Both the position numbers and the translations under genes were made by a program. The notes below the pieces were generated by a model. It made no database searches. It saw only the letters and a list, made by a program, of their open reading frames with translations, and was not told the origin of the DNA. Shown here in pieces: positions 1 to 64,000 of a stretch of DNA of 64,000 bases. Origin of the DNA: Clostridia bacterium (GTDB lineage: Bacteria > Bacillota > Clostridia > Oscillospirales > Acutalibacteraceae); assembly GCA_017522225.1 (NCBI GenBank), contig JAFWZR010000013.1, positions 124,001-188,000 on the forward strand, given 5' to 3'. The first letter of the stretch is position 1. The number at the start of each line of letters is the position of its first letter.

Positions 1-1460
1 GCGGTATCGGTGAATATCTTTACAAAAGAGGTCTCGGCGGTAAGAAGGTTGCTATCCTGAGTGAAAACAGCTATTACTGGATTGCTTGTTACTTTGCAAT
101 CATCACAGGTAATATGATTGTTATCCCGATGGATCCGAAGCTTCCCGATGAAGACCTTACGGATGTTATCGTCAGAAGTGACTGCGACGCTATCATTTAT
201 TCGAAAGATTTTGTTTCTGCAATTGATATGATGAAGAACACTGAGGGTGTTGTTCTTACAGATTACATCAAAATCGAAGAGTATTACGATATTATCGAAG
301 AAGGCCACGCATATGCAAAAGAAACAGGCAAGTCCTACACCGATGAGCCTGTAAACGAGGATGACGTTGCTTTCATCGTTTATACATCAGGTACAACAGG
401 CAAGAGCAAGGGCGTTATGCTCACACAGGGCAGTGTTGCTGCTGATGCAATCGCAGGTGTTAAATCTGCACCCAGCGGTCACGCAATCGGCTTCCTTCCC
501 CTTCACCACACATATTCATGGGTAAGTGCATTGTTCACAGGATGTCTTCTTTCCGAGTGGGGCTTCGTTTGCCGAAGCATCAAGGACATTCAGAAGGACC
601 TTGCAGAATATCATCCCCACAACTTTGCAGGTGTTCCCCTTGCAGTTGAAACAATTTACAAAAAAATCTGGTTCACAGCAAAGAAGACCGGCAGAGACGA
701 GGTTCTTAAGAAGGGACTTAAAATCAGCAACTTCCTTATGAAGCTCGGTATTGACAAGAGAAGAAAAATCTTCAGCACAATCATCGATAATCTCGGTGGT
801 GAGCTTGCTCTCATCATCTGCGGCGGTGCTTATCTTGACGAGAAGTACGAGCGCGGTATGTATGAAATGGGTATCCACATCGTAAACGGCTACGGTATTA
901 CAGAGTGTTCACCCGCTATCACGGCAAACAACCCCGACCACTTCAAGTTCGGCAGCGTAGGTACTCCTCTTGAGTGTAACGAAATCAAGATTCACGATCC
1001 CGATGAAGACGGCGTTGGTGAAATCTATGTACGCGGTAAGAACGTTATGAAGGGTTACTACAAGGATCCCGAAGCAACTGCAGAGGCATTTGACGGCGAG
1101 TGGTTCAAGACAGGTGACTACGGTTACATTGATGAAGACGGTTTCCTCTTCTTCCGCGGAAGAAAGAAGAATCTTATCGTTCTCAGCAACGGCAAAAACG
1201 TTTCTCCCGAAGAGATTGAAGATAAGCTTTCAACAATCGAGTATGTTAAGGAAGTTGTTGTTTACGACGAGGACGGCTTTATCACAGCTGAGTTCTTCCT
1301 TGATACAATCGAAGTTCCCGACGCAAAAGAAAGAATCAAGGGCGATGTTAACGAGATTAACAAGAAGCTTCCCGGCTACAAGCAGGTTACAAAGGTTAAG
1401 ACCCGTGACACTGAATTCCCGAAGACCACAACTCTTAAGATTCTGCGTAACAAAAAATAA
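1..1460 (+). CDS. Long-chain acyl-CoA synthetase (AMP-forming), 5' end missing
   Basis: Adenylate-forming enzyme that would activate a carboxylic acid, probably a fatty acid, with ATP and pass it to CoA. The reading frame is open from base 3, upstream of the first ATG at 114, so the gene begins before the window. Visible motifs are the phosphate-binding loop YTSGTTGKSKGVML, the adenine-binding YGITECSP, the GDYGYIDEDGF ribose-binding motif and the hinge RGRKKNLIVLSNGKN, with the C-terminal lysine region PGYKQVTKV. The frame ends at a strong terminator 10 bases on. Family members are usually 500-650 residues, so roughly a tenth to a quarter is missing. Substrate cannot be read from sequence; a fatty acid is inferred from the overall motif style. 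Confidence 0.9.
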   Translation, partial: GIGEYLYKRGLGGKKVAILSENSYYWIACYFAIITGNMIVIPMDPKLPDEDLTDVIVRSDCDAIIYSKDFVSAIDMMKNTEGVVLTDYIKIEEYYDIIEEGHAYAKETGKSYTDEPVNEDDVAFIVYTSGTTGKSKGVMLTQGSVAADAIAGVKSAPSGHAIGFLPLHHTYSWVSALFTGCLLSEWGFVCRSIKDIQKDLAEYHPHNFAGVPLAVETIYKKIWFTAKKTGRDEVLKKGLKISNFLMKLGIDKRRKIFSTIIDNLGGELALIICGGAYLDEKYERGMYEMGIHIVNGYGITECSPAITANNPDHFKFGSVGTPLECNEIKIHDPDEDGVGEIYVRGKNVMKGYYKDPEATAEAFDGEWFKTGDYGYIDEDGFLFFRGRKKNLIVLSNGKNVSPEEIEDKLSTIEYVKEVVVYDEDGFITAEFFLDTIEVPDAKERIKGDVNEINKKLPGYKQVTKVKTRDTEFPKTTTLKILRNKK

Positions 1461-1470
1461 TTTAAAGTCA

Positions 1471-1505
1471 AATCACCCGAAGATTTCTCTTCGGGTGATT
1501 TTTTG
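1471..1505 (+). terminator. Rho-independent terminator, possibly bidirectional
   Basis: A perfect 13-bp stem (AATCACCCGAAGA with its complement, 4-base loop) followed by TTTTTT-type sequence directly after the acyl-CoA synthetase stop. On the opposite strand it lies just behind the small gene ending at 1506, with a weaker T tract, so it may serve both. Confidence 0.9.
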
Positions 1506-1676
1506 TTACATAAAGGTATCCATCAGGTTGTTGGCTGTTTTTATGGCTTTGTTTGCCATTTTTTTGTAATTAATTTTCTTTGAGCCCTTCATCGAACCAC
1601 CGATAAGAGCCGTTGCACCACCGACAAGCATTCCGACACCGACGCCTTTCATAATTGATGACGTTGTGTTTTTCAT
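1506..1676 (-). CDS. Small glycine-rich putative membrane protein, 56 aa
   Basis: A short open frame beginning MKNTTSSIMKGVGVGMLVGG, followed by a second glycine-rich stretch and a lysine-rich tail (KGSKKINYKKMANKA). Its reality is supported by a good ribosome site (AAGGGGTG, 7 bases before ATG), a TATAAT box upstream and a terminator immediately behind it. The G-x-G-x-G-x-x-x-G-G pattern suits one short membrane-embedded helix, with a basic, probably cytosolic C-terminal half. It loosely resembles YtxH-like small proteins of Firmicutes, but I do not recognise a defined family. It is transcribed divergently from the pyridoxine kinase gene. Function unknown. Confidence 0.7.
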   Translation of the reverse strand: MKNTTSSIMKGVGVGMLVGGATALIGGSMKGSKKINYKKMANKAIKTANNLMDTFM

Positions 1677-1691
1677 AAAAATCACCCCTTG

Positions 1692-1719
1692 ATTATATTG
1701 TTTGTAAGTGTGGGTACAA
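1692..1719 (-). promoter_or_regulatory. Promoter of the 56-aa protein gene
   Basis: On the minus strand, TTGTAC and TATAAT are separated by 16 bases, about 20 bases before the ribosome site. It is back to back with the promoter at 1729-1757. Confidence 0.55.
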
Positions 1720-1728
1720 TATTCTTAG

Positions 1729-1757
1729 TTGCTTTTTTCCAAAGGAATTGATATAAT
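1729..1757 (+). promoter_or_regulatory. Promoter of the pdxK-like gene
   Basis: TTGCTT, 17 bases, TATAAT. Transcription would begin near 1764, leaving about 15 bases before the TTG start at 1779. Confidence 0.7.
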
Positions 1758-1778
1758 TTAGTTTTGGAGATGATAATT

Positions 1779-2621
1779 TTGGAAAAACAGAAAAAAATTG
1801 CTTTGATTAACGATATGTCCTGTATAGGAAGGTGTTCACTTACTGCTGCCCTTCCTATTATATCCGCCTGCGGGTTTCACTGCGTGCCTCTTCCGACAGG
1901 AATTTTTTCCGCACAGTCTGAATTTGATAATTTTGTCTGCGCTGACCTTACGGATAAAATACAGAGCTTTGCTGACCATTGGAAAAACATCGGCATCCGT
2001 TTTGATGCAATTTATACGGGATATCTCGCCACAAAAGAACAGGCTGAAACCGTCAAGCGTTTTTTGATTGATTTCAAAAAGAGTGACACCTTCAGTATCG
2101 TTGACCCCGTTATGGGCGACAACGGTGAGTTTTACAGCGGTATTGATGAAAGCTTTGTTGAAGAGATGCGTTTTCTTTGCGCAATGGCAGATATCATCAC
2201 TCCGAATGTGACAGAAGCACAGATGATTGCGGGAGTTGAATGCACTGCCGCACCGTACACAACGGCACAAATCACAGACCTGCTTATCAAGCTGCGCGGA
2301 CTCGGTACACCGCGAATCGTTATCACGGGTATCGAGAGCGAGGACGGACAGATCGGCTGCGCTGTTTATGACAGCTTTACACGCAAGGCAAATATGTTTT
2401 TCACACCCAAAGCCGAAGGACGCTTCCCCGGTGCAGGTGATGTTTTTGCCGCCGCACTTGTTTCTGCCGTTATGAAGGGAAAGGAATTTACCGATGCTGT
2501 TCAGCTTGCGATGACATTTGCATGCGATTGCGTTGAAAAGACTGCTCCTTCTGACGAGCCGAGAGGCTTCGGTCTTCAGTTTGAGCCACAGATACATAAA
2601 CTGATAATGGCGGTGAAATAA
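1779..2621 (+). CDS. pdxK: Pyridoxal/pyridoxamine kinase (PfkB/ribokinase fold)
   Basis: Phosphorylates pyridoxal, pyridoxamine or pyridoxine with ATP in the vitamin B6 salvage pathway; cytosolic. The N-terminus reads KIALINDMSCIGRCSLTAAL, close to the diagnostic start of this family, and the catalytic GAGD motif sits in GRFPGAGDVFAAALV near the C-terminus. The VDPVMGDNG segment is also typical. About 280 residues, normal for the family. I chose TTG 1779 because GGAG at 1766-1769 is 9 bases upstream; ATG 1770 has no ribosome site and would be almost leaderless from the predicted promoter. Its stop overlaps the trmL start by one base, so the two are translationally coupled. Confidence 0.88.
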   Translation: MEKQKKIALINDMSCIGRCSLTAALPIISACGFHCVPLPTGIFSAQSEFDNFVCADLTDKIQSFADHWKNIGIRFDAIYTGYLATKEQAETVKRFLIDFKKSDTFSIVDPVMGDNGEFYSGIDESFVEEMRFLCAMADIITPNVTEAQMIAGVECTAAPYTTAQITDLLIKLRGLGTPRIVITGIESEDGQIGCAVYDSFTRKANMFFTPKAEGRFPGAGDVFAAALVSAVMKGKEFTDAVQLAMTFACDCVEKTAPSDEPRGFGLQFEPQIHKLIMAVK

Positions 2622-3136
2622 TGGCAACTCTTAACATTGTTCTTGTCGAGCCTGAAATCCCGCAGAATACAGGCAACATCGCGCGCACCTGTGCCGCAAC
2701 GGGCACGAGACTGCACATCGTTGAGCCGATGGGATTTAAAATTGACGACAGAAAATTAAAAAGAGCAGGTCTTGACTACTGGCACCTGCTTGATATTACA
2801 TATTATAAAAATCTTGACGAATTTTTTGAGAAAAACCAAAACGGTGAATTCCGATTTTTTACCACAAAGGCACAGAATAAGCACACAGATGTGGAATATC
2901 ACGATGATGTTTTTCTTTTCTTTGGCAAAGAAACAAAGGGATTGCCCGAGCAGCTGCTCTTTGACAATCCCAAAAAATGTGTGCGTATTCCGATGATAAA
3001 CGATTCCTCCGCACGAAGCCTGAACCTTTCAAACTCAGTGGCTATTGCGGTATACGAGGTGCTTCGTCAGTGGGACTACCCCGACCTGCTGTGTGCAGGT
3101 AAGCTGACGCAGTTCAACTGGGAGGACGCAGAGTAA
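2621..3136 (+). CDS. trmL: tRNA (cytidine/uridine-34-2'-O)-methyltransferase TrmL
   Basis: SPOUT-class methyltransferase that methylates the ribose of the wobble nucleotide in certain leucine tRNAs using SAM. The three SpoU motifs are present in order: NTGNIARTCAATG (about residues 16-28), FFGKETKGLPEQLL (about 103-116) and IPMINDSSARSLNLSNSVAI (about 126-145), which together form the trefoil knot. At 171 residues it is the minimal, domain-free form typical of TrmL/CspR. It starts inside the stop codon of the pyridoxal kinase (TAATG). Its stop is one base from the stop of the convergent dut gene, with no hairpin between them. Confidence 0.93.
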   Translation: MATLNIVLVEPEIPQNTGNIARTCAATGTRLHIVEPMGFKIDDRKLKRAGLDYWHLLDITYYKNLDEFFEKNQNGEFRFFTTKAQNKHTDVEYHDDVFLFFGKETKGLPEQLLFDNPKKCVRIPMINDSSARSLNLSNSVAIAVYEVLRQWDYPDLLCAGKLTQFNWEDAE

Positions 3137-3137
3137 T

Positions 3138-3647
3138 TTATTTTGTAGTGCTGCCGAAGCCGCCGTTACGGATATCGGTTACATCGTCATCATAAGTTAT
3201 GCCGTACTCAACAAAAATGCCCTGTGCAAAACCCTGACCCGCTTTGACTTCAACGACCTTACCCTCGTTGGAGTCATTTGTTATTTTTATAAAGATATGT
3301 CCCTCGTTGTCAGAGTAAAAATAATCGCTGTCAATAATACCGACTGTATTATTAAGCTGAAGACGGAACTTGAAGCCGAGACCGCTTCTCGGATACACCT
3401 TAAGCACCCAGCCGTCGTCTATACGACAGCGTATGCCTGTCGGAATCTTGAGGGTTTTGCCCGGCTCAAGAGTGAAGTCCACGGGACTGAAAATATCATA
3501 ACCTGCCGAGCCTGATGTTGCACGTCGCGGAAGACTGATTGATTCATAGATTTCTTTTATCTCTTCAGGTGTTCCACCGAAATCATCTGCCCAAGCAGAC
3601 AGGAAGTTTTCAAGGCTCACCTTACTGAATTCTGCTACCCTTTTCAT
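3138..3647 (-). CDS. dut: dUTP diphosphatase (trimeric dUTPase)
   Basis: Hydrolyses dUTP to dUMP and pyrophosphate, keeping uracil out of DNA and supplying dUMP for thymidylate synthesis. Motifs: SAGYD (residues 47-51), PRSGLG (86-91), GIIDSDY with the catalytic Asp and stacking Tyr (103-109), a shortened motif 4 (GQGFAQGIF) and the glycine-rich C-terminal GGFGST (162-167). At 169 residues it is longer than the usual 140-150 because of an N-terminal extension of about 35 residues of no recognised function, which may be cell-type-specific packing. ATG follows GGAG by 7 bases, and a good promoter lies upstream. Confidence 0.92.
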   Translation of the reverse strand: MKRVAEFSKVSLENFLSAWADDFGGTPEEIKEIYESISLPRRATSGSAGYDIFSPVDFTLEPGKTLKIPTGIRCRIDDGWVLKVYPRSGLGFKFRLQLNNTVGIIDSDYFYSDNEGHIFIKITNDSNEGKVVEVKAGQGFAQGIFVEYGITYDDDVTDIRNGGFGSTTK

Positions 3648-3676
3648 AAGCTTTCTCCATTCTTAAATATATTAGA

Positions 3677-3705
3677 ATTTTATCATATAGAAACTTAAAA
3701 GTAAA
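3677..3705 (-). promoter_or_regulatory. Promoter of dut
   Basis: TTTACT, 17 bases, TAAAAT on the minus strand, 30 bases before the dut start. Confidence 0.65.
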
Positions 3706-3729
3706 TATGTTGCTTCGAAAGCTGATACT

Positions 3730-3771
3730 GAAAAATTTACGGGGCACATCCTTCTGAGGAATGTGTCCCGT
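3730..3771 (-). terminator. Terminator of the GDPD-serine hydrolase-YhhN operon
   Basis: An imperfect 15-bp stem (ACGGG.CACAT arms at 3739-3753 and 3757-3771) followed on the minus strand by AAATTTTTC. It begins six bases after the YhhN stop codon. Confidence 0.8.
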
Positions 3772-3776
3772 TGTTT

Positions 3777-4514
3777 TTATACTACAATATTCAATATTGT
3801 AAATCCAAGGCACATCTGTGCGAAGAAATATGTCCAGACATTCAGCTTGCGCATTGCATAGCTTGTTGAATACCTGTCTGTAAATCTGAGCAAGGCAAGT
3901 GTAAAATCCGAAACATCGAACATACATACGCCTACAATAAGTATAATGCCTGTCAGAACAGCATTTTCTGTGGGTGCCTCCGTTAAGAAACGCACACTCA
4001 GAGAAACTGCTTTTACAAACATAAGCATAATTACATTCATATAAATTGTGCACGGAATAAATGCCTTGCCGTAATTTGCACGTAACACATGCAATCTGCA
4101 CTGTCCGAAGCATACACCGCCAACCATAAGAAGAGCTTCTGCACATTCAAGGAACGGTGCATCCGGGAAGTATAAATTCTGAGCCTTAAAAAATGCAATT
4201 ATGTAACAAATGTGTCCGAGTAGAAACGAGAAAAGTCCGATAATAAAATGCTTTTCGTTTGTATCGGAATGAAGAATATAATCTCCTATCCACGAAAAGA
4301 CAAGGCCGCCAAGAATTAAAAATGCATAGCTTGAAAAGTTGCCTGCCGCAAACATTGCAAGCAGTGCCGTGAGAACAAAAACAGTTGAGCAGGACATTTT
4401 CATAGCCAATGATTTTTTACTCGGTTTCGGTATTTCCACCTTAAGAAAAACAGTACTTAAAGCCATTTGCAAAACAAACAGAAAAGCAAAACCTATAGCA
4501 TATGGTATCGGCAT
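3777..4514 (-). CDS. YhhN/TMEM86-family membrane protein (putative lysoplasmalogenase)
   Basis: Polytopic membrane protein of 245 residues with about eight hydrophobic helices. The YhhN hallmarks are visible: GLVFSWIGDYIL (about 69-80), FLLGHICYIIAFF (about 97-109), MFDVSDFTLAL (about 204-214) and FFAQMCLGF near the C-terminus. Characterised members hydrolyse the vinyl-ether bond of lysoplasmalogens, releasing a fatty aldehyde; that activity is inferred here. Clostridia can make plasmalogens, so the substrate could be present. AAAGGAG lies 7 bases before ATG, and the gene follows the serine hydrolase stop by 18 bases, which points to co-transcription with two other genes of lipid-related families. 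Confidence 0.82.
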   Translation of the reverse strand: MPIPYAIGFAFLFVLQMALSTVFLKVEIPKPSKKSLAMKMSCSTVFVLTALLAMFAAGNFSSYAFLILGGLVFSWIGDYILHSDTNEKHFIIGLFSFLLGHICYIIAFFKAQNLYFPDAPFLECAEALLMVGGVCFGQCRLHVLRANYGKAFIPCTIYMNVIMLMFVKAVSLSVRFLTEAPTENAVLTGIILIVGVCMFDVSDFTLALLRFTDRYSTSYAMRKLNVWTYFFAQMCLGFTILNIVV

Positions 4515-4532
4515 ACAAAAACTCCTTTACAA

Positions 4533-6164
4533 TTATTCTTCGTTATCGTCATTGTCGTCTCCATCAACAACAAACTTACCTTTATGCGGAGCATCTATAA
4601 TATGATGTGCCTGTTCAAATGCAAACGCACCAATCTTCTGTACAGGTGCAAACGGCGGGAAGAATACATCAACATCCTTCTTGAGGTATTCTGCAAGTGC
4701 CGTTATGGGTTGTTTACTTGACGGATAGAAGGTTACCTCATCGTCTTCAAAAACAAACCTTATAATACGCTGACACACTGCCTGAAGCGGTCTTACATGA
4801 AGAGTGAGCTCGTTTTCATCCGTCCATGCTGCTGTTGCATTTGCGGTAAAGGGCATACCTGCAAGAGTCATCGGAGTCTTGCGTGCCTTACCGTCCATAC
4901 CGCAGACAATAGAATTATGCTCATCACCCTCATCCCATGTCATTGTACAGGTATCCTCATTGAATTCAAATACAACATTGGTGATACCGCCTGCCCTGTC
5001 GCCCGACATATATACAATCGGAATCGGAAGCATACTGACAGGAAAGCCTGCGGCGGAGAGAACAAGGTTCTTCTGGAACTTAATCATTCTGCCTTCTATC
5101 TGCTCCTCAAGCTCACTTCTCTGCATACACGGCAGATCATCGTCAAGGGCAGCGAGTGACGGCTTTTCTTCCGGTGTCTGTTCGGAGTCGTTTTCGATAA
5201 GGCATTTCGGGAAGTGGCGCCAGATGCAGTCGCGTGTTTTCTGTTCGTCAATCTCACCTGCCGTGAGAATTAAGCAGGCATCATAATCCTTAGCAACAAT
5301 TCCGAACTGTGAAAACATTCCGTCTGCACGGTAACCATTTGTTCCTGCGCATCGCCAGAAGCAATAGCCGTAGCCTGACTGTGAATCGGGTGTCTTATTA
5401 AAAGCAGAATTGTCCGCCTGCACCTTCTGTGACTTATGTACCCAATCTGCAGGAATTATCTGCTTACCGTTGAACATACCCTTCTGCTGATAGCAGAGTG
5501 TAAACTTTGCAACATCCTCGGTCTTGAGGAAAAGCCCCCATCCGCCTGCCTCGATACCGTCGATGTCACTCTCCCAGAACGGAATATCGATACCGAGAGG
5601 TTCAAACAAACGCGGAGTAAGATATTCGATAACGCTCATACCCGTAATGCGTGTAAGCATTGCGCAGAGCATATACTGATTCTCGCTGATATATTCCCAG
5701 TGTCCGTCACCGGGTGTGAATGACCACGGAGCATCAAAAAAATCTTTGATCCACTGATTTTTACCTTTGTCGGTAAAAACGCTTACACCCTTGCCCGACT
5801 GCATTGAAAGCAGATGATGAACCGAGAGCTTTTCAAGATTTGCATCAGGCTCATCCTTGCGGAACTCGGGGAAGATATCAATAAGTCTTGTGTCGGGTGT
5901 AATCAGACCTTCGCTGACGGCAAAGCCGACTGCTGCGGAGGTAAAGCTCTTGCTGACAGAATACATTGCGTGCGGAATGTCGGGAGAATACGGGTCCGCC
6001 CAGCTTTCAAACGCAACCTTTCCGTGACGCAGAATCATAAGACTGTGTACTTCAATGTTACTTTCTTTAAAATCTCTGATAAGCTCGGCAACCTCGCGTG
6101 AAGAAACACCGACCTGCTCAGGATAGTCAGCCCTTTCGAGGCTGATTTTTTTTATTTCTTTCAA
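4533..6164 (-). CDS. Serine hydrolase, beta-lactamase/esterase class C fold, with extra C-terminal domain
   Basis: The N-terminal 330 residues are a beta-lactamase-related domain: nucleophile motif S-V-S-K at about 69-72 (HAMYSVSKSFTSAAVG), a Tyr-x-Ser motif in HWEYISENQY, and the late GYGYCFW and FSQFGIVAKDYDACLILTAG strands. Such enzymes are esterases, peptidases or amidases; most are not beta-lactamases. About 200 further residues form an unrecognised beta-rich C-terminal domain. No signal peptide is seen, so it is probably cytosolic. I chose TTG 6164, 8 bases after GAGG; GTG 6173 would overlap that ribosome site. It is the middle gene of an operon with GDPD-like and YhhN-like genes, which suggests, without proving, a lipid ester substrate. 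Confidence 0.82.
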   Translation of the reverse strand: MKEIKKISLERADYPEQVGVSSREVAELIRDFKESNIEVHSLMILRHGKVAFESWADPYSPDIPHAMYSVSKSFTSAAVGFAVSEGLITPDTRLIDIFPEFRKDEPDANLEKLSVHHLLSMQSGKGVSVFTDKGKNQWIKDFFDAPWSFTPGDGHWEYISENQYMLCAMLTRITGMSVIEYLTPRLFEPLGIDIPFWESDIDGIEAGGWGLFLKTEDVAKFTLCYQQKGMFNGKQIIPADWVHKSQKVQADNSAFNKTPDSQSGYGYCFWRCAGTNGYRADGMFSQFGIVAKDYDACLILTAGEIDEQKTRDCIWRHFPKCLIENDSEQTPEEKPSLAALDDDLPCMQRSELEEQIEGRMIKFQKNLVLSAAGFPVSMLPIPIVYMSGDRAGGITNVVFEFNEDTCTMTWDEGDEHNSIVCGMDGKARKTPMTLAGMPFTANATAAWTDENELTLHVRPLQAVCQRIIRFVFEDDEVTFYPSSKQPITALAEYLKKDVDVFFPPFAPVQKIGAFAFEQAHHIIDAPHKGKFVVDGDDNDDNEE

Positions 6165-6205
6165 ACCTATCACCTCAAAAAATTTTATTTCAAAGCAACT
6201 GTTTG

Positions 6206-7426
6206 TTACTGTGCTTTTCTGTTTTTATCTCTTCTTTTGTAAAGAAGAATCTGCGACACAACAAATGCCGCACCTACAAAAACAACTGCGAGAATTCTGC
6301 CGACGGTGAAATCAAACTTAAGCGTTACCGCTTTTTTCTCACCGATTGTAAGATTGTCGTATGCCGACTGTAATGCGTGGCGTGAATTCTGAAATTCGGA
6401 AAGCGAGCCTGTTTTGCCGATAAGCTTACGGGCATCGCTCAATGCATCTGTAAATGCATTTTCCGTATCCGTTGTGTAAGGCTGCATATCAGTTGACTTA
6501 TACATATCAACATAATATGCAAGTTGTTTTTTCTCTGCTTCAATACGGTCAAGATATCCGTTGAGCTGTTCGGGATAATCGGTTTCAATTATCGTATATC
6601 CGAGGGTTATAAGGTCATCCCAGCCTCGCTCACTGTCTGGGCGCTTACCGCTTCTGCCGCCAACCATGGAAACCATTGCCTTGCCGTCCGATTCAAACCT
6701 TGACATAAGAAATTCGTCATAAAGCACTCCGTTACCGTTTTTACTGCCGAGTTCTATTGCCATTCCCCTGCCGAGACTTTTCTTAACAGCTGATGTTGCA
6801 AGGAAAATTATATTACCCTGATAATTACCGAGAAATCTGACATTCTCAAGTCCTACGGTGGTCAGAAGAATTTCAGACATTGAATCGTTCCTGAAACGGA
6901 AAATAACTTTATCGACCAGCTTCAATGATTTTAAATAGTCATAAACAGCAGAAAAATCGTCACAGCTTGTGTTTATAACAAGTGCTGTGCCGTTTGCCGA
7001 GTTGATTGCCTCTTCAAGAGATGCAACCTTGTAACTGGTCTTCGGCTTATCTTCACCGCCGTTTTCCGCACGCAAATAAAGTGCTGTCAGCTCCTCAAGC
7101 GTCATATCTGACACATTTTTTGAAACAGTTTTACCGTCTGCATCTGTCACCATTCTGTCGGTTGTTTCGTCAGCAAGAAGGACCGCCCTGCCGTCCGAAG
7201 TGACTCTGACATCAACACTTACCGCACCGTACCGGGTTGCGGATCTGACTGCTTCTGCAGAGTTTTCGGGATAGGCGTGCCAGTCACCTCGGTGAGAGAT
7301 ACATATAATATTTTCGGAATCTGAAAACGCATCAATATCAATTGCAACGGCATTTGTTGTAAAAATGCCCAGAATTACAACAATAAGCATTGCAAGTGAT
7401 GCAGATTTTAATAATTTATGAGTCAT
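6206..7426 (-). CDS. Membrane-anchored glycerophosphodiester phosphodiesterase-like protein, probably catalytically altered
   Basis: 406 residues: an N-terminal hydrophobic segment (LAMLIVVILGIFTTNAVA), a GDPD-type TIM barrel outside the membrane, then a C-terminal membrane helix (LAVVFVGAAFVVSQILL) and a basic tail. The first catalytic block is intact (H45-R46-G47 and P53-E54-N55), but the family metal ligand Glu of E-x-D is Ser70 and the second catalytic His of the HD pair is Ala85. It may therefore bind rather than hydrolyse glycerophosphodiesters, or use altered chemistry. The start at 7426 has AGGAG 6 bases upstream; an ATG 18 bases further out has no ribosome site. First gene of a three-gene operon. 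Confidence 0.82.
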   Translation of the reverse strand: MTHKLLKSASLAMLIVVILGIFTTNAVAIDIDAFSDSENIICISHRGDWHAYPENSAEAVRSATRYGAVSVDVRVTSDGRAVLLADETTDRMVTDADGKTVSKNVSDMTLEELTALYLRAENGGEDKPKTSYKVASLEEAINSANGTALVINTSCDDFSAVYDYLKSLKLVDKVIFRFRNDSMSEILLTTVGLENVRFLGNYQGNIIFLATSAVKKSLGRGMAIELGSKNGNGVLYDEFLMSRFESDGKAMVSMVGGRSGKRPDSERGWDDLITLGYTIIETDYPEQLNGYLDRIEAEKKQLAYYVDMYKSTDMQPYTTDTENAFTDALSDARKLIGKTGSLSEFQNSRHALQSAYDNLTIGEKKAVTLKFDFTVGRILAVVFVGAAFVVSQILLYKRRDKNRKAQ

Positions 7427-7455
7427 CGTATACTCCTGTACCATATTTTTCTATT

Positions 7456-7461
7456 ATTATA
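7456..7461 (-). promoter_or_regulatory. Extended -10 box of the GDPD operon
   Basis: On the minus strand TGCTATAAT forms an extended -10 (TGn-TATAAT), 30 bases before the GDPD start; the -35 is weak. Confidence 0.55.
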
Positions 7462-7506
7462 GCACAAAATCACTAAAAAATAAAGAGAAAAATTTTATAT
7501 TTTTTA

Positions 7507-7522
7507 GCAAACAAATGTTTGC
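7507..7522. promoter_or_regulatory. LexA operator (SOS box) in the lexA promoter
   Basis: A perfect inverted repeat, GCAAAC-AAAT-GTTTGC, resembling the Gram-positive SOS box (GAAC-N4-GTTC type) but with AAAC/GTTT cores. It overlaps the -35 of the lexA promoter, the expected place for autorepression. Confidence 0.75.
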
Positions 7523-7547
7523 TTTTTCTGAAAAGGTGTGATATAAT
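7519..7547 (+). promoter_or_regulatory. lexA promoter
   Basis: TTGCTT, 17 bases, TATAAT with an extended -10 (TGA before TATAAT). The -35 shares bases with the right arm of the operator at 7507-7522. Confidence 0.8.
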
Positions 7548-7578
7548 GGGTGCAAGAAAAGAGAAAAGAGGGATTTTG

Positions 7579-8169
7579 ATGCCTATAAATGATACCCAGC
7601 GAAAAATATATGAATTCCTTGTTGAAAGAAGCAACGACGGTGTTCCCCCGTCTGTCCGTGAGATCGGTGCAGCCGTAGGTCTGCGTTCAACATCCTCCGT
7701 GCAGACAAACCTTGACGCACTTGAGGCTGCAGGATATATTCAGCGTGACCCGCTTCTGAAGCGTTCAATCCGTATTGTCGGTCAGGAGGCTGACAATGTT
7801 ACACAGGTGCCCATCCTCGGTACCGTTGCCGCAGGTGCACCGATACTTGCAGTTGAGCATATTGAGGGCTACTTTCCATACACAGGTACTGTTTCCAGGG
7901 ATAAGCCTCTTTTTGCACTTCACGTTCGCGGTGAAAGTATGATTCAGGCAGGTATTCTTGACGGTGACCTTATTATTGCAGAGAAGACACCCTTTGCACG
8001 TAACGGTGAAATGGTAATTGCCCTTGTTGACGATGAAGCCACCTGTAAAACCTTCTATAAAGAAAACGGCCATTTCCGTCTGCAGCCCGAAAATGACACT
8101 TACGAGCCGATTATTGTTGACGACTGTTCAATCCTCGGCAAGGTTGTTGCGGTTATGAGATACTATTAA
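7579..8169 (+). CDS. lexA: LexA repressor of the SOS response
   Basis: DNA-binding repressor that cleaves itself when activated RecA filaments form on damaged DNA. The N-terminal winged helix-turn-helix contains PPSVREIGAAVGLRSTSSVQ. The cleavage site is Ala-Gly in TVAAGAPIL, and the catalytic dyad is Ser in GESMIQAGI and Lys in ATCKTFY. It has 196 residues, usual for LexA. ATG 7579 follows AGAGGG; in-frame codons further upstream lie inside or before the promoter and were rejected. The operator over its -35 indicates negative autoregulation. It is followed by a strong terminator. Confidence 0.95.
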   Translation: MPINDTQRKIYEFLVERSNDGVPPSVREIGAAVGLRSTSSVQTNLDALEAAGYIQRDPLLKRSIRIVGQEADNVTQVPILGTVAAGAPILAVEHIEGYFPYTGTVSRDKPLFALHVRGESMIQAGILDGDLIIAEKTPFARNGEMVIALVDDEATCKTFYKENGHFRLQPENDTYEPIIVDDCSILGKVVAVMRYY

Positions 8170-8201
8170 GAAAAAACATAAATATACCGAAGCAAAAATT
8201 A

Positions 8202-8233
8202 AGACCGCAGAAGCTTTTCTGCGGTCTGTTTTT
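8202..8233. terminator. Bidirectional terminator between lexA and a convergent gene
   Basis: Perfect 11-bp stem (AGACCGCAGAA with its complement, 4-base loop), followed by GTTTTT on the plus strand and by TTAATTTTT on the minus strand. Confidence 0.9.
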
Positions 8234-8240
8234 ATCTGAT

Positions 8241-8582
8241 TTAAACTGAAAGTATACGGGCAACCCAAAGGGAAAGAAAAATGTAGAAAACTGCGATAAA
8301 AATAAAAATGTAGTAAAGGATTGACTTTAATATATACTGCTTCTTCGTCTCTTTGTTTTCAGCAAGTGCGAAGCGCTCTGTGCTTACCTTTTGTGCACCG
8401 ATGATAATTGTGAACAAAAGTGCAACGGTAAATGCCACATTACCCCAGAACGGTAATTCCACACCGCCCGTACGCAGAAAATATCCGACTATTGCAATAA
8501 CAACTGATGCACCGAGCCAGATAAATTTTTCAAACGGTTTCGGCATTTTTACAGTTGACTGAGTTTTTCCCTTTTCGCTCAT
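8241..8582 (-). CDS. Small membrane protein with three hydrophobic helices
   Basis: 113 residues with a charged N-terminal stretch (SEKGKTQSTVKMPKPFEK) and three predicted membrane segments, roughly residues 25-42, 49-70 and 88-111. The loop between the last two is charged (STERFALAENKETKKQ). I do not recognise the family. ATG 8582 follows GGGAG by 8 bases, better than the upstream in-frame ATG at 8597. It sits convergent to lexA and divergent from the aldo/keto reductase operon, apparently as a single-gene unit. Confidence 0.7.
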   Translation of the reverse strand: MSEKGKTQSTVKMPKPFEKFIWLGASVVIAIVGYFLRTGGVELPFWGNVAFTVALLFTIIIGAQKVSTERFALAENKETKKQYILKSILYYIFIFIAVFYIFLSLWVARILSV

Positions 8583-8649
8583 AGCAAATTCTCCCAACCA
8601 ATTAATAAATCAATAATATCACAACACTGCATCATTTTCAAGAATATTA

Positions 8650-8678
8650 TTGAAAATGTTTTTTCTATATGATAAAAT
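8650..8678 (+). promoter_or_regulatory. Promoter of the aldo/keto reductase operon
   Basis: TTGAAA, 17 bases, TAAAAT, 30 bases upstream of the ATG at 8709. Confidence 0.7.
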
Positions 8679-8708
8679 TGATTGAATAATGCAAAGGAGG
8701 ACTATCCC

Positions 8709-9830
8709 ATGCAAAACAGAAAGTTTGATAATCTCGGAATTGAGGCTTCCTTACTCGGTTTCGGTTGTATGCGTTTTCCGACTGTTGACGGAAAAATTGA
8801 CGAGAAAGAATCTGAGCGTTTGCTTGACCGTGCAATGCAGGCAGGCGTGACTTATTACGATACAGCTTATCCGTACCACGACGGCGAGAGCGAGCCTTTC
8901 GTTGGTAAGGCTCTTAAAAAATATGACAGATCGTCATTTTATCTTGCAACAAAACTGCCTATCTGGAAGCTTGATTCTATAGAGGATGTAGAAAGAATCT
9001 TTAACGATCAGCTGGAAAGACTTGGCGTTGACTATGTTGATTTCTACCTTCTTCACGCGGTTGATGCCGAAAAGTGGAAGACTATCCTTAACCTCGGCAT
9101 CCTTGACTATTGCGACAATCTTAAAAAGGAAGGAAAAATCCGCTATTTCGGTTTCTCTTTCCACGATGAATATGAGGCTTTCGAAGAAATCATTTCCTAC
9201 AGAAAATGGGATTTCGTTCAGCTTCAGCTCAACTACATTGACATTCGTGAGCAAGCAGGTCTCAGAGGTGTTGAGCTCTGCAACAAGCTCGGTGTGCCGA
9301 TCATCGTAATGGAGCCTGTCAAGGGCGGTACTCTTGCAAAGCTTCCTGATGAGGTTGAGGCAAAATTCAAGGCTGCTTATCCCGACGCATCCACCTCTTC
9401 CTGGGCAATGCGTTGGTGCGGTACTCTGCCCGGAGTAAAAGTAATCCTCAGCGGTATGAGTACAATGGAGCAGGTTGATGACAACCTTAAAACCTTCGGC
9501 AGCTTCAAGGAGCTTGACGAAAATGAAAAGGCTCTTGTTCAGGATGTTGCCGACACACTCAACAGCAGAATGAGAAACGGCTGTACGGACTGCCGTTATT
9601 GTATGCCCTGCCCCGCAGGTGTAAACATCCCTGCAAACTTTGACCGTTGGAACAAATATGCTGTTTACGGAAATGTCGAAAACGCAAAAGAGCGTTGGGC
9701 AAGCTTCAATGATGCAGAAAAGGCTCGCAACTGCATCGAATGCGGTGTTTGCGAAACAAAATGTCCGCAGAAAATTAGTATCCGTGCTGACCTTAAATCA
9801 CTTCAGAAAGAAATGGATGAGCTTAAATAA
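8709..9830 (+). CDS. Aldo/keto reductase with C-terminal [4Fe-4S] ferredoxin-like tail
   Basis: 373 residues. The first 280 form an aldo/keto reductase barrel with the catalytic set visible: Asp and Tyr in YYDTAYPYHDGE, Lys in LATKLP and His in LLHAVD. The tail carries two cysteine clusters, CTDCRYCMPCPAGV and CIECGVCETKCP, suited to bind two iron-sulfur clusters, so electrons may come from or go to ferredoxin rather than only NAD(P)H. This fused type is common in anaerobes, with unknown physiological substrates. A near-perfect AAAGGAGG lies 8 bases before ATG 8709. The ECF transporter gene starts on the base after its stop codon. Confidence 0.9.
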   Translation: MQNRKFDNLGIEASLLGFGCMRFPTVDGKIDEKESERLLDRAMQAGVTYYDTAYPYHDGESEPFVGKALKKYDRSSFYLATKLPIWKLDSIEDVERIFNDQLERLGVDYVDFYLLHAVDAEKWKTILNLGILDYCDNLKKEGKIRYFGFSFHDEYEAFEEIISYRKWDFVQLQLNYIDIREQAGLRGVELCNKLGVPIIVMEPVKGGTLAKLPDEVEAKFKAAYPDASTSSWAMRWCGTLPGVKVILSGMSTMEQVDDNLKTFGSFKELDENEKALVQDVADTLNSRMRNGCTDCRYCMPCPAGVNIPANFDRWNKYAVYGNVENAKERWASFNDAEKARNCIECGVCETKCPQKISIRADLKSLQKEMDELK

Positions 9831-10367
9831 ATGAAACGCAACTCTAAAACAATCAAAATCGCTCTTGGCGCAATGCTGACCGCACTGAGTATCGTTCTGC
9901 CTCAGGTTTTTCACCTGACGGGAATTCCGCAGGTAGGTGCAGTATTTTTACCGATGCACATCCCCGTGCTTCTGGCAGGCTTTATGCTGGGACCTGTTTA
10001 TGCTCCGATTATCGGCGCAATTGCACCCGTCATCAGCCACCTGCTGACAAATATGCCCGCTGCGGCGCGTCTGCCGTTTATGGTTGTCGAGCTGTTGGTT
10101 TACGGTCTTGCAAGCGGTCTTTTATATCACACCTTCAGGCTTAAGGACAGAAAATTCGGTGCCGTAACCGCTCTTGCGCTTGCGATGCTTCTCGGCAGAC
10201 TTGCCTACGGTCTCGCACTTGTGATTGCTGCCGAATTCTTCGGAGTTGAAGGCGGATTTATGGCTGCAGTGACCGCAACAATTTCAGGTGTATACGGAAT
10301 AGTCTTGCAATTCATAACCATTCCACCGATAGTTTTTGCTTGTAAAAAGGGTGGTTTCATTAAATGA
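9831..10367 (+). CDS. ECF transporter S component (vitamin or cofactor precursor uptake)
   Basis: 178-residue hydrophobic protein with about six helices and the signature IPVLLAGFMLGPVYAPIIGA, typical of substrate-binding S components of energy-coupling factor importers. It would capture a small vitamin-like ligand and work with shared EcfA, EcfA' and EcfT proteins, which are not encoded in this window. The ligand cannot be named from sequence. Its stop overlaps the DUF1893 start (ATGA) and its start abuts the reductase stop, so all are translated from one message. That pairing suggests the ligand is processed by the neighbouring enzymes. Confidence 0.85.
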   Translation: MKRNSKTIKIALGAMLTALSIVLPQVFHLTGIPQVGAVFLPMHIPVLLAGFMLGPVYAPIIGAIAPVISHLLTNMPAAARLPFMVVELLVYGLASGLLYHTFRLKDRKFGAVTALALAMLLGRLAYGLALVIAAEFFGVEGGFMAAVTATISGVYGIVLQFITIPPIVFACKKGGFIK

Positions 10368-10789
10368 GCAGCATTGAAAAAGCAAAGATCTTGCTGAAAG
10401 AAAAAAACGCAACCCTCGTTGCCGTTAAGGGCGATGAGGAGTACATTTCGCACGACAGAGGCGTTGCACCGATACTTAATATAATAGATAATAATCCCGT
10501 GCTTCTGAACGGAGCATCGGTTGCCGATAAGGTTATCGGCAAGGCAGCGGCTATGCTTCTTGCAAAATACGGTGTGTGCGAAATCCATGCCGTGCTGATA
10601 AGCGAAAAGGCCCTTGATTATCTTAAAACCAAACCGATAAAGGTTACCTATGATTCGGAGGTTGACTGCATCATCAACCGTGACAAAACCGATATGTGTC
10701 CGATGGAAAAAAGTGTTCTTTTCACAGATGATGAAAACGAAGCAGAAGCACTTATCCGAAAGACACGTGAAAAGCTTTTGAAGAAATGA
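10364..10789 (+). CDS. DUF1893 protein, cytidine-deaminase-like fold
   Basis: 141 residues with the DUF1893 pattern: HDRGVAPILNII near the N-terminus, ASVADKVIGKAAAMLLAKYG in the middle, then AVLISEKALDYL and the C-terminal NRDKTDMCPMEK. The family is placed in the cytidine-deaminase-like superfamily, although the usual zinc HxE...CxxC pattern is not evident here. Biochemical role is unknown. It overlaps the transporter gene by 4 bases with its own ribosome site (AAGGGTGG) and is followed 10 bases later by the MIF-like gene. Confidence 0.85.
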   Translation: MSSIEKAKILLKEKNATLVAVKGDEEYISHDRGVAPILNIIDNNPVLLNGASVADKVIGKAAAMLLAKYGVCEIHAVLISEKALDYLKTKPIKVTYDSEVDCIINRDKTDMCPMEKSVLFTDDENEAEALIRKTREKLLKK

Positions 10790-10799
10790 GGAATTTATT

Positions 10800-11144
10800 A
10801 TGCCGATGATATCAACAAAAACAAGCACACCCATCACAGCTGAGCAGGAGCTTATCCTTAAAGAAAAGCTCGGCAAGGCAATCGAAATCCTTCCCGGCAA
10901 AACCGAAACCTGGCTTATGCTCGGATTTGAGGATAACTGCAGACTCTGGTTCAGAGGTGACAATTCAAATCCCCTTGCTTATGTTGAAGTCAGCGCTCTC
11001 GGTAAAATCAGCCCCGCATCCGCTGAAGAACTGACCGCTGAAATCTGCAGAATTTTCAAGGACGTTCTCGGTATTGACGGCAGCGGTGTTTATGTAAAAT
11101 ACGAAGAAACCGAGAAGTGGGGATTCGACGGAGTAAATTTCTGA
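10800..11144 (+). CDS. MIF-like tautomerase-superfamily protein
   Basis: 114 residues with the macrophage migration inhibitory factor pattern. Pro immediately follows the initiator Met (MPMISTKTS) and would be the catalytic N-terminal proline after Met removal. The middle has the YVEVSALGKISPASAEELTA strand-turn and the end has GVYVKYEETEKWGFDGVNF. Members are trimeric keto-enol tautomerases (for example phenylpyruvate); bacterial substrates are mostly unknown. It ends the reductase-transporter-DUF1893 operon, with GAGGAA as its ribosome site. The length matches eukaryotic MIF rather than the 60-residue 4-oxalocrotonate tautomerases. Confidence 0.85.
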   Translation: MPMISTKTSTPITAEQELILKEKLGKAIEILPGKTETWLMLGFEDNCRLWFRGDNSNPLAYVEVSALGKISPASAEELTAEICRIFKDVLGIDGSGVYVKYEETEKWGFDGVNF

Positions 11145-11171
11145 TTTAAAACAATAAAAGATGAAATTATT

Positions 11172-11197
11172 AGCGGTAAAGTGTTGACTTTACCGCT
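11172..11197. promoter_or_regulatory. Inverted repeat overlapping a -35 box (operator or weak terminator)
   Basis: Perfect 11-bp arms AGCGGTAAAGT and ACTTTACCGCT around a GTTG loop. The TTGACT -35 of the next gene starts in the loop. The sequence after it is TTTAAAG, weak for termination, so an operator for a repressor is equally possible. Confidence 0.55.
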
Positions 11198-11212
11198 TTA
11201 AAGTGTTATACT
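11184..11212 (+). promoter_or_regulatory. Promoter of the second acyl-CoA synthetase gene
   Basis: TTGACT, 17 bases, TATACT, about 40 bases before the ATG at 11254. Confidence 0.75.
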
Positions 11213-11253
11213 AGCACAAGTCATTTAAAAATACGGCACAAAGGAAGATTAAA

Positions 11254-12897
11254 ATGCCCATTACAGAAATACTTAACAAAAACGCTGAGCTCTGGCCCGA
11301 TGATGTGGCTCTTGTTGAGATCAACCCGAAAAATGAAGAAGCGGTCGGAAGAGTTACCTGGCGTGACTATTCGCTTATTGAAGCAAATCCCAACGAGTTT
11401 TACCGCAGAGAAATCACCTGGAAGGAATTCAACAAAAAGGCTAACCGCTTTGCAAACCTCCTTATGACAAGAGGTATCAAAAAAGGTGACAAGGTTTCCA
11501 TCCTTATGATGAACTGTCTTGAGTGGTTGCCGATTTACTTCGGTATTCTTAAGGCCGGTGCTGTTGCTGTGCCCCTTAACTACCGTTATACAGCAGAAGA
11601 GATTAAATACTGTGTTAATAAGTCAGATTCTGAATTTGTAGTTTTCGGACCTGAATTTATCGGCCGTATTGAAGAAATCTGTCACAGAATGCCCTCTGTA
11701 AAAATGTGGCTTTATGCAGGTGAGGGTTGTCCGACATTTGCTGAGAGCTATGAGTCACTTATCCAGTACTGCTCAACGCATGCTCCGAAAATCGATATCT
11801 GTGACGAAGATGACGGCGCAATCTACTTTTCATCAGGTACAACAGGCTTCCCAAAGGCTATCCTTCACAATCACGAAAGCCTTGTTCACGCTGCACGTAC
11901 AGAACAGAATCATCACTCACAGACTAAGGACGATGTTTTCCTTTGCATCCCTCCCCTTTACCATACAGGTGCTAAAATGCACTGGTTCGGCTCCTTCCTT
12001 GTCGGGGGTAAGGCTGTTCTTCTTAAGGGTATCAAGCCTGAATGGATTATGAAGGCTGTTTCAGAGGAGAATTGTTCTATTGTCTGGCTTCTTGTGCCGT
12101 GGGCTCAGGATATTCTTGATGCGATTGACCGCAGTGACATCAAGCTCGACGAATACAAACTCGACCAGTGGAGACTTATGCATATCGGTGCACAGCCCGT
12201 TCCGCCGAGCCTTATCAGACGTTGGAAGTCAATTTTCCCGAACCACGAATACGATACAAACTACGGTCTTAGTGAATCAATCGGACCCGGCTGTGTTCAC
12301 CTTGGTGTAGAAAACATTCACAAGGTCGGTGCTATCGGTAAGGCAGGCTTCGGCTGGGAGGTAAAAATTGTTGACCCCGCACATAACGAGGTTTCCCGCG
12401 GTGAGGTCGGTGAGCTTGCTGTTAAGGGTCCCGGTGTTATGACCTGCTACTACAAGGATGAAAAGTCAACAAACGAGGTTCTTGCCGACGGTTGGCTCTT
12501 CACAGGCGATATGGCACAGGAGGATGAGGACGGCTTCATCTACCTTGTTGACCGTAAAAAGGATGTTATCATCTCAGGCGGTGAAAACCTTTATCCTGTT
12601 CAGATTGAAGACTTCCTTCGCAAAAACGATGCAATCAAGGACGTTGCTGTTATCGGTATTCCTGATGCACGACTTGGCGAAATTGCTGCAGCGGTTATTG
12701 AGATTAAGCCCGATTACACGCTGACAGAAGAAGAGGTCAACGACTTCTGCCTTGATCTGCCGAAGTACAAGAGACCGAGAAAGATCATCTTCAGCGAGGT
12801 TCCGCGTAACCCGACAGGTAAAATTGAAAAACCTGTTCTTCGTAAGATGTATTGCGGTGAAAGCGTTGTTGCACAGCAGAACGAAATCAATAAATAA
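11254..12897 (+). CDS. AMP-forming acyl-CoA synthetase / carboxylate-CoA ligase
   Basis: 547 residues, complete. Adenylation motifs in order: IYFSSGTTGFPKAILHNH (P-loop), NYGLSESIGPG (adenine), WLFTGDMAQEDEDGFIYLVD (ribose) and DRKKDVIISGGENLYP (hinge), ending with the catalytic Lys in NPTGKIEKPVLRK. It activates a carboxylate with ATP and joins it to CoA. The order of insertions resembles medium-chain or aromatic acid ligases more than the partial synthetase at the window start. The acid is not identifiable. AAAGGAAG lies before ATG. It appears monocistronic, between its own promoter and a strong terminator. Confidence 0.9.
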   Translation: MPITEILNKNAELWPDDVALVEINPKNEEAVGRVTWRDYSLIEANPNEFYRREITWKEFNKKANRFANLLMTRGIKKGDKVSILMMNCLEWLPIYFGILKAGAVAVPLNYRYTAEEIKYCVNKSDSEFVVFGPEFIGRIEEICHRMPSVKMWLYAGEGCPTFAESYESLIQYCSTHAPKIDICDEDDGAIYFSSGTTGFPKAILHNHESLVHAARTEQNHHSQTKDDVFLCIPPLYHTGAKMHWFGSFLVGGKAVLLKGIKPEWIMKAVSEENCSIVWLLVPWAQDILDAIDRSDIKLDEYKLDQWRLMHIGAQPVPPSLIRRWKSIFPNHEYDTNYGLSESIGPGCVHLGVENIHKVGAIGKAGFGWEVKIVDPAHNEVSRGEVGELAVKGPGVMTCYYKDEKSTNEVLADGWLFTGDMAQEDEDGFIYLVDRKKDVIISGGENLYPVQIEDFLRKNDAIKDVAVIGIPDARLGEIAAAVIEIKPDYTLTEEEVNDFCLDLPKYKRPRKIIFSEVPRNPTGKIEKPVLRKMYCGESVVAQQNEINK

Positions 12898-12903
12898 AAA
12901 ATT

Positions 12904-12937
12904 AAAGAGTTGGTACAACTTTGTACCAACTCTTTTT
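12904..12937. terminator. Bidirectional terminator
   Basis: A 15-bp perfect inverted repeat (AAAGAGTTGGTACAA and its complement) with only two bases between arms, followed by TCTTTTTG on plus and TTTAATTTTTT on minus. It separates the acyl-CoA synthetase gene from the end of the glycyl radical operon. Confidence 0.9.
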
Positions 12938-12939
12938 GC

Positions 12940-13959
12940 TTACTTATAGCATTCAACGACCGTCATATCTGTGCCCGTGATTGCAAATTTTTCCTTGACT
13001 GCCTCGGGAATGAAGAAGTAGTCACCCTTTGTGATTTCTTTTTTGTAGCCGTCACCGACAATTGTGCCGCCACCCTCGGTTACAACATAAATACAAGCAC
13101 TCTTGTCGAGCGTGAAGCTCCCGCCGTTGAAGATAATCTTTCTTACCTTGAAGCTTTCTGTTATGCTCTCGTCGATAACTGACTGATAGTCAACTCCCGG
13201 TTCACTCTTAAGCGCTTTGCTTGAAAGGGGTACCGGGAAGGTTTTTTTCATGTCGAAGCATTCAAGTGCTGTCTTTTTATCAAGTCCGAGATACATCTCG
13301 TTGTCGGAAAGTCTGTATTCTCCGCACCAGCGTTCAGGCTGAATTGTAAAGTCTGTAGGCTCCTGTACCTCGAGTAAAAGGCAGCCTGCGCCGATTGCGT
13401 GAACCATCTTTGCGGGGATATAAATTATGTCACCTGCTTTTACAGGGAAGGATTCAAGTAGCTCCTCCATCGCGGTTGTGCTTGTTTCACTCTCTTCAAT
13501 AGCCTTCTCAAACTGCTCGAGTGATACGCCCTTTTTAAAGCCGTAAAAAATCTTTGCATCCGGTCTTGTTGCAAGAATTACCCAACTTTCCTCTTTACCG
13601 TAGCCTGAATTGAAGTGTTCCCTTGAAAAAGCCTTATCCGGGTGAGCCTGAACAGGCAATCTGATTGCACTGTCGAGGATTTTTGTAAGAATACCGATAT
13701 CCTCTCTGCTACCGATAAGCTCGTTCTTATATTCCTTAAGGGCATCGCTGAGGTAAAGGTCAACACCTTCAATTTTTGAAATGCCCTCGTATTCGTCTGT
13801 ACTGCCCTCGTTAAGAGCGTGAACTGCAGAAACTACCCATTCCTCGGGATAATTGCCGTCAGTTGAGTCGTCTGAAAAGAAATCTGCAAAAAGCTTACCG
13901 CCTGTATAAACACGGAAAACACGATTCTTTTCAAAAAATATCGGATAATCAAAAAACAT
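12940..13959 (-). CDS. manA: Mannose-6-phosphate isomerase, class I type
   Basis: Zinc-dependent cupin enzyme that interconverts mannose 6-phosphate and fructose 6-phosphate, or a related phosphosugar. The zinc-binding region is seen as PVQAHPDKAF and KEESWVIL, with the later His in MVHAIGAGCLLLEVQEPTDF. 339 residues, near the normal size of Firmicutes ManA. It is the last gene of a four-gene operon; its start lies 4 bases after the sugar kinase stop. Given that position its real substrate may be the product of the glycyl radical enzyme or kinase instead of mannose 6-phosphate. The family assignment is firm, the substrate is not. Confidence 0.87.
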   Translation of the reverse strand: MFFDYPIFFEKNRVFRVYTGGKLFADFFSDDSTDGNYPEEWVVSAVHALNEGSTDEYEGISKIEGVDLYLSDALKEYKNELIGSREDIGILTKILDSAIRLPVQAHPDKAFSREHFNSGYGKEESWVILATRPDAKIFYGFKKGVSLEQFEKAIEESETSTTAMEELLESFPVKAGDIIYIPAKMVHAIGAGCLLLEVQEPTDFTIQPERWCGEYRLSDNEMYLGLDKKTALECFDMKKTFPVPLSSKALKSEPGVDYQSVIDESITESFKVRKIIFNGGSFTLDKSACIYVVTEGGGTIVGDGYKKEITKGDYFFIPEAVKEKFAITGTDMTVVECYK

Positions 13960-13963
13960 AAAA

Positions 13964-15256
13964 TCACCTGTATATTATCAATTTCTGTGCTTCGTCAATA
14001 GTAGCTGCCTCAGCGACTGCGACAAGTGATGCAAGTGCCGCACCGTATGCAGCCTCCTCTTCATAACGCGGAATTTTAATCTCAGCGCCGAAGACCTCGG
14101 ATGCTACCTTCTGCAAGGCTTTATTTTTACGGATTCCGTTGCCCGAGCAAACAATCTGCCCTGTTTTTTTGCCTGTGTACATCAGACTTAACTCGTTTGC
14201 AATTGCATAAAGAATTGCAACGCTCATATCTCCTGCCGTAAAGTTATCCTGCGAAACATTTGTAAAAGCACCGCGGATTGTCGGGTCGGAGCGTGTACCG
14301 CAGAAACGGCTGTCCGCTTGAAGGTCTGTCTGAAGCTTACTTTCAAGCATCCGGTCAATCTGCGGATAGAGTGAGTCACACCTTTCGCCTGTTGCCATTT
14401 CAACAACCGACGCAAAGAAGCGTTCGAGCATTGAAAACGCTCTGCCGCCGCAAAGTGATGCACCGACAACAAGATAACGCTTGCCGTCATACGGACGCGA
14501 TTCGATATTTTCACCCGTAACGGGTTTGTCGTTAAGATAAGAAATCTGCGAGCCCGTACCGACATTAAGAAGCGGAGCATCAACACCTACAGAACCCATA
14601 AAGCTTGCCTGATTGTCTCCGATTGCGACACAGACCTTAATACCGTTCCACTCTCCGACAACATCAAAATCTGCCGTAACCTCGGGAAGCATACCGTTGT
14701 CGAGCGTGAATTTATTTTCAGTTATATCAAAACAACCGAAGCTTGCGGCATTTGTTATGTGCATAAGCGCAGTTTTTCTGCCCGTAAGCTTCATTGCGAG
14801 GTAGTCGCCGATTGTGCATACTCCTACTGCCGTTTCGGGCACGAGCAAATTTTCACGGTTATAAAAATCCGTCACAAGTCCGTAGCCTGCAAAGCTGCCG
14901 AGATACTGTGCATAAGTCTTGCCGTCTCTGTAAGGCAGATTTCCGCGTTCATCCTGCCAGATGTACAACGGACTGACTGCATTGCCGTCAGCATCGTAGT
15001 AGAGTATTCCGTGCATCTGATTTGAAATACCGATTGAGCTGACAGAAACATCGTTTGCGTTATCAAAAACAGATTTTATAACCTCAGAAACTTTTTCTTC
15101 AATCACCGCAACATCCTGAATTTTTTCCCAGCTGTAAGGTGATTTGATAAAAGAATCGTTGTTATGCGTTGCCGTGCAGATAATTCTGCCCGACTCTGAG
15201 TCCATCAGCACAGCACAGATACTTGTTGTGCCGATGTCTATACCGATTGAATACAT
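13964..15256 (-). CDS. FGGY-family carbohydrate kinase
   Basis: 430-residue sugar or polyol kinase with the actin-like ATPase fold. The first phosphate loop is IGIDIGTTSICAVL at the N-terminus; the adenine/phosphate region shows AIGDNQASFMGS with the likely catalytic-base Asp, and LNVGTGSQISYL. The closing segment NKALQKVASEVFGAEI is also typical. The pattern is closest to sedoheptulokinase-like members, but FGGY substrates range over xylulose, glycerol, rhamnulose and others and cannot be read off. GAGGAG precedes ATG. It lies 12 bases behind the glycyl radical enzyme and 4 bases ahead of manA, so it probably phosphorylates the substrate or product of that enzyme. Confidence 0.88.
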   Translation of the reverse strand: MYSIGIDIGTTSICAVLMDSESGRIICTATHNNDSFIKSPYSWEKIQDVAVIEEKVSEVIKSVFDNANDVSVSSIGISNQMHGILYYDADGNAVSPLYIWQDERGNLPYRDGKTYAQYLGSFAGYGLVTDFYNRENLLVPETAVGVCTIGDYLAMKLTGRKTALMHITNAASFGCFDITENKFTLDNGMLPEVTADFDVVGEWNGIKVCVAIGDNQASFMGSVGVDAPLLNVGTGSQISYLNDKPVTGENIESRPYDGKRYLVVGASLCGGRAFSMLERFFASVVEMATGERCDSLYPQIDRMLESKLQTDLQADSRFCGTRSDPTIRGAFTNVSQDNFTAGDMSVAILYAIANELSLMYTGKKTGQIVCSGNGIRKNKALQKVASEVFGAEIKIPRYEEEAAYGAALASLVAVAEAATIDEAQKLIIYR

Positions 15257-15268
15257 TTTCAGCTCTCC

Positions 15269-17596
15269 TCAGCAACCAAGATTAGATGACTTCGGATCAA
15301 GTCGCTTGATAATGTCCTGCTGAATTGCAGGTGACAAATCAAGGAAGTTAACGAATGTGCCGTGAATACGCATAATGTAAACTCCGCTCGGTGCGTACTT
15401 CTTCGGGTTTTCAAGCACCTTCTTAAGGATTTCTGCCGTTGTAACATTAACATAGAGGTAAAAGGGATCCACACCCTCGTTAAGAGGATTAAAGAAGAGC
15501 GGATTGATAATCTTATCTCTGAATTCAACACCCTTGCCCTCGTCCGAATCACTTGTGAAATATTTGGGATCAATACCGAGGTGTGAAGCGTAACCGCCGT
15601 TGAATTTGCAGAAGGGAAGCTTCATATTTGAAAGCATTCGGAAGCCAAGTCCGTTTTCTGCGCTGCCGTAAAGCGGGTCAACACCGTAGCCGAGCATTTC
15701 TCTTGACTTTCTGCCGTCAGGAGTTGCACCTACCCAGTAGCCGTAAAGAAGATGTGTTGACGGGCTGCTGAAGTCGGGACGGAAGCTGTTGCCGAGGTAA
15801 TTCTTTGCATCAGCAACGATATCTGCAACCCTTGAAGCAACCTCTGCTGCGTAAGCATCGACCTTTTCGATGTTGTTGCCGAATTTGTCAGCTGAAAGCA
15901 AGAAGTCCTGCAAGTCCTCATATCCGACAAAGTTTGCCTTGAGTGCATCAACGAGCTTGTCGGCATCCTCGGGACGCTCTGCAAGAAGCTTGTCAATTGC
16001 ACTGAAGGAGTCAGCAATCACGGATGTACCGTGGATAAGACAGCCGCTGCCGTTATACTTTGTGCCCTGTGCATTGAAATCGCGCATATCAATGCCGTTT
16101 TCAAGTCCGCCCATAAAGCAGGAAAGGAAAGGTACACGCTGAGTTGAAAGTGCAACGGATGCACCGTTAGCCGCCTGTGCCATTTCCGCAACAAAGCGTT
16201 CAACATTCTTGTAGAATTCTTCCTGAATATTTTCAAGCTTTGCGGCTTCCACCTCGGCAAGCTTTTCGCCTGTAACGGTTGAGATACCGCCTGTGAGTGT
16301 CATTTCAAGAATCTTCGGGAGGTTAAGCCAGCTGTTTGTTGTGTTGCCGTTATCCTTGCCCATAATAAGAGGCTCCTGACAGCCTGCAATTGAGATGTCG
16401 GGCAGGTCAACCTCGTCAACTCCGTTTGCACCGAGCACCTCAAAGAGTGAATCGTCATTGAACATTGACGGCGTAAGCACACCCGGTGTGAAGAAAAATC
16501 TGCCAAGCTCCTCATAAAGCTTCTGCGGTGTATTCCGATGAAGCTTGACCGAAAGAATCGGCTGAGGTAAGTTCATATCAAAATACGCATCAAGCATTGC
16601 ATATGATGTGTCGTTTGTAAGGTCGTTGCCGTCCTTGTCGCGTCCGCTGATGATAACATTCTGTGAAATAGCCCAGCTTCTGTCCGCAACGTTGAAGAAA
16701 ACAAGGAAATGCTTGAAAAGACCTGCAACCGTGTCGCGGTCAAGTCCGTTTCTGTACGGCTCAAAAATTCTGTCCGCATTGCCGACGGAGAAAGCAAACG
16801 GATTGGGAGTCTGCTCAAGGCACATCATCTGCCACAGAAGAAGGAAGGACTGCATTGCCTCGTACATATTCTCTGCACCGTTTTCGGGCACCTTACGAAG
16901 TGTTTTTATCATAAGCTCAAGCTCTGCCTTACGCTCGTCGGATGCCGCTGCAAGCTGACCTTCAGCAAGGTCGGCATATTTGTTGGCAAGTGCAATAACA
17001 CTTTCCAACGCGATTACAAAAGCCTTGTAGCCGTTGCCGTTCTTATCCTTTACAGAGTCAATCATTGAGCGAAGACCGTTCCGAACAGCATAACGGAAAT
17101 CCGGAATAAGGTGACCTGTTACCTGCTCAACAAAATAGATAACCTCTTTTGTGCTGTCCTCGCACTTTGCATAAGTTTCGCCAAGCTTTACGGCATATTC
17201 TGTTTTGCTGAATTCTGCCTTTGCTTTTTCTATACGCTCTGCAGTGAATTCTTCGTTCGGCTCAATGTCGCCGAAAACTGCGGCAGGGTCACAGTAACCG
17301 CTGAAGCCCTCAACCCTGAAGGAAGGATTGATAAGTGCATAGCTTCTGGCAAAGCCGTCGTCCTGTGTGCCTGCAAAAATCTGATTATCGTCAATCCAGA
17401 GGGGTACTATATCCACAAGGTCGCGGAGGATGAGTGCCTTTTTCACCTCTTCGGATTCATTCTTGTACTTTTCCTGTAAGCTGAGCTCTGCTTCCTTGGC
17501 AATAAACCAGCCGTCAAGACGCATCTTGGCGCGTTCATTTTTAAACAGTGCCTTTGCTTTTTTAGTTAATTTTTCGGGAGTGTAAATATTCTGCAT
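15269..17596 (-). CDS. Glycyl radical enzyme of unassigned substrate (PFL-like, dehydratase/lyase type)
   Basis: 775 residues with the glycyl radical enzyme architecture. The active-site loop is GCQEP with thiyl Cys406 and likely base Glu408; most dehydratase/lyase members have GCVEP, so Gln407 is a variant. VTGHLIPDFR near 159-168 matches the conserved His-Asp region. The C-terminal radical motif is MRIHGTF with Gly746, in place of the usual RVxGY. The sequence then runs DLSPAIQQDIIKR, as in the family, and ends in a short NLGC tail. Glu408 argues for radical dehydration or C-X lysis rather than pyruvate cleavage, which uses Cys-Cys. It is 13 bases behind its activase and ahead of a sugar kinase, which suggests a sugar or polyol derivative. 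AAAGGAG precedes ATG. Oxygen-sensitive, cytosolic. Confidence 0.9.
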   Translation of the reverse strand: MQNIYTPEKLTKKAKALFKNERAKMRLDGWFIAKEAELSLQEKYKNESEEVKKALILRDLVDIVPLWIDDNQIFAGTQDDGFARSYALINPSFRVEGFSGYCDPAAVFGDIEPNEEFTAERIEKAKAEFSKTEYAVKLGETYAKCEDSTKEVIYFVEQVTGHLIPDFRYAVRNGLRSMIDSVKDKNGNGYKAFVIALESVIALANKYADLAEGQLAAASDERKAELELMIKTLRKVPENGAENMYEAMQSFLLLWQMMCLEQTPNPFAFSVGNADRIFEPYRNGLDRDTVAGLFKHFLVFFNVADRSWAISQNVIISGRDKDGNDLTNDTSYAMLDAYFDMNLPQPILSVKLHRNTPQKLYEELGRFFFTPGVLTPSMFNDDSLFEVLGANGVDEVDLPDISIAGCQEPLIMGKDNGNTTNSWLNLPKILEMTLTGGISTVTGEKLAEVEAAKLENIQEEFYKNVERFVAEMAQAANGASVALSTQRVPFLSCFMGGLENGIDMRDFNAQGTKYNGSGCLIHGTSVIADSFSAIDKLLAERPEDADKLVDALKANFVGYEDLQDFLLSADKFGNNIEKVDAYAAEVASRVADIVADAKNYLGNSFRPDFSSPSTHLLYGYWVGATPDGRKSREMLGYGVDPLYGSAENGLGFRMLSNMKLPFCKFNGGYASHLGIDPKYFTSDSDEGKGVEFRDKIINPLFFNPLNEGVDPFYLYVNVTTAEILKKVLENPKKYAPSGVYIMRIHGTFVNFLDLSPAIQQDIIKRLDPKSSNLGC

Positions 17597-17609
17597 AACT
17601 GTATCTCCT

Positions 17610-18314
17610 TTAAGTTGTTACAACGGTCAGACCGTTGGCAACGAATAAATTTTTAAAATTCTGAACTGTTTCATCCGACACAAAGCCGTTTTCAATCTCG
17701 TATTCCGCTGTCCATTTATCCTTGCCGAATTCGTGGTAAGGCAAAAATTCAAATACTGCGTTCGATGTATCAAACCGTGTGAAGAAATCCGCAAATCCCT
17801 GCGGGGTATCGTTAACATTATGTATAAGAGGGATTCTGATGTGAATCTGTCTGCCTGAGGTGAATATTTTTTCAAGATTCCGTATAACCGACTCATTGCC
17901 GACTCCTATCCATTTTTTATGAATATCGGAATCAAAGTGCTTGAAATCGGCTATAAGGTAATCGACAAAGGCTGCTACCTCCATCAGATGCTCACTTGAA
18001 GCGTTGGTTTCAATCGCAGTTGAAATACCTGCTTCCTGAAGCTTTTTAAGTAACTCTATAAGCTCAGTATACTGCAGCGTACATTCACCGCCCGTAAAAG
18101 TGACGCCGCCACCGTCAAAAAACATCATCCTGCTGCGTTTCGCCTCGTCAAACAGCTCGTCAACGGTGTAGTTTCCGGCCTCGTTTTCTGTCACGGACAT
18201 ACTCTCGGGATTTGAACACCATTTACAGCGGAAGTTGCATCCCTGCAGATGATATACAAGTCTGTTGCCGGGTCCGTCCTGTGAATAATTGAAGCCCTTC
18301 TGCAAAATTTTCAT
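17610..18314 (-). CDS. Glycyl radical enzyme activating enzyme (radical SAM)
   Basis: 234-residue radical SAM protein that installs the glycyl radical on its partner enzyme. The cluster motif is C26-x3-C30-x2-C33 (QGCNFRCKWCSNPES), the SAM-binding GGE motif is in VTFTGGECTLQ, and the N-terminus DGPGNRLVYHLQG is typical of this family. It lacks the ferredoxin-like insert with two extra clusters found in most activases of dehydratase-type glycyl radical enzymes, so it resembles pyruvate formate-lyase activase in size. First gene of the operon, with AAGGGG 7 bases before ATG and a promoter with a palindromic operator. Confidence 0.92.
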   Translation of the reverse strand: MKILQKGFNYSQDGPGNRLVYHLQGCNFRCKWCSNPESMSVTENEAGNYTVDELFDEAKRSRMMFFDGGGVTFTGGECTLQYTELIELLKKLQEAGISTAIETNASSEHLMEVAAFVDYLIADFKHFDSDIHKKWIGVGNESVIRNLEKIFTSGRQIHIRIPLIHNVNDTPQGFADFFTRFDTSNAVFEFLPYHEFGKDKWTAEYEIENGFVSDETVQNFKNLFVANGLTVVTT

Positions 18315-18353
18315 CGATTTACCCCTTATATATACATTTAAAATGCTAGTTTG

Positions 18354-18382
18354 ATTGTATACTTTGACAAACCATTTGTCAA
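18354..18382 (-). promoter_or_regulatory. Promoter of the glycyl radical enzyme operon
   Basis: On the minus strand TTGACA, 17 bases, TACAAT, 40 bases before the activase start. The -35 is a perfect consensus and lies within the palindrome at 18364-18382. Confidence 0.8.
18364..18382. promoter_or_regulatory. Palindromic operator over the glycyl radical operon promoter
   Basis: Perfect 8-bp arms TTGACAAA and TTTGTCAA separated by CCA. It covers the -35 and most of the spacer, so a bound repressor would block RNA polymerase. No regulator gene is adjacent. Confidence 0.65.
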
Positions 18383-18437
18383 GAAATTAAATAAATTGTA
18401 TATATGCAATAAATTTAAGAATATTCGTCTGTTTTGC

Positions 18438-18465
18438 TTGACATTTTCTGAATTAATTGTATAAT
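18438..18465 (+). promoter_or_regulatory. argCJBD promoter
   Basis: TTGACA, 16 bases, TATAAT, about 30 bases before the argC start. The -10 lies inside the first ARG box. Confidence 0.8.
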
Positions 18466-18494
18466 TATTCATTATCAATGAATATAGGGTGATT
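18456..18494. promoter_or_regulatory. Two tandem ARG boxes (ArgR operator)
   Basis: Box 1 (18456-18473) matches the classical ARG box AATGAATAATTATTCATT at 16 of 18 bases by my count; box 2 (18477-18494) matches at about 12 of 18. They are separated by 3 bp, the spacing known for ArgR hexamer operators, and box 1 covers the -10. This predicts repression by ArgR with arginine; the argR gene itself is not in the window. Confidence 0.75.
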
Positions 18495-18496
18495 AG

Positions 18497-19432
18497 GTGA
18501 AAAAGATTTTTATTGACGGTAAAGCAGGTACCACGGGACTGCGCATATACGAAAGATTAAGCGAGAGAAAAGACATCGAGCTGATGCTCATCTCCGACGA
18601 ATTGCGTAAGGATGTGAAAGCAAGAAGAGAGATGCTCAACTCGTGTGATATCGCTTTTCTCTGTCTGCCTGATGCAGCAGCGATGGAGTCGGTTTCACTT
18701 ATCGAAAATCCCGATGTAAAGGTTCTTGACACATCAACGGCACACCGTACAAATCCCGCATGGGCTTACGGCTTTCCCGAGCTTTCCGATGCACACAGGC
18801 AGAAGATTATCGGCTCAAACAGAATTGCCGTGCCGGGTTGCCACGCAAGCGGCTTTATCGCTCTTGTTTATCCGCTTATTGAAAAGGGTGTTATCTCCCC
18901 CGACGCACTTCTTGCCTGTCATTCGCTTACAGGCTACAGCGGCGGCGGAAACAAAATGATCGGTGAGTATGAGGCTGACGAGGTCGACAAGACATACGGC
19001 TCTCCCCGTCAGTACGGTCTCGCACAGAGCCATAAGCATCTGCCTGAAATGACAGCAATTACAGGCATAAACAACGCTCCCGCATTCACTCCGATTGTTG
19101 CGGACTACTACAGCGGTATGCTTGTAACCGTTCCTATCTTCAAATCGCAGATAAACGGTGCAAATTTAGATGAAATTCGTAAAATTTATAGTGCAAAATA
19201 CCACGGACCTGTGGTACAATATAAGTCTGACATCGGTGAGGGCGGATTTATCTGCTCCAACAAGCTTTCCTTTAACGACGGTATGGAAATTTTCGTTGAG
19301 GGTAACGAAGACAGAATTATGCTGATGGCACGTTACGACAATCTCGGAAAGGGTGCTTCGGGCGCAGCTATTCAGAATATGAATATCATTCTCGGTGTCG
19401 ATGAAACTACAGGACTTAATTTTGAGGTGTAA
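18497..19432 (+). CDS. argC: N-acetyl-gamma-glutamyl-phosphate reductase, type 2
   Basis: Third step of arginine synthesis: NADPH-dependent reduction of N-acetylglutamyl phosphate to the semialdehyde. At 311 residues it is the short type 2 form. The N-terminal dinucleotide loop is FIDGKAGTTGLRIYERL, the catalytic Cys lies in AVPGCHASGFIAL, and the substrate-binding region follows in HSLTGYSGGGNKM. The start is GTG at 18497, 6 bases after GGGTG, with no better codon nearby. First gene of the argCJBD operon under ArgR control; the argJ start follows its stop by 3 bases. Confidence 0.93.
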   Translation: MKKIFIDGKAGTTGLRIYERLSERKDIELMLISDELRKDVKARREMLNSCDIAFLCLPDAAAMESVSLIENPDVKVLDTSTAHRTNPAWAYGFPELSDAHRQKIIGSNRIAVPGCHASGFIALVYPLIEKGVISPDALLACHSLTGYSGGGNKMIGEYEADEVDKTYGSPRQYGLAQSHKHLPEMTAITGINNAPAFTPIVADYYSGMLVTVPIFKSQINGANLDEIRKIYSAKYHGPVVQYKSDIGEGGFICSNKLSFNDGMEIFVEGNEDRIMLMARYDNLGKGASGAAIQNMNIILGVDETTGLNFEV

Positions 19433-19435
19433 ACG

Positions 19436-20647
19436 ATGAAAGAAATTATGGGCGGTATCTGTGCCGCAAAGGGATTCAAGGCAAACGGTATACATTGCGG
19501 AATCAGAAAGAACAAGACAAAAAGAGACCTCTCTCTTATCACAAGTGAAGTCAAGGCTGCAGCTGCAGCTGTATATACAACAAACCTTGTTAAGGGTGCT
19601 CCCCTTACAGTTACAAAGTCCCACATTGCTGATGGCTATGCTCAGGCAGTTATCTGCAACAGCGGTAACGCAAACACCTGTAACGCAAACGGTATTGAAA
19701 TTGCAGAGCAGATGAGTGAGCTTGTCGAAAAGGCAACAGGCATCAGCAAGAACGATGTTGTTATCGCGTCAACGGGCGTTATCGGTCAGGTGCTTGACAT
19801 CACACCGATTGCAAACGGTATGGACGAGCTTGCAGCAGGTCTCGGTGACCACAGTGACTTTGCCGCTGAGGGTATTATGACAACCGACACAGTCAAAAAG
19901 GAAATTGCAATCAGCTTTGACATCGGCGGTGTCGAGTGTAAAATCGGCGGTATCGCTAAAGGAAGCGGTATGATTCATCCGAATCTGGCAACAATGCTTG
20001 TTTTTATCACAACTGACGTTGCTATCGCTCCCGAACTTCTGCAGAAGGCACTCAGCACAGACATCGCATCAACCTTCAATATGGTAAGCGTTGACGGTGA
20101 CACATCAACTAACGATATGGTAACAGTGCTTGCAAACGGTATGGCAGGCAATGTGATTATCGATAAAGAGGACGAGAATTTTGCTGAGTTCTGTAAGGCT
20201 CTCAACAGTGTTACAGTTTACCTTTGCAGAAAAATTGCCGGTGACGGTGAGGGCGCAACAAAGCTCCTCGAGTGTAAGGTAACAGGTGCTGCAGATGAAA
20301 AGACTGCAAAAACTGTTGCAAAGTCAGTTATCTGCTCTTCACTTCTTAAGGCTGCCATGTTCGGTGCTGACGCTAACTGGGGACGCGTTCTTTGTGCTAT
20401 CGGTTACAGCGGAGCAGACGTTGATGTTAACAAAATCGACGTAAGCTTTGAATCGGCAAAGGGCAGACTTGACGTGTGCGTAAACGGTGCAGGCATTGAG
20501 TTCTCTGAAGAGAAGGCAAAGGAAATCCTGCTCGAAAAAGAAATAGACATCCTCGTTGAGCTTAACTCAGGTAATGCGGATGCAACCGCTTGGGGCTGCG
20601 ACCTTACTTATGATTATGTTAAAATCAACGGCGATTACAGAACTTAA
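19436..20647 (+). CDS. argJ: Glutamate N-acetyltransferase / ornithine acetyltransferase
   Basis: Transfers the acetyl group from N-acetylornithine to glutamate, recycling it; bifunctional members also use acetyl-CoA. The precursor of 403 residues cleaves itself between Ala and Thr in the motif KGSGMIHPNLATMLVF, making alpha and beta chains with the Thr as nucleophile. SGNANTCNANG near the N-terminus and GADANWGRVLCAIGYSG in the beta chain are also conserved. Since no argA or argE is present here, the cyclic pathway is used. Second gene of the arg operon. Confidence 0.95.
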   Translation: MKEIMGGICAAKGFKANGIHCGIRKNKTKRDLSLITSEVKAAAAAVYTTNLVKGAPLTVTKSHIADGYAQAVICNSGNANTCNANGIEIAEQMSELVEKATGISKNDVVIASTGVIGQVLDITPIANGMDELAAGLGDHSDFAAEGIMTTDTVKKEIAISFDIGGVECKIGGIAKGSGMIHPNLATMLVFITTDVAIAPELLQKALSTDIASTFNMVSVDGDTSTNDMVTVLANGMAGNVIIDKEDENFAEFCKALNSVTVYLCRKIAGDGEGATKLLECKVTGAADEKTAKTVAKSVICSSLLKAAMFGADANWGRVLCAIGYSGADVDVNKIDVSFESAKGRLDVCVNGAGIEFSEEKAKEILLEKEIDILVELNSGNADATAWGCDLTYDYVKINGDYRT

Positions 20648-20659
20648 GAGGTAACCGTA

Positions 20660-21550
20660 ATGAGAATTTCAAATCCTGACAGAGCACACGTGCTGACACA
20701 CGCTCTGCCCTACATACAGAAATATGCAAACAAAATACTCGTTGTCAAATACGGCGGCAACGCTATGATTAACGAGGACCTCAAGCAGTCCGTAATGAGC
20801 GACATCATTCTTCTTTCCACAGTCGGAATCAAGGTTGTGCTTGTTCACGGCGGCGGTCCCGAAATCACAGATATGCTTGCAAAAATCGGCAAGGAAACAA
20901 AGTTCGTAAACGGACTTCGTGTTACAGATAAGGAAACTGCAGATGTTGTACAGATGGTGCTTGCAGGTAAAATCAACAAGAGTCTCGTAAGCCTTATTCA
21001 GTCAAAGGGCGGCAAGGCAATCGGTCTCAGCGGTGCTGACGGTCATATGATTATCGCAAAGCCCCGTTGTGCTGAGCTTGGTTTTGTAGGTGATATTGAG
21101 AAGGTTGATGTTACGCCAATTCTTGACACACTTTCAATGGGATACATCCCCGTTGTTTCAACAGTCGGCTGTGATAAGGACGGCAATGTTTACAACATCA
21201 ATGCAGACACCGTTGCAGCTAAAATTGCAGGCGAGCTTAAGGCAGAGAGCCTTATTTCAATGACTGATATCGAGGGTATTCTCCGCGATAAGGATGACCC
21301 GTCTTCACTCATTTCAAGAATCTTTATCGAAGATGCACCCAAGCTTACAGAAGAAGGCATTATTTCGGGCGGTATGATTCCGAAGGTGCAGTGCTGTGTT
21401 GATGCTATCAACTGGGGTGTGCGCAAGGTTTTTGTTATTGACGGCAGAGTTAAGCACTCAATCATCATCGAAATCCTTACTGACGAAGGTATCGGCACGA
21501 TGTTCGTCAACGGTGAAGAATACAAGAAAAGACACCCGGAGGCAAAATAA
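20660..21550 (+). CDS. argB: Acetylglutamate kinase
   Basis: Phosphorylates N-acetylglutamate with ATP, usually the arginine-regulated step in organisms with the cyclic pathway. The phosphate-binding Lys is in VVKYGGNAM, the substrate glycine loop in VLVHGGGPEI, and the C-terminal KVQCCVDAINWGVRKVFVIDG is typical. 296 residues with an N-terminal helix region (SNPDRAHVLTHALPYIQKY) like that of the arginine-sensitive hexameric enzymes, so feedback inhibition is likely (inference). Its stop abuts the argD ATG. Confidence 0.95.
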   Translation: MRISNPDRAHVLTHALPYIQKYANKILVVKYGGNAMINEDLKQSVMSDIILLSTVGIKVVLVHGGGPEITDMLAKIGKETKFVNGLRVTDKETADVVQMVLAGKINKSLVSLIQSKGGKAIGLSGADGHMIIAKPRCAELGFVGDIEKVDVTPILDTLSMGYIPVVSTVGCDKDGNVYNINADTVAAKIAGELKAESLISMTDIEGILRDKDDPSSLISRIFIEDAPKLTEEGIISGGMIPKVQCCVDAINWGVRKVFVIDGRVKHSIIIEILTDEGIGTMFVNGEEYKKRHPEAK

Positions 21551-22717
21551 ATGAGCATTACAGAAATTGATAAACAATATATAGCCAACACATATGCACG
21601 TTTCCCCGTTGAGCTTGTCAGCGGCAAGGGTGCAATCCTCAAGGACTCTGACGGCAAGGAATACATCGACCTCGGTGCCGGTATTGCCGTTAACGTGTTC
21701 GGTGTTGCAGACGATGAATGGCTTGAGGCTGTTACAAAACAGCTCAACACTCTTACACATACATCAAACCTTTATTTCTCTGAGCCTTGCTCAACACTTG
21801 CAAAGATGCTCTGTGAGAGAACAGGTATGAAGAAGGCTTTCTTCGGCAACAGCGGTGCTGAGGCTAACGAGTGCGCAATCAAGGTTGCACGCCGTTACGC
21901 TTTTGACAAGTACGGTGATGAGAGCCACTCAACAATAATCACACTTAAAAACAGCTTCCACGGCAGAACAATCGCCACTCTTACAGCAACCGGTCAGGAC
22001 GGTTATCACACACACTTCGGTCCGTTTGTTGAGGGCTTTGTTTACGCTGAAGCAAACAATCTTGACGATGTAAAGCGTCTTGCAGAAGAAAACAACTGCG
22101 TTGCCGTTATGATGGAGCTCGTTCAGGGCGAGGGCGGTGTATGCAAGCTTGACGAGGATTTTGTCAAGGGAGTCAAGGCTCTTGCTGACGAAAAAGAGAT
22201 GCTTATCATCATCGACGAGGTGCAGACAGGTAACGGCAGAACAGGCAGTCTCTACGCTTTCCAGCAGTACGGACTTATGCCCGATATCGTTACAACCGCA
22301 AAGGGCATCGGCGGCGGTCTTCCGATCGGTATTGCAATGCTTGGCGAAAAGGTGCAGGATGTTCTTGTGCCCGGCTCACACGGTACAACCTTTGGCGGAA
22401 ACCCTGTTTGCTGTGCAGGTGCCTGCAATATTCTTTCACGAATTGACGACGAGCTTCTCAGCGAGGTCAAGGCAAAGTCACAGTATATTTTTGATGAGCT
22501 CTCAGATGCAAAGGGCGTCAAGAGTGTCAGCGGACTCGGCCTTATGATCGGTGTCGAAACCGAAAAGAGTGCAAAGGACATCGTTAACGCTTGTCTTGAG
22601 AAGGGTGTGCTTGTGCTTACCGCAAAAACTAAGGTAAGACTTCTTCCTCCGCTCAACATCGGCTGGGATGACCTTAAGAAAGCAATTGCAATCCTTAAGG
22701 AAGCAATCGCTGAATAA
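21551..22717 (+). CDS. argD: Acetylornithine aminotransferase
   Basis: PLP enzyme that aminates N-acetylglutamate semialdehyde using glutamate. The PLP lysine is in TTAKGIGGGLPIG, the cofactor-binding Asp in IIDEVQTGNGRTG, and the phosphate-binding SGAEANECAIKVAR is intact. 388 residues, normal for the class III aminotransferase family. It starts on the base after the argB stop, with CCGGAGG in the argB tail as ribosome site. Last gene of the operon; argF, argG and argH must lie elsewhere. A terminator follows. Confidence 0.95.
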   Translation: MSITEIDKQYIANTYARFPVELVSGKGAILKDSDGKEYIDLGAGIAVNVFGVADDEWLEAVTKQLNTLTHTSNLYFSEPCSTLAKMLCERTGMKKAFFGNSGAEANECAIKVARRYAFDKYGDESHSTIITLKNSFHGRTIATLTATGQDGYHTHFGPFVEGFVYAEANNLDDVKRLAEENNCVAVMMELVQGEGGVCKLDEDFVKGVKALADEKEMLIIIDEVQTGNGRTGSLYAFQQYGLMPDIVTTAKGIGGGLPIGIAMLGEKVQDVLVPGSHGTTFGGNPVCCAGACNILSRIDDELLSEVKAKSQYIFDELSDAKGVKSVSGLGLMIGVETEKSAKDIVNACLEKGVLVLTAKTKVRLLPPLNIGWDDLKKAIAILKEAIAE

Positions 22718-22740
22718 AAATAAATTTTCAAACAAAAATA

Positions 22741-22768
22741 AAAAGGACGGAAAATTCCGTCCTTTTGC
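22741..22768 (+). terminator. arg operon terminator
   Basis: Perfect 12-bp stem AAAAGGACGGAA with its complement around AA, ending in TTTT. The next gene begins only 20 bases later, so some read-through is possible. Confidence 0.8.
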
Positions 22769-22787
22769 GTATTAAAGAGGTGTTTAT

Positions 22788-23762
22788 ATGTGTACTGCAA
22801 TCAGCTTTAATTCAAAGGATCATTATTTCGGAAGAACGCTTGACCTTGAATATCATTATAACGAGAGTGTTGTTATAACGCCGAGAAGCTACTGCTTTGA
22901 TTTCAGCAACGGCAACCGACTCTGCAACCACTATGCCATAATCGGTATGGCTACGGTTGTAAACGACTACCCTCTTTATTATGAGGCAACAAACGAAAAA
23001 GGTCTGAGCATGGCAGGTCTTAATTTTCCGCACAATGCACAGTATTTCCCTGTCAGCGAGGATAAGGAAAATATTGCACCGTTCGAGTTTATTCCGTTTG
23101 TGCTTTCCCAATTTGAAAGCGTTGATGAGGCAACGCAAAGAATCAAAGATATCAACCTTGCGGACATTGATTTCAGTGAGGAGTTCAGGAATTCACCGCT
23201 TCATTGGATAATTTCTGACCGTGAGAAAAGCATCACCGTAGAATGCACCTGTGACGGTATTGAAATTTTCGGCAATCCCAACGGTGTGCTTACAAACAAT
23301 CCGCCCTTTGAATGGCAGATGAAAAATCTTTCGCGTTATATGAGAAAAATCTTCAGCAGACCTGATCCGTATGTCCTTAACGAGGAAAATCCGGGTATGC
23401 TGTCAAAGGGGCTCGAGTTCTTCGGTCTGCCGGGTGATTTTTCGTCACCGTCAAGATTCGTCAAGACCGTTTTTGTAAAAAACAACTCGCATTGCGGCGA
23501 GAGTGAAAACGAAAGCGTAACTCTGTTTTTTCACATTTTGGGTTGTGTCAGCACTCCGTCAGGCTTTATAAGGGTTGAGGGTGACAAGCAATACAAAACG
23601 GTTTACACATCCTGCTGTAACACGGACAAGGGTATTTTTTATTACACCACATACGGCAATTCGCAGATAAGCGCCGTTGATATGCATAAAGAAAATCTCG
23701 ACAGCGACTCTCTTACGGTATTTCCCTTAATAACAGAACAGCAGATAAACAGAATAAACTGA
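22788..23762 (+). CDS. Choloylglycine hydrolase family enzyme (bile salt hydrolase-like)
   Basis: Ntn-hydrolase of 324 residues in which Met removal exposes Cys2 as nucleophile (MCTAISF). The family active-site residues are all seen: Arg16 and Asp19 in FGRTLD, Asn79 in AGLNF, Asn170/171 in LTNNPPFEW and Arg223 in SPSRFVKT. It cleaves an amide, in gut bacteria often the glycine or taurine of conjugated bile acids; penicillin V acylase or quorum-signal acylase activity is an alternative. No signal peptide, so cytosolic as for known enzymes. AAAGAGGTG precedes ATG. It has no clear promoter of its own between the arg terminator and its start. Confidence 0.88.
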   Translation: MCTAISFNSKDHYFGRTLDLEYHYNESVVITPRSYCFDFSNGNRLCNHYAIIGMATVVNDYPLYYEATNEKGLSMAGLNFPHNAQYFPVSEDKENIAPFEFIPFVLSQFESVDEATQRIKDINLADIDFSEEFRNSPLHWIISDREKSITVECTCDGIEIFGNPNGVLTNNPPFEWQMKNLSRYMRKIFSRPDPYVLNEENPGMLSKGLEFFGLPGDFSSPSRFVKTVFVKNNSHCGESENESVTLFFHILGCVSTPSGFIRVEGDKQYKTVYTSCCNTDKGIFYYTTYGNSQISAVDMHKENLDSDSLTVFPLITEQQINRIN

Positions 23763-23764
23763 AA

Positions 23765-23800
23765 AATGCAAGGTAGTGTTTGCTACCTTGCATTTATTTT
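23765..23800. terminator. Terminator after the choloylglycine hydrolase gene
   Basis: Perfect 12-bp stem AATGCAAGGTAG with its complement and a TATTTTT tail. It also lies at the end of the convergent M20 peptidase gene, with an AT-rich tract on that strand. Confidence 0.85.
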
Positions 23801-25269
23801 TAGTCTTTATCCGAAACCTTGATTATGTACTCTCTGAAGAACACAACTGCTTCCTTAAGTGAGCTTATGGGAATACGCTCGTTTGTTGCGTGAGTTGTGA
23901 AGAAGAGTGAAAGCGGAACATTGAACGGTGCAAAACGAAGAATGTTATCGCAGATTTCACCGTAGCGATAAGCATCGGTACCGCCCATTACAAGGTAAGG
24001 AGCAACTGCAACTCCCTCGGGATGAATGCTGTTTTCAACGCTCTCAATTGCCTTGAAGGCTCTTGAGGAGGTTGAGGAGAACGGTGTTGCCTCTTTACCG
24101 TTGAAATACTCAATGTCAATGTCCTTGTATCTGATTACCTTGCGCACGTGCTTTTCAACATCTGCAAGGCTGTCGCCCGGAAGCGGACGGAAGTTGACGG
24201 TAATGCTCGGTCTCTGCGGAAGAACATTTGCCGCGGGACTTCCCTCGCACATTGAAACGCTGGTGATCGTTCTTACCATACTTGCACCCTGCGGAATTAT
24301 CTTAAGAATAAATGTAAGCAGAGGCTTGAAGATAGGATAGTTACAGATGAGGATTTTGCCGAGATATGTTGCTCTGCCGCCGACAGCGTGAATAAGCTCA
24401 TCAAGGAACGGCAGCCAATGTGACCTGAACTGATGAGTCTCAAGGTCGCGGACGGCATTCGCAAGCTTCCACATACCGCTGTGCTTGGGTGCTGCTGAAG
24501 TATGGCCTCCCTTGTCGTGGAGAGTGATTTTCATATCTACATATCCCTTTTCTGCAGTGCCGACTGCGGCAAGGCGGGTATTGATTATACCCGGCAGATT
24601 AAGGTCGATAAGCGCACTGCCCTCGTCAAGCACGCTGTCGAGACGAACGCCTCTTTCCTTAAGCGTTTTAACGATTGTGCCTGCGCCTGAATAAACAGTT
24701 GAAACAGTCTCCTCGTTATGACCGAAGCAGAGATAAACATCACGGTCAGGCTGAAAGCCCTCTGCCATAAGTGACTCAACCGCTTCCATAACGCAGATGA
24801 GGTGGTTTTTCATATCAAGAGCACCGCGTCCCCAGATAAATTCACCGTCATTGTATCCGCTGAATGCTTCGTGCTTCCAGTCTTTTTCCGTACCCTCAGA
24901 AACAGGAACAACGTCCTGATGCGCCAGCATTGCCATAGGCTCAAGGTCAGGGTTCTTACCCTTCCAGAGATAAAGCAGGCTTGCCTTGTCGATGATTTCC
25001 TTGGTTGTGTTTTTTGCAACGAGAGGATAAGTTTCGTCAAGGTATTTGTGGAACTTTTCAAATTCCTCCCAGTCAACACCTTCGTCTCTTACCTTGGAAA
25101 TTGTCTTGAACTTAATCGCATCGGAAAGATGCTCAGCTACCTTGTCTGTATCAATTTTTGCATCTCTGATGTTTACCTTTTCAATTTTCTTCGGCTTAAA
25201 AAAAGCTGCACGGATAAGTGTTACAAGAACAAAAACCGCCAGAACCGCCAACAAAATTTTCCACCACAT
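23800..25269 (-). CDS. Membrane-anchored M20-family metallopeptidase
   Basis: 489 residues: an N-terminal membrane helix (WKILLAVLAVFVLVTLIRAA) then a dizinc peptidase domain. Metal ligands and catalytic residues: His-x-Asp in LAHQDVVPV, Asp in GRGALDMKNHL, the Glu pair in FGHNEETVST, and a late His in FTTHATNERI. The dimerisation domain sits between, with KGGHTSAAPKHSGM. Similarity is to the carboxypeptidase S/PM20D1 group, which cleave peptides or N-acyl amino acids. ATG 25269 is 9 bases after AAGGCGG; a TTG three codons earlier is less likely. It follows the HisI-like gene by 14 bases, so it belongs to the polC transcript. Confidence 0.88.
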   Translation of the reverse strand: MWWKILLAVLAVFVLVTLIRAAFFKPKKIEKVNIRDAKIDTDKVAEHLSDAIKFKTISKVRDEGVDWEEFEKFHKYLDETYPLVAKNTTKEIIDKASLLYLWKGKNPDLEPMAMLAHQDVVPVSEGTEKDWKHEAFSGYNDGEFIWGRGALDMKNHLICVMEAVESLMAEGFQPDRDVYLCFGHNEETVSTVYSGAGTIVKTLKERGVRLDSVLDEGSALIDLNLPGIINTRLAAVGTAEKGYVDMKITLHDKGGHTSAAPKHSGMWKLANAVRDLETHQFRSHWLPFLDELIHAVGGRATYLGKILICNYPIFKPLLTFILKIIPQGASMVRTITSVSMCEGSPAANVLPQRPSITVNFRPLPGDSLADVEKHVRKVIRYKDIDIEYFNGKEATPFSSTSSRAFKAIESVENSIHPEGVAVAPYLVMGGTDAYRYGEICDNILRFAPFNVPLSLFFTTHATNERIPISSLKEAVVFFREYIIKVSDKD

Positions 25270-25283
25270 AAATATCAACCGCC

Positions 25284-25709
25284 TTATTCGTAATCGTCTT
25301 CGTAGTCTTCCTTGGAGTAGTCGAAGTTTTCATCAACCTCAACCTTGCCGAACTTTCTGCGCTTAGAAACACCGCCGTGATTTCTTGTATATATCTCGTG
25401 AATATAGCAGGTCTTATATCCCTTATCTTTATGAAGTACAAATCCGACCTGATCAACGTAAATCAGTAAGGACTCATAATTGCTGTCCGCCTTCATCTGA
25501 ATGAGCTTCTGTACCTCGCCCGATTCTTTGCCGAACATTTCAACAGTCTTTTCCTCAAGGTCATAATACCATACACGGTGAGTTTTGAGTGTATAAGCGA
25601 ATGCTTCCTTGTTCATATAGCCATGGTTGATAACCTTACCTGTAAGATTATCGACTACAATAACTGGCAGAATATCTCTCATCTGCCAGAGCTTTGACAA
25701 ATCTATCAT
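25284..25709 (-). CDS. HisI-like protein with degenerate metal sites
   Basis: 141 residues aligning by eye with phosphoribosyl-AMP cyclohydrolase: LPVIVVDNLTGKVINHGYMN, then VQKLIQMKADSNYESLLIYV and DQVGFVLHKDKGYKTCYI. In true HisI the magnesium/zinc motif is DCDxD and the later pair is ACH...SC. Here those read D75-S-N-Y-E79, L92-H93 and C101, so two of three zinc cysteines and two of three aspartates are changed. Histidine synthesis is therefore unlikely, and no his genes are nearby. The C-terminal 20 residues are strongly acidic. It lies 16 bases after polC with a good AGAGGGG site. Function unknown. Confidence 0.8.
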   Translation of the reverse strand: MIDLSKLWQMRDILPVIVVDNLTGKVINHGYMNKEAFAYTLKTHRVWYYDLEEKTVEMFGKESGEVQKLIQMKADSNYESLLIYVDQVGFVLHKDKGYKTCYIHEIYTRNHGGVSKRRKFGKVEVDENFDYSKEDYEDDYE

Positions 25710-25725
25710 TTCTATTACCCCTCTT

Positions 25726-28700
25726 TTAAAATCCGAAAAAGCTTATCTGTGTACTCTCGGGCAAGCCCTCAAGCGCACCGCAAGCCGCAAGTGTTTCCAT
25801 AACGGACTTACTGATGCCTGCACGCTGCTGCAAATCTTCGCGTGACATATATTCGCCCTCTCCGTCGTCACGTGCTTTCATAAGTGCAATTGCAGCAGAT
25901 TCACCCGTACCTGACATTGACGAGAACGGAAGTCGGATTTTGCCGTCCTCAATTTTATAAATGGTTGCGTGTGATTTATAAAGGTCAACGGGCAGGAATT
26001 CCACGCCGCGTGCCATCATTTCATTCACAACCTGCATTGAAGTGAAGATGCCCTCCTCCTTTGCCGTTGCTTCGTGTGCCTGCATCTTCATCTTTATCTG
26101 ACGCATACATTCCTTAACAGCATCTCTGCCCTTCATTATAGCAACCGTGTCAAGGTCCTCGCCTCGTACCGACATATACGTTGCATAATATTCAAGCGGA
26201 TGATAAACCTTGTACCACGCAAGACGCATAGCCGCAATAACATAAGCCGCCGCGTGAGCCTTCGGGAACATATACTTGATTTTCATACACGAATCGATAT
26301 ACCACTGCGGAACATTATGGTCACGCATCGCCTGCATATGCTCCTCTGTCAGAAGCTTTGTTGCGTTACCCTTACGCACAATTTCCATAATCTTGAACGC
26401 CATATCAGGCTCAAGTCCCTTATGCATAAGGTAAACCATAATGTTATCTCGCGTACCGATAACCTCCGCAATCGTACACGTGCCGTTTTTGATAAGCTCC
26501 TGCGCATTGCCGAGCCAAACGTCGGTACCGTGAGAAAGTCCTGAAATCTGAAGCATTTCAGAGAAGTTCTTCGGCTTTGCTTCCATAAGCATCTGACGGA
26601 CAAACGGTGTGCCGAGCTCGGGAAGAGACAGCGTACCTGTCTCGCAATCGATATCCTCGGGTGTTACACCGAGAGGCTCGGGAGTTGTGAAAAGCTTATA
26701 GAGCTCAGGGTCACAGACATCTGCCTCAAACACCTTGATGCCCGTTGAGTCTTCAAGGTGTTTGTACAGCGTGGGAACATCGTGGCCGAGGTTATCAAGC
26801 TTAAGAATTGTATCGTGAAGTGAGTGGAAGTCAAAGTGCGTCGTACGAAGACCACCGCTGACATCGTCTGCGGGGTGCTGAATGGGAGTGAAGTCCTCCG
26901 CATCGTTAACGGCAGGAACAACAACCATTCCGCCCGGATGCTGACCTGTTGTCCGTTTAACACCGACGCAACCCTTTGTCAGTCTCTCCTCTTCTGCTTT
27001 ATTGATTGTAACACCCTTGATTTCTGCCCATTTTTTAACAAAGCCGTAGGCAGTTTTATCGGCAACCGTACCGATTGTACCTGCCTTGAAGGTATGGTCA
27101 ATACCGAAAAGCTCTTCCGTATAGCGGTGAGCGTAGAACTGATATTCACCGCTGAAGTTAAGGTCGATATCGGGCTGCTTGTCACCCTTGAAGCCAAGGA
27201 AGGTTTCAAACGGAATATCGTGGCCATCACGGTGCATCGGTGTTCCGCACACGGGACAATCCTTCGGCGGCATATCAAAGCCTGAGCCGACAGAGCCGTC
27301 CTCAAAGAATTCGCTGTGCTTACACTGTCTGCACACATAGTGCGGAGGCAACGGGTTAACCTCAGAAATACCTGCCGCGTGAGCAACGAACGATGAGCCG
27401 ACAGAGCCTCGTGAGCCGACATAATATCCGTGCTCTTCAGAGTTATAAACGAGCTTCTGCGCAATCATATAAAGAACACCGAAGCCGTTGGAAATAATCG
27501 ACTTTAGCTCCTTATCAAGACGCTTTGCAACATTCTCGGGTACGGGGTCGCCGTAATCTCGCTTTGTTCTTTCCCAACAGATTCTTGTAAGGTCCTCGTC
27601 TGCACCCTCAAGGCTGGGCGGGAATGTGCCTCTGGGGAACGGAGTCATTCCATTTTCGCACATATCGGCAATCTTGTTTGTATTGGTAATAACGATTTCT
27701 CGTGCAGTTTCCTCACCGAGGTAGGAAAACTCCTCGAGCATATCGTTGGTTGTTCTTAAGTAAAGCGGAGCCTGCTCTGCCGCATCCTTGAAGCCCATTG
27801 TGGTCATAAGGATTTCACGGTAAATCGAGTCACCTTTTTTCATAAAGTGAACGTCACCCGTTGCCACAACAAGCTTGCCGAGTCTGTCTGCAATGCCGAT
27901 AAGACGGCGGTTATGATCCTGCAGGTCATAGACCGTACGGACATCGGCATATTTTTCGTCATCCGAACGCACCATAAACGAGTTATTGCCCGTCGGCTGA
28001 ACTTCAATATAGTCGTAGAATGAAGCAACCTTTATAAGCTCCTCGTCCGGTTTACCGTCCATCATTGCACGGTAAAGCTCACCTGCCTCACACGCACTGC
28101 CGATGATAAGACCTTCACGCAGCTGCATAAGTCTGTGGCGAGGAATACGCGGACGCTTTTTGAAAAACTTAAGGTTTGATTCTGTAATATGCTTATAAAG
28201 ATTCTTGAGTCCCTGAGTATTCTTGACAAGGAGAATGATATGGTATGTTCCCTTTGTCTCCTTTACCTCGTTCATATACCCTGCAGGGATTTCCTCACCG
28301 TCTTTAAAGCCGTAGCTGTCGTAAAATTCATCGTCATCCACAAGGTAGCCTTCCATACCGTAGATGATTTTGATACCGAGCTTTGCGGCAGTGTTACAAG
28401 CCTCGGGGAAAGACTGAACACAGCCGTGGTCGGTGATTGCAATTGCCTTATGTCCCCATTTTGCAGCACGGGTTACAAGGTCCTTTGCACTTGCCATACC
28501 GTCCATAGCAGACATATTTGTATGAAGATGAAGTTCAACTCGCTTTTCGTCGCAAGTGTCCTTCTCCTCTATTTTTTCAATTTCAGTAATCGCTCTTGCC
28601 GTGATGATGTATGTGTGCTGGTATGTATCCATAGTGATTGCACCGCGTACAAGAACAGTCATGCCCTCTTTAAGTGAGCTGACGATATCACCGCACTTTT

Positions 28701-29541
28701 TCTTTTCGCCGAAAACCTTTACGATATAGGACGATGTATAGTCCGTAAGGCTGAAATTAATAATGCTGTATTTACCGTCTTTTGATTCGCGTGTATCAAC
28801 GCTGAAGATATCACCCCAGATTACAACCTCACCGTCTTCGGGGAAGCATTCTGCAATAGGCTTCGGCTTCACCTTGATAACCGTACCGTAGAGTGCCTTT
28901 GCATTTGAAAGAGAAATAGGCAGATCCTCAAAGGTCTGCACAGTGGGATTCTTTGGTGCAGGTTCACCTGCCGAAGGCTTGACAACAACCTTTTTGGGCT
29001 GTGCATCAAGCAGTTTTTTATTCTCCTTCTGCTGAAAAGTCTTTAATTTTTCTATATCCTCCTCAACGGATTCCGTGCTGACAAAATCAACACGGACAAG
29101 CCGCTCAAAGCGACTGTCGAGCGTGTCACGGATAAACTTGTCGCATCCGAGATTTATGAGTGTGTCCTTGCCGTTCTTCGCAAGAAAAACGGTCAGCTTA
29201 TCCTCGTTGAGGTTGTATTGGGCTCCGTCAAGAATTGACTTTGCCGCGGGGAAGTTTTCGCAGATTTCTTTAACAAATCCGCTCAGATAATTTATATCGA
29301 GACTCTCCGGAGGAAATCGATAGTCCATTTTTATGGTGCGTAAATCCATCAGTCGCCTGATTTCATCCTTTGCCTGTATGATAACGGAATTATCAACAGG
29401 CGTGTCAAAACGGACAACCATACTGACTGCACGGTCAGCAAGAGTTGCCTCTATGCTTTCGACGGTTGCTCCGCCGAAATAAGCCAATATACTGCTGTCA
29501 AGATAGTTGCCGAAAAGTTCTGAAAAGCTTACCGACTTCAC
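25726..29541 (-). CDS. polC: DNA polymerase III PolC-type alpha subunit lacking the exonuclease domain
   Basis: Replicative polymerase, 1271 residues. Order: N-terminal domain (1-210), OB fold (215-325), PHP domain starting at VELHLHT (about 335), zinc ribbon CRQC...CPVC (737-765), catalytic palm with PDIDLNF (790-796), and the finger/beta-binding parts. The PHP segment runs from GMEGYLVDD (about 395-403) directly to YHIILLVKN (about 433). In usual PolC of about 1440 residues a DnaQ-like proofreading domain of about 170 residues is inserted there. No DxE-type exonuclease motif is seen, and the PDIDLNF motif is about 175 residues earlier than in B. subtilis PolC. The C-terminus ends TQISFFGF, a possible clamp-binding tail. 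GTG start. Confidence 0.95.
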   Translation of the reverse strand: MKSVSFSELFGNYLDSSILAYFGGATVESIEATLADRAVSMVVRFDTPVDNSVIIQAKDEIRRLMDLRTIKMDYRFPPESLDINYLSGFVKEICENFPAAKSILDGAQYNLNEDKLTVFLAKNGKDTLINLGCDKFIRDTLDSRFERLVRVDFVSTESVEEDIEKLKTFQQKENKKLLDAQPKKVVVKPSAGEPAPKNPTVQTFEDLPISLSNAKALYGTVIKVKPKPIAECFPEDGEVVIWGDIFSVDTRESKDGKYSIINFSLTDYTSSYIVKVFGEKKKCGDIVSSLKEGMTVLVRGAITMDTYQHTYIITARAITEIEKIEEKDTCDEKRVELHLHTNMSAMDGMASAKDLVTRAAKWGHKAIAITDHGCVQSFPEACNTAAKLGIKIIYGMEGYLVDDDEFYDSYGFKDGEEIPAGYMNEVKETKGTYHIILLVKNTQGLKNLYKHITESNLKFFKKRPRIPRHRLMQLREGLIIGSACEAGELYRAMMDGKPDEELIKVASFYDYIEVQPTGNNSFMVRSDDEKYADVRTVYDLQDHNRRLIGIADRLGKLVVATGDVHFMKKGDSIYREILMTTMGFKDAAEQAPLYLRTTNDMLEEFSYLGEETAREIVITNTNKIADMCENGMTPFPRGTFPPSLEGADEDLTRICWERTKRDYGDPVPENVAKRLDKELKSIISNGFGVLYMIAQKLVYNSEEHGYYVGSRGSVGSSFVAHAAGISEVNPLPPHYVCRQCKHSEFFEDGSVGSGFDMPPKDCPVCGTPMHRDGHDIPFETFLGFKGDKQPDIDLNFSGEYQFYAHRYTEELFGIDHTFKAGTIGTVADKTAYGFVKKWAEIKGVTINKAEEERLTKGCVGVKRTTGQHPGGMVVVPAVNDAEDFTPIQHPADDVSGGLRTTHFDFHSLHDTILKLDNLGHDVPTLYKHLEDSTGIKVFEADVCDPELYKLFTTPEPLGVTPEDIDCETGTLSLPELGTPFVRQMLMEAKPKNFSEMLQISGLSHGTDVWLGNAQELIKNGTCTIAEVIGTRDNIMVYLMHKGLEPDMAFKIMEIVRKGNATKLLTEEHMQAMRDHNVPQWYIDSCMKIKYMFPKAHAAAYVIAAMRLAWYKVYHPLEYYATYMSVRGEDLDTVAIMKGRDAVKECMRQIKMKMQAHEATAKEEGIFTSMQVVNEMMARGVEFLPVDLYKSHATIYKIEDGKIRLPFSSMSGTGESAAIALMKARDDGEGEYMSREDLQQRAGISKSVMETLAACGALEGLPESTQISFFGF

Positions 29542-29564
29542 TTTGTCACATCCTGTTATAATAT

Positions 29565-29587
29565 CCCTCTGCCGTAACGACAGAGGG
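29565..29587 (-). other. Stem-loop between ispG and polC
   Basis: Seven-bp arms CCCTCTG and CAGAGGG with a 9-base loop; no T tract follows, so it is not a standard terminator. It could slow read-through or protect the ispG message end. Confidence 0.4.
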
Positions 29588-29599
29588 TAATCGGTTAAT

Positions 29600-30649
29600 T
29601 TATAATTTTTCTATTTCTGCCAATAATTCTTTGACGATGTCTTTCTCGTCAATTTTTCTTAAGATTTCGCCCTTCCTGAAGAGCATTGCACAGCCGTCTC
29701 CGCCTGCAATACCGATATCCGCCTCGCGGGCTTCACCCGGTCCGTTAACAACGCAGCCCATTACGGCTACCTTGATTTTCTTTGTGCAGTCACGAAGAGC
29801 GTTTTCAACCTCATTCGCAACGCTAATAAGGTCAATTTTTGTTCTTCCGCATGTAGGACACGAAACAATCTGCACACTATCAGACTTAAGTCCGAGTGCC
29901 TTGAGTATGTCGTGACCTGCATAAACCTCGTTCACAGGATCATCCGTAAGCGAAACGCGGATTGTGTCGCCGATACCGTGCATAAGAAGACTGCCGATAC
30001 CTGCACTTGATTTGATAAGTCCCATACGCGCCGTACCTGCTTCGGTTACACCAAGGTGCAACGGATAACTGCATCTCTCTGCCACGGTTTCGTATGCTTT
30101 AATCATATTTTCAACATTTGACGATTTGATTGAAATTACAATATCGTCAAAATCAAATTTTTCGAGTAAGGATGCGTGATACATTGCACTCTCTGCCATT
30201 GCTTCGGGAGTAGGTGCACCGTACTTTGCAAGAATTTCTTTCTCAACCGAGCCTGAATTGACACCGATTCGGATAGGAATATTCTTCGATCTGCAAGCAT
30301 CAACAACGGCCTTTACCCTGTCATCCGAGCCGATGTTGCCGGGATTTATGCGCACCTTGTCAACACCTGCCGCAACCGCTTCAATTGCAAGACGGTAGTC
30401 GAAATGAATGTCTGCGACAATTGGAACCCTGACAGCCTCTTTGAGTGCAGGAATAAGACCGACGGCATCCATATCGGGAATTGCTCCGCGGATAACCTGA
30501 CAGCCTGCTTTTTCAAGCTCGATAGCCTGTTTTACACTCGCTTCAAAATCGTGAGCAGGCTTATTGAGCATTGACTGCACACTGACGGGTGCGTCACCGC
30601 CGATGAAGATATTGCCGACCTTAACTTTTTTAGTCATTCTGCGTTCCAT
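29600..30649 (-). CDS. ispG: 4-hydroxy-3-methylbut-2-en-1-yl diphosphate synthase
   Basis: Iron-sulfur enzyme of the MEP isoprenoid pathway, reducing MEcPP to HMBPP with ferredoxin or flavodoxin electrons. 349 residues: TIM barrel with PVSVQSMLNKPAHDFEAS at the start, and the cluster-binding part with CPTCGRTKIDL and MGCVVNGPGEA. The ATG at 30649 has GGAGG 8 bases upstream; a longer in-frame start at 30664 overlaps that site. It lies 22 bases behind rseP and ahead of polC, the usual Clostridia order, and works with dxr and uppS of the same cluster. Confidence 0.95.
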   Translation of the reverse strand: MERRMTKKVKVGNIFIGGDAPVSVQSMLNKPAHDFEASVKQAIELEKAGCQVIRGAIPDMDAVGLIPALKEAVRVPIVADIHFDYRLAIEAVAAGVDKVRINPGNIGSDDRVKAVVDACRSKNIPIRIGVNSGSVEKEILAKYGAPTPEAMAESAMYHASLLEKFDFDDIVISIKSSNVENMIKAYETVAERCSYPLHLGVTEAGTARMGLIKSSAGIGSLLMHGIGDTIRVSLTDDPVNEVYAGHDILKALGLKSDSVQIVSCPTCGRTKIDLISVANEVENALRDCTKKIKVAVMGCVVNGPGEAREADIGIAGGDGCAMLFRKGEILRKIDEKDIVKELLAEIEKL

Positions 30650-30671
30650 TGTCCAGACCTCCAAAGAAAGT

Positions 30672-31715
30672 TTATTTTATAAACAACGTGTAGATATCTT
30701 TAAATGTGATAGCAACCATAAACAACAGCAGAAGCACCATTCCGATGCCGTGCACCCAAGCCTCGTATTTCTGATTTATCGGCTTGCGTCTGATAAGCTC
30801 GATAAAGAGGAAAAGAAGTCTGCCGCCGTCAAGTGCGGGTACAGGTAAGAGGTTGAATATACCTATGTTTATTGTGATGAGTGCCATCATTGTGAGAAGT
30901 CCCGTGTAATCCGATGTTTTAACGGATTCCTGTGTTGCGTCCGAAACAAAGTCAACAACGCCTACAGGGCCCGAAACATCCTTAACCGAGTATTTGCCCG
31001 TTATAAGGTCAAAGAGACTCAGCCATACCATGCGGCAGATACTTGCTGACTGCTTGAAGGTATCCTTAAAAACAGTGCCTGCGGTTTTATCCACACCGAG
31101 GATTACAACCTGTGACGCATTGAGTTCAACGTCTGTGAGTTCGATTTTTTCGCCCTCACGCTCGATCGTCATATCAGCCTTACCGTCTGTACGGCTGAGA
31201 AGATATGCAACATCCGTATAATAAAGAACCCGTCTGCCGTCAATTGTCAGCACCTTATCTTTTGATTTAAGACCGTTGTATTCAGCAACCTGCTTTGAGT
31301 CAACATTGAAGCTGTGGATATGGTTTGTACCTGCGTATCCGTCGGAGATGCCGAGCGTGATTGCAACAAGGATAAGACCGAGAAAGATGTTGACAAGCGC
31401 ACCTGCAACAACAATGACTATCCTCTGCCAACACGGTTTTTTATTGAACGCGCGTTCATCGTCGCTCTCTTCATCCTCGCCCTCCATACTGACAAATCCG
31501 CCAATAGGAAAAAGACGTACGGAATACTGCGTTTCACCCTTCTTCTTGCCGAAAAGCTTCGGCCCCATTCCCATCGAAAACTCGTTGACCTTAACCTTAA
31601 AGAGCTTTGCAAAAGTGAAATGACCAAGCTCGTGCACCATAACGATGATGCCGAAGAAAAGTATCGCAACAAGTATTGTCCATTTGCTTGCGATAAAAGA
31701 TAAAATTTCTGCCAT
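30672..31715 (-). CDS. rseP: Site-2 metalloprotease RseP/RasP
   Basis: Intramembrane zinc protease that cleaves anti-sigma factors and leftover signal peptides. The zinc motif HELGH is in MVHELGHFTFAKLF (about 27-40), the second metal-binding motif in PVPALDGGRLLFLF near the C-terminus, and a PDZ domain lies between (GLKSKDKVLTIDG). 347 residues with four membrane helices, the usual Firmicutes size with one PDZ domain. AGAGGT precedes ATG; it starts 9 bases after the dxr stop. Confidence 0.95.
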   Translation of the reverse strand: MAEILSFIASKWTILVAILFFGIIVMVHELGHFTFAKLFKVKVNEFSMGMGPKLFGKKKGETQYSVRLFPIGGFVSMEGEDEESDDERAFNKKPCWQRIVIVVAGALVNIFLGLILVAITLGISDGYAGTNHIHSFNVDSKQVAEYNGLKSKDKVLTIDGRRVLYYTDVAYLLSRTDGKADMTIEREGEKIELTDVELNASQVVILGVDKTAGTVFKDTFKQSASICRMVWLSLFDLITGKYSVKDVSGPVGVVDFVSDATQESVKTSDYTGLLTMMALITINIGIFNLLPVPALDGGRLLFLFIELIRRKPINQKYEAWVHGIGMVLLLLFMVAITFKDIYTLFIK

Positions 31716-31724
31716 AGTTACCTC

Positions 31725-32867
31725 TTAGATTTTATTCTTAACATAATCTCTTGCCCAATCGTACATTCCGTACACATCGTCAAGAGTATAAGCTTCAAAG
31801 TGCTGTGAAGCCTCAACCGCTGAGCGGACAAGCTCTTCGATCTGAAGGAATTTGATTTTACCCTGACGGAAAGCAAGGTTTGCTTCCTCGTTCGCAGCAT
31901 TTGCACACGCAGGGTAAAGTCCACCGTCATCTATCGCCTTACGGCAGACATTGATAAGTCCGAATGTCTCGTAATCAGGCTCAAAGAAGGTAAGTGTACC
32001 GTACTCGGTCAGAGAAAGCTGTCTGACGGGAGACGGAATTCTGTTCGGGTAAGTGAGTGCGTACTGAATCGGAATACGCATATCGGGTACACCGAGCTGT
32101 GCAATAACTGAGTTGTCACAGTATTCAACGAGAGAATGGATAACACTCTGACGGTGAACAACGATGTCGATATCGTTCGGATTCATATCAAACAGCCATA
32201 CGGCCTCAATGAGTTCAAGTCCCTTGTTCATCATTGAAGCAGAATCAATGGTTATTTTTGCACCCATACTCCAGTTCGGGTGATTGAGTGCTTCCTTGAC
32301 CGTTACGTCACCGAGCTCCTCACGCTTTTTGCCGAAGAACGGGCCGCCCGATGCAGTAAGAATAAGGCGTTTAACCTCTTTTTTATCTGCACAGCCCTGA
32401 AGCGACTGAAAAATTGCAGAGTGCTCACTGTCCACAGGAAGGATGCTGACACCCTTTTCCTTTGCAAGGTTCATAACAAGCTGACCGCCCGCAACAAGTG
32501 TTTCCTTGTTTGCAAGGGCAATTTCGCTGCCTGCGTTTATTGCGGCAACAGTGGGCTTAAGTCCTGCCATACCCACGATACTGTTAAGAACATAATCAGC
32601 ACCGAGTGCGGCACATTCGCACACTCCGTCCATACCCGAAAGCACCTTCGTATCCGTATCTGCAACACGGATTTTAAGGTCTGCGGCAGAGTTTTCATCA
32701 ACCATTGCGGCATACTTCGGTCTGAATTTTCTTATCTGCTGTTCGATAACATCAGTATTTGTACTCGCAGTCAGTGCAACGACCTCGTAGCCCTGCATCT
32801 CGATAACCTCGAGCGCCTGTGTGCCGATTGAGCCTGTTGAGCCGAGCAGTGTTACTTTTTTACTCAT
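31725..32867 (-). CDS. dxr: 1-deoxy-D-xylulose 5-phosphate reductoisomerase
   Basis: Second enzyme of the MEP pathway, making MEP from DXP with NADPH and a divalent metal. The NADPH loop is LLGSTGSIGTQALEVI at the N-terminus; metal and substrate sites are in PVDSEHSAIFQSL and ASGGPFF, and the flexible lid region follows with NHPNWSMGAKITIDSASMMN. 380 residues, normal. AGGGTG is 7 bases before ATG. It sits between cdsA and rseP as in most Firmicutes. Confidence 0.96.
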   Translation of the reverse strand: MSKKVTLLGSTGSIGTQALEVIEMQGYEVVALTASTNTDVIEQQIRKFRPKYAAMVDENSAADLKIRVADTDTKVLSGMDGVCECAALGADYVLNSIVGMAGLKPTVAAINAGSEIALANKETLVAGGQLVMNLAKEKGVSILPVDSEHSAIFQSLQGCADKKEVKRLILTASGGPFFGKKREELGDVTVKEALNHPNWSMGAKITIDSASMMNKGLELIEAVWLFDMNPNDIDIVVHRQSVIHSLVEYCDNSVIAQLGVPDMRIPIQYALTYPNRIPSPVRQLSLTEYGTLTFFEPDYETFGLINVCRKAIDDGGLYPACANAANEEANLAFRQGKIKFLQIEELVRSAVEASQHFEAYTLDDVYGMYDWARDYVKNKI

Positions 32868-32897
32868 AGTATCACCCTGATTACAACTTTAATTATA

Positions 32898-33755
32898 TCA
32901 CCTGATTACATTGATTATGCTGACAATCACATACATTGCAGGTAAAACAAAGAGTGCACTGTCAACTCTGTCCATCAATCCGCCATGACCGGGGATAAGA
33001 TTGCCGTAATCCTTAATTCCGTAATTACGCTTAATAACTGATGCTGAAAGGTCTCCGAAAATACTGATAATTGAAAGAACGACCGAAATCGGAACAACCT
33101 CATACCATGTCCAACCATTGAACGGAACACTGAAAAACCACTTATCAAAAACGAAATACATTATAATATTTGCAACCGCTGTAAGAAGTACACCACCGAT
33201 TGCACCCTCCCAGGTCTTTTTCGGACTGATGACGGGTGACATCTTATGCTTGCCGAGATATACGCCTGCAAAATAAGCTCCCGTATCTGTAAGCCATGCG
33301 CAGAACGCAAAGAAAAGACTTATATAAACTGCGTGTGATTCAACGTATCCTGTATCGCCCGGGAACTGCCAGTCATAAAATCTTGCCCAGCAGGCAATTG
33401 CATTCGGCACAGCCAGTGAAGCAATAAGACACATTGATACCTGATCAAACCTAACCTTGGAATTCCATTTTATCATCATTATGAGCAACGTGATAAAATA
33501 AACTGAAAGCGCCGCCATCGGAGTAACACCCATTTTCCCGAGAATGTCATACGAAACATTGAACGGGATAAACATACCGGCCGCTATTGAAACAAGCTTC
33601 ATCGGTAAATTTACTTTTACCACATTACACAGCTCATAAACGCAGATACCGCTCGCAATTGAGAGTATAATCGGCAACGCGGGTGTATCCATAAAGCAAA
33701 GCAAAGCAATAACCAGTCCGCCACAGATCAAGCCTGCAATAATTCGAGTTTTCAT
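32898..33755 (-). CDS. cdsA: Phosphatidate cytidylyltransferase
   Basis: Integral membrane enzyme making CDP-diacylglycerol, the branch point of phospholipid synthesis. The family signature is visible as SPKKTWEGAIGGVLL followed by FGDLSASVIKRNYGIKDYGN and IPGHGGLMDRVDS. About 285 residues and eight helices. Two ATGs overlap the uppS stop; the second (33755) has better spacing (6 bases) from GGAGG, so I use it. Translation is probably coupled to uppS. Confidence 0.94.
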   Translation of the reverse strand: MKTRIIAGLICGGLVIALLCFMDTPALPIILSIASGICVYELCNVVKVNLPMKLVSIAAGMFIPFNVSYDILGKMGVTPMAALSVYFITLLIMMIKWNSKVRFDQVSMCLIASLAVPNAIACWARFYDWQFPGDTGYVESHAVYISLFFAFCAWLTDTGAYFAGVYLGKHKMSPVISPKKTWEGAIGGVLLTAVANIIMYFVFDKWFFSVPFNGWTWYEVVPISVVLSIISIFGDLSASVIKRNYGIKDYGNLIPGHGGLMDRVDSALFVLPAMYVIVSIINVIR

Positions 33756-34468
33756 CATACACCTCCGAAACGTCTGTTACGGTTATTGAAGTCATCAATG
33801 GCTCTGTCAAGGTCAGCCTCTGTGAAATCCGGCCAGAGAATATCTGAAAACCAGAATTCGGAATAAGCTGACTGCCAGATAAGGAAATTGGAGAGTCTGT
33901 ACTCTCCGCTCGGACGGATAATAAGGTCGGGGTCAGCCTGACCTGCCGTATAGAGATTCTGAGAAATATCGTCCTCTGTGATGTCTTCAGGATTCATTTC
34001 GCCGTCTTTGACCTTCTGTGCAATCTTTTTGACAGCATCAACAATTTCAAGTCTTCCGCCATAGTTGATTGCGATGTTTACATCAATCCGATCTGCGTCC
34101 TTTGAGTCACGCTCGGTTGTGTCAAACCTGTCAATGATATCGGCAGGAACACCTTCACGGTGACCGAGGAAATGAATACGCATACCCTTTTGCTTGTTTT
34201 CTTCCTGACGCTCCTCCGCCTCGTCAAGATAGTCGCGGAAAAGGTTCATCAGAGCACTTACCTCCTCGGGAGGTCTGCGCCAGTTTTCGGTTGAAAAAGC
34301 GTAGAACGTAATGTACTTTACGCCGATTTCGTTGGCATATTCACAGATTCTGCGGAAAACATTAGCTCCTGCCTTATGCCCTTCTGAACGTGCAAGACCG
34401 CGTTGCTTTGCCCAACGGCCGTTACCGTCCATAATAATACCTATGTGTTCAGGAATTTTTCTTTCCAT
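33755..34468 (-). CDS. uppS: Undecaprenyl diphosphate synthase (cis-prenyltransferase)
   Basis: Condenses farnesyl diphosphate with isopentenyl diphosphate units to the C55 carrier lipid for peptidoglycan. Motifs: HIGIIMDGNGRWAKQRG at the N-terminus with the catalytic Asp, FYAFSTENWRRP, and RPSGEYRLSNFLIWQSAYSE near the end. 237 residues. The ATG at 34468 follows GAGGTAGG; the longer in-frame start at 34486 has no ribosome site and overlaps the preceding terminator-like hairpin. Confidence 0.96.
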   Translation of the reverse strand: MERKIPEHIGIIMDGNGRWAKQRGLARSEGHKAGANVFRRICEYANEIGVKYITFYAFSTENWRRPPEEVSALMNLFRDYLDEAEERQEENKQKGMRIHFLGHREGVPADIIDRFDTTERDSKDADRIDVNIAINYGGRLEIVDAVKKIAQKVKDGEMNPEDITEDDISQNLYTAGQADPDLIIRPSGEYRLSNFLIWQSAYSEFWFSDILWPDFTEADLDRAIDDFNNRNRRFGGV

Positions 34469-34480
34469 AATCCTACCTCG

Positions 34481-34511
34481 AAACAAAAGGGCAGACTGTG
34501 TAGTCTGCCCT
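34481..34511 (-). terminator. Intrinsic terminator or attenuator between frr and uppS
   Basis: Perfect 10-bp stem AGGGCAGACT with its complement, 4-base loop, followed on the minus strand by TTTTGTTTC. It splits the pyrH-frr pair from the lipid and isoprenoid genes, yet I see no clear promoter after it, so partial read-through is likely. Confidence 0.7.
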
Positions 34512-34556
34512 GATTTTCAAATTGTCAGACTGCTTGAATCAGTTTTGCGTGCCGAC

Positions 34557-35111
34557 TCAGATTTCCATAACTTCTTTTTCTTTTGAAGCTGCGATTTCGT
34601 CAATCTTCTTAACGAACTCATCTGTAATCTTCTGAAGCTCGTTTTCACCGTTTTTAAGATCGTCCTCTGTAATCTCTGATGCCTTCTGCATCTTCTTGAT
34701 CTTGTCGATTGAATCACGGCGGATAGAACGTACCGCTACCTTTGAATCCTCAGCAAGCTTCTTGATATCCTTAACGATTTCCTTACGTCTGTCCTCTGTA
34801 AGAGCAGGGAACATAAGACGGATTACCGTACCGTCGTTCTGAGGATTGATACCGATGTCTGATGCCTGGATTGCCTTGTAAATCGGCTCAAGAGAAGACT
34901 TGTCCCACGGCTGAATAACAAGGATTCTTGCCTCAGCAACAGAGATTGCAGCCATCTGATTGATAGGTGTGGGAACTCCCCAGTAATCAACCTGAATCTT
35001 GTCAAGCACTGCAGCGTTTGCACGGCCTGCACGGATTGCAGCATACTCGTCCTTGAGCACGTTTGTTGTTTTGGTCATTTTTTCTCTTGTTAAACTGTAA
35101 ACTTCTTTCAT
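34557..35111 (-). CDS. frr: Ribosome recycling factor
   Basis: Splits post-termination ribosomes together with EF-G. 184 residues, the normal length. The N-terminal helix shows LKDEYAAIRAGRANAAVLDKI, then the small beta domain VDYWGVPTPINQMAAI, and the C-terminal helix contains DSIDKIKKMQKASEITEDD and EFVKKIDEIAASKEKEVMEI. TAAGGAG precedes ATG. Follows pyrH by 34 bases, the standard arrangement. Confidence 0.97.
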   Translation of the reverse strand: MKEVYSLTREKMTKTTNVLKDEYAAIRAGRANAAVLDKIQVDYWGVPTPINQMAAISVAEARILVIQPWDKSSLEPIYKAIQASDIGINPQNDGTVIRLMFPALTEDRRKEIVKDIKKLAEDSKVAVRSIRRDSIDKIKKMQKASEITEDDLKNGENELQKITDEFVKKIDEIAASKEKEVMEI

Positions 35112-35145
35112 AACAATATCTCCTTAAAGCTATTTAGTATTTGAA

Positions 35146-35844
35146 TTATTCTTTTACAAGTGTGCCGATGTTTTCGCCCTTGACTGCACGGATGATGTTC
35201 TCCGGATCCTCAAGATTAAAAACAAGGATTGCGATTGAGTTATCTCTGCAAAGTGATGCTGCTGTGCTGTCCATAACCTTGAGTCCCTTTGCAAGAACCT
35301 CGGAATGTGTAAGCACATCGTACTTGACAGCGTCATCAAACTTGTTCGGGTCCTTATCATAAACACCGTCAACATTTGTTGCCTTGAAGATAACATCTGC
35401 TTCAATCTCAGCTGCACGGAGAGCTGCCGTTGTATCTGTTGAGAAGAACGGACAACCTGTACCGCAGCCGAAAATAACAACCTCACCGTCTTCAAGGTGC
35501 TTGACTGCATCGCGTGCAACAAACGGCTCTGCGATAGGCTGCATTGCCACCGCTGACATAACGCGTGCCCTGACGCCCAGCTGCTCAAGTGCTTCGCACA
35601 GTGCAAGTGAGTTCATAACTGTTGCAAGCATACCCATATTGTCTGCTCTTGTTCTGTTCATTGAGCCTGAGCTTCTGCCTCTCCAGAAGTTACCGCCGCC
35701 GACAACAAGGCCGACCTGAACACCCATGTCCGCAACCTTTTTGACATAAGTACAGACATTGGTGACCATATCAAAATCAATACCGTGACCCTGCTCACCT
35801 GCAAGGACTTCACCGCTTAATTTAAGTAAGATTCTTTTAAACAT
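35146..35844 (-). CDS. pyrH: UMP kinase
   Basis: Hexameric amino-acid-kinase-fold enzyme phosphorylating UMP to UDP. The phosphate-binding Lys is in [13 protein letters not shown], the UMP-binding region in VGGGNFWRG, and the nucleotide part in [20 protein letters not shown] and VDGVYDKDP. 232 residues. The ATG at 35844 has GGAGGG 6 bases upstream; the preceding TTG is not needed. First gene of the long minus-strand cluster that runs to the M20 peptidase. Confidence 0.97.
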
Positions 35845-35885
35845 CAATAACCCTCCATCATCTGTGATGTGATTAATAATATTTT

Positions 35886-35914
35886 ACTTTAAAACGCCGT
35901 TTATGTAAAGTCAA
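35886..35914 (-). promoter_or_regulatory. Promoter of the pyrH cluster
   Basis: On the minus strand TTGACT, 17 bases, TAAAGT, about 42 bases before pyrH. Confidence 0.55.
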
Positions 35915-35973
35915 AAACGAAAATTTTCACAGTTTTTTTAAATTTTTATCTTTATTTATTGCTCCGTTCAATG

Positions 35974-35979
35974 TATAAT
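35974..35979 (+). promoter_or_regulatory. -10 box of the GH89 gene
   Basis: TATAAT, 29 bases before the ATG at 36009; no good -35 at 16-18 bases upstream, so activator dependence is possible. Confidence 0.4.
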
Positions 35980-36008
35980 ATCTGTTAGTAAAAAACGGAG
36001 GCAGAATT

Positions 36009-38096
36009 ATGCTCAATTTCATTGCTCGCAACACCCCGAAGGTAAAGGATAATTTTATAATAAAGCTTATCGAATCCGATAACGGCCGCGACTGCTACGA
36101 GGTATATGCCGAGGACAAAAAAATTGTTCTTGCGGGTAACAGTAACTTAAGTCTTTGCATGGCTTTTTACCGTTATCTCAATGAGTGCTGCAACGTAGTT
36201 ATCACAGACGGTGATTATGATATATCTTACATTGCGACCACTCCCCTGCCGACGAAGAAATTCACGCGCACCGTAAAGCAGAAAATCCGTGCGCGTACAA
36301 GCTACGAGATGTTCTCACTTGAGGGCAACTACTGGGGCTTTGACCGTTGGGAAAAAGAGATTGACTTTATGGCAATGCACGGCATCAACACAGCCTTTCA
36401 GCCTGTAGGCTTTGACGGTGTGCTTTACCGTACCTTGCGTGAAATCGGCTTTGCCGAAGATGCCGCCATTGATTTTATGAGCGGTCCCGCATTCCTTATG
36501 CGTCAGCTGACAGGCAATGTTGCCGCTATGAACTCCGTTCACAGCAAGGAATATCTTGAAAGAAAAATATACATCGGTAAAAAAATTACCGAGCGTGAAA
36601 AAGAACTCGGCATAACTCCCGTTTTGCCTGCACTTATCCCGAGCGTACCGTTCAATCTGCGCCGTAAGTATATGAAAATGGATATTTTCAAGGCTCCGAT
36701 GTGGTACAATTTCCCGCCTATTTTTTATATCAAGGCAGAGAACGCCTTCTTTGAGATTTTTAACAGAAAATTCCTCGAGATTCAGCGTGATTCACTCGGT
36801 GAGACTGATGCATTCCTTTTTGAGCCTCTTTATGATGTTGACAAAAAGGGTTATAATTCGCACCTTGTTTCAATCGGTCAGGCTCTCACGGATTCACTGG
36901 CACAGCATAATCCTGATGCGGTTTGCTATACACATCTGAGTTCAATCAGCGAAGACTTTTTCAAGAAGGCTTCACCTGAGAAATTTATAATTATCAACGA
37001 CTCCAAGGAGGAAAGGCCGCAGTTCCTTCAGGATAAAAAGCATCTTGTTGCAATCAAGGGTAACTCCTACGGAAGAACAGGTCTTTGCGGTGACATTGAC
37101 ACCGTCAGCCGTTGCCCGTATGCAGTTTCAAAGAGTGAAAATCTGCTGGGTACGGCACTCGAAATTGATACATTCTCCGAAAATCCGATGTACTGTGCCG
37201 TTGCACTTCACGCAACAACGGCAAACGAGGCATTTGATGCAGATGAGTTTGTAAAGGACTATGCCTGCAAGCGTTACCGCACGGAGGATTTTGCCGACGA
37301 GATTATCAGGCTTAAAAACCTCTGCTATAACACCGACGAATGTTCGGGCTCGATTATCTGTGCAAGACCCTCCACAAGGCTCAAGCATACCGCTCCGTAT
37401 GACACGCTCGAGAGAAAATACGAGTGCAGTGAGCTTTTTGAAATTGCAAGAGATATTGTGGAAAGCGATACAAGAAAGAATGACAAGATGCGTCTTGACA
37501 TAGTGTGCATTATCCGTCAGCTTCTCGGTGAGCTTGCCTACCCGATTTACCTGAAGGCCACAGAATTTTTCAAGGCGGAAAATGTACGCAACTATGAGCA
37601 GGCGAGTAACCTCTTCCTTGAAATATGTCAGGATATGGACAGGCTTCTCAAAACACAGGAAAGCCTTAACCTTTCATCAAAGTTTGAGGAAGCTCACGCG
37701 CTAGGAAACAATAAGGACGAGCAGCAGTCAATCGACCTGAACTTCCTTATGTACCACACCATCTGGGGACCGATTGACCGCAGTATTCTCTATGATACCG
37801 CATGGTGTGAGCTCGGAGGATTGGTCAAGGATTTCTACGCACAGCGTTGGTTTATGTATTTCCGCGCACTTGCGGCATACTTTGACAACCCGAAGAAGCT
37901 CAAGGACTTTTCACGAAAACAGCCTCTTGACAGACACGAGTACAAAAAATCGTATCAGCACAAGAGACTGGCGTTATTCGAGAACAATTTCCTTGAAAAC
38001 TACATTCCGCGAAAAGACGGAATCGGTGAAGAGGACACTCTCGAGGTTGCAAAGGAAATTCTCGAAAAATATTCAGAGGTTGTTTATCAGTTCTGA
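36009..38096 (+). CDS. GH89 family alpha-N-acetylglucosaminidase-like enzyme, cytosolic
   Basis: 695 residues with the three-part NAGLU layout: a small N-terminal domain, a barrel from about residue 95 (RTSYEMFSLEGNYWGFDRWE, then KEIDFMAMHGINTAFQPVG and MSGPAFLMRQLTGN), and a helical C-terminal domain (QQSIDLNFLMYHTIWGP). The two catalytic glutamates seem conserved in divergent settings: DAFLFEPLYDV where others have ADTFNEM, and GTALEIDTFSENP where others have PEGIEQNP. It would remove terminal alpha-linked GlcNAc, as in heparan sulfate or mucin glycans. There is no signal peptide, unlike many bacterial GH89 enzymes, so the substrate would be an imported oligosaccharide. GGAGG precedes ATG. 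Confidence 0.82.
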   Translation: MLNFIARNTPKVKDNFIIKLIESDNGRDCYEVYAEDKKIVLAGNSNLSLCMAFYRYLNECCNVVITDGDYDISYIATTPLPTKKFTRTVKQKIRARTSYEMFSLEGNYWGFDRWEKEIDFMAMHGINTAFQPVGFDGVLYRTLREIGFAEDAAIDFMSGPAFLMRQLTGNVAAMNSVHSKEYLERKIYIGKKITEREKELGITPVLPALIPSVPFNLRRKYMKMDIFKAPMWYNFPPIFYIKAENAFFEIFNRKFLEIQRDSLGETDAFLFEPLYDVDKKGYNSHLVSIGQALTDSLAQHNPDAVCYTHLSSISEDFFKKASPEKFIIINDSKEERPQFLQDKKHLVAIKGNSYGRTGLCGDIDTVSRCPYAVSKSENLLGTALEIDTFSENPMYCAVALHATTANEAFDADEFVKDYACKRYRTEDFADEIIRLKNLCYNTDECSGSIICARPSTRLKHTAPYDTLERKYECSELFEIARDIVESDTRKNDKMRLDIVCIIRQLLGELAYPIYLKATEFFKAENVRNYEQASNLFLEICQDMDRLLKTQESLNLSSKFEEAHALGNNKDEQQSIDLNFLMYHTIWGPIDRSILYDTAWCELGGLVKDFYAQRWFMYFRALAAYFDNPKKLKDFSRKQPLDRHEYKKSYQHKRLALFENNFLENYIPRKDGIGEEDTLEVAKEILEKYSEVVYQF

Positions 38097-38111
38097 TTAT
38101 ACGCAAAAATT

Positions 38112-38140
38112 AAAGGACGGCTGAGCCGTCCTTTTTGTTT
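38112..38140 (+). terminator. Terminator after the GH89 gene
   Basis: Perfect 10-bp stem AAAGGACGGC with its complement, TGA loop, TTTTTG tail. It lies at the end of the convergent beta-galactosidase gene as well. Confidence 0.85.
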
Positions 38141-41100
38141 TTATTTTACACCCTTAAGCTTTACGCTGTAGCCGTACGAGCCGCTCTTGAGCTTATACGG
38201 GTCATGGAGACATGCGTTACCCGGCATATCGCCGCCGACACCTCTCTGACGGTGGTCGATATTAAGTGTGAGGAAGTTATCCTTCTTAAGCTCATAAAGA
38301 TGCTTTGCACTTTCAAGCTGTTCCTGTGAATATTCACGAAGGCTGAAGTCGAAGGTCTGATCGGAATAAATCTCAAATCCGTAGCCCTCGTCATTTGTAA
38401 CGGTTACGCTTCGTGTATCTGTACGGTTACCGTTCTCCTGCGGACGCATATATCTGTGCTCGAGAGTCTCGGGAGTTGCGGAATAGATACCGATTTTCTG
38501 ACCTGTCTTACGGTCAATATATGCCTCGTGCGGTCCTCTGCCGTACCAGTTGACGTTGCAGAATTCCTTGTTGATGCCGAGTCTTGCACCGGCTTTGACC
38601 ATCGGCAGAACAAGACCTGTCATATTAATGCTGAGCTCGACAGTTCCGTCAACATTAAAAATGAACTGTGACTGAACATCCTTTGCAAGCGGCGCTGACC
38701 ACTTGACACATACAAAGACGGAGCCGTTAAGTGTTGAAACGTGTGTATGCTTCACCTTAACCATACGGCTGACGCAATCCCATGTGTAAAGCGGATTGAT
38801 GCGCTTGAACATCGGAGCAAAGTTGAAATAGTTTGTGTCGTTATCCGTAAGCGGACGGAAGAAGTTCGGACGGAAGGTAAGAGCCGTATCGAGAACATTG
38901 CCCTTGCCGAAATCAAGGTAAACAAGGTTGCCGTCAAAGAATCTCGCAGTTGTGTCCCCTGCCTTGATGTTGTAAACACCGTCAATAAATCTGCAGGAAA
39001 CAACACCCGGCTTTGCCTTGTCTTCAGGTTTTATATTGCTTACAACAAACTGTGAGAAGCTGATTTCCTCATCCTTAAGATGCCACTCGTTCTTTGACTT
39101 GTAGCGGTAAGAAAGAGTGAGGATGTATTCACCGTCTTTGAAGTTTGTTTTGTAAGGAATCTCAAATTCCTTCTGTGTCTGCGGCTCGATACCGTCAAGA
39201 CTCAGCTTGCCGCTTTCAACTTTTTTTCCGTTGCGTGTAATTGTCCACACTGCATAAGCATAGTCAAGCGGTACAAAATAGTTTTTATTTTTAACTGCAA
39301 AGGTCTGCTTTTTAAGGTCGATTTCAACTGCACTGATGTTGGAATAAACCTGCTTGACCTCGTAATATGCGGGATGCGGAACACGGTCTGCACCGATGAT
39401 GCCGTTAGCACAGAAGTAGAAGCTTGAGTTACCTTCCTTGAAGTCACCGCCGTAGAGCCACTTTTCCTGTCCGTTTTCAACAACACGGATTGACTGGTCA
39501 ACATAGTCCCAGATAAATCCGCCCGTCATATGGTCGTAGTTTTCAAAATCATCCACATATTCCTTGAAGTTACCAAGGCTGTTTTCCATTGCGTGGGCAA
39601 ATTCACAGTAAATAACGGGATGTGTCTTATATATTTCTGCAGGAACAGGCTTGTTGTCCGCTGCAAGAGCATTTGCAACGTTATCAAAGAGAGTTGTCTT
39701 GATCTCTTCCTGATTTACGAGCAATTTAACAATACGCTCTGTCGGGTACATACGGCTGATAAAGTCAGACTTTGTAAAGTCAAAGTCACCCTCATAATGA
39801 ATCGGGTACATGTCGCAAAGCTCGAGCATAGCTTCCTTCATTCGTGAGAAGTTTGTGCCGTCGCCTGCCTCATTACCGAGTGACCAGAAGCAGATACAAG
39901 CGTGGCTTCTGTCACGAAGAATCATACGCTGTGCTCTGTCAACAACCGCCGCTGTCCATAAGGGATTGTCACCGGGTACATTCTTTCTTCTTACGCCGTG
40001 TGTCTCAACGTCACACTCGTCCATAACATAGAAGCCGAGCTCATCGCAAAGCTCATAGAGGAACGGGTCATCGGGATAATGACTTGTTCTGATAGCGTTG
40101 ATATTTGCCTGCTTCATAAGATACAGGTCCTTATAGAAGGTTTCACGGGGTACTGCCCAGCCGTGGTCAGGGTGGAAATCGTGACGGTTAACACCCTTGA
40201 TAATAACCTTCTGACCGTTGACATAATAAACATTGCCGATAATTTCGACACGCTTGAAGCCGATTCTTATCTGCTTTTTAACAATGCACTTTCTGTTTTC
40301 GTACAGTGCAACCTCGAGCTTGTAAAGCTCGGGAGTTTCTGCCGACCACTTGCGTACATTCTTTTCGATATGCTTTATGTTGATGATCTTTTTGTCTGTC
40401 TTTTTCTCATAGACAGTCTTGCCGTCAAGGCTTACCTTGCAGGTAACCTCTGCCTCACGGCTGAGTGTTACTGTAAGGTCAAGAACACCGTCAACGCACT
40501 TTTCGTCAAGAGTAGCTGCGGCATAGATATCCTCAATTGTAGTCTCGGGCTCAGCTACGATATAAACATCGCGGTAGATACCTGACAGCTGCCACATATC
40601 CTGATTTTCAAGATAAGTCGCATCGCTGAAGCGCATAATCTTAACAGCAAGAAGGTTTTCACCGTCGATAACAAAATCGGTAACATCAAACTCAGAGGGA
40701 GTCATAGAGCCCTGAGAGTAGCCGACATACCTGCCATTGAGGTAAACATACATTGCAGACTTTGCCGCACCGAAATGCAGAATAAGGCGTCTGCCGTCAA
40801 AATTTTCAGGCAGAGTAAAGGTCTTACGGTAGAGACCGATTTCATTTCTTGCGTGGCTTACCTTCGGAATTTCACACTCAACAGTTGAAACCTGGGGCGG
40901 CATATATGAGCAAAGGTAAATAGGCTTACCGTAGCCGAAGCTCTGCCATACTGACGGAACGGGAATTTCGTCCCACTCACAATCATAGAAGCCCGGCTGC
41001 TCAAAGCATGCAGGCTCATCCTTGATGCCCATCTGCCAGTAGAACTTCCAAATACCGTTAAGGCTTAACTTATACTTTGACTCGTCGGGGTTAGCCTTGT

Positions 41101-41194
41101 CCTTCAGATCAAAAGGAAGTGCAAGATTTCTGCCGTCGAGTTTGTTCTCTTTAAAGAATAAAGGGTTTTCCCATTTGTGCATATTTGCGTTCAT
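38141..41194 (-). CDS. lacZ: Beta-galactosidase, GH2 (LacZ type)
   Basis: 1017 residues, the size of E. coli LacZ. Domain order: sugar-binding jelly roll, Ig-like domain, barrel, second Ig-like domain, and the C-terminal beta-sandwich (YGRGPHEAYIDRKTGQKIG, then MRPQENGNRTDTR). The acid/base Glu is in FWSLGNEAGDGTNF and the nucleophile Glu in VIYCEFAHAMENSLGN. Cleaves beta-galactosides such as lactose or galactosyl glycan ends in the cytosol; no signal peptide. ATG 41194 follows GGGAGG by 7 bases. Monocistronic behind a near-consensus promoter; no permease or lacI-type gene is adjacent. Confidence 0.95.
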   Translation of the reverse strand: MNANMHKWENPLFFKENKLDGRNLALPFDLKDKANPDESKYKLSLNGIWKFYWQMGIKDEPACFEQPGFYDCEWDEIPVPSVWQSFGYGKPIYLCSYMPPQVSTVECEIPKVSHARNEIGLYRKTFTLPENFDGRRLILHFGAAKSAMYVYLNGRYVGYSQGSMTPSEFDVTDFVIDGENLLAVKIMRFSDATYLENQDMWQLSGIYRDVYIVAEPETTIEDIYAAATLDEKCVDGVLDLTVTLSREAEVTCKVSLDGKTVYEKKTDKKIINIKHIEKNVRKWSAETPELYKLEVALYENRKCIVKKQIRIGFKRVEIIGNVYYVNGQKVIIKGVNRHDFHPDHGWAVPRETFYKDLYLMKQANINAIRTSHYPDDPFLYELCDELGFYVMDECDVETHGVRRKNVPGDNPLWTAAVVDRAQRMILRDRSHACICFWSLGNEAGDGTNFSRMKEAMLELCDMYPIHYEGDFDFTKSDFISRMYPTERIVKLLVNQEEIKTTLFDNVANALAADNKPVPAEIYKTHPVIYCEFAHAMENSLGNFKEYVDDFENYDHMTGGFIWDYVDQSIRVVENGQEKWLYGGDFKEGNSSFYFCANGIIGADRVPHPAYYEVKQVYSNISAVEIDLKKQTFAVKNKNYFVPLDYAYAVWTITRNGKKVESGKLSLDGIEPQTQKEFEIPYKTNFKDGEYILTLSYRYKSKNEWHLKDEEISFSQFVVSNIKPEDKAKPGVVSCRFIDGVYNIKAGDTTARFFDGNLVYLDFGKGNVLDTALTFRPNFFRPLTDNDTNYFNFAPMFKRINPLYTWDCVSRMVKVKHTHVSTLNGSVFVCVKWSAPLAKDVQSQFIFNVDGTVELSINMTGLVLPMVKAGARLGINKEFCNVNWYGRGPHEAYIDRKTGQKIGIYSATPETLEHRYMRPQENGNRTDTRSVTVTNDEGYGFEIYSDQTFDFSLREYSQEQLESAKHLYELKKDNFLTLNIDHRQRGVGGDMPGNACLHDPYKLKSGSYGYSVKLKGVK

Positions 41195-41223
41195 AGTAAA
41201 TCCTCCCAAGCGTAGTTATACTT

Positions 41224-41252
41224 ATTATACCTTGTATGTGCTTTTTAGTCAA
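41224..41252 (-). promoter_or_regulatory. Promoter of the beta-galactosidase gene
   Basis: On the minus strand TTGACT, 17 bases, TATAAT, 30 bases before the start. Near-consensus; no CRE-like palindrome noticed. Confidence 0.75.
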
Positions 41253-41286
41253 ATAAAAAACAGTATAAAAATTTTGCTTTATGGTG

Positions 41287-41315
41287 TTGTAAAATTTTCA
41301 TATTCATATTATAAT
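41287..41315 (+). promoter_or_regulatory. Promoter of the DUF1846 gene
   Basis: TTGTAA, 17 bases, TATAAT, about 30 bases before ATG 41347. Divergent to the beta-galactosidase promoter. Confidence 0.65.
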
Positions 41316-41346
41316 AAAATGTATTTTGAAATTGAGGGTGTTTCAA

Positions 41347-42831
41347 ATGACAAGAATAGGCTTCGACAACGAAAAATATCTGCAGATGCAGTCCGAACAC
41401 ATTAAAGAAAGAATCAACAAATTCGGCGGTAAGCTCTACCTCGAATTCGGCGGTAAGCTCTTTGATGATTTTCACGCGTCACGCGTTCTGCCCGGCTTTG
41501 CACCTGACAGTAAAATCAAAATGCTTGAACAGCTCAAGGATCAGGCAGAGGTTGTTATCGTCATCAATGCGGCTGATATCGAAAAGAATAAAATACGCGG
41601 CGACCTCGGTATAACATACGACCTCGATGTGCTTCGTCTTATTGACGCTTTCAGAAATATCGACCTTTATGTCGGCAGTGTTGTTATGACACGTTATCAG
41701 AATCAGCCTGCAGCAGATGCTTTCTGCCAGAGACTTTCTTCTCTCGGAATCAAGGTTTACAAGCATTTCACTATCGAAGGTTATCCGTCTGACATTGAAA
41801 AAATTGTCAGCGACGAGGGCTTCGGCAGAAACGAGTTTATCGAAACAACCCGTTCTCTTGTTGTTGTGACTGCTCCGGGTCCCGGCAGCGGTAAAATGGC
41901 AACCTGTCTTTCACAGCTTTACCACGAGCATAAGCGCGGTGTCAGTGCAGGTTACGCAAAGTTTGAAACCTTCCCCATCTGGAATCTTCCCCTCAAGCAT
42001 CCCGTAAACCTCGCTTACGAGGCAGCAACCGCTGACCTTAACGATGTCAATATGATTGACCCGTTCCACCTTGAGGCATACGGTGAAACAACAGTTAACT
42101 ATAACCGTGATGTTGAGATTTTCCCTGTACTTGCAGCTACATTCGATCAGATTTACGGTGAATGTCCGTACAAGTCCCCCACAGATATGGGCGTTAATAT
42201 GGTCGGCAACTGTATCTTTGACGACGAGGCTTGCTGTGAGGCATCAAGGCAGGAGATTATCCGCCGCTACTATACCGAGCTTTGCGCAGTCAAGAAGGGT
42301 CTCGGCAGCAACGAAACCGTCAACAAGATAAAGCTTATTATGAAGCAGACAGGCATCACAACGGACGAGCGTCCCGTTATTGCAAAGGCTTTGCAGAAGG
42401 CAGAGGAAACAGGCGGACCCGCAGTTGCAATCGAGATTGGTGAAAACGACATCATCACAGGCAAAACCTCACTTCTTATGGGTGCAAGTGCTGCGGCGGT
42501 GCTTAACGCGCTCAAAAAGCTTGCAGGCATTGATGAGGATGCACTGCTTATCTCACCCGAGGTTATCGAGCCCGTTCAGGAACTTAAGGTAAAATATATG
42601 GGTAACCACAACCCGAGACTTCACGTGGACGAGGCGCTTATTGCACTTTCAGTTTCTGCGGCACACGATCCGCGCGCACAGCTTGCAATCGAGCAGATTC
42701 CGAAGCTCCGCGGTATGCAGGCACACGCAACGGTTATCCTTACAAGCGGTGACGAATCAATGTTCAAAAAATTCGGTGTGAACCTCACCTGCGAACCGCA
42801 GTATCAGACTAAAAAACTTTATCACAAATAA
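41347..42831 (+). CDS. DUF1846/UPF0371 protein
   Basis: 494-residue member of a conserved family of unknown function (UPF0371). Recognised from the N-terminus IGFDNEKYLQMQSEHI, the repeated KFGGKLYLEFGGKLFDDFHA, VVTAPGPGSGKMATCLSQLY and HVDEALIALSVSAAHDP. The PGPGSGK segment looks like a phosphate-binding loop, and family members have been crystallised without an agreed activity. ATG 41347 has GAGGGTG 7 bases upstream; an in-frame TTG at 41326 precedes the ribosome site. Probably cytosolic. Its gene is followed by the alcohol dehydrogenase after 72 bases holding a promoter. Confidence 0.9.
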   Translation: MTRIGFDNEKYLQMQSEHIKERINKFGGKLYLEFGGKLFDDFHASRVLPGFAPDSKIKMLEQLKDQAEVVIVINAADIEKNKIRGDLGITYDLDVLRLIDAFRNIDLYVGSVVMTRYQNQPAADAFCQRLSSLGIKVYKHFTIEGYPSDIEKIVSDEGFGRNEFIETTRSLVVVTAPGPGSGKMATCLSQLYHEHKRGVSAGYAKFETFPIWNLPLKHPVNLAYEAATADLNDVNMIDPFHLEAYGETTVNYNRDVEIFPVLAATFDQIYGECPYKSPTDMGVNMVGNCIFDDEACCEASRQEIIRRYYTELCAVKKGLGSNETVNKIKLIMKQTGITTDERPVIAKALQKAEETGGPAVAIEIGENDIITGKTSLLMGASAAAVLNALKKLAGIDEDALLISPEVIEPVQELKVKYMGNHNPRLHVDEALIALSVSAAHDPRAQLAIEQIPKLRGMQAHATVILTSGDESMFKKFGVNLTCEPQYQTKKLYHK

Positions 42832-42843
42832 CCAAACCTCCCC

Positions 42844-42873
42844 TTGCCAAAGGGTTGCGGTTTTTGGTACAAT
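42844..42873 (+). promoter_or_regulatory. Promoter of the alcohol dehydrogenase gene
   Basis: TTGCCA, 18 bases, TACAAT, about 30 bases before ATG 42904. The region also folds weakly (CCCTT/AAGGG) and may double as a terminator for the upstream gene. Confidence 0.5.
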
Positions 42874-42903
42874 ATAAACATCAAATGTAAAGGGGTTTTA
42901 TTT

Positions 42904-44109
42904 ATGTCAAGCCTTAAAAACGCATATTGCAGAGTTTATCAGAAGGCATTCAAGGTTGTTATGCCCGTTTTTAACTGGGACGAGCCTGAGCTTCTCAAGG
43001 GACCCGGTGCAATCAAGGATTTGCCCGCGCTTGTAAAGTCAAAGGGCGTTACCAATGTCCTTATCGTTACAGATAAAGGTCTTATGAGCCTTAATCTTCT
43101 TGACAGTCTTTTTGAAAATCTTGACAAGCAGAACATCAAGTACACAGTTTACGACGGTGTTCAGCCCAACCCGTCTATTGAAAACATAGAAGAGGCAAGA
43201 AGAATTTATCTTAAAAACAACTGTGAAGGCATTATCGCATTCGGCGGCGGTTCACCGATGGACTGTGCAAAGGTTGCAGGTGCACGAGTTTCTAACCCGA
43301 ACACAAGCGTTTCACAAATGCGCGGTCTTCTTAAGGTTTTCAAGAAGCTTCCCCCGTTCTTTGCAGTTCCCACAACAGCAGGTACAGGCTCAGAGACTAC
43401 TCTTGCAGCTGTTGTTTCAAATATGCAGACTCACGAAAAGTATGCTATCAATGACCCGAAGCTCCGTCCGAAGTACGCTGTTCTCGACCCCGAGCTTACA
43501 ACAGGTCTTCCCAAGAAAATCACATCCACAACAGGTATGGATGCCCTCACTCACGCAGTTGAGGCATATATCGGTCAGAGCGGCGTAAAGAGCACTGACG
43601 ACTACGCAGAAAAGGCAACAAAGCTCATCTTCGACAACCTTGAAAAGGCTTACGAGGATGGCAAGGACATCGAAGCAAGAGAGAATATGCTTGTTGCTTC
43701 CTTCTATGCAGGCATGGCTTTCACAAGAGCTTATGTCGGTTATGTTCACGCAATCGCTCATAACCTCGGCGGTCTTTACGGCACACCTCACGGCCTTGCA
43801 AACGCTGTTATTCTTCCCCACGTGCTTGAGTACTACGGCGAGGCTGCACACGAGAAGCTTGCAAAGCTTGCCGACATCGTAGGCATTGACGGTGACAGCG
43901 ACAAGGAAAAGGCTGAAAAGTTCATCGAAGAAATCAAAGAAATGAACGAAGAGATGGATATCCCCGAGCATTTCGATTTCATCAAGGACGAAGATATTCC
44001 GACAATCGTTGCACGTGCACTTAAGGAAGGCAATCCCCTCTATCCCGTTCCGAAGATTATGGACGAAGAGGACTGCACAAAGGTTGTTAAAGCAATCCGC
44101 GGTTTCTGA
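42904..44109 (+). CDS. Iron-containing alcohol dehydrogenase
   Basis: 401-residue group III dehydrogenase reducing an aldehyde (or oxidising an alcohol) with NAD(P)H and iron. NAD-binding GGGSPMDCAKVAGA and TTAGTGSETT; metal-binding residues in MDALTHAVEAY and HAIAHNLGGLYGTPHG (three His). The 1,3-propanediol/butanol dehydrogenase subgroup is the nearest by motif style, but the substrate is open; ethanol or butanol formation would suit a fermenter. AAAGGGG precedes ATG; an in-frame start 60 bases upstream lies inside the promoter and was rejected. Confidence 0.93.
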   Translation: MSSLKNAYCRVYQKAFKVVMPVFNWDEPELLKGPGAIKDLPALVKSKGVTNVLIVTDKGLMSLNLLDSLFENLDKQNIKYTVYDGVQPNPSIENIEEARRIYLKNNCEGIIAFGGGSPMDCAKVAGARVSNPNTSVSQMRGLLKVFKKLPPFFAVPTTAGTGSETTLAAVVSNMQTHEKYAINDPKLRPKYAVLDPELTTGLPKKITSTTGMDALTHAVEAYIGQSGVKSTDDYAEKATKLIFDNLEKAYEDGKDIEARENMLVASFYAGMAFTRAYVGYVHAIAHNLGGLYGTPHGLANAVILPHVLEYYGEAAHEKLAKLADIVGIDGDSDKEKAEKFIEEIKEMNEEMDIPEHFDFIKDEDIPTIVARALKEGNPLYPVPKIMDEEDCTKVVKAIRGF

Positions 44110-44123
44110 TAACATTAAATCCG

Positions 44124-44158
44124 ATCACCCTGAGGCTGTGTGCTTCAGGGTGATTTTT
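44124..44158 (+). terminator. Terminator after the alcohol dehydrogenase gene
   Basis: Ten-bp perfect stem ATCACCCTGA with its complement, extended by AGGC/GCTT pairing, followed by TTTTATAC. Confidence 0.85.
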
Positions 44159-44181
44159 ATACATTTTTCAATTTTGAGTGA

Positions 44182-44210
44182 TTGACGAAAAAAGAAACTC
44201 AAAGTATAAT
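44182..44210 (+). promoter_or_regulatory. Promoter of the ABC exporter gene
   Basis: TTGACG, 17 bases, TATAAT, 30 bases before the start at 44241. Confidence 0.75.
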
Positions 44211-44240
44211 ATAAAACTGTTAAATAAAGGGAGTGATATG

Positions 44241-45974
44241 ATGCTTAAGAGGTTTTTAAGCTACTACAAACCGCACAAAAAGATGTTCATACTCGATATG
44301 GTTGCGTCGTTGCTCATATCCGTTATCGGTATGGTTTACCCGGTTGTAACCAACAAGATGCTCAACGAATACATTCCCCGGAAGATGTATACAACAATCG
44401 TAATTGCGGGTATCATCGTGCTTGTGCTCTATGTCATAAGAATGCTTCTGCGTTACTTTGTTCAGTACTACGGTCACGTTATAGGTGTCCATATGCAGTC
44501 GCAGATGCGAAAGGATTTGTTCGCTCATCTTGAGAAGCTGCCGTTCCGCTTTTTTGACAACAACGAAACGGGTAAGATTATGACGCGACTCACCAGTGAC
44601 CTGTTTGAGGTTGTTGAGCTTGCTCATCACGGCCCCGAAAATCTGCTTATCAGCTCTGTGATGATTATTCTTTCGTTCGCTTATCTTATTACAATCAACT
44701 GGGTACTGACACTTATTGTTTTCACCTGTGTGCCGATTCTTGTTGTTGTAACCGTTCATTTCAGAAAAGCTATGCGTGAGGCTTTCAATGACCGCCGCAA
44801 GAGCAACGCAGTTATAAACGCAGCAATTGAAAGCAGTGTTACAGGCATCCGTGTTACCAAGGCATATACTAACGCAGATAACGAAATCAAAAAGTTTGCA
44901 AAGGGTGACGAAGAATTTGTAAACTCCTCATACCGCGCATACAATGCAATGGCAAAGTTCCACTCTTCAACATCCTTTGTGACAGATGTTTTCAACGTAT
45001 TTATCCTTATTGCAGGTGGACTTTTCCTTTATGCAGGTGAGATTTCTTTCGGTGATTACTCCACATTCATCGTTTCGGTCAACCTTTTCATCAACCCTGT
45101 CAATACGCTTATCGGCTTTATGGAGCAGTATCAGAACGGTGTCAGCGGTTTCAAGCGTTTTTGTGAAATTATGGAGGAAGATCCCGAGGAAGAAAAGCCC
45201 GATGCAAAAGAGCTTAAAAATGTTCAGGGCGTTATCGAATTTAAAAATGTTGACTATTCCTACGACACAACAAAGGAAGTTCTTCACGACGTTAACCTGA
45301 GGATTGAAAAAGGCAGAAAGGTTGCATTGGTCGGTCCGTCGGGCGGAGGCAAAACAACACTATGTCACCTTCTTCCGAACTTCTATAAGCTTGAAAAAGG
45401 CAGCGGTGAAATTCTGATTGACGGCACGGATATCCGCGACCTCACACTCGATTCACTTCGCAGAAACATCGGTATTGTTCAGCAAGATGTTTTTCTCTTT
45501 GCAGGTACAATCCGTGAAAACATTATTTACGGCAGACCCGATGCAACTGAGGAAGAAATATATGAAGCTGCAAAGCGTGCCAATATTCACGATTACATTA
45601 TGACTCTTGAAAATGGCTACGATACGGAAATCGGTGAACGCGGAGTCAAGCTTTCGGGCGGTCAGAAGCAAAGACTGAGTATTGCGAGAGTTTTCCTTAA
45701 GGATCCTGCAATCCTTATTCTTGACGAGGCAACAAGCGCACTCGATAACACAACAGAGGTTCTTATCCAGCACGCACTTGACGAGCTTTGCGAGGGCAGA
45801 ACAACTCTTGTGGTTGCACACAGACTTTCAACCATCCGCAACGCTGATGAAATTGCCGTTGTTATTGACGGTGAAATCAAGGAGCGCGGCTCACACGAAG
45901 AACTGATTGAAGCAGACGGTACATACAAAAAGCTCTACTCCCTCCAGTTCCGCGAAAACGATATATTTGAATAA
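44241..45974 (+). CDS. ABC exporter half-transporter (permease-ATPase fusion)
   Basis: 577 residues with six N-terminal membrane helices (about 15-300) and a C-terminal ATPase. Walker A is GPSGGGKTTL, signature LSGGQKQRLSIAR, Walker B ILILDEATSALD, and the switch His is in AHRLST. It would work as a homodimer exporting a lipid or hydrophobic compound, as in MsbA/LmrA/BmrA; no partner half-transporter gene lies beside it. GGGAG is 7 bases before the second of two adjacent ATGs, which I use (44238 is possible). Its own promoter and terminator make it a single unit. Confidence 0.93.
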   Translation: MLKRFLSYYKPHKKMFILDMVASLLISVIGMVYPVVTNKMLNEYIPRKMYTTIVIAGIIVLVLYVIRMLLRYFVQYYGHVIGVHMQSQMRKDLFAHLEKLPFRFFDNNETGKIMTRLTSDLFEVVELAHHGPENLLISSVMIILSFAYLITINWVLTLIVFTCVPILVVVTVHFRKAMREAFNDRRKSNAVINAAIESSVTGIRVTKAYTNADNEIKKFAKGDEEFVNSSYRAYNAMAKFHSSTSFVTDVFNVFILIAGGLFLYAGEISFGDYSTFIVSVNLFINPVNTLIGFMEQYQNGVSGFKRFCEIMEEDPEEEKPDAKELKNVQGVIEFKNVDYSYDTTKEVLHDVNLRIEKGRKVALVGPSGGGKTTLCHLLPNFYKLEKGSGEILIDGTDIRDLTLDSLRRNIGIVQQDVFLFAGTIRENIIYGRPDATEEEIYEAAKRANIHDYIMTLENGYDTEIGERGVKLSGGQKQRLSIARVFLKDPAILILDEATSALDNTTEVLIQHALDELCEGRTTLVVAHRLSTIRNADEIAVVIDGEIKERGSHEELIEADGTYKKLYSLQFRENDIFE

Positions 45975-45978
45975 AAAT

Positions 45979-46014
45979 AACACCTTGGAACAGAAATTCC
46001 AAGGTGTTTTGTTT
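45979..46014. terminator. Bidirectional terminator
   Basis: Perfect 12-bp stem AACACCTTGGAA with its complement, 6-base loop, TTGTTTT tail on plus; the other strand ends the convergent cluster that stops at 46022. Confidence 0.88.
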
Positions 46015-46021
46015 TAGGTTT

Positions 46022-46348
46022 TTACTGATTCTCTGTTGCCTCGTCGGTGATTTCGTCTACGATTATGTCAAGTACATTTTCCGCACTGACATCGCTTGAA
46101 TCTGCGATTGAAGTGCTTATCTTACCGTTTTCGTCTGTTGTGAAAACTATCGTCTGACCCACACCGTTCATCTTAAGAATAATGATGAGTAAAATAACAA
46201 AGATGAAAACAGACGCACCGATCAGAGACAAAACCGTAGCCTTGCCCTTTTTCTCGCTTTCACAAGCCTTATAATATTTTTCCATACGCTTCTGCGCATC
46301 GTTAAGGTTGAGTTCGCCTTCTTTTTGCTTCTTTTCTTTTTTTGCCAT
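46022..46348 (-). CDS. Single-helix membrane protein of unknown function
   Basis: 108 residues: a charged, lysine-rich N-terminal half likely to be a helix (NLNDAQKRMEKYYKACESEKKG), one membrane helix (VLSLIGASVFIFVILLIIIL) and an acidic C-terminal region (IADSSDVSAENVLDIIVDEI). The positive-inside pattern places the N-terminus in the cytosol. No family recognised. GGAG lies 10 bases before ATG. It is 49 bases behind the phosphatase gene and is the last gene of the GH13-LCP cluster. Confidence 0.7.
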   Translation of the reverse strand: MAKKEKKQKEGELNLNDAQKRMEKYYKACESEKKGKATVLSLIGASVFIFVILLIIILKMNGVGQTIVFTTDENGKISTSIADSSDVSAENVLDIIVDEITDEATENQ

Positions 46349-46397
46349 TTTTCATCAACTCCGACTCGATTATATATTAACCAATTATTTTTGTCAA

Positions 46398-48014
46398 TTA
46401 CGGCTGTACAGTGATGGGCTTATCCTCGCTCTCGTGCTCAAAGGAAATAAAGTTGTTTCTCTTTGCGTATGCCCAACGCATATCAAAAACTTCACACGCA
46501 CTTGCAGGCATATAAAGCTGATCTTGGTTAAGACGCTTTACGGCACATTCAAGCTTAATCTCACCGCGGTCGGTTACGGCAATGTCGCTGTTCTCAAAAA
46601 ACTCTGCTTTTCTGCCGTAAACTTCAAGCGTGATTTTACCCTTTTCCTTGATAACCGAGCCGCCTATGTAACCGATAAGCACACCCAGAGGTGCATACCA
46701 CACACCGTCGATTTCGCGACACGGTGTTTCGTACTGGCATAATCCGAGCTGTGCGCCCTTGTACATCATTCGTGTTCGGTTATACTTCGGCACAACTGCG
46801 TAGGGGGTGATTTCGTCCTTATCTTTGTCAATTGTGCATTTATCGACAATTCTGCCATCCTCAAAAATTGTGGAGGTAAGTGTCATTTTTCCGCCCTCAA
46901 TTTCCACAACCGCTATAACGGAAACGTCCTCCTCCTGAGTGTAAAACGCTGAATGCCACACCTTGGCAAGTGCGCGTGTACCCGGAGGATTTTTGTTTGA
47001 GTTGCCGAGCATATAATGAACAGTACCCTTTGACGGCTGTTCAAAAAGCTCCTCATTTTTCATCGGGAAACTGCGTGAGAAGTTATGCTCATGACCTGAG
47101 AAAACAAGGTCGAGCATCTCGAAGCCTTCACGCATAACGGGATAAGCATCGTAATTCTGACAATCCGAGCCTGAATAACAAATCGGGAAATGATATGAAC
47201 CGATTTTCCACTGCTTGTCGCAGTTTTTAAGGTCATTTATCATCCACTCGTTAACCTCTTCCGGTCCGTTGACACCAATGACCATAAAATGAGCGTTACC
47301 GTAATCGAAGGTATAGTTTTCAGTCTTCCAGTTTTCGGGTCCGTTGTCAGCATAAGAGCCCTTGAACTGCTTGCCGAAGAACTCCGCAGGCTCGGAATAA
47401 TATCTGCCGATACCGTTGCGATAATCTTGGAAGCCTCTGTTATCGTGGTTGCCGAGAGTCATCATAAACGGAATATGCTCCACAACGCCCGTAAGTCCGC
47501 TGAACGCACCGTTCCACTGCACCTCGTGCTGACCGCAGTCGGTGTTATCACCGCCCGTGAGAATAAAGCGTGCATCGGGATGCTTCTTGAGAGTTTCTTT
47601 TAAAACATAATTGAAGTATGAATAATCGGGACAATCGTGCGGCTGACCCTGCTGCTGGTCGGAAACACAGATAAATTTGAATTTCTGAAGGTTTTCGGGC
47701 TCAGTTTCAAAGTAAAATTCTTCGCTTCGGTTTTCGTCATCTCCGCAGGTATAGTAATACTTTGTGCCTGCCTTAAGTCCCGTAAGCTTTGCCCAGAACA
47801 TATTGCTGATATCGATATCGCTTTCAAAAACATCAGTCCGCGCGTCACAACGCAGAACCTCATACGTACCATCCTCACGGTAGAGAACATAGCCTTTTTC
47901 GATATCCGTACAGGTACGCCAGGAAACATTCATTGTGGTTTTGGCATCGTCTGCAATGCTGATAAAGATATGGTCAGGTTGCTTCTGTGAGCCGCGAATC
48001 GGTTTTTCTTTCAC
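46398..48014 (-). CDS. Purple-acid-phosphatase-like metallophosphoesterase with C-terminal stalk-type domain
   Basis: 538 residues. An N-terminal fibronectin-like domain of the purple acid phosphatase type (TTMNVSWRTCTDIEKGYVLY), then a calcineurin-fold domain with metal motifs VSDQQQGQ, TGGDNTDCGQ, LGNHDN, and GHEHNF. The last 110 residues (VWYAPLGVLIGYIGGSV to NNFISF) resemble the copper-amine-oxidase N-terminal-like domain often found on surface proteins. No signal peptide or membrane segment is visible, odd for such a domain set. It likely hydrolyses a phosphomonoester or diester; substrate unknown. Follows the LCP-like gene by 12 bases. Confidence 0.85.
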   Translation of the reverse strand: MKEKPIRGSQKQPDHIFISIADDAKTTMNVSWRTCTDIEKGYVLYREDGTYEVLRCDARTDVFESDIDISNMFWAKLTGLKAGTKYYYTCGDDENRSEEFYFETEPENLQKFKFICVSDQQQGQPHDCPDYSYFNYVLKETLKKHPDARFILTGGDNTDCGQHEVQWNGAFSGLTGVVEHIPFMMTLGNHDNRGFQDYRNGIGRYYSEPAEFFGKQFKGSYADNGPENWKTENYTFDYGNAHFMVIGVNGPEEVNEWMINDLKNCDKQWKIGSYHFPICYSGSDCQNYDAYPVMREGFEMLDLVFSGHEHNFSRSFPMKNEELFEQPSKGTVHYMLGNSNKNPPGTRALAKVWHSAFYTQEEDVSVIAVVEIEGGKMTLTSTIFEDGRIVDKCTIDKDKDEITPYAVVPKYNRTRMMYKGAQLGLCQYETPCREIDGVWYAPLGVLIGYIGGSVIKEKGKITLEVYGRKAEFFENSDIAVTDRGEIKLECAVKRLNQDQLYMPASACEVFDMRWAYAKRNNFISFEHESEDKPITVQP

Positions 48015-48026
48015 AAGATTTCCCCC

Positions 48027-48899
48027 TTACTGTGAAATGCTTTCAAGACTTAAAATAACTGTTGCAGGCTGTCTCTCCTCAGATGCGCACAGAAGCCTTA
48101 ACATCTGCAGAGCCGATGACATTTCTACATAAGAAACGTCACTTGCAGAGTTGATTTTTGAAAGCACCTTCTGATATATTGTAATGCCCTTTTCAACATT
48201 TTCTGCCGTAATATAATTGTCAAGCATCGCGCAGACAATCTTACCCTGCTGACGCATTCCGTCAGTGCCAAGTGTTTTGCAGTATTTGAAATACTTAAGC
48301 AGTGTTTCGCCCTTGATTGTCTGGTCGCCCTTCGTAAGAATCAGCGTGTATTCGTCCGTACGGTATTCGACTCTTTCGTCAACCGCATACTCAAGTCCGC
48401 CCATATAGTTGATTGCAAGTGCAAATGTGTCGGGATTTGATGCAACATACTTGTCGATCTCCACGCCCTCGTGCTTCTCGACCGCTGAGATAAGCTCCTG
48501 ATATCCGCCTGTTGCAAGCGCATTGAGATACTCAGGATTATCCGTTCCCAGAGGATGAACGCGGAAAATTCTGTCGTCCATATCAGCATCAACCATAATC
48601 AGAAAATGAATCCTTGACGCGTCACTCTCTGCACAGTAAATAAGGATGTTTGCCTGACCTGTCAATTCCTTGTTAAGGTCTACAACCTCATCCCCTGTTG
48701 TCATACTGTCAGCAGTTGTGGTGGTTGATTTGTCCGAAAAAATATCCTTGAAGGAAAGGTCGTTATGCTTGAGGATAACAATACCTGAAATTGTACCGAA
48801 TACAAGCGCAAAAGCAAGAAAAGCGTAGAAAAAATTCAGCAGACTGCCCATCTTATCCTGCTTTGACGTTTTGAATTTATGGTTTCTTTTAAAAAACAT
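48027..48899 (-). CDS. LytR-CpsA-Psr (LCP)-like membrane protein, degenerate
   Basis: 290 residues: a basic N-terminus, one membrane helix (LLNFFYAFLAFALVFGTISGIVIL), a Thr-rich linker and an extracellular domain with LCP features (ELISAVEKHEGVEIDKYVAS, FALAINYMGGLEYAVDERVE, IKGETLLKYFKYCKT). LCP enzymes move wall polymers from lipid carriers to peptidoglycan, using arginines in SIPRDT and in DxxRxxRQ. Here these read RVHPLGTDN and TDGMRQQGK, so the first is lost and the second is altered. It may have another role, such as binding a polyprenyl phosphate. The ribosome site is weak. It lies 15 bases after the GH13 gene. Confidence 0.72.
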   Translation of the reverse strand: MFFKRNHKFKTSKQDKMGSLLNFFYAFLAFALVFGTISGIVILKHNDLSFKDIFSDKSTTTTADSMTTGDEVVDLNKELTGQANILIYCAESDASRIHFLIMVDADMDDRIFRVHPLGTDNPEYLNALATGGYQELISAVEKHEGVEIDKYVASNPDTFALAINYMGGLEYAVDERVEYRTDEYTLILTKGDQTIKGETLLKYFKYCKTLGTDGMRQQGKIVCAMLDNYITAENVEKGITIYQKVLSKINSASDVSYVEMSSALQMLRLLCASEERQPATVILSLESISQ

Positions 48900-48914
48900 T
48901 TTATCACATTCTTT

Positions 48915-50774
48915 TTATTTCTTTTTTAAAACAACAGTTGACTTTGCGCCCACATCCACAAGTGTGCCGCGAACATAGCTGTTGCAAAGCAAATCCTCAC
49001 TGTCCGACCATTCGTCACGGACATAGTAGGTTATCGGGTGCGGATTGCTGTTTGCAATCACAAGCACAGCGTTGCCGTCACACCTGCGTGAATAAGCAAC
49101 ACAGCCTGCAACGGCAGAGAGGATTTCGAGTCTGCCGTCGATAAAGCAAGGATTCTCGATTCGGATTTTTCCGAGCTTTTTATACCATTCGATAAGCTCT
49201 GTATTCTCGTTACCCCACGGATAACAGCAACGGTTGAACGGGTCCTTGTAGCCCTGCATTCCTGCCTCGTCACCGTAATAAATGCTCGGAACTCCCGGCA
49301 GAGTGAACTGCATTGCACTTGCCATTTTCATAAGACCGATGCCGTTTTTATATGCTTCAGCACTGAGCGAATGTGTGCTCTGCCAGTATCTGTCACGATA
49401 TTCACAGCTTTCACCCGCAAGGGCAGTAATCGCCCTCATCGTATCGTGCGTGGAAATGTGATTCATCAGCACATCAAGCACCTGCTTGGGGTAATTTTCG
49501 GTAATTGACATAACGCGGGTGTTAAAAAGCTCTGCCGAGCCTGAACGTACAAAGTCAATGACCGCATCGGCAAACGGATAATTCATAACGCTGTCAAGCT
49601 GTTCGCCGAGGAGGTATCTTCTGCGCTGACCGTAGCTGCACTTGTTTGAAGCATCTTCCCATACCTCACCCATCACAAGCGCATCTTCCTTTTCAGCCTT
49701 TACGGCTTTGCGGAAGCTGTCAAGAAAAACATCGGGCAATTCGTCGGCAACATCAAGCCGCCAACCGCTTGCACCAAGCCGCAGCCATCTGCGCGCAATT
49801 CCGTTTTCACCCGCAATGTAATCGATGAAATCGGGATTTTCCTCTATAACCTCGGGCAGAAGCTTAATACCCCACCAGCTGAGGTAATCATCAGGCCATT
49901 TTTTAAACTTGTACCAATTATAATATTTTGAATCCTGTGACTGATACGCACCGACTGTGTCGTATCTGCCGTATTCATTGAAATACTTACTGTCGCATCC
50001 CGTATGGCTGAAAACACCGTCAAGGATTATCCTTATCCCCTCTTTTTTTGCCGAGGTGCAAAGACTTCTGAAATCATCTTCGTTGCCGAGCAGCGGATCA
50101 ATCTTAGTGTAATCTCCCGTATCGTAACGGTGGTTTGAGTGTGCCTCGAAAATCGGGTTTAAATAAATACAGGTCACGCCGAGGCTTTTAAGGTACGGCA
50201 GTTTTTCTTCAATGCCCTTAAGGTCACCGCCAAAATAGTCGTTGTTGAGTACCTTGCCGTTTTCGTCAGGACGCCAATACGGTTCACCGTCACGGTCAGT
50301 ACGCATAACACGGTCGCTCGGAACAGATGCTTTTTCCTTACCCGAAAAAGCAAATCTGTCGGGAAATATCTGATAAATCACTCCGCCCTTGAGCCAGTCG
50401 GGAGTGGTGAATTTTTTGTCGTAAACCGTCAGCTGCCAGCAGCTGCCGCTGTCACTGATTTTGCCGATACCGTCGCCTGCATTGAAAATCCGGCTTGTGC
50501 CCCAAGGGGTATCGTATTCAAAACGGTATTCGTAAAGTCCGCTCTCTTCGGGGCAGAATTCCACACGCCACCATTCTTCGCTGTCACCCTGCATACAGTC
50601 CCACTGCATACCTATAAACTGTTCGGGTCTGCCGTCTTTTTTTATGACGAATCTTGCGTGATGACAGCAAAAATCACGGGGCAGAACTATTCTGAAAACC
50701 ACCGTACGGGAGGTCTCCGTTGCCCCGAATATGCTCTTGTGGTATTCATATCGTGAATTATACGGTATATACAT
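48915..50774 (-). CDS. GH13 alpha-glucan hydrolase (neopullulanase/cyclomaltodextrinase type)
   Basis: 619 residues: an N-terminal starch-binding-like domain (about 1-120), a barrel with the four GH13 regions, and a C-terminal beta domain. Catalytic residues: nucleophile Asp in GWRLDVADEL, acid/base Glu in MGEVWEDA, stabilising Asp in HISTHDTM; region I is ILDGVFSHTG. The N-terminal domain and YQIFPDRFAFS point to neopullulanase, cyclomaltodextrinase or maltogenic amylase. No signal peptide, so it would act on imported or internal maltodextrin or glycogen. It has no sugar transporter next to it and sits 8 bases behind a small membrane-protein gene. Confidence 0.92.
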   Translation of the reverse strand: MYIPYNSRYEYHKSIFGATETSRTVVFRIVLPRDFCCHHARFVIKKDGRPEQFIGMQWDCMQGDSEEWWRVEFCPEESGLYEYRFEYDTPWGTSRIFNAGDGIGKISDSGSCWQLTVYDKKFTTPDWLKGGVIYQIFPDRFAFSGKEKASVPSDRVMRTDRDGEPYWRPDENGKVLNNDYFGGDLKGIEEKLPYLKSLGVTCIYLNPIFEAHSNHRYDTGDYTKIDPLLGNEDDFRSLCTSAKKEGIRIILDGVFSHTGCDSKYFNEYGRYDTVGAYQSQDSKYYNWYKFKKWPDDYLSWWGIKLLPEVIEENPDFIDYIAGENGIARRWLRLGASGWRLDVADELPDVFLDSFRKAVKAEKEDALVMGEVWEDASNKCSYGQRRRYLLGEQLDSVMNYPFADAVIDFVRSGSAELFNTRVMSITENYPKQVLDVLMNHISTHDTMRAITALAGESCEYRDRYWQSTHSLSAEAYKNGIGLMKMASAMQFTLPGVPSIYYGDEAGMQGYKDPFNRCCYPWGNENTELIEWYKKLGKIRIENPCFIDGRLEILSAVAGCVAYSRRCDGNAVLVIANSNPHPITYYVRDEWSDSEDLLCNSYVRGTLVDVGAKSTVVLKKK

Positions 50775-50782
50775 TAAAAGGA

Positions 50783-51121
50783 CTACTCTCTTGTTTCGTT
50801 ATTTTCGATATCGTCAATTTCATCGGCAGGTATTGTCACCTGACCTTCAAAGATATCTTCGTCAGATTTCTGCGTAGTTGTCTGGGTTGTTGTTTCTTCA
50901 ATAATATAGGGTGCTTCGGAAATTTCAAGTAATGCATCGGTTACAATAAAGCTTACAAAAGCTATTGCAAGAAGAATAGCGGCAATTATAAGATATTTGA
51001 CTATCGGCTGCCAACGGGCAGTTTTATCCGTACTGATAAAATATCTTTTGTTGTCACTGTAAGACGTGCGGAATTCCGTTATGCTTCTGCGACGCTTATT
51101 GTATTTGTTGTTGTTTTCCAT
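50783..51121 (-). CDS. Single-helix membrane protein with Thr-rich acidic tail
   Basis: 112 residues: a polar basic N-terminal half (NNNKYNKRRRSITEFRTSY), one membrane helix (IVKYLIIAAILLAIAFVSFI), then a Thr- and acid-rich outer tail (EETTTQTTTQ). ATG 51121 follows AGGGTGAT; a longer in-frame start at 51175 overlaps the divergent promoter. Unrecognised. First gene of the five-gene cluster; its topology mirrors that of the last gene (46022-46348), and both Thr-rich tails recall the linker of the LCP-like protein. Confidence 0.68.
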   Translation of the reverse strand: MENNNKYNKRRRSITEFRTSYSDNKRYFISTDKTARWQPIVKYLIIAAILLAIAFVSFIVTDALLEISEAPYIIEETTTQTTTQKSDEDIFEGQVTIPADEIDDIENNETRE

Positions 51122-51151
51122 TTTATCACCCTGTTTGCCATTTTTTGATGG

Positions 51152-51180
51152 TTGAAACCCCCGACACGAGCACATATACT
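51152..51180 (+). promoter_or_regulatory. Promoter of the MecA-like gene
   Basis: TTGAAA, 17 bases, TATACT, 21 bases before the GTG start. Confidence 0.7.
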
Positions 51181-51201
51181 TTAAGATATGGAGGGATTTT
51201 T

Positions 51202-51726
51202 GTGAATATTCAACCGATTGGCAATAATAAATTTATTGTTATATTAAGCCGTGAGGATCTGACAGACCTGGACATTACATACGATACCATGGACTATTCT
51301 GACATTGAGACACGGCGCGTTATCTGGACAATTCTTGACCGTGTGCGTTCACGCACAGGCAAGGATATTGACCCGTCAGGCAACCTTATAATTGAAGCCG
51401 CGCCCGACAGTGCGGGCGGCTGCATACTGATTTTTACCGTACCTGTCTCAAAATCGAATATCGGCACTGTAATTTCCAAAAGCAATCCGACGCAGATTTT
51501 TGAATTTGAAAACATCAACGATCTGCTTGATGTTCTGACTGCAGCAAGAATTACCGACGGTAAAATTTATACTGACGGCAAAAAATACCGTGCAGAATTC
51601 CCGACCCGTGAAACCACATTTTGCCGACGCATAATAGAAGAGTTCGGAAAATTTGTCGGCTGCGATTCACTCACCGCCGCCTCAACTCACGAGCATTGGC
51701 AGGAAATCAGCAAATCAACCTCTTAA
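51202..51726 (+). CDS. MecA-like adaptor protein (negative regulator of genetic competence family)
   Basis: 174 residues. The N-terminal part (NIQPIGNNKFIVILSREDLTDL, then DYSDIETRRVIWTILDRVR) matches the substrate-binding N-domain of MecA, and the C-terminal part (IFEFENINDLLDVLTAARI) matches the ClpC-binding domain. MecA delivers proteins such as ComK to ClpCP in Bacillus; in Clostridia targets are unknown. GTG 51202 has GGAGGG 7 bases upstream; an earlier in-frame ATG lies upstream of the promoter. Its last 12 bases overlap the end of the convergent rpe gene. Confidence 0.82.
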   Translation: MNIQPIGNNKFIVILSREDLTDLDITYDTMDYSDIETRRVIWTILDRVRSRTGKDIDPSGNLIIEAAPDSAGGCILIFTVPVSKSNIGTVISKSNPTQIFEFENINDLLDVLTAARITDGKIYTDGKKYRAEFPTRETTFCRRIIEEFGKFVGCDSLTAASTHEHWQEISKSTS

Positions 51727-52359
51727 GGTTGCAATCATTTCTGCAGGATTTTCTGCACCGAAAACGGCACTGCCCGCAACAAGTACGTTTGCACCTGCTT
51801 CGATAACAACAGGTGCTGTTTCGGGAGAAATTCCGCCGTCAACCTGAATGTCAAGCTCAAGACCGCGACTCTCAGCCTCTGCACGCAGAGCCGAAACCTT
51901 GCCCATCATATCTGACATAAACTTCTGTCCGCCAAAGCCCGGCTCAACCGTCATAATAAGCACCATACTGAGCTTATCGAGGTAGGGATAAACCTCCTCG
52001 ACAGGTGTTTTCGGCTTTACGGTGAGACCTGCCTTACAGCCGAGAGAAAGAATTTTATCAATTGTTTCCTCTGTCGGAGAATCGCTTTCAATATGGAAAT
52101 TGATTATGTCAGCACCTGCTTTTGCAAAATCTTCGGCATATTTAAGCGGATCACTTATCATAAGATGACAATCAAAAACCTTGTCTGTACACTTACGGAT
52201 ACACTTGACAACAGGCGCACCGAATGTAATGTTAGGCACAAAGTGACCGTCCATAACATCAATGTGGATAAAGTCTGCACCGCATGCATCCATACGTGCA
52301 ACCTCTTCACCCATTTTTGAAAAATCACAGGATAAAACCGAGGGGGCAATTTTAATCAT
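51715..52359 (-). CDS. rpe: Ribulose-phosphate 3-epimerase
   Basis: Interconverts ribulose 5-phosphate and xylulose 5-phosphate in the pentose phosphate pathway. 214 residues, a TIM barrel with the metal and catalytic motifs SVLSCDF, FIHIDVMDGHFVPN, MTVEPGFGGQKF and VDGGISPE. ATG 52359 has AGGAG 9 bases upstream; longer in-frame starts run into the promoter region of the next gene. In many Firmicutes rpe sits with rsgA and prkC; here it stands alone. Confidence 0.96.
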   Translation of the reverse strand: MIKIAPSVLSCDFSKMGEEVARMDACGADFIHIDVMDGHFVPNITFGAPVVKCIRKCTDKVFDCHLMISDPLKYAEDFAKAGADIINFHIESDSPTEETIDKILSLGCKAGLTVKPKTPVEEVYPYLDKLSMVLIMTVEPGFGGQKFMSDMMGKVSALRAEAESRGLELDIQVDGGISPETAPVVIEAGANVLVAGSAVFGAENPAEMIATLRG

Positions 52360-52456
52360 AAAAACACTCCTGATATTCACATTTATACAGATAATATCAT
52401 ACCAATTTTTTCGCTTTCGGTCAAGATAAACGCACAAAGTATTATATATAAATTAT

Positions 52457-52485
52457 TTGACTAATTTTTTCTTAAATGATAAAAT
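52457..52485 (+). promoter_or_regulatory. Promoter of the CotH/dockerin protein gene
   Basis: TTGACT, 17 bases, TAAAAT, about 30 bases before ATG 52517. Confidence 0.7.
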
Positions 52486-52516
52486 AATATAAATACAAAT
52501 TTTGGAGGTGCAAGTT

Positions 52517-55500
52517 ATGAAACGCTTTTTAGCTATTCTGTTGTCGGCAGCATTAATTCTCACCTCATTCAGCACAACTATTCACGCCGCAACTGACGAT
52601 TACGATTTTATAACTGTTGAAAAAGATTTCGGCGAAGTATACTTCAGCTGTGACTATGCCGAGGTCGGAAAGGAAATTTCCGTTTCGGTAAGCGGAAGAG
52701 AAAACGAAAATCTTCTCTACAAATGGTACATAGACGGTATTCAGCTTGAAAACCACGATAATACATACACACCTACCGAGGATGATTACGAGTGTATGCT
52801 CGAGGTTGAGGTACTTAATCTCGACGGTACTGTTGCGGGCAGAAGGAGTATGCTTATAAGTCTTTTCCCCGTCATTTATATTGAAACAGAAAACCGTGAG
52901 CCGATTGTAAGTAAAGAAAAATATCTGGATGCACACATTAGCATTCAGGGGAACGCAGAGTTTAACAGCGATAAGCACCTCTATGACGGTGATACACAAA
53001 TCCGCGGCAGAGGTAATTCCACCTGGCAGGCTGACAAAAAACCATACAGATTAAAGCTTGATCAGAAGGCCGACCTTTTCGGTATGGGTAAAAATAAGCA
53101 TTGGGTGCTTATTTCAAACCCGTTTGACACAAGCCTGTTGCGAAACGCAGTTTCCTACAACCTTTCGGCTGATATGGGACTTAATTTTCAGAAAAGCGTA
53201 TGGGTTGATGTTGTATTAAACGGCAAGGTTGTCGGCAACTATCAGCTTTGCGAGCATATCCGTGTGGATGACACACGAGTTGATATCACAAACTGGGAAG
53301 ACCTTGCAGAAGATGCTGCAAAAGAAATATATAAAGCACACACCGACTCTCTTACCAAGGACGACCGTGACACGCTCGTTGATATAATGGCAGAAGATAT
53401 GAGCTGGACAACAAGCGACAAGGTGGTTTATAAGGGTGTTGCGTACACTGTTTCGGATTACATTGATTATCCATCCATAAACGGTGGATATCTGACAGAA
53501 ATTGTTCGCAAATCCGACGAACATACTTTCAGCACAAGCCGTGGAATGTATGTATGTGTGGATACTCCCGAATCGTTGAGTGACGATATGCTCGATTACA
53601 TCCGCGGATATTATCAGGGCTTTGAGGATGCACTTTTCAGTGATGATTTCTGCACCGAGTATAACGGTAAAACCGTACGATACACCGATTTTATTGACCT
53701 TGACTCTTTCGTAAAAGGTCTTCTGATTAATGAAATTTTTGAAAATCCCGACTTTGGCAGAACAAGCACGTGGATAAGTCAGGACATCGGAGGTAAGCTC
53801 GTTTACGGTCCTGTGTGGGATATGGACTTTTCATTGGTCGCCACTTACAGTTGGACCACTGCAAAGGTTAACTGGCTTAAGAGATTGCTTTGCGATCCCG
53901 TTTTTGTCAAGGAAATGAGAGAAACCTATTTTGAATACAGATACACCGCTATAAATGATCTTATCAAGGACAACGGCGACATTGACCTTGCAATCAGAAA
54001 AATTGAATCATCTGCAATTCACAATGATGACATCTGGAACAACGATCCGACATTTTTTGAGAATGCCACAGATCTGAAATATGTTCTTCAGCGTAAAATT
54101 TCTTGGCTTGATAAAACACTTGCTACTCCCGAATCAACACTCAAGTCAATTGCAGGCACTGCTTTTGACGCAAAGGACATTGTCTTTGATGAAATCAGCT
54201 CACTCGAAATCACCGTATTACCCGATAAACTCACTTATAATGCAGGTGACACACTTGACCTTACAGGTCTTTCACTTACAGCAACCTGCCGTGACGGCTC
54301 AAAGAAAAGTGTAACGCCTGACCTCGTTTACACTTACGTCAAGGATGCATTTGGCGACCAGCTTTATTCTTACGGCAAGGTTACCGAAGAAATCGGAAAC
54401 ACTTATGTTGTTGTCCGTTACAGAAATGCATCCGCAATGTTCCCCATCAATGTAAATCCCCGCACAAATTACGCAGAGGTTGAGGCACTTATCGAAAACC
54501 TTCCCGCAAAGACCTACGGTAACAGATTTGTCAAGGAAATGTTTGAGGCTTATATTGCCTATGACGCATTGAGTGAATCTGCAAAAGCAAAGGTCAGCAG
54601 CTACGACAAGCTTGTTTCCTTGATGGCTGAGTTTGAAAAGAATGCAGAGGCTACAGATTGCTCTGTTCTCGCCTGTTTTGCAGACGGACTTTTCAAAGCT
54701 GATGCCCGTTCACCTCTTGTGACAATTTCAAAGGATGTACCAAATAAGATTCTTTATATGAGTCCTTCCAACGGTACAAGCGCAACCTACCCGACAGACC
54801 ATTTTGCATTTATGTCGCAGAAAACAGTCGGAAACTTCTCAATAACTACAATCAATCATCTTGTTTCAGGAAGCGAGGACTTTCAATATCAGGTAAAGGC
54901 TATTTATCGGGACCTCAGGAAGAGTGAAGCTTTCCCGATTACCGTCTCTCAACTCAGGGATGAAGCGAAGGTGATTAACAGTCTCGAGTATAACAAGCGT
55001 ATCGATAACGGCGGCAAGCTTACCGTACGCATAGATAAAGACAGCATTGCAGATAAGGTCCGACTGCTTGAAAACGGCAAGGATCTGAAGGCTGTATCTG
55101 AAACAGACGCAAACATTATCACCCTTACCAAGCCGTTCACCGCTTCGGGTAAGCATACAATAACGGTTGAATACCTGATCGGCTCAAGTTGGATTGAATA
55201 CGGCAGCTTTGACATCATCGTTCATGAAAAGTTGACTCTTGATGGCACAAAAATCCTCAGCAATCCGTACGGCAACGGTACAATCGAAATTCCCGAATAC
55301 ATAACCGAAATTGCAGACGGTGCTTTTGACGGCTTCAGCGGAAAAATCATCTGTTACCCCGGCTCCGCTGCTGAAGCTTTTGCAAAGGCTCATAAAATCA
55401 GCTTTGAAACCTTCCGTTTCAGCATAAATGCTTCCGTTTTGAATATGAAGCCCGGGGAAACAATGAAACTCAGCGTAACCGCTACTCCGTTTATGCCCAA

Positions 55501-55861
55501 GAATTTTGTCCTTACGGCCGAAGCTGACAACAAGGTTTTAAGCTTTACAAACGGCACTATTAACGCTCTTGCTCCGGGTTATACAAGAGTTAAGCTTTCA
55601 AGCAGCTGCGGTCTTTTTGAAGAGGTAATTTCAGTCTATGTCAGCGGCGGTATAACCAAGGCGGACATTGACGGTAACGGACAAATCAACTCACTTGATG
55701 CGTTGATTATTCTTCAGGCATGTGTTGATAAAATCGCCCTCAACGCAGAGGAAAAAGCTGCGGCAGATGTTGACGGCAACGGAAGAATCAACTCGCTTGA
55801 TGCATTGATTGTTCTGCAGATTGTAACGGAAAAGAGATCTATCTGGGATTTCATAAAATAA
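52517..55861 (+). CDS. Secreted CotH-domain protein with Ig-like regions and C-terminal dockerin
   Basis: 1114 residues. Signal peptide KRFLAILLSAALILTSFS ending TTIHA. A CotH-type kinase domain at about 115-510 (IRGRGNSTW, KKPYRLKLDQ, GPVWDMDFSL). Then a bacterial Ig-like part (LPDKLTYNAGDTLDL), a mixed beta region with a short leucine-rich-like element (IEIPEYITEIADGAFDGF), and a type I dockerin made of two calcium-binding repeats (ADIDGNGQINSLDALIILQ and ADVDGNGRINSLDALIVLQ). The dockerin should bind a cohesin on a scaffoldin, tying the protein to a cellulosome-like complex. The CotH domain may phosphorylate partner proteins or be structural. GGAGGTG is 7 bases before ATG. Confidence 0.9.
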   Translation: MKRFLAILLSAALILTSFSTTIHAATDDYDFITVEKDFGEVYFSCDYAEVGKEISVSVSGRENENLLYKWYIDGIQLENHDNTYTPTEDDYECMLEVEVLNLDGTVAGRRSMLISLFPVIYIETENREPIVSKEKYLDAHISIQGNAEFNSDKHLYDGDTQIRGRGNSTWQADKKPYRLKLDQKADLFGMGKNKHWVLISNPFDTSLLRNAVSYNLSADMGLNFQKSVWVDVVLNGKVVGNYQLCEHIRVDDTRVDITNWEDLAEDAAKEIYKAHTDSLTKDDRDTLVDIMAEDMSWTTSDKVVYKGVAYTVSDYIDYPSINGGYLTEIVRKSDEHTFSTSRGMYVCVDTPESLSDDMLDYIRGYYQGFEDALFSDDFCTEYNGKTVRYTDFIDLDSFVKGLLINEIFENPDFGRTSTWISQDIGGKLVYGPVWDMDFSLVATYSWTTAKVNWLKRLLCDPVFVKEMRETYFEYRYTAINDLIKDNGDIDLAIRKIESSAIHNDDIWNNDPTFFENATDLKYVLQRKISWLDKTLATPESTLKSIAGTAFDAKDIVFDEISSLEITVLPDKLTYNAGDTLDLTGLSLTATCRDGSKKSVTPDLVYTYVKDAFGDQLYSYGKVTEEIGNTYVVVRYRNASAMFPINVNPRTNYAEVEALIENLPAKTYGNRFVKEMFEAYIAYDALSESAKAKVSSYDKLVSLMAEFEKNAEATDCSVLACFADGLFKADARSPLVTISKDVPNKILYMSPSNGTSATYPTDHFAFMSQKTVGNFSITTINHLVSGSEDFQYQVKAIYRDLRKSEAFPITVSQLRDEAKVINSLEYNKRIDNGGKLTVRIDKDSIADKVRLLENGKDLKAVSETDANIITLTKPFTASGKHTITVEYLIGSSWIEYGSFDIIVHEKLTLDGTKILSNPYGNGTIEIPEYITEIADGAFDGFSGKIICYPGSAAEAFAKAHKISFETFRFSINASVLNMKPGETMKLSVTATPFMPKNFVLTAEADNKVLSFTNGTINALAPGYTRVKLSSSCGLFEEVISVYVSGGITKADIDGNGQINSLDALIILQACVDKIALNAEEKAAADVDGNGRINSLDALIVLQIVTEKRSIWDFIK

Positions 55862-55875
55862 CATTATAATTAACA

Positions 55876-55926
55876 ATATGACGGATAATGCACATTGCTG
55901 TGATTATCCGTCATATGGATTTTTAT
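55876..55926 (+). terminator. Strong terminator after the CotH/dockerin gene
   Basis: An 18-bp stem with one mismatch (arms begin ATATGACGGATAAT and end ATTATCCGTCATAT) and a TTGC loop, followed by GGATTTTTATT. Confidence 0.88.
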
Positions 55927-55937
55927 TAGACACTGTG

Positions 55938-55967
55938 TTGACTTCTTAAAAGGTGGTGTGTTATAAT
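55938..55967 (+). promoter_or_regulatory. Promoter of the TetR gene
   Basis: TTGACT, 18 bases, TATAAT, about 30 bases before ATG 55999. Confidence 0.65.
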
Positions 55968-55998
55968 ATTTACACATTAACAAAAGGATGTGAATTTT

Positions 55999-56565
55999 AT
56001 GCCAGTTAAATCCCTTGACCGACGCGCACGGATGACGCGTCAGATTCTTAAGGAAAGCCTTATTGAGCTGATGAAGGATAAGCCTATCCACGAAATCAGC
56101 ATCAAAAAAATCTGTGAAACGGCAGACATTAACCGCAGCACATTCTATCACCATTACGAATCACAGTTTGAACTTTTTGAAGACATTCTTAACGATATCG
56201 GTAAAGATATTTTCGAAATGGTAAAAGCGCACTGCACAAGTCCTAACTGGATGCAGCCTATACTTGAGGATGCACTCACTTACATCGAAGACCGCCGCGA
56301 AACCTTTCTTGTTATCCTGAGTGAAAACAGCGGCTTCAGTGTCGGCGAAAAGCTCACTCAGTATGTTGAGCGTTTTGTTAACACAACAAGTGAGGATTCA
56401 AGCGAAATTGCAAAATACTGCGCACAGTTTGCCACAGCAGGAATGACCTCGGTTGTTTGGCAGTGGCTCAAGGAAGAGAAACGTATGCCCGCAAAAGAGC
56501 TTGCCAAAATAATTACTAATCTGCTTGGTCCGAGCCTCGGCCGATTTACGCTTTTCCCTCAATAA
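55999..56565 (+). CDS. TetR/AcrR-family transcriptional regulator
   Basis: 188 residues with the N-terminal helix-turn-helix IKKICETADINRSTFYHHYE, characteristic of TetR regulators, and a helical ligand domain with a WQWLKEEKRMP segment typical of the group with a C-terminal TetR_C_7-like domain. The start at 55999 is about 10 bases after AAAGGATG; a GTG at 55990 overlaps that site. It is convergent to the GPH-type transporter and near a MATE exporter, either of which could be its target, but I see no shared palindrome in their promoters. Confidence 0.9.
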   Translation: MPVKSLDRRARMTRQILKESLIELMKDKPIHEISIKKICETADINRSTFYHHYESQFELFEDILNDIGKDIFEMVKAHCTSPNWMQPILEDALTYIEDRRETFLVILSENSGFSVGEKLTQYVERFVNTTSEDSSEIAKYCAQFATAGMTSVVWQWLKEEKRMPAKELAKIITNLLGPSLGRFTLFPQ

Positions 56566-56572
56566 AAGAATT

Positions 56573-56602
56573 ACGGAGACACATTGTGCCTCCGTTTTTT
56601 TA
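56573..56602. terminator. Terminator between the TetR gene and the transporter gene
   Basis: Stem ACGGAG/CTCCGT with inner CACA/TGTG pairs, followed by TTTTTTTATTT on plus; it ends at the stop of the convergent transporter. Confidence 0.82.
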
Positions 56603-58018
56603 TTTCTTGTTTTCTGCTCTGATTTCAAGCACCTTGTTGTGTACATCCTCCTTGGTTTTGCCTGTCAGCTTATAGAAGAAGAACGGCACACCTGCAAGGA
56701 ACATCATAATACCGTGAACTATTGTATAGAAGAACAGCATAAGAATCTTCGTTCTTAATGTCTGCACGGGATTTTCGACAAGGTCTGTGGGCTGAATATA
56801 CTGAATGATTGAGTTTTCACCGTAAAGAACCTGTGGTGCAAATGCATTTGCTATTGTACCGCTGATAAGTGTTCCGATTGAAATAACAAACGGTAACGAT
56901 GCATCAAGACGCTTGCCTGTTTTAACCTCCATATCCTCAAGCACGTCTGCCTGAAACATTGACGGCAACAGGTTGGATGCACCGAACTGAAGACCGATAA
57001 GAAAGAGGAAAACTATAAACACAATCTGCAGTATCGGATTGGGCTTTGTAAAGTAAATATAACCGACCGCAAATGCTGCTGTATTTGCGATAATTGAATA
57101 GATACCGCTTGCGATATAAAGAACCTTGGAGTTGAACTTCTTCAAAAGGAAGTTGATCACAAGCATACCGACTGCCGTACCGATTCCTGTCGGAAGACCG
57201 AAAAGAAGGAACTTTGATGTAGAACCGAGAAGAGCTGCTGCAAGGAATGGTCCCATATAGGTTGCAAGGCTTCTGAAGCTCTTGAGAAACTCTGAGGTGA
57301 TGATAACCCACGCATATTTATTTTTGAGAATATCACCGAAGCCTACAAGAGGATTCTTCTTTTCTTCCGTGTAAGGCACTCTTTCCTTGACTGCGCCCAT
57401 ACCGAGAAGTACGGTGATTATACCGACTGCACCGCAAAGACCTGCACCGATTATGTACTGCAGACCCTCGTTATCCTTCCAGATAAGGCCGATGACAAGA
57501 ACAATAACAAGCGGAGCGGAGTTGCCGACCGCAGAAGAGATACTGCGGAAAGAAAGAATGTTGTCGCGTTCTTTCATATTAGGTGTCATAACATTGGCAA
57601 CCATATTGATTGATCCGCCGAAGTTACACATAACACCCCACAATACCGCAATTGTGATAATGTAAATCATAAGTGATGTTCCGACAAGACCTGCAGGTGC
57701 CCAGAATGTGAGCATCAGCAAAGCACCCATCGGCACTGCAACAAGCATTGCAAGCGGCTTGAACTTGCCGCCCTTACCCATTCTTCTGCCGTCGATGTAC
57801 ATAACTATGAAGAAGTTAAGAACGAAACCGACAATACTTGTAACCGTGTTGAAGGTGGTTGCCTGATCTTCGCTAAGACGAAGAACGTTTACAAGGTAAG
57901 CGTTTCTGTACGAGCCGACCATACCTGTCATATTGGTGTAAAAGAACACTCCGACAAGGTACAGTATCATCTCTTTGATTTTAACGTATTTCTGATTTTC
58001 AGTAGCTACTGTCTGCAT
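56600..58018 (-). CDS. GPH/MFS-type transporter
   Basis: 472 residues with about twelve helices. The pattern, with MFFYTNMTGMVGSYRNAYL-like start and the cytosolic loop GRRMGKGGKFKP, matches the glycoside-pentoside-hexuronide:cation symporter family within the major facilitator superfamily. Later helices contain NFGGSINMVANVMTPNMKER, recalling the conserved motif after helix 4. It would import a sugar or glycoside with Na+ or H+. The ATG at 58018 has GGGGAG 6 bases upstream; a longer start at 58063 overlaps the -10 region. Single gene with its own promoter. Substrate unknown. Confidence 0.85.
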   Translation of the reverse strand: MQTVATENQKYVKIKEMILYLVGVFFYTNMTGMVGSYRNAYLVNVLRLSEDQATTFNTVTSIVGFVLNFFIVMYIDGRRMGKGGKFKPLAMLVAVPMGALLMLTFWAPAGLVGTSLMIYIITIAVLWGVMCNFGGSINMVANVMTPNMKERDNILSFRSISSAVGNSAPLVIVLVIGLIWKDNEGLQYIIGAGLCGAVGIITVLLGMGAVKERVPYTEEKKNPLVGFGDILKNKYAWVIITSEFLKSFRSLATYMGPFLAAALLGSTSKFLLFGLPTGIGTAVGMLVINFLLKKFNSKVLYIASGIYSIIANTAAFAVGYIYFTKPNPILQIVFIVFLFLIGLQFGASNLLPSMFQADVLEDMEVKTGKRLDASLPFVISIGTLISGTIANAFAPQVLYGENSIIQYIQPTDLVENPVQTLRTKILMLFFYTIVHGIMMFLAGVPFFFYKLTGKTKEDVHNKVLEIRAENKK

Positions 58019-58046
58019 CAAATCTCCCCTTCTGCTTATTGGGTTG

Positions 58047-58076
58047 ATTATAGCATTTTGCATATATGTGTTTCAA
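58047..58076 (-). promoter_or_regulatory. Promoter of the GPH/MFS transporter gene
   Basis: On the minus strand TTGAAA, 18 bases, TATAAT with an extended -10 (TGC before it). Confidence 0.72.
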
Positions 58077-58109
58077 TCTGTATTTTCTATAAAAAAATTA
58101 TAATTTTTT

Positions 58110-58147
58110 TGACAAAAGGAGCTGTCCCGAAAATAAGGACAGCTCCT
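58110..58147 (-). terminator. Terminator after the MATE exporter gene
   Basis: Perfect 11-bp stem AGGAGCTGTCC with its complement, 9-base loop, followed on the minus strand by TTTTGTC and a long A/T tract. Confidence 0.82.
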
Positions 58148-58150
58148 GAC

Positions 58151-59509
58151 TTAGTTTTTAATTTTTGAAATAATTGTTTTATACACATATGCAAAACAAA
58201 TCAGCGTAACAGCAAGTGATGAAAGCTCTGCCAAGGGGTATGAGAACCAGACAAGATCGGGGTTGCCGATCTTCATTCCGTACTGCGCAAGAAAGTACGC
58301 TACGGGTGTCAGCACAAAAAGCTGACGAATAAGCGATACTATCATCGAAAAGATACTCTTTCCGAGTGCCTGGAACACTGCACCGAGTGAAACGCAGATA
58401 CCTGCAAGAGCAAAGCTTGAGCCGATAATCCTGAGTGCAGGAACACCTATTTCAAGCATTGCGGGGGATGCACTGAAGAAGCCGAGCAGTATATGTGGGA
58501 TTGTTGCAAACAGCAGCACACCGAGAAGACTGAAAAACTCGGCATAGATAACCACGAGCTTGACGGTTTGGACAAGCCTCTGCTTCTGCTGTGCGCCGTA
58601 GTTGTAGGCGATAATCGGGATAACACCGTTATTAAGTCCGAAAATCGGCATACAGATAAAGCTGTTAAGCTTGAAAAATGCACCGAAAACAGTTGCTGCC
58701 GTCTCCTTACCCGGAGTATACAGAATAAGAATTTTATTCATACAGAATGTCATTACAGATCCGATTGCGACCATAATAATTGACGGAACACCGATTCTGT
58801 AAATCTGTCCGATAAGCTTTATATCGGGACGGAATTTTTTGAAATTGAGCGTAATTTCGGGATTCTTCTTTGCGTTCAATATTGCTGCGATTATGAACGC
58901 TACAATCTGTCCGGCAACAGTTGCAATAGCTGCACCCGTAACTCCCATTTTGAAAACAAAGATAAAAATCGGGTCAAAAATAATGTTGATGATAGCACCT
59001 ATACCCTGTGTACACATCGTAAGGGTTGTTCGGCCTGTTGCCTGTAAAAGTCTTTCAAAAATAATTTCAAGAAAAATTCCGAACGATGCACACGCAACAA
59101 TACGCAGGTATGCCGTTCCCTGTTCGATAATATATTCAACATCTGTCTGTGAACGCATAAATGGCTCCGCACCGAAGAGACCGAAAAAGAAAAACACAAC
59201 AGCACTGCACAGGGCAAGGAATACACCGTTTTCCGAAAGGCGGTTTGCTTTTTCAAAGTTTCTCTCACCGAGCGAACGCGAAATCAATGCATTGACACCC
59301 ACACCCGTTCCCGTTGCAACTGCAATCATAAGATTCTGTGCAGGGAAGGACAGAGAAACCGCAGTCAGCGACTGTTCATTGACCATACCGACAAATACTG
59401 AGTCAACGATATTGTACAATGCCTGAACAAGCATCGAAATCATCATCGGCAGGGACATATTGATAATAAGCTTGTTTATGGGCATAACACCCATTTTGTT
59501 CTGTTCCAT
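58151..59509 (-). CDS. MATE-family efflux transporter
   Basis: 452 residues with twelve helices in two matching halves. N-terminal half: MISMLVQALYNIVDSVFVG with the conserved Asp, and GTGVGVNALISRSLGER. C-terminal half: LNNGVIPIIAYNYGAQ. This is the MATE signature for Na+ or H+ driven export of drugs, cationic compounds or metabolites. The DinF/NorM subgroup cannot be told apart by eye. AGGAG precedes ATG. Single gene with a terminator 4 bases after its stop. Confidence 0.94.
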   Translation of the reverse strand: MEQNKMGVMPINKLIINMSLPMMISMLVQALYNIVDSVFVGMVNEQSLTAVSLSFPAQNLMIAVATGTGVGVNALISRSLGERNFEKANRLSENGVFLALCSAVVFFFFGLFGAEPFMRSQTDVEYIIEQGTAYLRIVACASFGIFLEIIFERLLQATGRTTLTMCTQGIGAIINIIFDPIFIFVFKMGVTGAAIATVAGQIVAFIIAAILNAKKNPEITLNFKKFRPDIKLIGQIYRIGVPSIIMVAIGSVMTFCMNKILILYTPGKETAATVFGAFFKLNSFICMPIFGLNNGVIPIIAYNYGAQQKQRLVQTVKLVVIYAEFFSLLGVLLFATIPHILLGFFSASPAMLEIGVPALRIIGSSFALAGICVSLGAVFQALGKSIFSMIVSLIRQLFVLTPVAYFLAQYGMKIGNPDLVWFSYPLAELSSLAVTLICFAYVYKTIISKIKN

Positions 59510-59542
59510 ACTTTTCTCCTATAGTAAATTTCAACGACGTAA

Positions 59543-59548
59543 ATTATA
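59543..59548 (-). promoter_or_regulatory. Extended -10 box of the MATE gene
   Basis: On the minus strand TGGTATAAT, 34 bases before the start; a TTGATA lies 19 bases upstream, a long spacer. Confidence 0.5.
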
Positions 59549-59678
59549 CCACACAATATAATTTTTGTATCAACAAAGTTTTACTGAATATTGCGCTTAT
59601 TTTTGTATATATTACATTATACAGAAAAAATACACAGTTTTTTTCGTTTTAAGGTTGGTATATTCTAACAAATGCGAG

Positions 59679-59707
59679 TTGAAAATGCTTTTTTGATATA
59701 GTATAAT
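59679..59707 (+). promoter_or_regulatory. nifS-iscU-mnmA promoter
   Basis: TTGAAA, 17 bases, TATAAT. It leaves a leader of about 80 bases before nifS, longer than for other genes here; I see no clear IscR-type site or hairpin in it. Confidence 0.72.
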
Positions 59708-59792
59708 TTAGAGTACCAAAATAGGATTTAGTCATTGCTTTCAACTTTGTTTAAATCCCGAGAATCAAAGATAGAAAGTCAGGCGATTTTTA

Positions 59793-60974
59793 ATGAAAAC
59801 TGTTTATGCAGACAATGCTGCAACAACAGCACTCTGCCCCGAAGCTCTTGAGGTTATGGTCGAATGTCTTCGCGACAACTACGGCAACGCTTCAAGCATG
59901 CACCACTCGGGACAAGCTGCTGCCGAGGTTGTTGCACAGGCAAGAGAAGACATTGCCGCTTGTATCGGTGCTGATGCAAACGAAATTTATTTCACATCAG
60001 GCGGAACGGAAGCCGATAACTGGGCAATCACAAACGCTGCACGTCTCGGTGCAAAAAAAGGCAAAAAGCATATTATTTCGACAACCTTTGAGCATCACGC
60101 TGTGCTTCACACGCTGATGAAGCTCGAAAAAGAAGGCTTCGAGGTAACATATCTTGATGTCCATGAGGACGGCTACATCCGCATTGATGAGTTTGAAAAA
60201 GCTATCAAGGATGAGACCTGCCTCGTTACAATAATGTACGCAAACAACGAAATCGGTACTGTTCAGCCTGTCGAGGAAATCGGCAGAATCTGTAAGGAAA
60301 AGGGCGTTTACTTCCACACAGATGCTGTTCAGGCTGTCGGACATCTTCCGATTGACGTTAAGGCACAGAATATCGATATGCTCTCCTTCTCGGCGCACAA
60401 ATTCCACGGTCCGAAGGGTATCGGTGCTCTTTACTGCCGTAAGGGTATTCCTCTTATCGGCTTTATGCAGGGCGGTGCACAGGAAAAAAACAAGCGTCCC
60501 GGCACCACAAACACTCCATCTATCGCAGCAACCGCTGCAGCACTTAAAAAGAGCTGTGCTGAAATGGACAAGAATATTGAGTATGTCAGCGCACTTCGTG
60601 ACAGACTTATCGACGAAATCGTGAAGATTATCCCACGCACAAGAGTCAACGGCGGCCGCGCTCCCCGTCTCCCGGGTAATGTTAGCTTCTGCTTTGAGGG
60701 TATTGAGGGCGAATCACTCCTTCTCTACCTTGACCTTAAGGGTATCTGCGGCTCATCGGGCTCTGCTTGTACATCAGGCTCACTTGATCCCAGCCACGTG
60801 CTTCTTGCACTCGGTCTTCCTCACGAAATTGCTCACGGCTCATTGAGGCTTTCCCTGAGCGAATATAACACAAATGACGAAATTGATTATATAATCGAAC
60901 AGCTTCCCCTTGTTGTGGAGAGACTTCGTGATATGTCTCCCGTCTGGGAAAAGATTGTGAAAGGAGAAAACTGA
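59793..60974 (+). CDS. nifS: Cysteine desulfurase (NifS/IscS)
   Basis: PLP enzyme that takes sulfur from cysteine as an enzyme-bound persulfide. 393 residues. The PLP lysine lies in FSAHKFHGPKGIGALYCR, the cofactor Asp/Gln in FHTDAVQAVGHLPID, and the catalytic Cys on the flexible loop in SGSACTSGSLDPSHVL. The long loop identifies the group I (NifS/IscS) type. Starts 7 bases after AGGCGA, a modest ribosome site. It is followed at once by iscU and then mnmA, so its sulfur serves both clusters and tRNA. Confidence 0.95.
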   Translation: MKTVYADNAATTALCPEALEVMVECLRDNYGNASSMHHSGQAAAEVVAQAREDIAACIGADANEIYFTSGGTEADNWAITNAARLGAKKGKKHIISTTFEHHAVLHTLMKLEKEGFEVTYLDVHEDGYIRIDEFEKAIKDETCLVTIMYANNEIGTVQPVEEIGRICKEKGVYFHTDAVQAVGHLPIDVKAQNIDMLSFSAHKFHGPKGIGALYCRKGIPLIGFMQGGAQEKNKRPGTTNTPSIAATAAALKKSCAEMDKNIEYVSALRDRLIDEIVKIIPRTRVNGGRAPRLPGNVSFCFEGIEGESLLLYLDLKGICGSSGSACTSGSLDPSHVLLALGLPHEIAHGSLRLSLSEYNTNDEIDYIIEQLPLVVERLRDMSPVWEKIVKGEN

Positions 60975-60975
60975 T

Positions 60976-61428
60976 ATGGCATACAGTGCAAAGGTTATGG
61001 ATCACTTTGAAAACCCGAGAAACCTCGGCAAGATGGAAAACGCTGACGGCGTCGGCGAGGTCGGTAATGCAAAGTGCGGCGATATTATGAAAATTTACCT
61101 CAAGATTGAGGACGGCATCATTGCAGATGTTAAGTTCAACACATTCGGCTGTGCTTCTGCTATCGCAACAAGCTCAATGGCAACCGAAATGATTAAGGGA
61201 CAGAAGGTAGAAGACGCTCTTAAGCTCAGCAACAAAGCAGTTGTTGAGGCTCTTGACGGACTTCCTCCGGCAAAAATCCACTGTTCAGTACTTGCTGAGC
61301 AGGCAGTAAAGGCTGCTCTTGCAGACTACTATACAAAGAACGGTATGGAGCTTGACCCTGCAATCTTCGGCAATATGTCCTGCGGCGGCCACTGTGACGG
61401 TTGTGAATCCTGCGGTCACGAGGGCTAA
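60976..61428 (+). CDS. iscU: Iron-sulfur cluster scaffold IscU/NifU-N with Cys-rich tail
   Basis: 150 residues. The three cluster ligands are in NAKCGDIM, TFGCASAIA and KIHCSVLAEQ, with the Asp next to the first Cys that speeds cluster release. It receives sulfur from NifS and iron, builds a cluster and passes it on. Unusually it carries a C-terminal extension CGGHCDGCESCGH with four Cys and two His, a possible extra metal site; the usual scaffold ends before that. It starts one base after the nifS stop with AAAGGAG inside nifS. Confidence 0.93.
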   Translation: MAYSAKVMDHFENPRNLGKMENADGVGEVGNAKCGDIMKIYLKIEDGIIADVKFNTFGCASAIATSSMATEMIKGQKVEDALKLSNKAVVEALDGLPPAKIHCSVLAEQAVKAALADYYTKNGMELDPAIFGNMSCGGHCDGCESCGHEG

Positions 61429-61431
61429 AAT

Positions 61432-62502
61432 ATGAAAAAGGCTATGATCGCCATGAGCGGCGGAGTGGACAGCTCCGTCGCCGCTTATTTAATAAAGCAG
61501 CAAGGATATGATGCAATCGGCGTTACGATGAATCTTCATCACGAGGAAGAAACGGACATAACTGCAGAAAATTCCTGTTGTACCACAAAAGACATCGAGG
61601 ATGCACGAAGCGTTGCAGAAAGACTCGGAATGCCGTATTATGTTTTTAATTATACGGATAATTTCAGAGAGCACGTTATCACCCGCTTTGTTGATGCCTA
61701 CCGCAACGGAATGACACCAAATCCCTGCATCGACTGTAACAGATACATCAAGTTTGATCAGCTTATGAAAAAAGCAGCGGAGCTTGGCTTTGACTATGTT
61801 GTTACGGGACATTACGCAATTACGGAATATGACGGTGAAAGCGGAAGATATCTGCTGAAAAAAGCTGTTGATGAATCAAAGGATCAGAGCTATGTTCTTT
61901 ATTCGCTGACACAAGAGCAGCTCAGTCACATACTTTTCCCTCTCGGCTCAATGAGCAAGAATGACGCAAGAAAAATTGCCGAGGAGCTTGATTTTATCAA
62001 CGCAGACAAGCCTGACAGTCAGGACATCTGCTTTGTGCCTGACGGTGATTACGCACGTTTTATTGAGGAATGGTGCGGTGTCAAGTTTGAAAACGGCAGT
62101 TTCGTTGACCTTGACGGCAATTTCATTGCACAGCACAAGGGAATTATCAACTACACAATCGGTCAGCGTAAGGGACTCGGAATTGCGGCAAAGGCACCGT
62201 ATTATGTAGTCAGCAAAAACCTTGACAAAAACGAGGTCGTTCTCGGCTCAAACGACGACCTGTTTTCTTCAACACTGACGGCAACGGATGTGAATTTTAT
62301 CTCAATTGAAAAGCTCACCGGTCCGATGCGTGTCAGAGCAAAGGTAAGATACAAACAAAAAGAAACCGATGCGACAATCTCACCGCTTGAAAATGGTGAT
62401 GTCAGCGTAGTTTTTGACGAGCCCCAGCGTGCAATCGCACCCGGTCAGGCAGTTGTATTCTACGACGGTGACATTGTTGTCGGCGGAGGAACGATAGTAT
62501 AA
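61432..62502 (+). CDS. mnmA: tRNA-specific 2-thiouridylase
   Basis: Thiolates U34 of Lys, Glu and Gln tRNAs using ATP and sulfur relayed from the desulfurase. 356 residues. ATP pyrophosphatase loop AMSGGVDSSVAAYLI at residues 5-19, the nucleophilic Cys in NPCIDCNRYIKF, and the second catalytic Cys in DSQDICFVPDGDYARF; the beta-barrel C-terminal domains follow. It starts 3 bases after the iscU stop. With nifS and iscU this forms a short sulfur-mobilisation operon. Confidence 0.96.
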   Translation: MKKAMIAMSGGVDSSVAAYLIKQQGYDAIGVTMNLHHEEETDITAENSCCTTKDIEDARSVAERLGMPYYVFNYTDNFREHVITRFVDAYRNGMTPNPCIDCNRYIKFDQLMKKAAELGFDYVVTGHYAITEYDGESGRYLLKKAVDESKDQSYVLYSLTQEQLSHILFPLGSMSKNDARKIAEELDFINADKPDSQDICFVPDGDYARFIEEWCGVKFENGSFVDLDGNFIAQHKGIINYTIGQRKGLGIAAKAPYYVVSKNLDKNEVVLGSNDDLFSSTLTATDVNFISIEKLTGPMRVRAKVRYKQKETDATISPLENGDVSVVFDEPQRAIAPGQAVVFYDGDIVVGGGTIV

Positions 62503-62505
62503 ATC

Positions 62506-62537
62506 AAAAAGGAGTTGGTTTACCAACTCCTTTTTCT
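62506..62537 (+). terminator. nifS-iscU-mnmA terminator
   Basis: Perfect 14-bp inverted repeat AAAAAGGAGTTGGT with its complement, 2-base centre, ending TTTTTC. Confidence 0.88.
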
Positions 62538-62545
62538 TTGCTTTT

Positions 62546-62588
62546 AAACTGTTAGAAAGTTTTAATTTTTTTTGTTCTTCGCTCTGTG
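62546..62588. repeat. Partial copy of the 62.6-kb repeat element
   Basis: A 43-base stretch that matches 62673-62718 closely: identical apart from a 3-base insertion in the later copy and about four substitutions, with the shared end CTTCGCTCTGTG. It ends before the element's inverted terminus, so it looks like a truncated relative. Confidence 0.65.
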
Positions 62589-62601
62589 TGTACTTACATA
62601 T

Positions 62602-62729
62602 AAAAATGCTTTCACGGAGATGAAGAAACCGTTTTAGCCGATGCTGATGTATGTGATACTTCAAATCGGATAAAACGGTTAGAAATAAGTTTTAATTTAT
62701 TTTGGTCTTCGCTCTGTGAGAGCATTTTT
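62602..62729. repeat. Folded element with imperfect terminal inverted repeats (MITE-like)
   Basis: The 18-base ends (62602-62619 and 62712-62729) are inverted copies matching at 16 of 18 positions (AAAAATGCTTTCACGGAG type). Inside, GAAGA pairs with TCTTC, and 62627-62642 pairs with 62665-62680 at 15 of 16 positions. TA lies at both outer borders. No coding potential is seen. The right end contributes the stop codon of the minus-strand gene ending at 62728. A non-autonomous transposable repeat is the leading explanation; a structured RNA is the alternative. Confidence 0.6.
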
Positions 62730-63714
62730 ACTCGCCGATCGGAGTTTCTTCTACAAATCCGTCCTTTATAATACGGAAGGTCTGGATTTCGTACGGGAGT
62801 ATTTCTGCGCGGAAGCCTGCATCAAGTGCATCACACATAACTGTGATTGCCTTTTCCTTGCCTGCCGTTTCTCTGAGGCGGAAGATTACGTCACCGTTAT
62901 CCTCCTCTGCGTATTTAACGCTGATAACCTCAACCTCATCTGTGTTTAATCTGATGAAAGCTTCGTCAATCACGCTGTCACCGATGATTCTTTCGGCAAC
63001 CTCCTTAGCAACATCATCTTCACCGAGGAAGAGTGAAATCCAGCAATTCTGAATATCCTCGTTCTCGTTTCTGCCCTCCTGAACACAGATTCTGTCTGCC
63101 TTTTCAAGAAGTGCTTCAGCCTCTGTTGCCTTATCTGAATATACAGGCTGCTTCACGCTCTTGAGGTCAAGCTCATTCTGGAAAACAGCCATAACCTCAT
63201 CTTCAACTGACTCAAAGTCGTTTGCCTTGATAAACTCGTCGTCGATATCGTTGATATCAACCTTTTCAAGGCCGCCGTAAACAAGAGTTCTTGTGAAAGC
63301 TTCGTTGTCGAGCCAGTATGTTTCCTTTTCGCTGTCAAGCACACAAGCGTCAAAGTTTGCATTATAAATAATCTGTGCAAACGCATCGTTGTAAATTTTT
63401 CCGCCCTGGAAAACTCTGTATTCCTTATCAAACTTATCCTTGAAATATGTTACGGAATAAAGCACGCTTCTCATAAGCTTCTGAGCAGACATATCCTTGT
63501 CGTCACTTACCCACAAGCCTACTGACGGGTACCATCTTTCTTTTTTGATCTGCTTTGCAACGGCATCAAAAAGCACGGGATCGATTTTCTCAAGCTCGTT
63601 GAGTTCAAAAGCAGTAAGGCCGTTGACGATAAGCTTTTTAAAATCGTCAAGCTTCTGCAAAGCATCTCTTACAGCCTCGATGCTGAATTCATTTAAAACT
63701 GCAATCTTACTCAT
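62728..63714 (-). CDS. GH38 alpha-mannosidase-derived protein lacking the catalytic core
   Basis: 328 residues. Residues of the first 150 resemble the start of GH38 mannosidases (KKERWYPSVGLWVSDDKDMS, LMRSVLYSVTYFKDKFDK), and the end (GDVIFRLRETAGKEKAITVM, AEILPYEIQTFRI) resembles their C-terminal beta domain. The catalytic Asp and zinc ligands of the WxPDxFG region are absent (FQGGKIYNDAF instead), and about 500 middle residues are missing. It may be a binding protein or a relic. ATG 63714 follows GAGGAGG by 8 bases and the upstream stop by 4 bases. Its own stop codon lies in the repeat element at 62602-62729. Confidence 0.6.
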   Translation of the reverse strand: MSKIAVLNEFSIEAVRDALQKLDDFKKLIVNGLTAFELNELEKIDPVLFDAVAKQIKKERWYPSVGLWVSDDKDMSAQKLMRSVLYSVTYFKDKFDKEYRVFQGGKIYNDAFAQIIYNANFDACVLDSEKETYWLDNEAFTRTLVYGGLEKVDINDIDDEFIKANDFESVEDEVMAVFQNELDLKSVKQPVYSDKATEAEALLEKADRICVQEGRNENEDIQNCWISLFLGEDDVAKEVAERIIGDSVIDEAFIRLNTDEVEVISVKYAEEDNGDVIFRLRETAGKEKAITVMCDALDAGFRAEILPYEIQTFRIIKDGFVEETPIGE

Positions 63715-63718
63715 TTTT

Positions 63719-64000
63719 TTACGCCTCCTCTGCAATAAAGCCGTAATATCTGCCTACCCAATAAGCAAATGTGTACGGGTAGCATCCCTCGAAGTGAGAG
63801 TTTCTTCCGTCATTTCTTTCAAGAAGCTGGAACGGATTACGGTCAAATTTTTCAACTGAACGCTCGTCAGGCATAAGAAGAACCGAAATTTCTCTGTCAA
63901 CATCTGCACCGTGACGGAGTCTCTTTATGGGAACATCGTGACGCTCAAGGTTAACGAGAGCGGCGTGTCTTGTAATTTCGTGACGGTAGAACCAGTCAGC
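63719..64000 (-). CDS. Unrecognised protein, C-terminal 93 residues only
   Basis: An open frame enters from beyond the window end and stops at 63719. The visible part begins DWFYRHEITRHAALVN, continues with ISVLLMPDERSVEKFDRNPF and ends with CYPYTFAYWVGRYYGFIAEE. It is rich in aromatic and charged residues and looks like the end of a large soluble protein, possibly a glycoside hydrolase or lyase given its neighbour, but I do not recognise the family. The GH38-derived gene follows after 4 bases, with its ribosome site inside this gene, so the two are translated together. Confidence 0.75.
   Translation of the reverse strand, partial: ADWFYRHEITRHAALVNLERHDVPIKRLRHGADVDREISVLLMPDERSVEKFDRNPFQLLERNDGRNSHFEGCYPYTFAYWVGRYYGFIAEEA

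Follow-up and report, generated by a model that had tools for sequence, protein, structure and literature searches.

In the window analysed, a stretch of 64,000 nucleotides from the Acutalibacteraceae member Clostridia bacterium (contig JAFWZR010000013.1), four minus-strand genes form what we read, with a probability of slightly under four in ten, as a catabolic operon for a new glycyl radical enzyme (GRE) eliminase that would act as a C-O lyase on an unphosphorylated six-carbon compound of the D-manno or D-fructo series, its ketose product then being phosphorylated. The genes code, in this order, for a GRE activase of 234 amino acids from the Radical_SAM family (17610..18314), the PFL-like GRE of 775 amino acids (15269..17596), an FGGY sugar kinase of 430 amino acids with FGGY_N and FGGY_C domains (13964..15256), and a ManA-type cupin isomerase of 339 amino acids that resembles class I mannose-6-phosphate isomerases and contains an MPI cupin domain (12940..13959). 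Spacers of 13, 12, and 4 bases separate them, and the ORF coordinates agree on this point with a previous sequence-only reading of the same DNA. Upstream of the activase gene, a sigma-70-type promoter match (TTGACA-17-TACAAT; 18354..18382, minus strand) rests on 11 of 12 consensus positions only, and such matches are as a class barely more frequent than in shuffled sequences (11 observed versus 8.2). Directly 3' of the ManA-type gene, a hairpin resembling a strong intrinsic terminator (12904..12935, minus strand) has a stem of 14 pairs and a T tract behind it. Given the promoter match at one end and the hairpin at the other, the genes are apparently transcribed as a single unit.

Membership of the 775-residue protein in the superfamily of oxygen-sensitive GREs follows from its match to PF02901 (E-value 4.6e-98), the presence of Cys406 and Gly746, and the radical SAM activase gene adjoining it in 60/62 distinct loci. 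With none of the NCBIfam GRE models that it matched does the protein reach the cut-off: it scores 237.4 bits against 678.2 for TIGR01774 (PFL2/glycerol dehydratase), the nearest NCBIfam subfamily, 174.8 against 1100 for the hydroxyproline dehydratase HypD, 172.5 against 1109 for PRK09983, which we take to be the model for E. coli PflD, 145.5 against 1050 for the choline TMA-lyase CutC, and 68 against 994 for pyruvate formate-lyase (PFL). In two trees, both of which include glycerol dehydratase, PflD, YbiW, HypD, and CutC, this GRE family forms a separate branch with a support of 100, and HypD and CutC each form separate supported clades. The 1,2-propanediol dehydratase (5i2a) was compared by scores only and ranks below glycerol dehydratase with 136 bits by sequence and 219 bits by profile. 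Judged by sequence, the GRE is a distinct clade outside the characterised clades tested. The earlier description of its chemistry as unassigned is upheld, as neither profile scores nor trees cluster it with choline, glycerol, or anhydroglucitol enzymes. Database records place the family in numerous Clostridia from ruminant and horse guts, and also in Blautia, and a literature search on GREs and sugar routes retrieved no account of this enzyme, which is weak evidence as few subscription journals were covered.

Membership in a clade acting on 1,5-anhydroglucitol 6-phosphate, which the sequence-only reading had considered, is not supported. In the trees, YbiW and PflD fall among other GREs, away from this family, and the FSA/transaldolase family (PF00923) was found in 0/11 related GRE-bearing genomes with a completeness of 95–99%; it was not found in the window's own genome either, which is an incomplete assembly. 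Together with the profile scores and both trees, this result led us to reject membership in the anhydroglucitol/anhydromannitol 6-phosphate clade, the enzymes of which are still mechanistic relatives.

By alignment, C406 and E408 of the GCQEP motif (codons at 16379..16381 and 16373..16375) and G746 of the MRIHGTF segment (15359..15361) are located at the positions assigned to them before, the codon positions being derived from the ORF coordinates on the minus strand; they are the presumed thiyl radical cysteine, general base, and glycyl radical, respectively. On the same strand, H162 of the motif QVTGH (17111..17113) aligns with H164 of glycerol dehydratase. GCQEP, RIHGTF, and QVTGH with its histidine are kept in 72/72 distinct full-length relatives, and the odd motifs are therefore not errors of a single assembly. 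The single catalytic cysteine in a Cys-x-Glu arrangement throughout these relatives supports the proposed dehydratase/lyase type, whereas two adjacent cysteines are the criterion for PFL. Comparators that cleave C-O bonds, namely glycerol dehydratase, PflD, YbiW, and three HypD, share the H162-equivalent histidine, and the alignments show aspartate at this position in 6/6 sequences of the C-N lyase CutC and arginine in PFL. The loop around G746 is atypical. Among 40 comparator rows, two of them identical, 39 reach the loop, and all 39 have A, S, G, or C before the glycine and Y, F, or W after it; the RVxG[YFW] loop, a common though not strict GRE feature, is absent from the family, as RIHGTF occurs in all 72 relatives. 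To our knowledge, this is the first GRE loop with histidine before and threonine after the radical glycine. As it breaks the pattern of the comparators, it offers a test case for the loop features that activation needs.

Residues S311, N418, T419, T420, and W423 are invariant in 40 family members and align with positions at which pocket residues presumably lie in CutC, HypD, and glycerol dehydratase. Also invariant are R282 and R606, with arginine at the equivalent position in 0/21 and 4/21 comparators, respectively, and R306, for which one alignment gives 0/21 and another places it opposite a lysine of YbiW and glycerol dehydratase. The family-specific R282 and R606, and perhaps R306, could bind an anionic, e.g., phosphorylated, substrate. 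In the activase, the radical SAM motif CX3CX2C is present as CNFRCKWC at residue 26. Longer GRE activases carry an extra cysteine-containing insert, which the window activase lacks, and the activase has this short form in the window's group; from its family we infer that the short radical SAM protein would activate the GRE.

All four genes occur together in 39/62 distinct loci, and as gene orders and surroundings vary, the arrangement is far beyond chance. The neighbourhood is thus conserved elsewhere, with the activase adjacent to the GRE in 60, the kinase adjacent in 59, and the ManA-type gene downstream in 39 of the 62 loci. The proposal that a kinase and a phosphosugar isomerase stand beside the GRE is borne out almost throughout for the kinase and only in part for the isomerase: ManA is a frequent, non-obligatory partner, and the kinase is close to obligatory. 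The kinase, the closest partner after the activase, has invariant QMHG and GDNQ motifs across 29 aligned relatives, which in our view resemble those of xylulokinases. The same kinase is present without this GRE in seven genomes, and this distribution makes its substrate look like the product of the GRE and not like a dedicated precursor. At one such GRE-free locus (L143), the kinase adjoins a GH32 carrying the three catalytic motifs. A second GH32 Pfam match beside a kinase (L145) was not counted as it lacks NDPN; ARDP and PEC occur in this protein, yet the other two GH32 patterns, as searched, are unmatched. Residues H106, E124, and H187 of the ManA-type protein, which we take to be the metal site known from class I mannose-6-phosphate isomerase (1qwr), are invariant in 21 aligned relatives. 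The protein scores 90.4 bits with the TIGR00218 equivalog (cut-off 116.2), and its PMI type I match lies just under the Pfam cut-off.

A GH38 alpha-mannosidase is encoded in the GRE operons of 8/62 loci, several being close relatives, and one locus (L031) consists of activase, GRE, and GH38 without kinase; GH32 occurs in one GRE operon (1/62, L148). Two Blautia loci (L045 and L060) contain a monosaccharide-type ABC importer, a YihS-type isomerase, and an aldose 1-epimerase. YihS-family matches of this isomerase include the sulfoquinovose isomerase chain 7ag4, and YihS-type enzymes are described as interconverting mannose and fructose (PMC7762179). Taken together, GH38, GH32, and the YihS-type isomerase point to mannose and fructose, and the suggested link to a sugar and hexose phosphate gains support as likely.

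Other neighbours are more diverse. An aldo/keto reductase gene at 8682–9830 of the window, which belongs to a different unit on the opposite strand, recurs in seven loci of near relatives and is the only reductase seen to recur in neighbour clusters outside Lachnospiraceae-type loci. A putative TauE-like gene is present in 11 loci, several genes from the GRE and in a neighbourhood common to those loci. Biotin ligase-like, MatE, FtsK, FeoB, Mur ligase, LytR, tRNA synthetase, Tex, and similar neighbours vary between groups. A GH51-type arabinofuranosidase C-terminal domain (L079), a rhamnosidase (L031), and weak GH42 or GH2 matches (L047, L084) fit no reading. Proteins encoded after ManA, of about 815 (L081, L160) or about 225 amino acids (L085, L155), gave no Pfam match, and that of L081 gave no PDB match either.

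In the preferred C-O lyase reading, the short activase would generate the radical on Gly746, from which it would pass to Cys406, and Cys406 would abstract hydrogen from the substrate at a carbinol carbon. Glu408 would remove the proton of that carbinol hydroxyl, His162 would protonate the leaving oxygen, and the neighbouring C-O bond would break with formation of a ketone, so that the reaction would amount to the dehydration of a polyol or the opening of a ring ether. The substrate would most likely be an unphosphorylated compound of the manno or fructo series, e.g., a hexitol or a 1,5-anhydrohexitol, which some hosts may free from alpha-mannosides or other glycosides. The FGGY kinase would then phosphorylate the ketose product, and ManA, or the YihS-type isomerase in the two Blautia, would channel accompanying mannose and fructose into fructose 6-phosphate. 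Gene content, clade, conservation, motifs, and co-occurrence are observed, whereas reaction type, order of GRE before kinase, substrate series, and isomerase roles are all inferred. The invariant Cys-x-Glu and H164-equivalent histidine, the latter kept in C-O-cleaving comparators, count for a C-O eliminase. Against this reading counts that the FSA/transaldolase family was found in 0/11 genomes and near the GRE in 1/62 loci, as do the low numbers of GH38 (8/62, several in close relatives) and GH32 (1/62) and the possible anion-binding arginines R282, R606, and R306. In addition, a 1-deoxyketose phosphate is not an expected substrate of ManA, and such a product would leave the presence of ManA unexplained.

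These arginines could instead hold the phosphate of a substrate that the kinase has already acted on. The kinase would then phosphorylate a hexitol or anhydrohexitol (or mannose or fructose), and the GRE would act on the 6-phosphate in a third, PTS-free pathway of the YbiW/PflD type. We consider this order doubtful, yet it would fit the one locus with a fructose-6-phosphate aldolase near the GRE, in Blautia schinkii DSM 10518 (L044), where it is accompanied by GRE and kinase; in E. coli, only ybiY lies between ybiW and fsaA. YbiW and PflD do act on 1,5-anhydrohexitol 6-phosphates, as summarised in PMC12441222. However, the GRE stands apart from both in the two trees, the FSA/transaldolase family was found in none of the 11 genomes, and the pocket-facing placement of the arginines is putative. 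Moreover, we know of no FGGY kinase that acts on ring polyols. FSA presumably cleaves 1-deoxyfructose 6-phosphate in the E. coli anhydrohexitol route, and the Blautia schinkii locus is suggestive of such a route, but with the family found in 0/11 genomes we rejected it as a general one for Oscillospirales.

It is unlikely, though conceivable, that a GRE with the RIHGTF loop acts directly on a free sugar of the hexose series, e.g., by a radical mechanism that opens a mannose derivative at its pyranose ring, and feeds mannosides into glycolysis independently of PTS, FSA, and anhydrosugar phosphates. If this were true, strict gut anaerobes would use mannosides by way of radical chemistry. Slightly less probable seems a reaction with the sugar as leaving group, in which the GRE would act on an alpha-mannoside or fructoside (e.g., a glycosyl-glycerol or glycosyl-glycerate), cut a C-O bond of its non-sugar moiety, and free mannose or fructose for kinase and ManA. 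This would account for ManA, GH38, GH32, and the YihS-type isomerase without any need for FSA, and ordinary enzymes would use the released hexose; yet the glycosidases of some of these operons could simply hydrolyse such compounds, and the sole recurring reductase outside Lachnospiraceae-type loci is the opposite-strand aldo/keto reductase. A radical aldose-ketose isomerase, which would abstract the C2 hydrogen of a hexopyranose, open the C1-O5 bond, return hydrogen to C1, and so deliver fructose from mannose for phosphorylation to fructose 6-phosphate, is very improbable: its bond changes would equal those of the PflD ring opening with a C1 hydroxyl, and it would connect the mannosidase and fructose 6-phosphate with a kinase that occurs in a GH32 context, but non-radical isomerases are cheaper, two Blautia operons already have a YihS-type one, ManA would be redundant, and we know of no precedent. 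Least probable of all is a C-S lyase for sulfoquinovose or sulfofructose, to which the YihS-like (7ag4 among the matches) and aldose 1-epimerase genes flanking two Blautia operons might point, as the leaving-group histidine is kept, the putative TauE-like gene lies at a distance in a shared neighbourhood, GH38 and GH32 are among the glycosidases encountered, and no GH31, the sulfoquinovosidase family, occurs among the 66 distinct neighbour proteins scanned with Pfam, a part of all neighbours.

New GRE clade assignments have repeatedly uncovered unsuspected anaerobic reactions. The present clade is compact, strongly conserved, and kinase-linked in many ruminant and horse gut Clostridia and in Blautia, and its substrate is therefore probably common there. 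As Blautia schinkii DSM 10518 is a named strain that carries the GRE, its function is directly testable.

Among known systems, the B12-independent glycerol dehydratase (1r8w/1r9d) is the best solved relative of the GRE, with 187 bits by sequence and 282 by profile. Both enzymes have Cys-x-Glu and the histidine equivalent to His164, but they differ in the glycyl loop, and H281, S282, Y339, D447, and Y640 of glycerol dehydratase, which we take to be pocket positions, are replaced by F, A, S, T, and S, respectively. HypD and CutC are GRE eliminases as well, with a GCVE motif, and CutC has aspartate in place of H162. The window kinase shares FGGY_N, FGGY_C, QMHG, and GDNQ with XylB, gluconokinase, and glycerol kinase; it is shorter, however, and far under the FGGY equivalog cut-offs (e.g., 89 versus 380 bits for XylB). 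The His/Glu/His residues of B. subtilis ManA (1qwr) align with the ManA-type protein, which has PTDFTIQPE instead of an Arg-containing segment. E. coli YbiW and PflD open the rings of 1,5-anhydroglucitol 6-phosphate and 1,5-anhydromannitol 6-phosphate, respectively (Ma et al., 2024, as summarised in PMC12441222), in a pathway for which the same source describes PTS uptake. They form separate clades in the trees, have an RVAGYS loop, and are not accompanied by an FGGY kinase, but they resemble the window GRE in Cys-x-Glu, the leaving-group histidine, and sugar-derived substrates, and FSA is encoded nearby both in the E. coli system and in one locus of the new family.

Tree and family searches support well the conclusion that the glycyl radical enzyme (GRE) encoded at 15269-17596 (minus strand, 775 residues) represents a real uncharacterised clade, tied to an FGGY kinase and possessing an unusual glycyl loop. 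The protein is a member of PF02901 (Pfam), and with NCBIfam models it scores 237 bits for TIGR01774 (cut-off 678), 179 for HpsG (1000), 175 for HypD (1100), 172.5 for PRK09983 (1109), 165 for HpfG (1000), and 145.5 for CutC (1050); propanediol dehydratase, isethionate lyase, and sulfopropanediol enzymes were set against it by score only. Twenty comparator regions were fetched, one of which (L204) yielded no usable ORF. In both quick maximum-likelihood trees, the first with 40 comparator rows and the second with 35 after five long rows were dropped, 14 family representatives form one branch (SH-aLRT support 100, length 2.1-2.5) apart from glycerol dehydratase, HypD, CutC, and the E. coli enzymes PflD and YbiW, with deep placement unsure given the program's long-branch warning for both trees. 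Membership in the anhydroglucitol-type (YbiW/PflD) clade, which the sequence-only reading had considered, is not supported by either tree. A literature search, with most subscription journals outside its coverage, found no publication on this clade.

The window's GTDB family, sampled at 150 genomes, has a GRE homologue of at least 60% identity in 19 of them, the window's own genome being one, and the next matches listed reach at most 34%. Samples of the order (394 genomes) and the phylum (398 genomes), searched at E up to 1e-200, gave 10 genomes, own included, and no match beyond the window, respectively. Scanned genome contigs yielded 49 loci of 58-95% identity; 47 of their titles denote MAGs, many of them from the gut of goats, sheep, cattle, deer, or horses, and the other two are Blautia isolates. 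In the window's own assembly, listed as 69% complete, part of another PFL-like gene lies at the end of a contig (G000:C34:2-490).

The cysteine motif GCQEP and the glycyl loop [MV]RIHGTFVNFLDLSP occur in 72/72 distinct full-length relatives (of 101 distinct ORFs, 29 shorter than 740 residues being left out), and a three-residue insertion immediately precedes the loop in the alignment. In comparator loops, readable in 39 of 40 rows (two identical), the glycine is preceded by A, S, G, or C and followed by Y, F, or W. Family members in a 40-sequence alignment also all share C102, C519, and H522; among 21 comparators PFL alone has Cys at the first two columns and none has His at the third.

Of the glycerol dehydratase pocket positions, which we take to be H164, H281, S282, Y339, D447, and Y640, the first is retained as H162, whereas the others are replaced by F267, A268, S311, T420, and S610. 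The H162 column contains H in 11 of the 21 comparators, D in six (the CutC), E in three, and R in one (PFL). Family-invariant residues of the 40-sequence alignment include S311, N418, T419, T420, and W423, and also R282, R306, and R606, whose columns hold Arg in 0/21, 0/21, and 4/21 comparators, respectively; the R306 column is unsure, since a second alignment sets Lys of YbiW and glycerol dehydratase opposite. The H162 column and the other pocket positions fit, without proving, C-O cleavage of a polyhydroxylated substrate, and the GRE is likely a C-O lyase.

ORF calling reproduces exactly the layout read earlier from the sequence, with activase (17610-18314), GRE, FGGY kinase (13964-15256), and ManA-type isomerase (12940-13959) on the minus strand separated by 13, 12, and 4 bases. 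Each of the first three starts is preceded by a purine-rich tract resembling a ribosome-binding site, a near-consensus promoter match lies 40-68 bases 5' of the activase, and a terminator-like hairpin with a 14-pair stem directly follows manA. The operon is flanked by a convergent acyl-CoA ligase-like gene and by divergent genes read, by inspection alone, as arginine biosynthesis (argC-, argJ-, argB-, and argD-like; 18497-22717, plus strand); 10/48 loci have an argC-like relative on the upstream side of the GRE, at most 6 kb away. Relatives of an aldo/keto reductase with a ferredoxin-like tail (8682-9830, plus strand; 74/550 bits with the methylglyoxal reductase model) occur near the GRE in 7/48.

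Partner genes were surveyed by tblastn in fetched loci from L013 onward, E. coli excluded; 109 loci with GRE comprised 76 distinct ones, of which the 62 that extend 1 kb or more upstream and 3.5 kb or more downstream were kept, so that 47 rows fell away. An activase lies within 400 bases upstream in 60/62 (exceptions L046 and L049), an FGGY kinase within 1.8 kb downstream in 59/62 (exceptions L031, L083, and L148), and ManA within 3.5 kb downstream in 39/62. All four genes occur together in 39/62 distinct loci. Gene order differs, with ManA ahead of the kinase in L070, L072, and L087 and a GH38 gene between them in L146, which argues for functional linkage and against frozen synteny. GH38 is found in 8/62 loci, and GH32 and fructose-6-phosphate aldolase (FSA) in one each. 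In L017 and L056, which are near relatives, a GH38 gene (Pfam on that of L017) separates ManA from the acyl-CoA ligase; the window and L013-L016 lack one at this position, so GH38 is an optional extra.

Individual loci show further variation. Lachnospiraceae-type activases (L044 from Blautia schinkii, and L047) have 290 residues with a Cys-containing insert absent from the window's 234-residue activase; the clade therefore includes both sizes. Directly 3' of the kinase, L072 encodes a second radical SAM activase-like protein (5025-5858, minus strand; 277 residues, 31% identical to the window activase). An aldo/keto reductase lies immediately upstream of the GRE in L046, L048, and L049, preceded in L046 by a gene resembling zinc alcohol dehydrogenase; in L046 and L049 the GRE lacks an adjoining activase. 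In L043, L044, and L055 the first kinase or FSA is followed by another FGGY-like kinase, about 502 residues long; that of L043, the one searched, exceeds the TIGR01312 xylulokinase cut-off. A single protein combining flavin reductase, rubrerythrin, and rubredoxin-like domains follows ManA at seven loci (L020-L024, L027, and L041; Pfam on L022) and might protect the GRE from oxygen. Proteins of about 815 residues after ManA in L081 (2937-5387, minus strand) and L160 (5667-8111, minus strand) have no Pfam match, and that of L081 no PDB match.

The operons of two further Blautia (L045, by Pfam and PDB searches, and L060, by similarity to it) run on into a sugar ABC importer, a YihS-like protein, and an aldose 1-epimerase; the best solved relatives of the L045 YihS-like protein are YihS isomerases. 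YihS-type enzymes are reported to interconvert mannose, fructose, and glucose (PMC7762179). ManA, GH38, GH32, and this isomerase point to a mannose/fructose theme. Kinase homologues also exist in genomes without a detected family GRE, namely G028, G049, and G132, and, at 38-48% identity, G538, G673, G736, and G826, which by their handles belong to the phylum sample searched for the GRE at E up to 1e-200. In G049 the kinase comes after a GH32 with WMNDPN, WRDP, and ECP motifs, in G132 it adjoins a Pfam-GH32 protein lacking NDPN, and in G538 it is grouped with a monosaccharide-type ABC transporter. Because it occurs without the GRE, beside GH32 (G049) or a sugar transporter (G538), its substrate is probably more general and ketohexose-like, and the GRE would supply or mimic such a substrate.

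In a related system, YbiW and PflD convert 1,5-anhydroglucitol- and 1,5-anhydromannitol-6-phosphate, which enter by PTS uptake, to 1-deoxyfructose 6-phosphate (Ma et al., 2024, J Am Chem Soc 146:26187, as summarised in PMC12441222). In E. coli, fsaA adjoins ybiY-ybiW. FSA acts next after YbiW/PflD in this route; its family, FSA/transaldolase (PF00923), was detected in 0/11 GRE-clade genomes of 95-99% completeness (controls positive in 10/14 known genomes), and neither this family nor PTS enzyme I was found in the incomplete assembly of the window's genome. These results argue that the YbiW/PflD pathway is not simply transferable to the present operon, at least in the sampled Oscillospirales.
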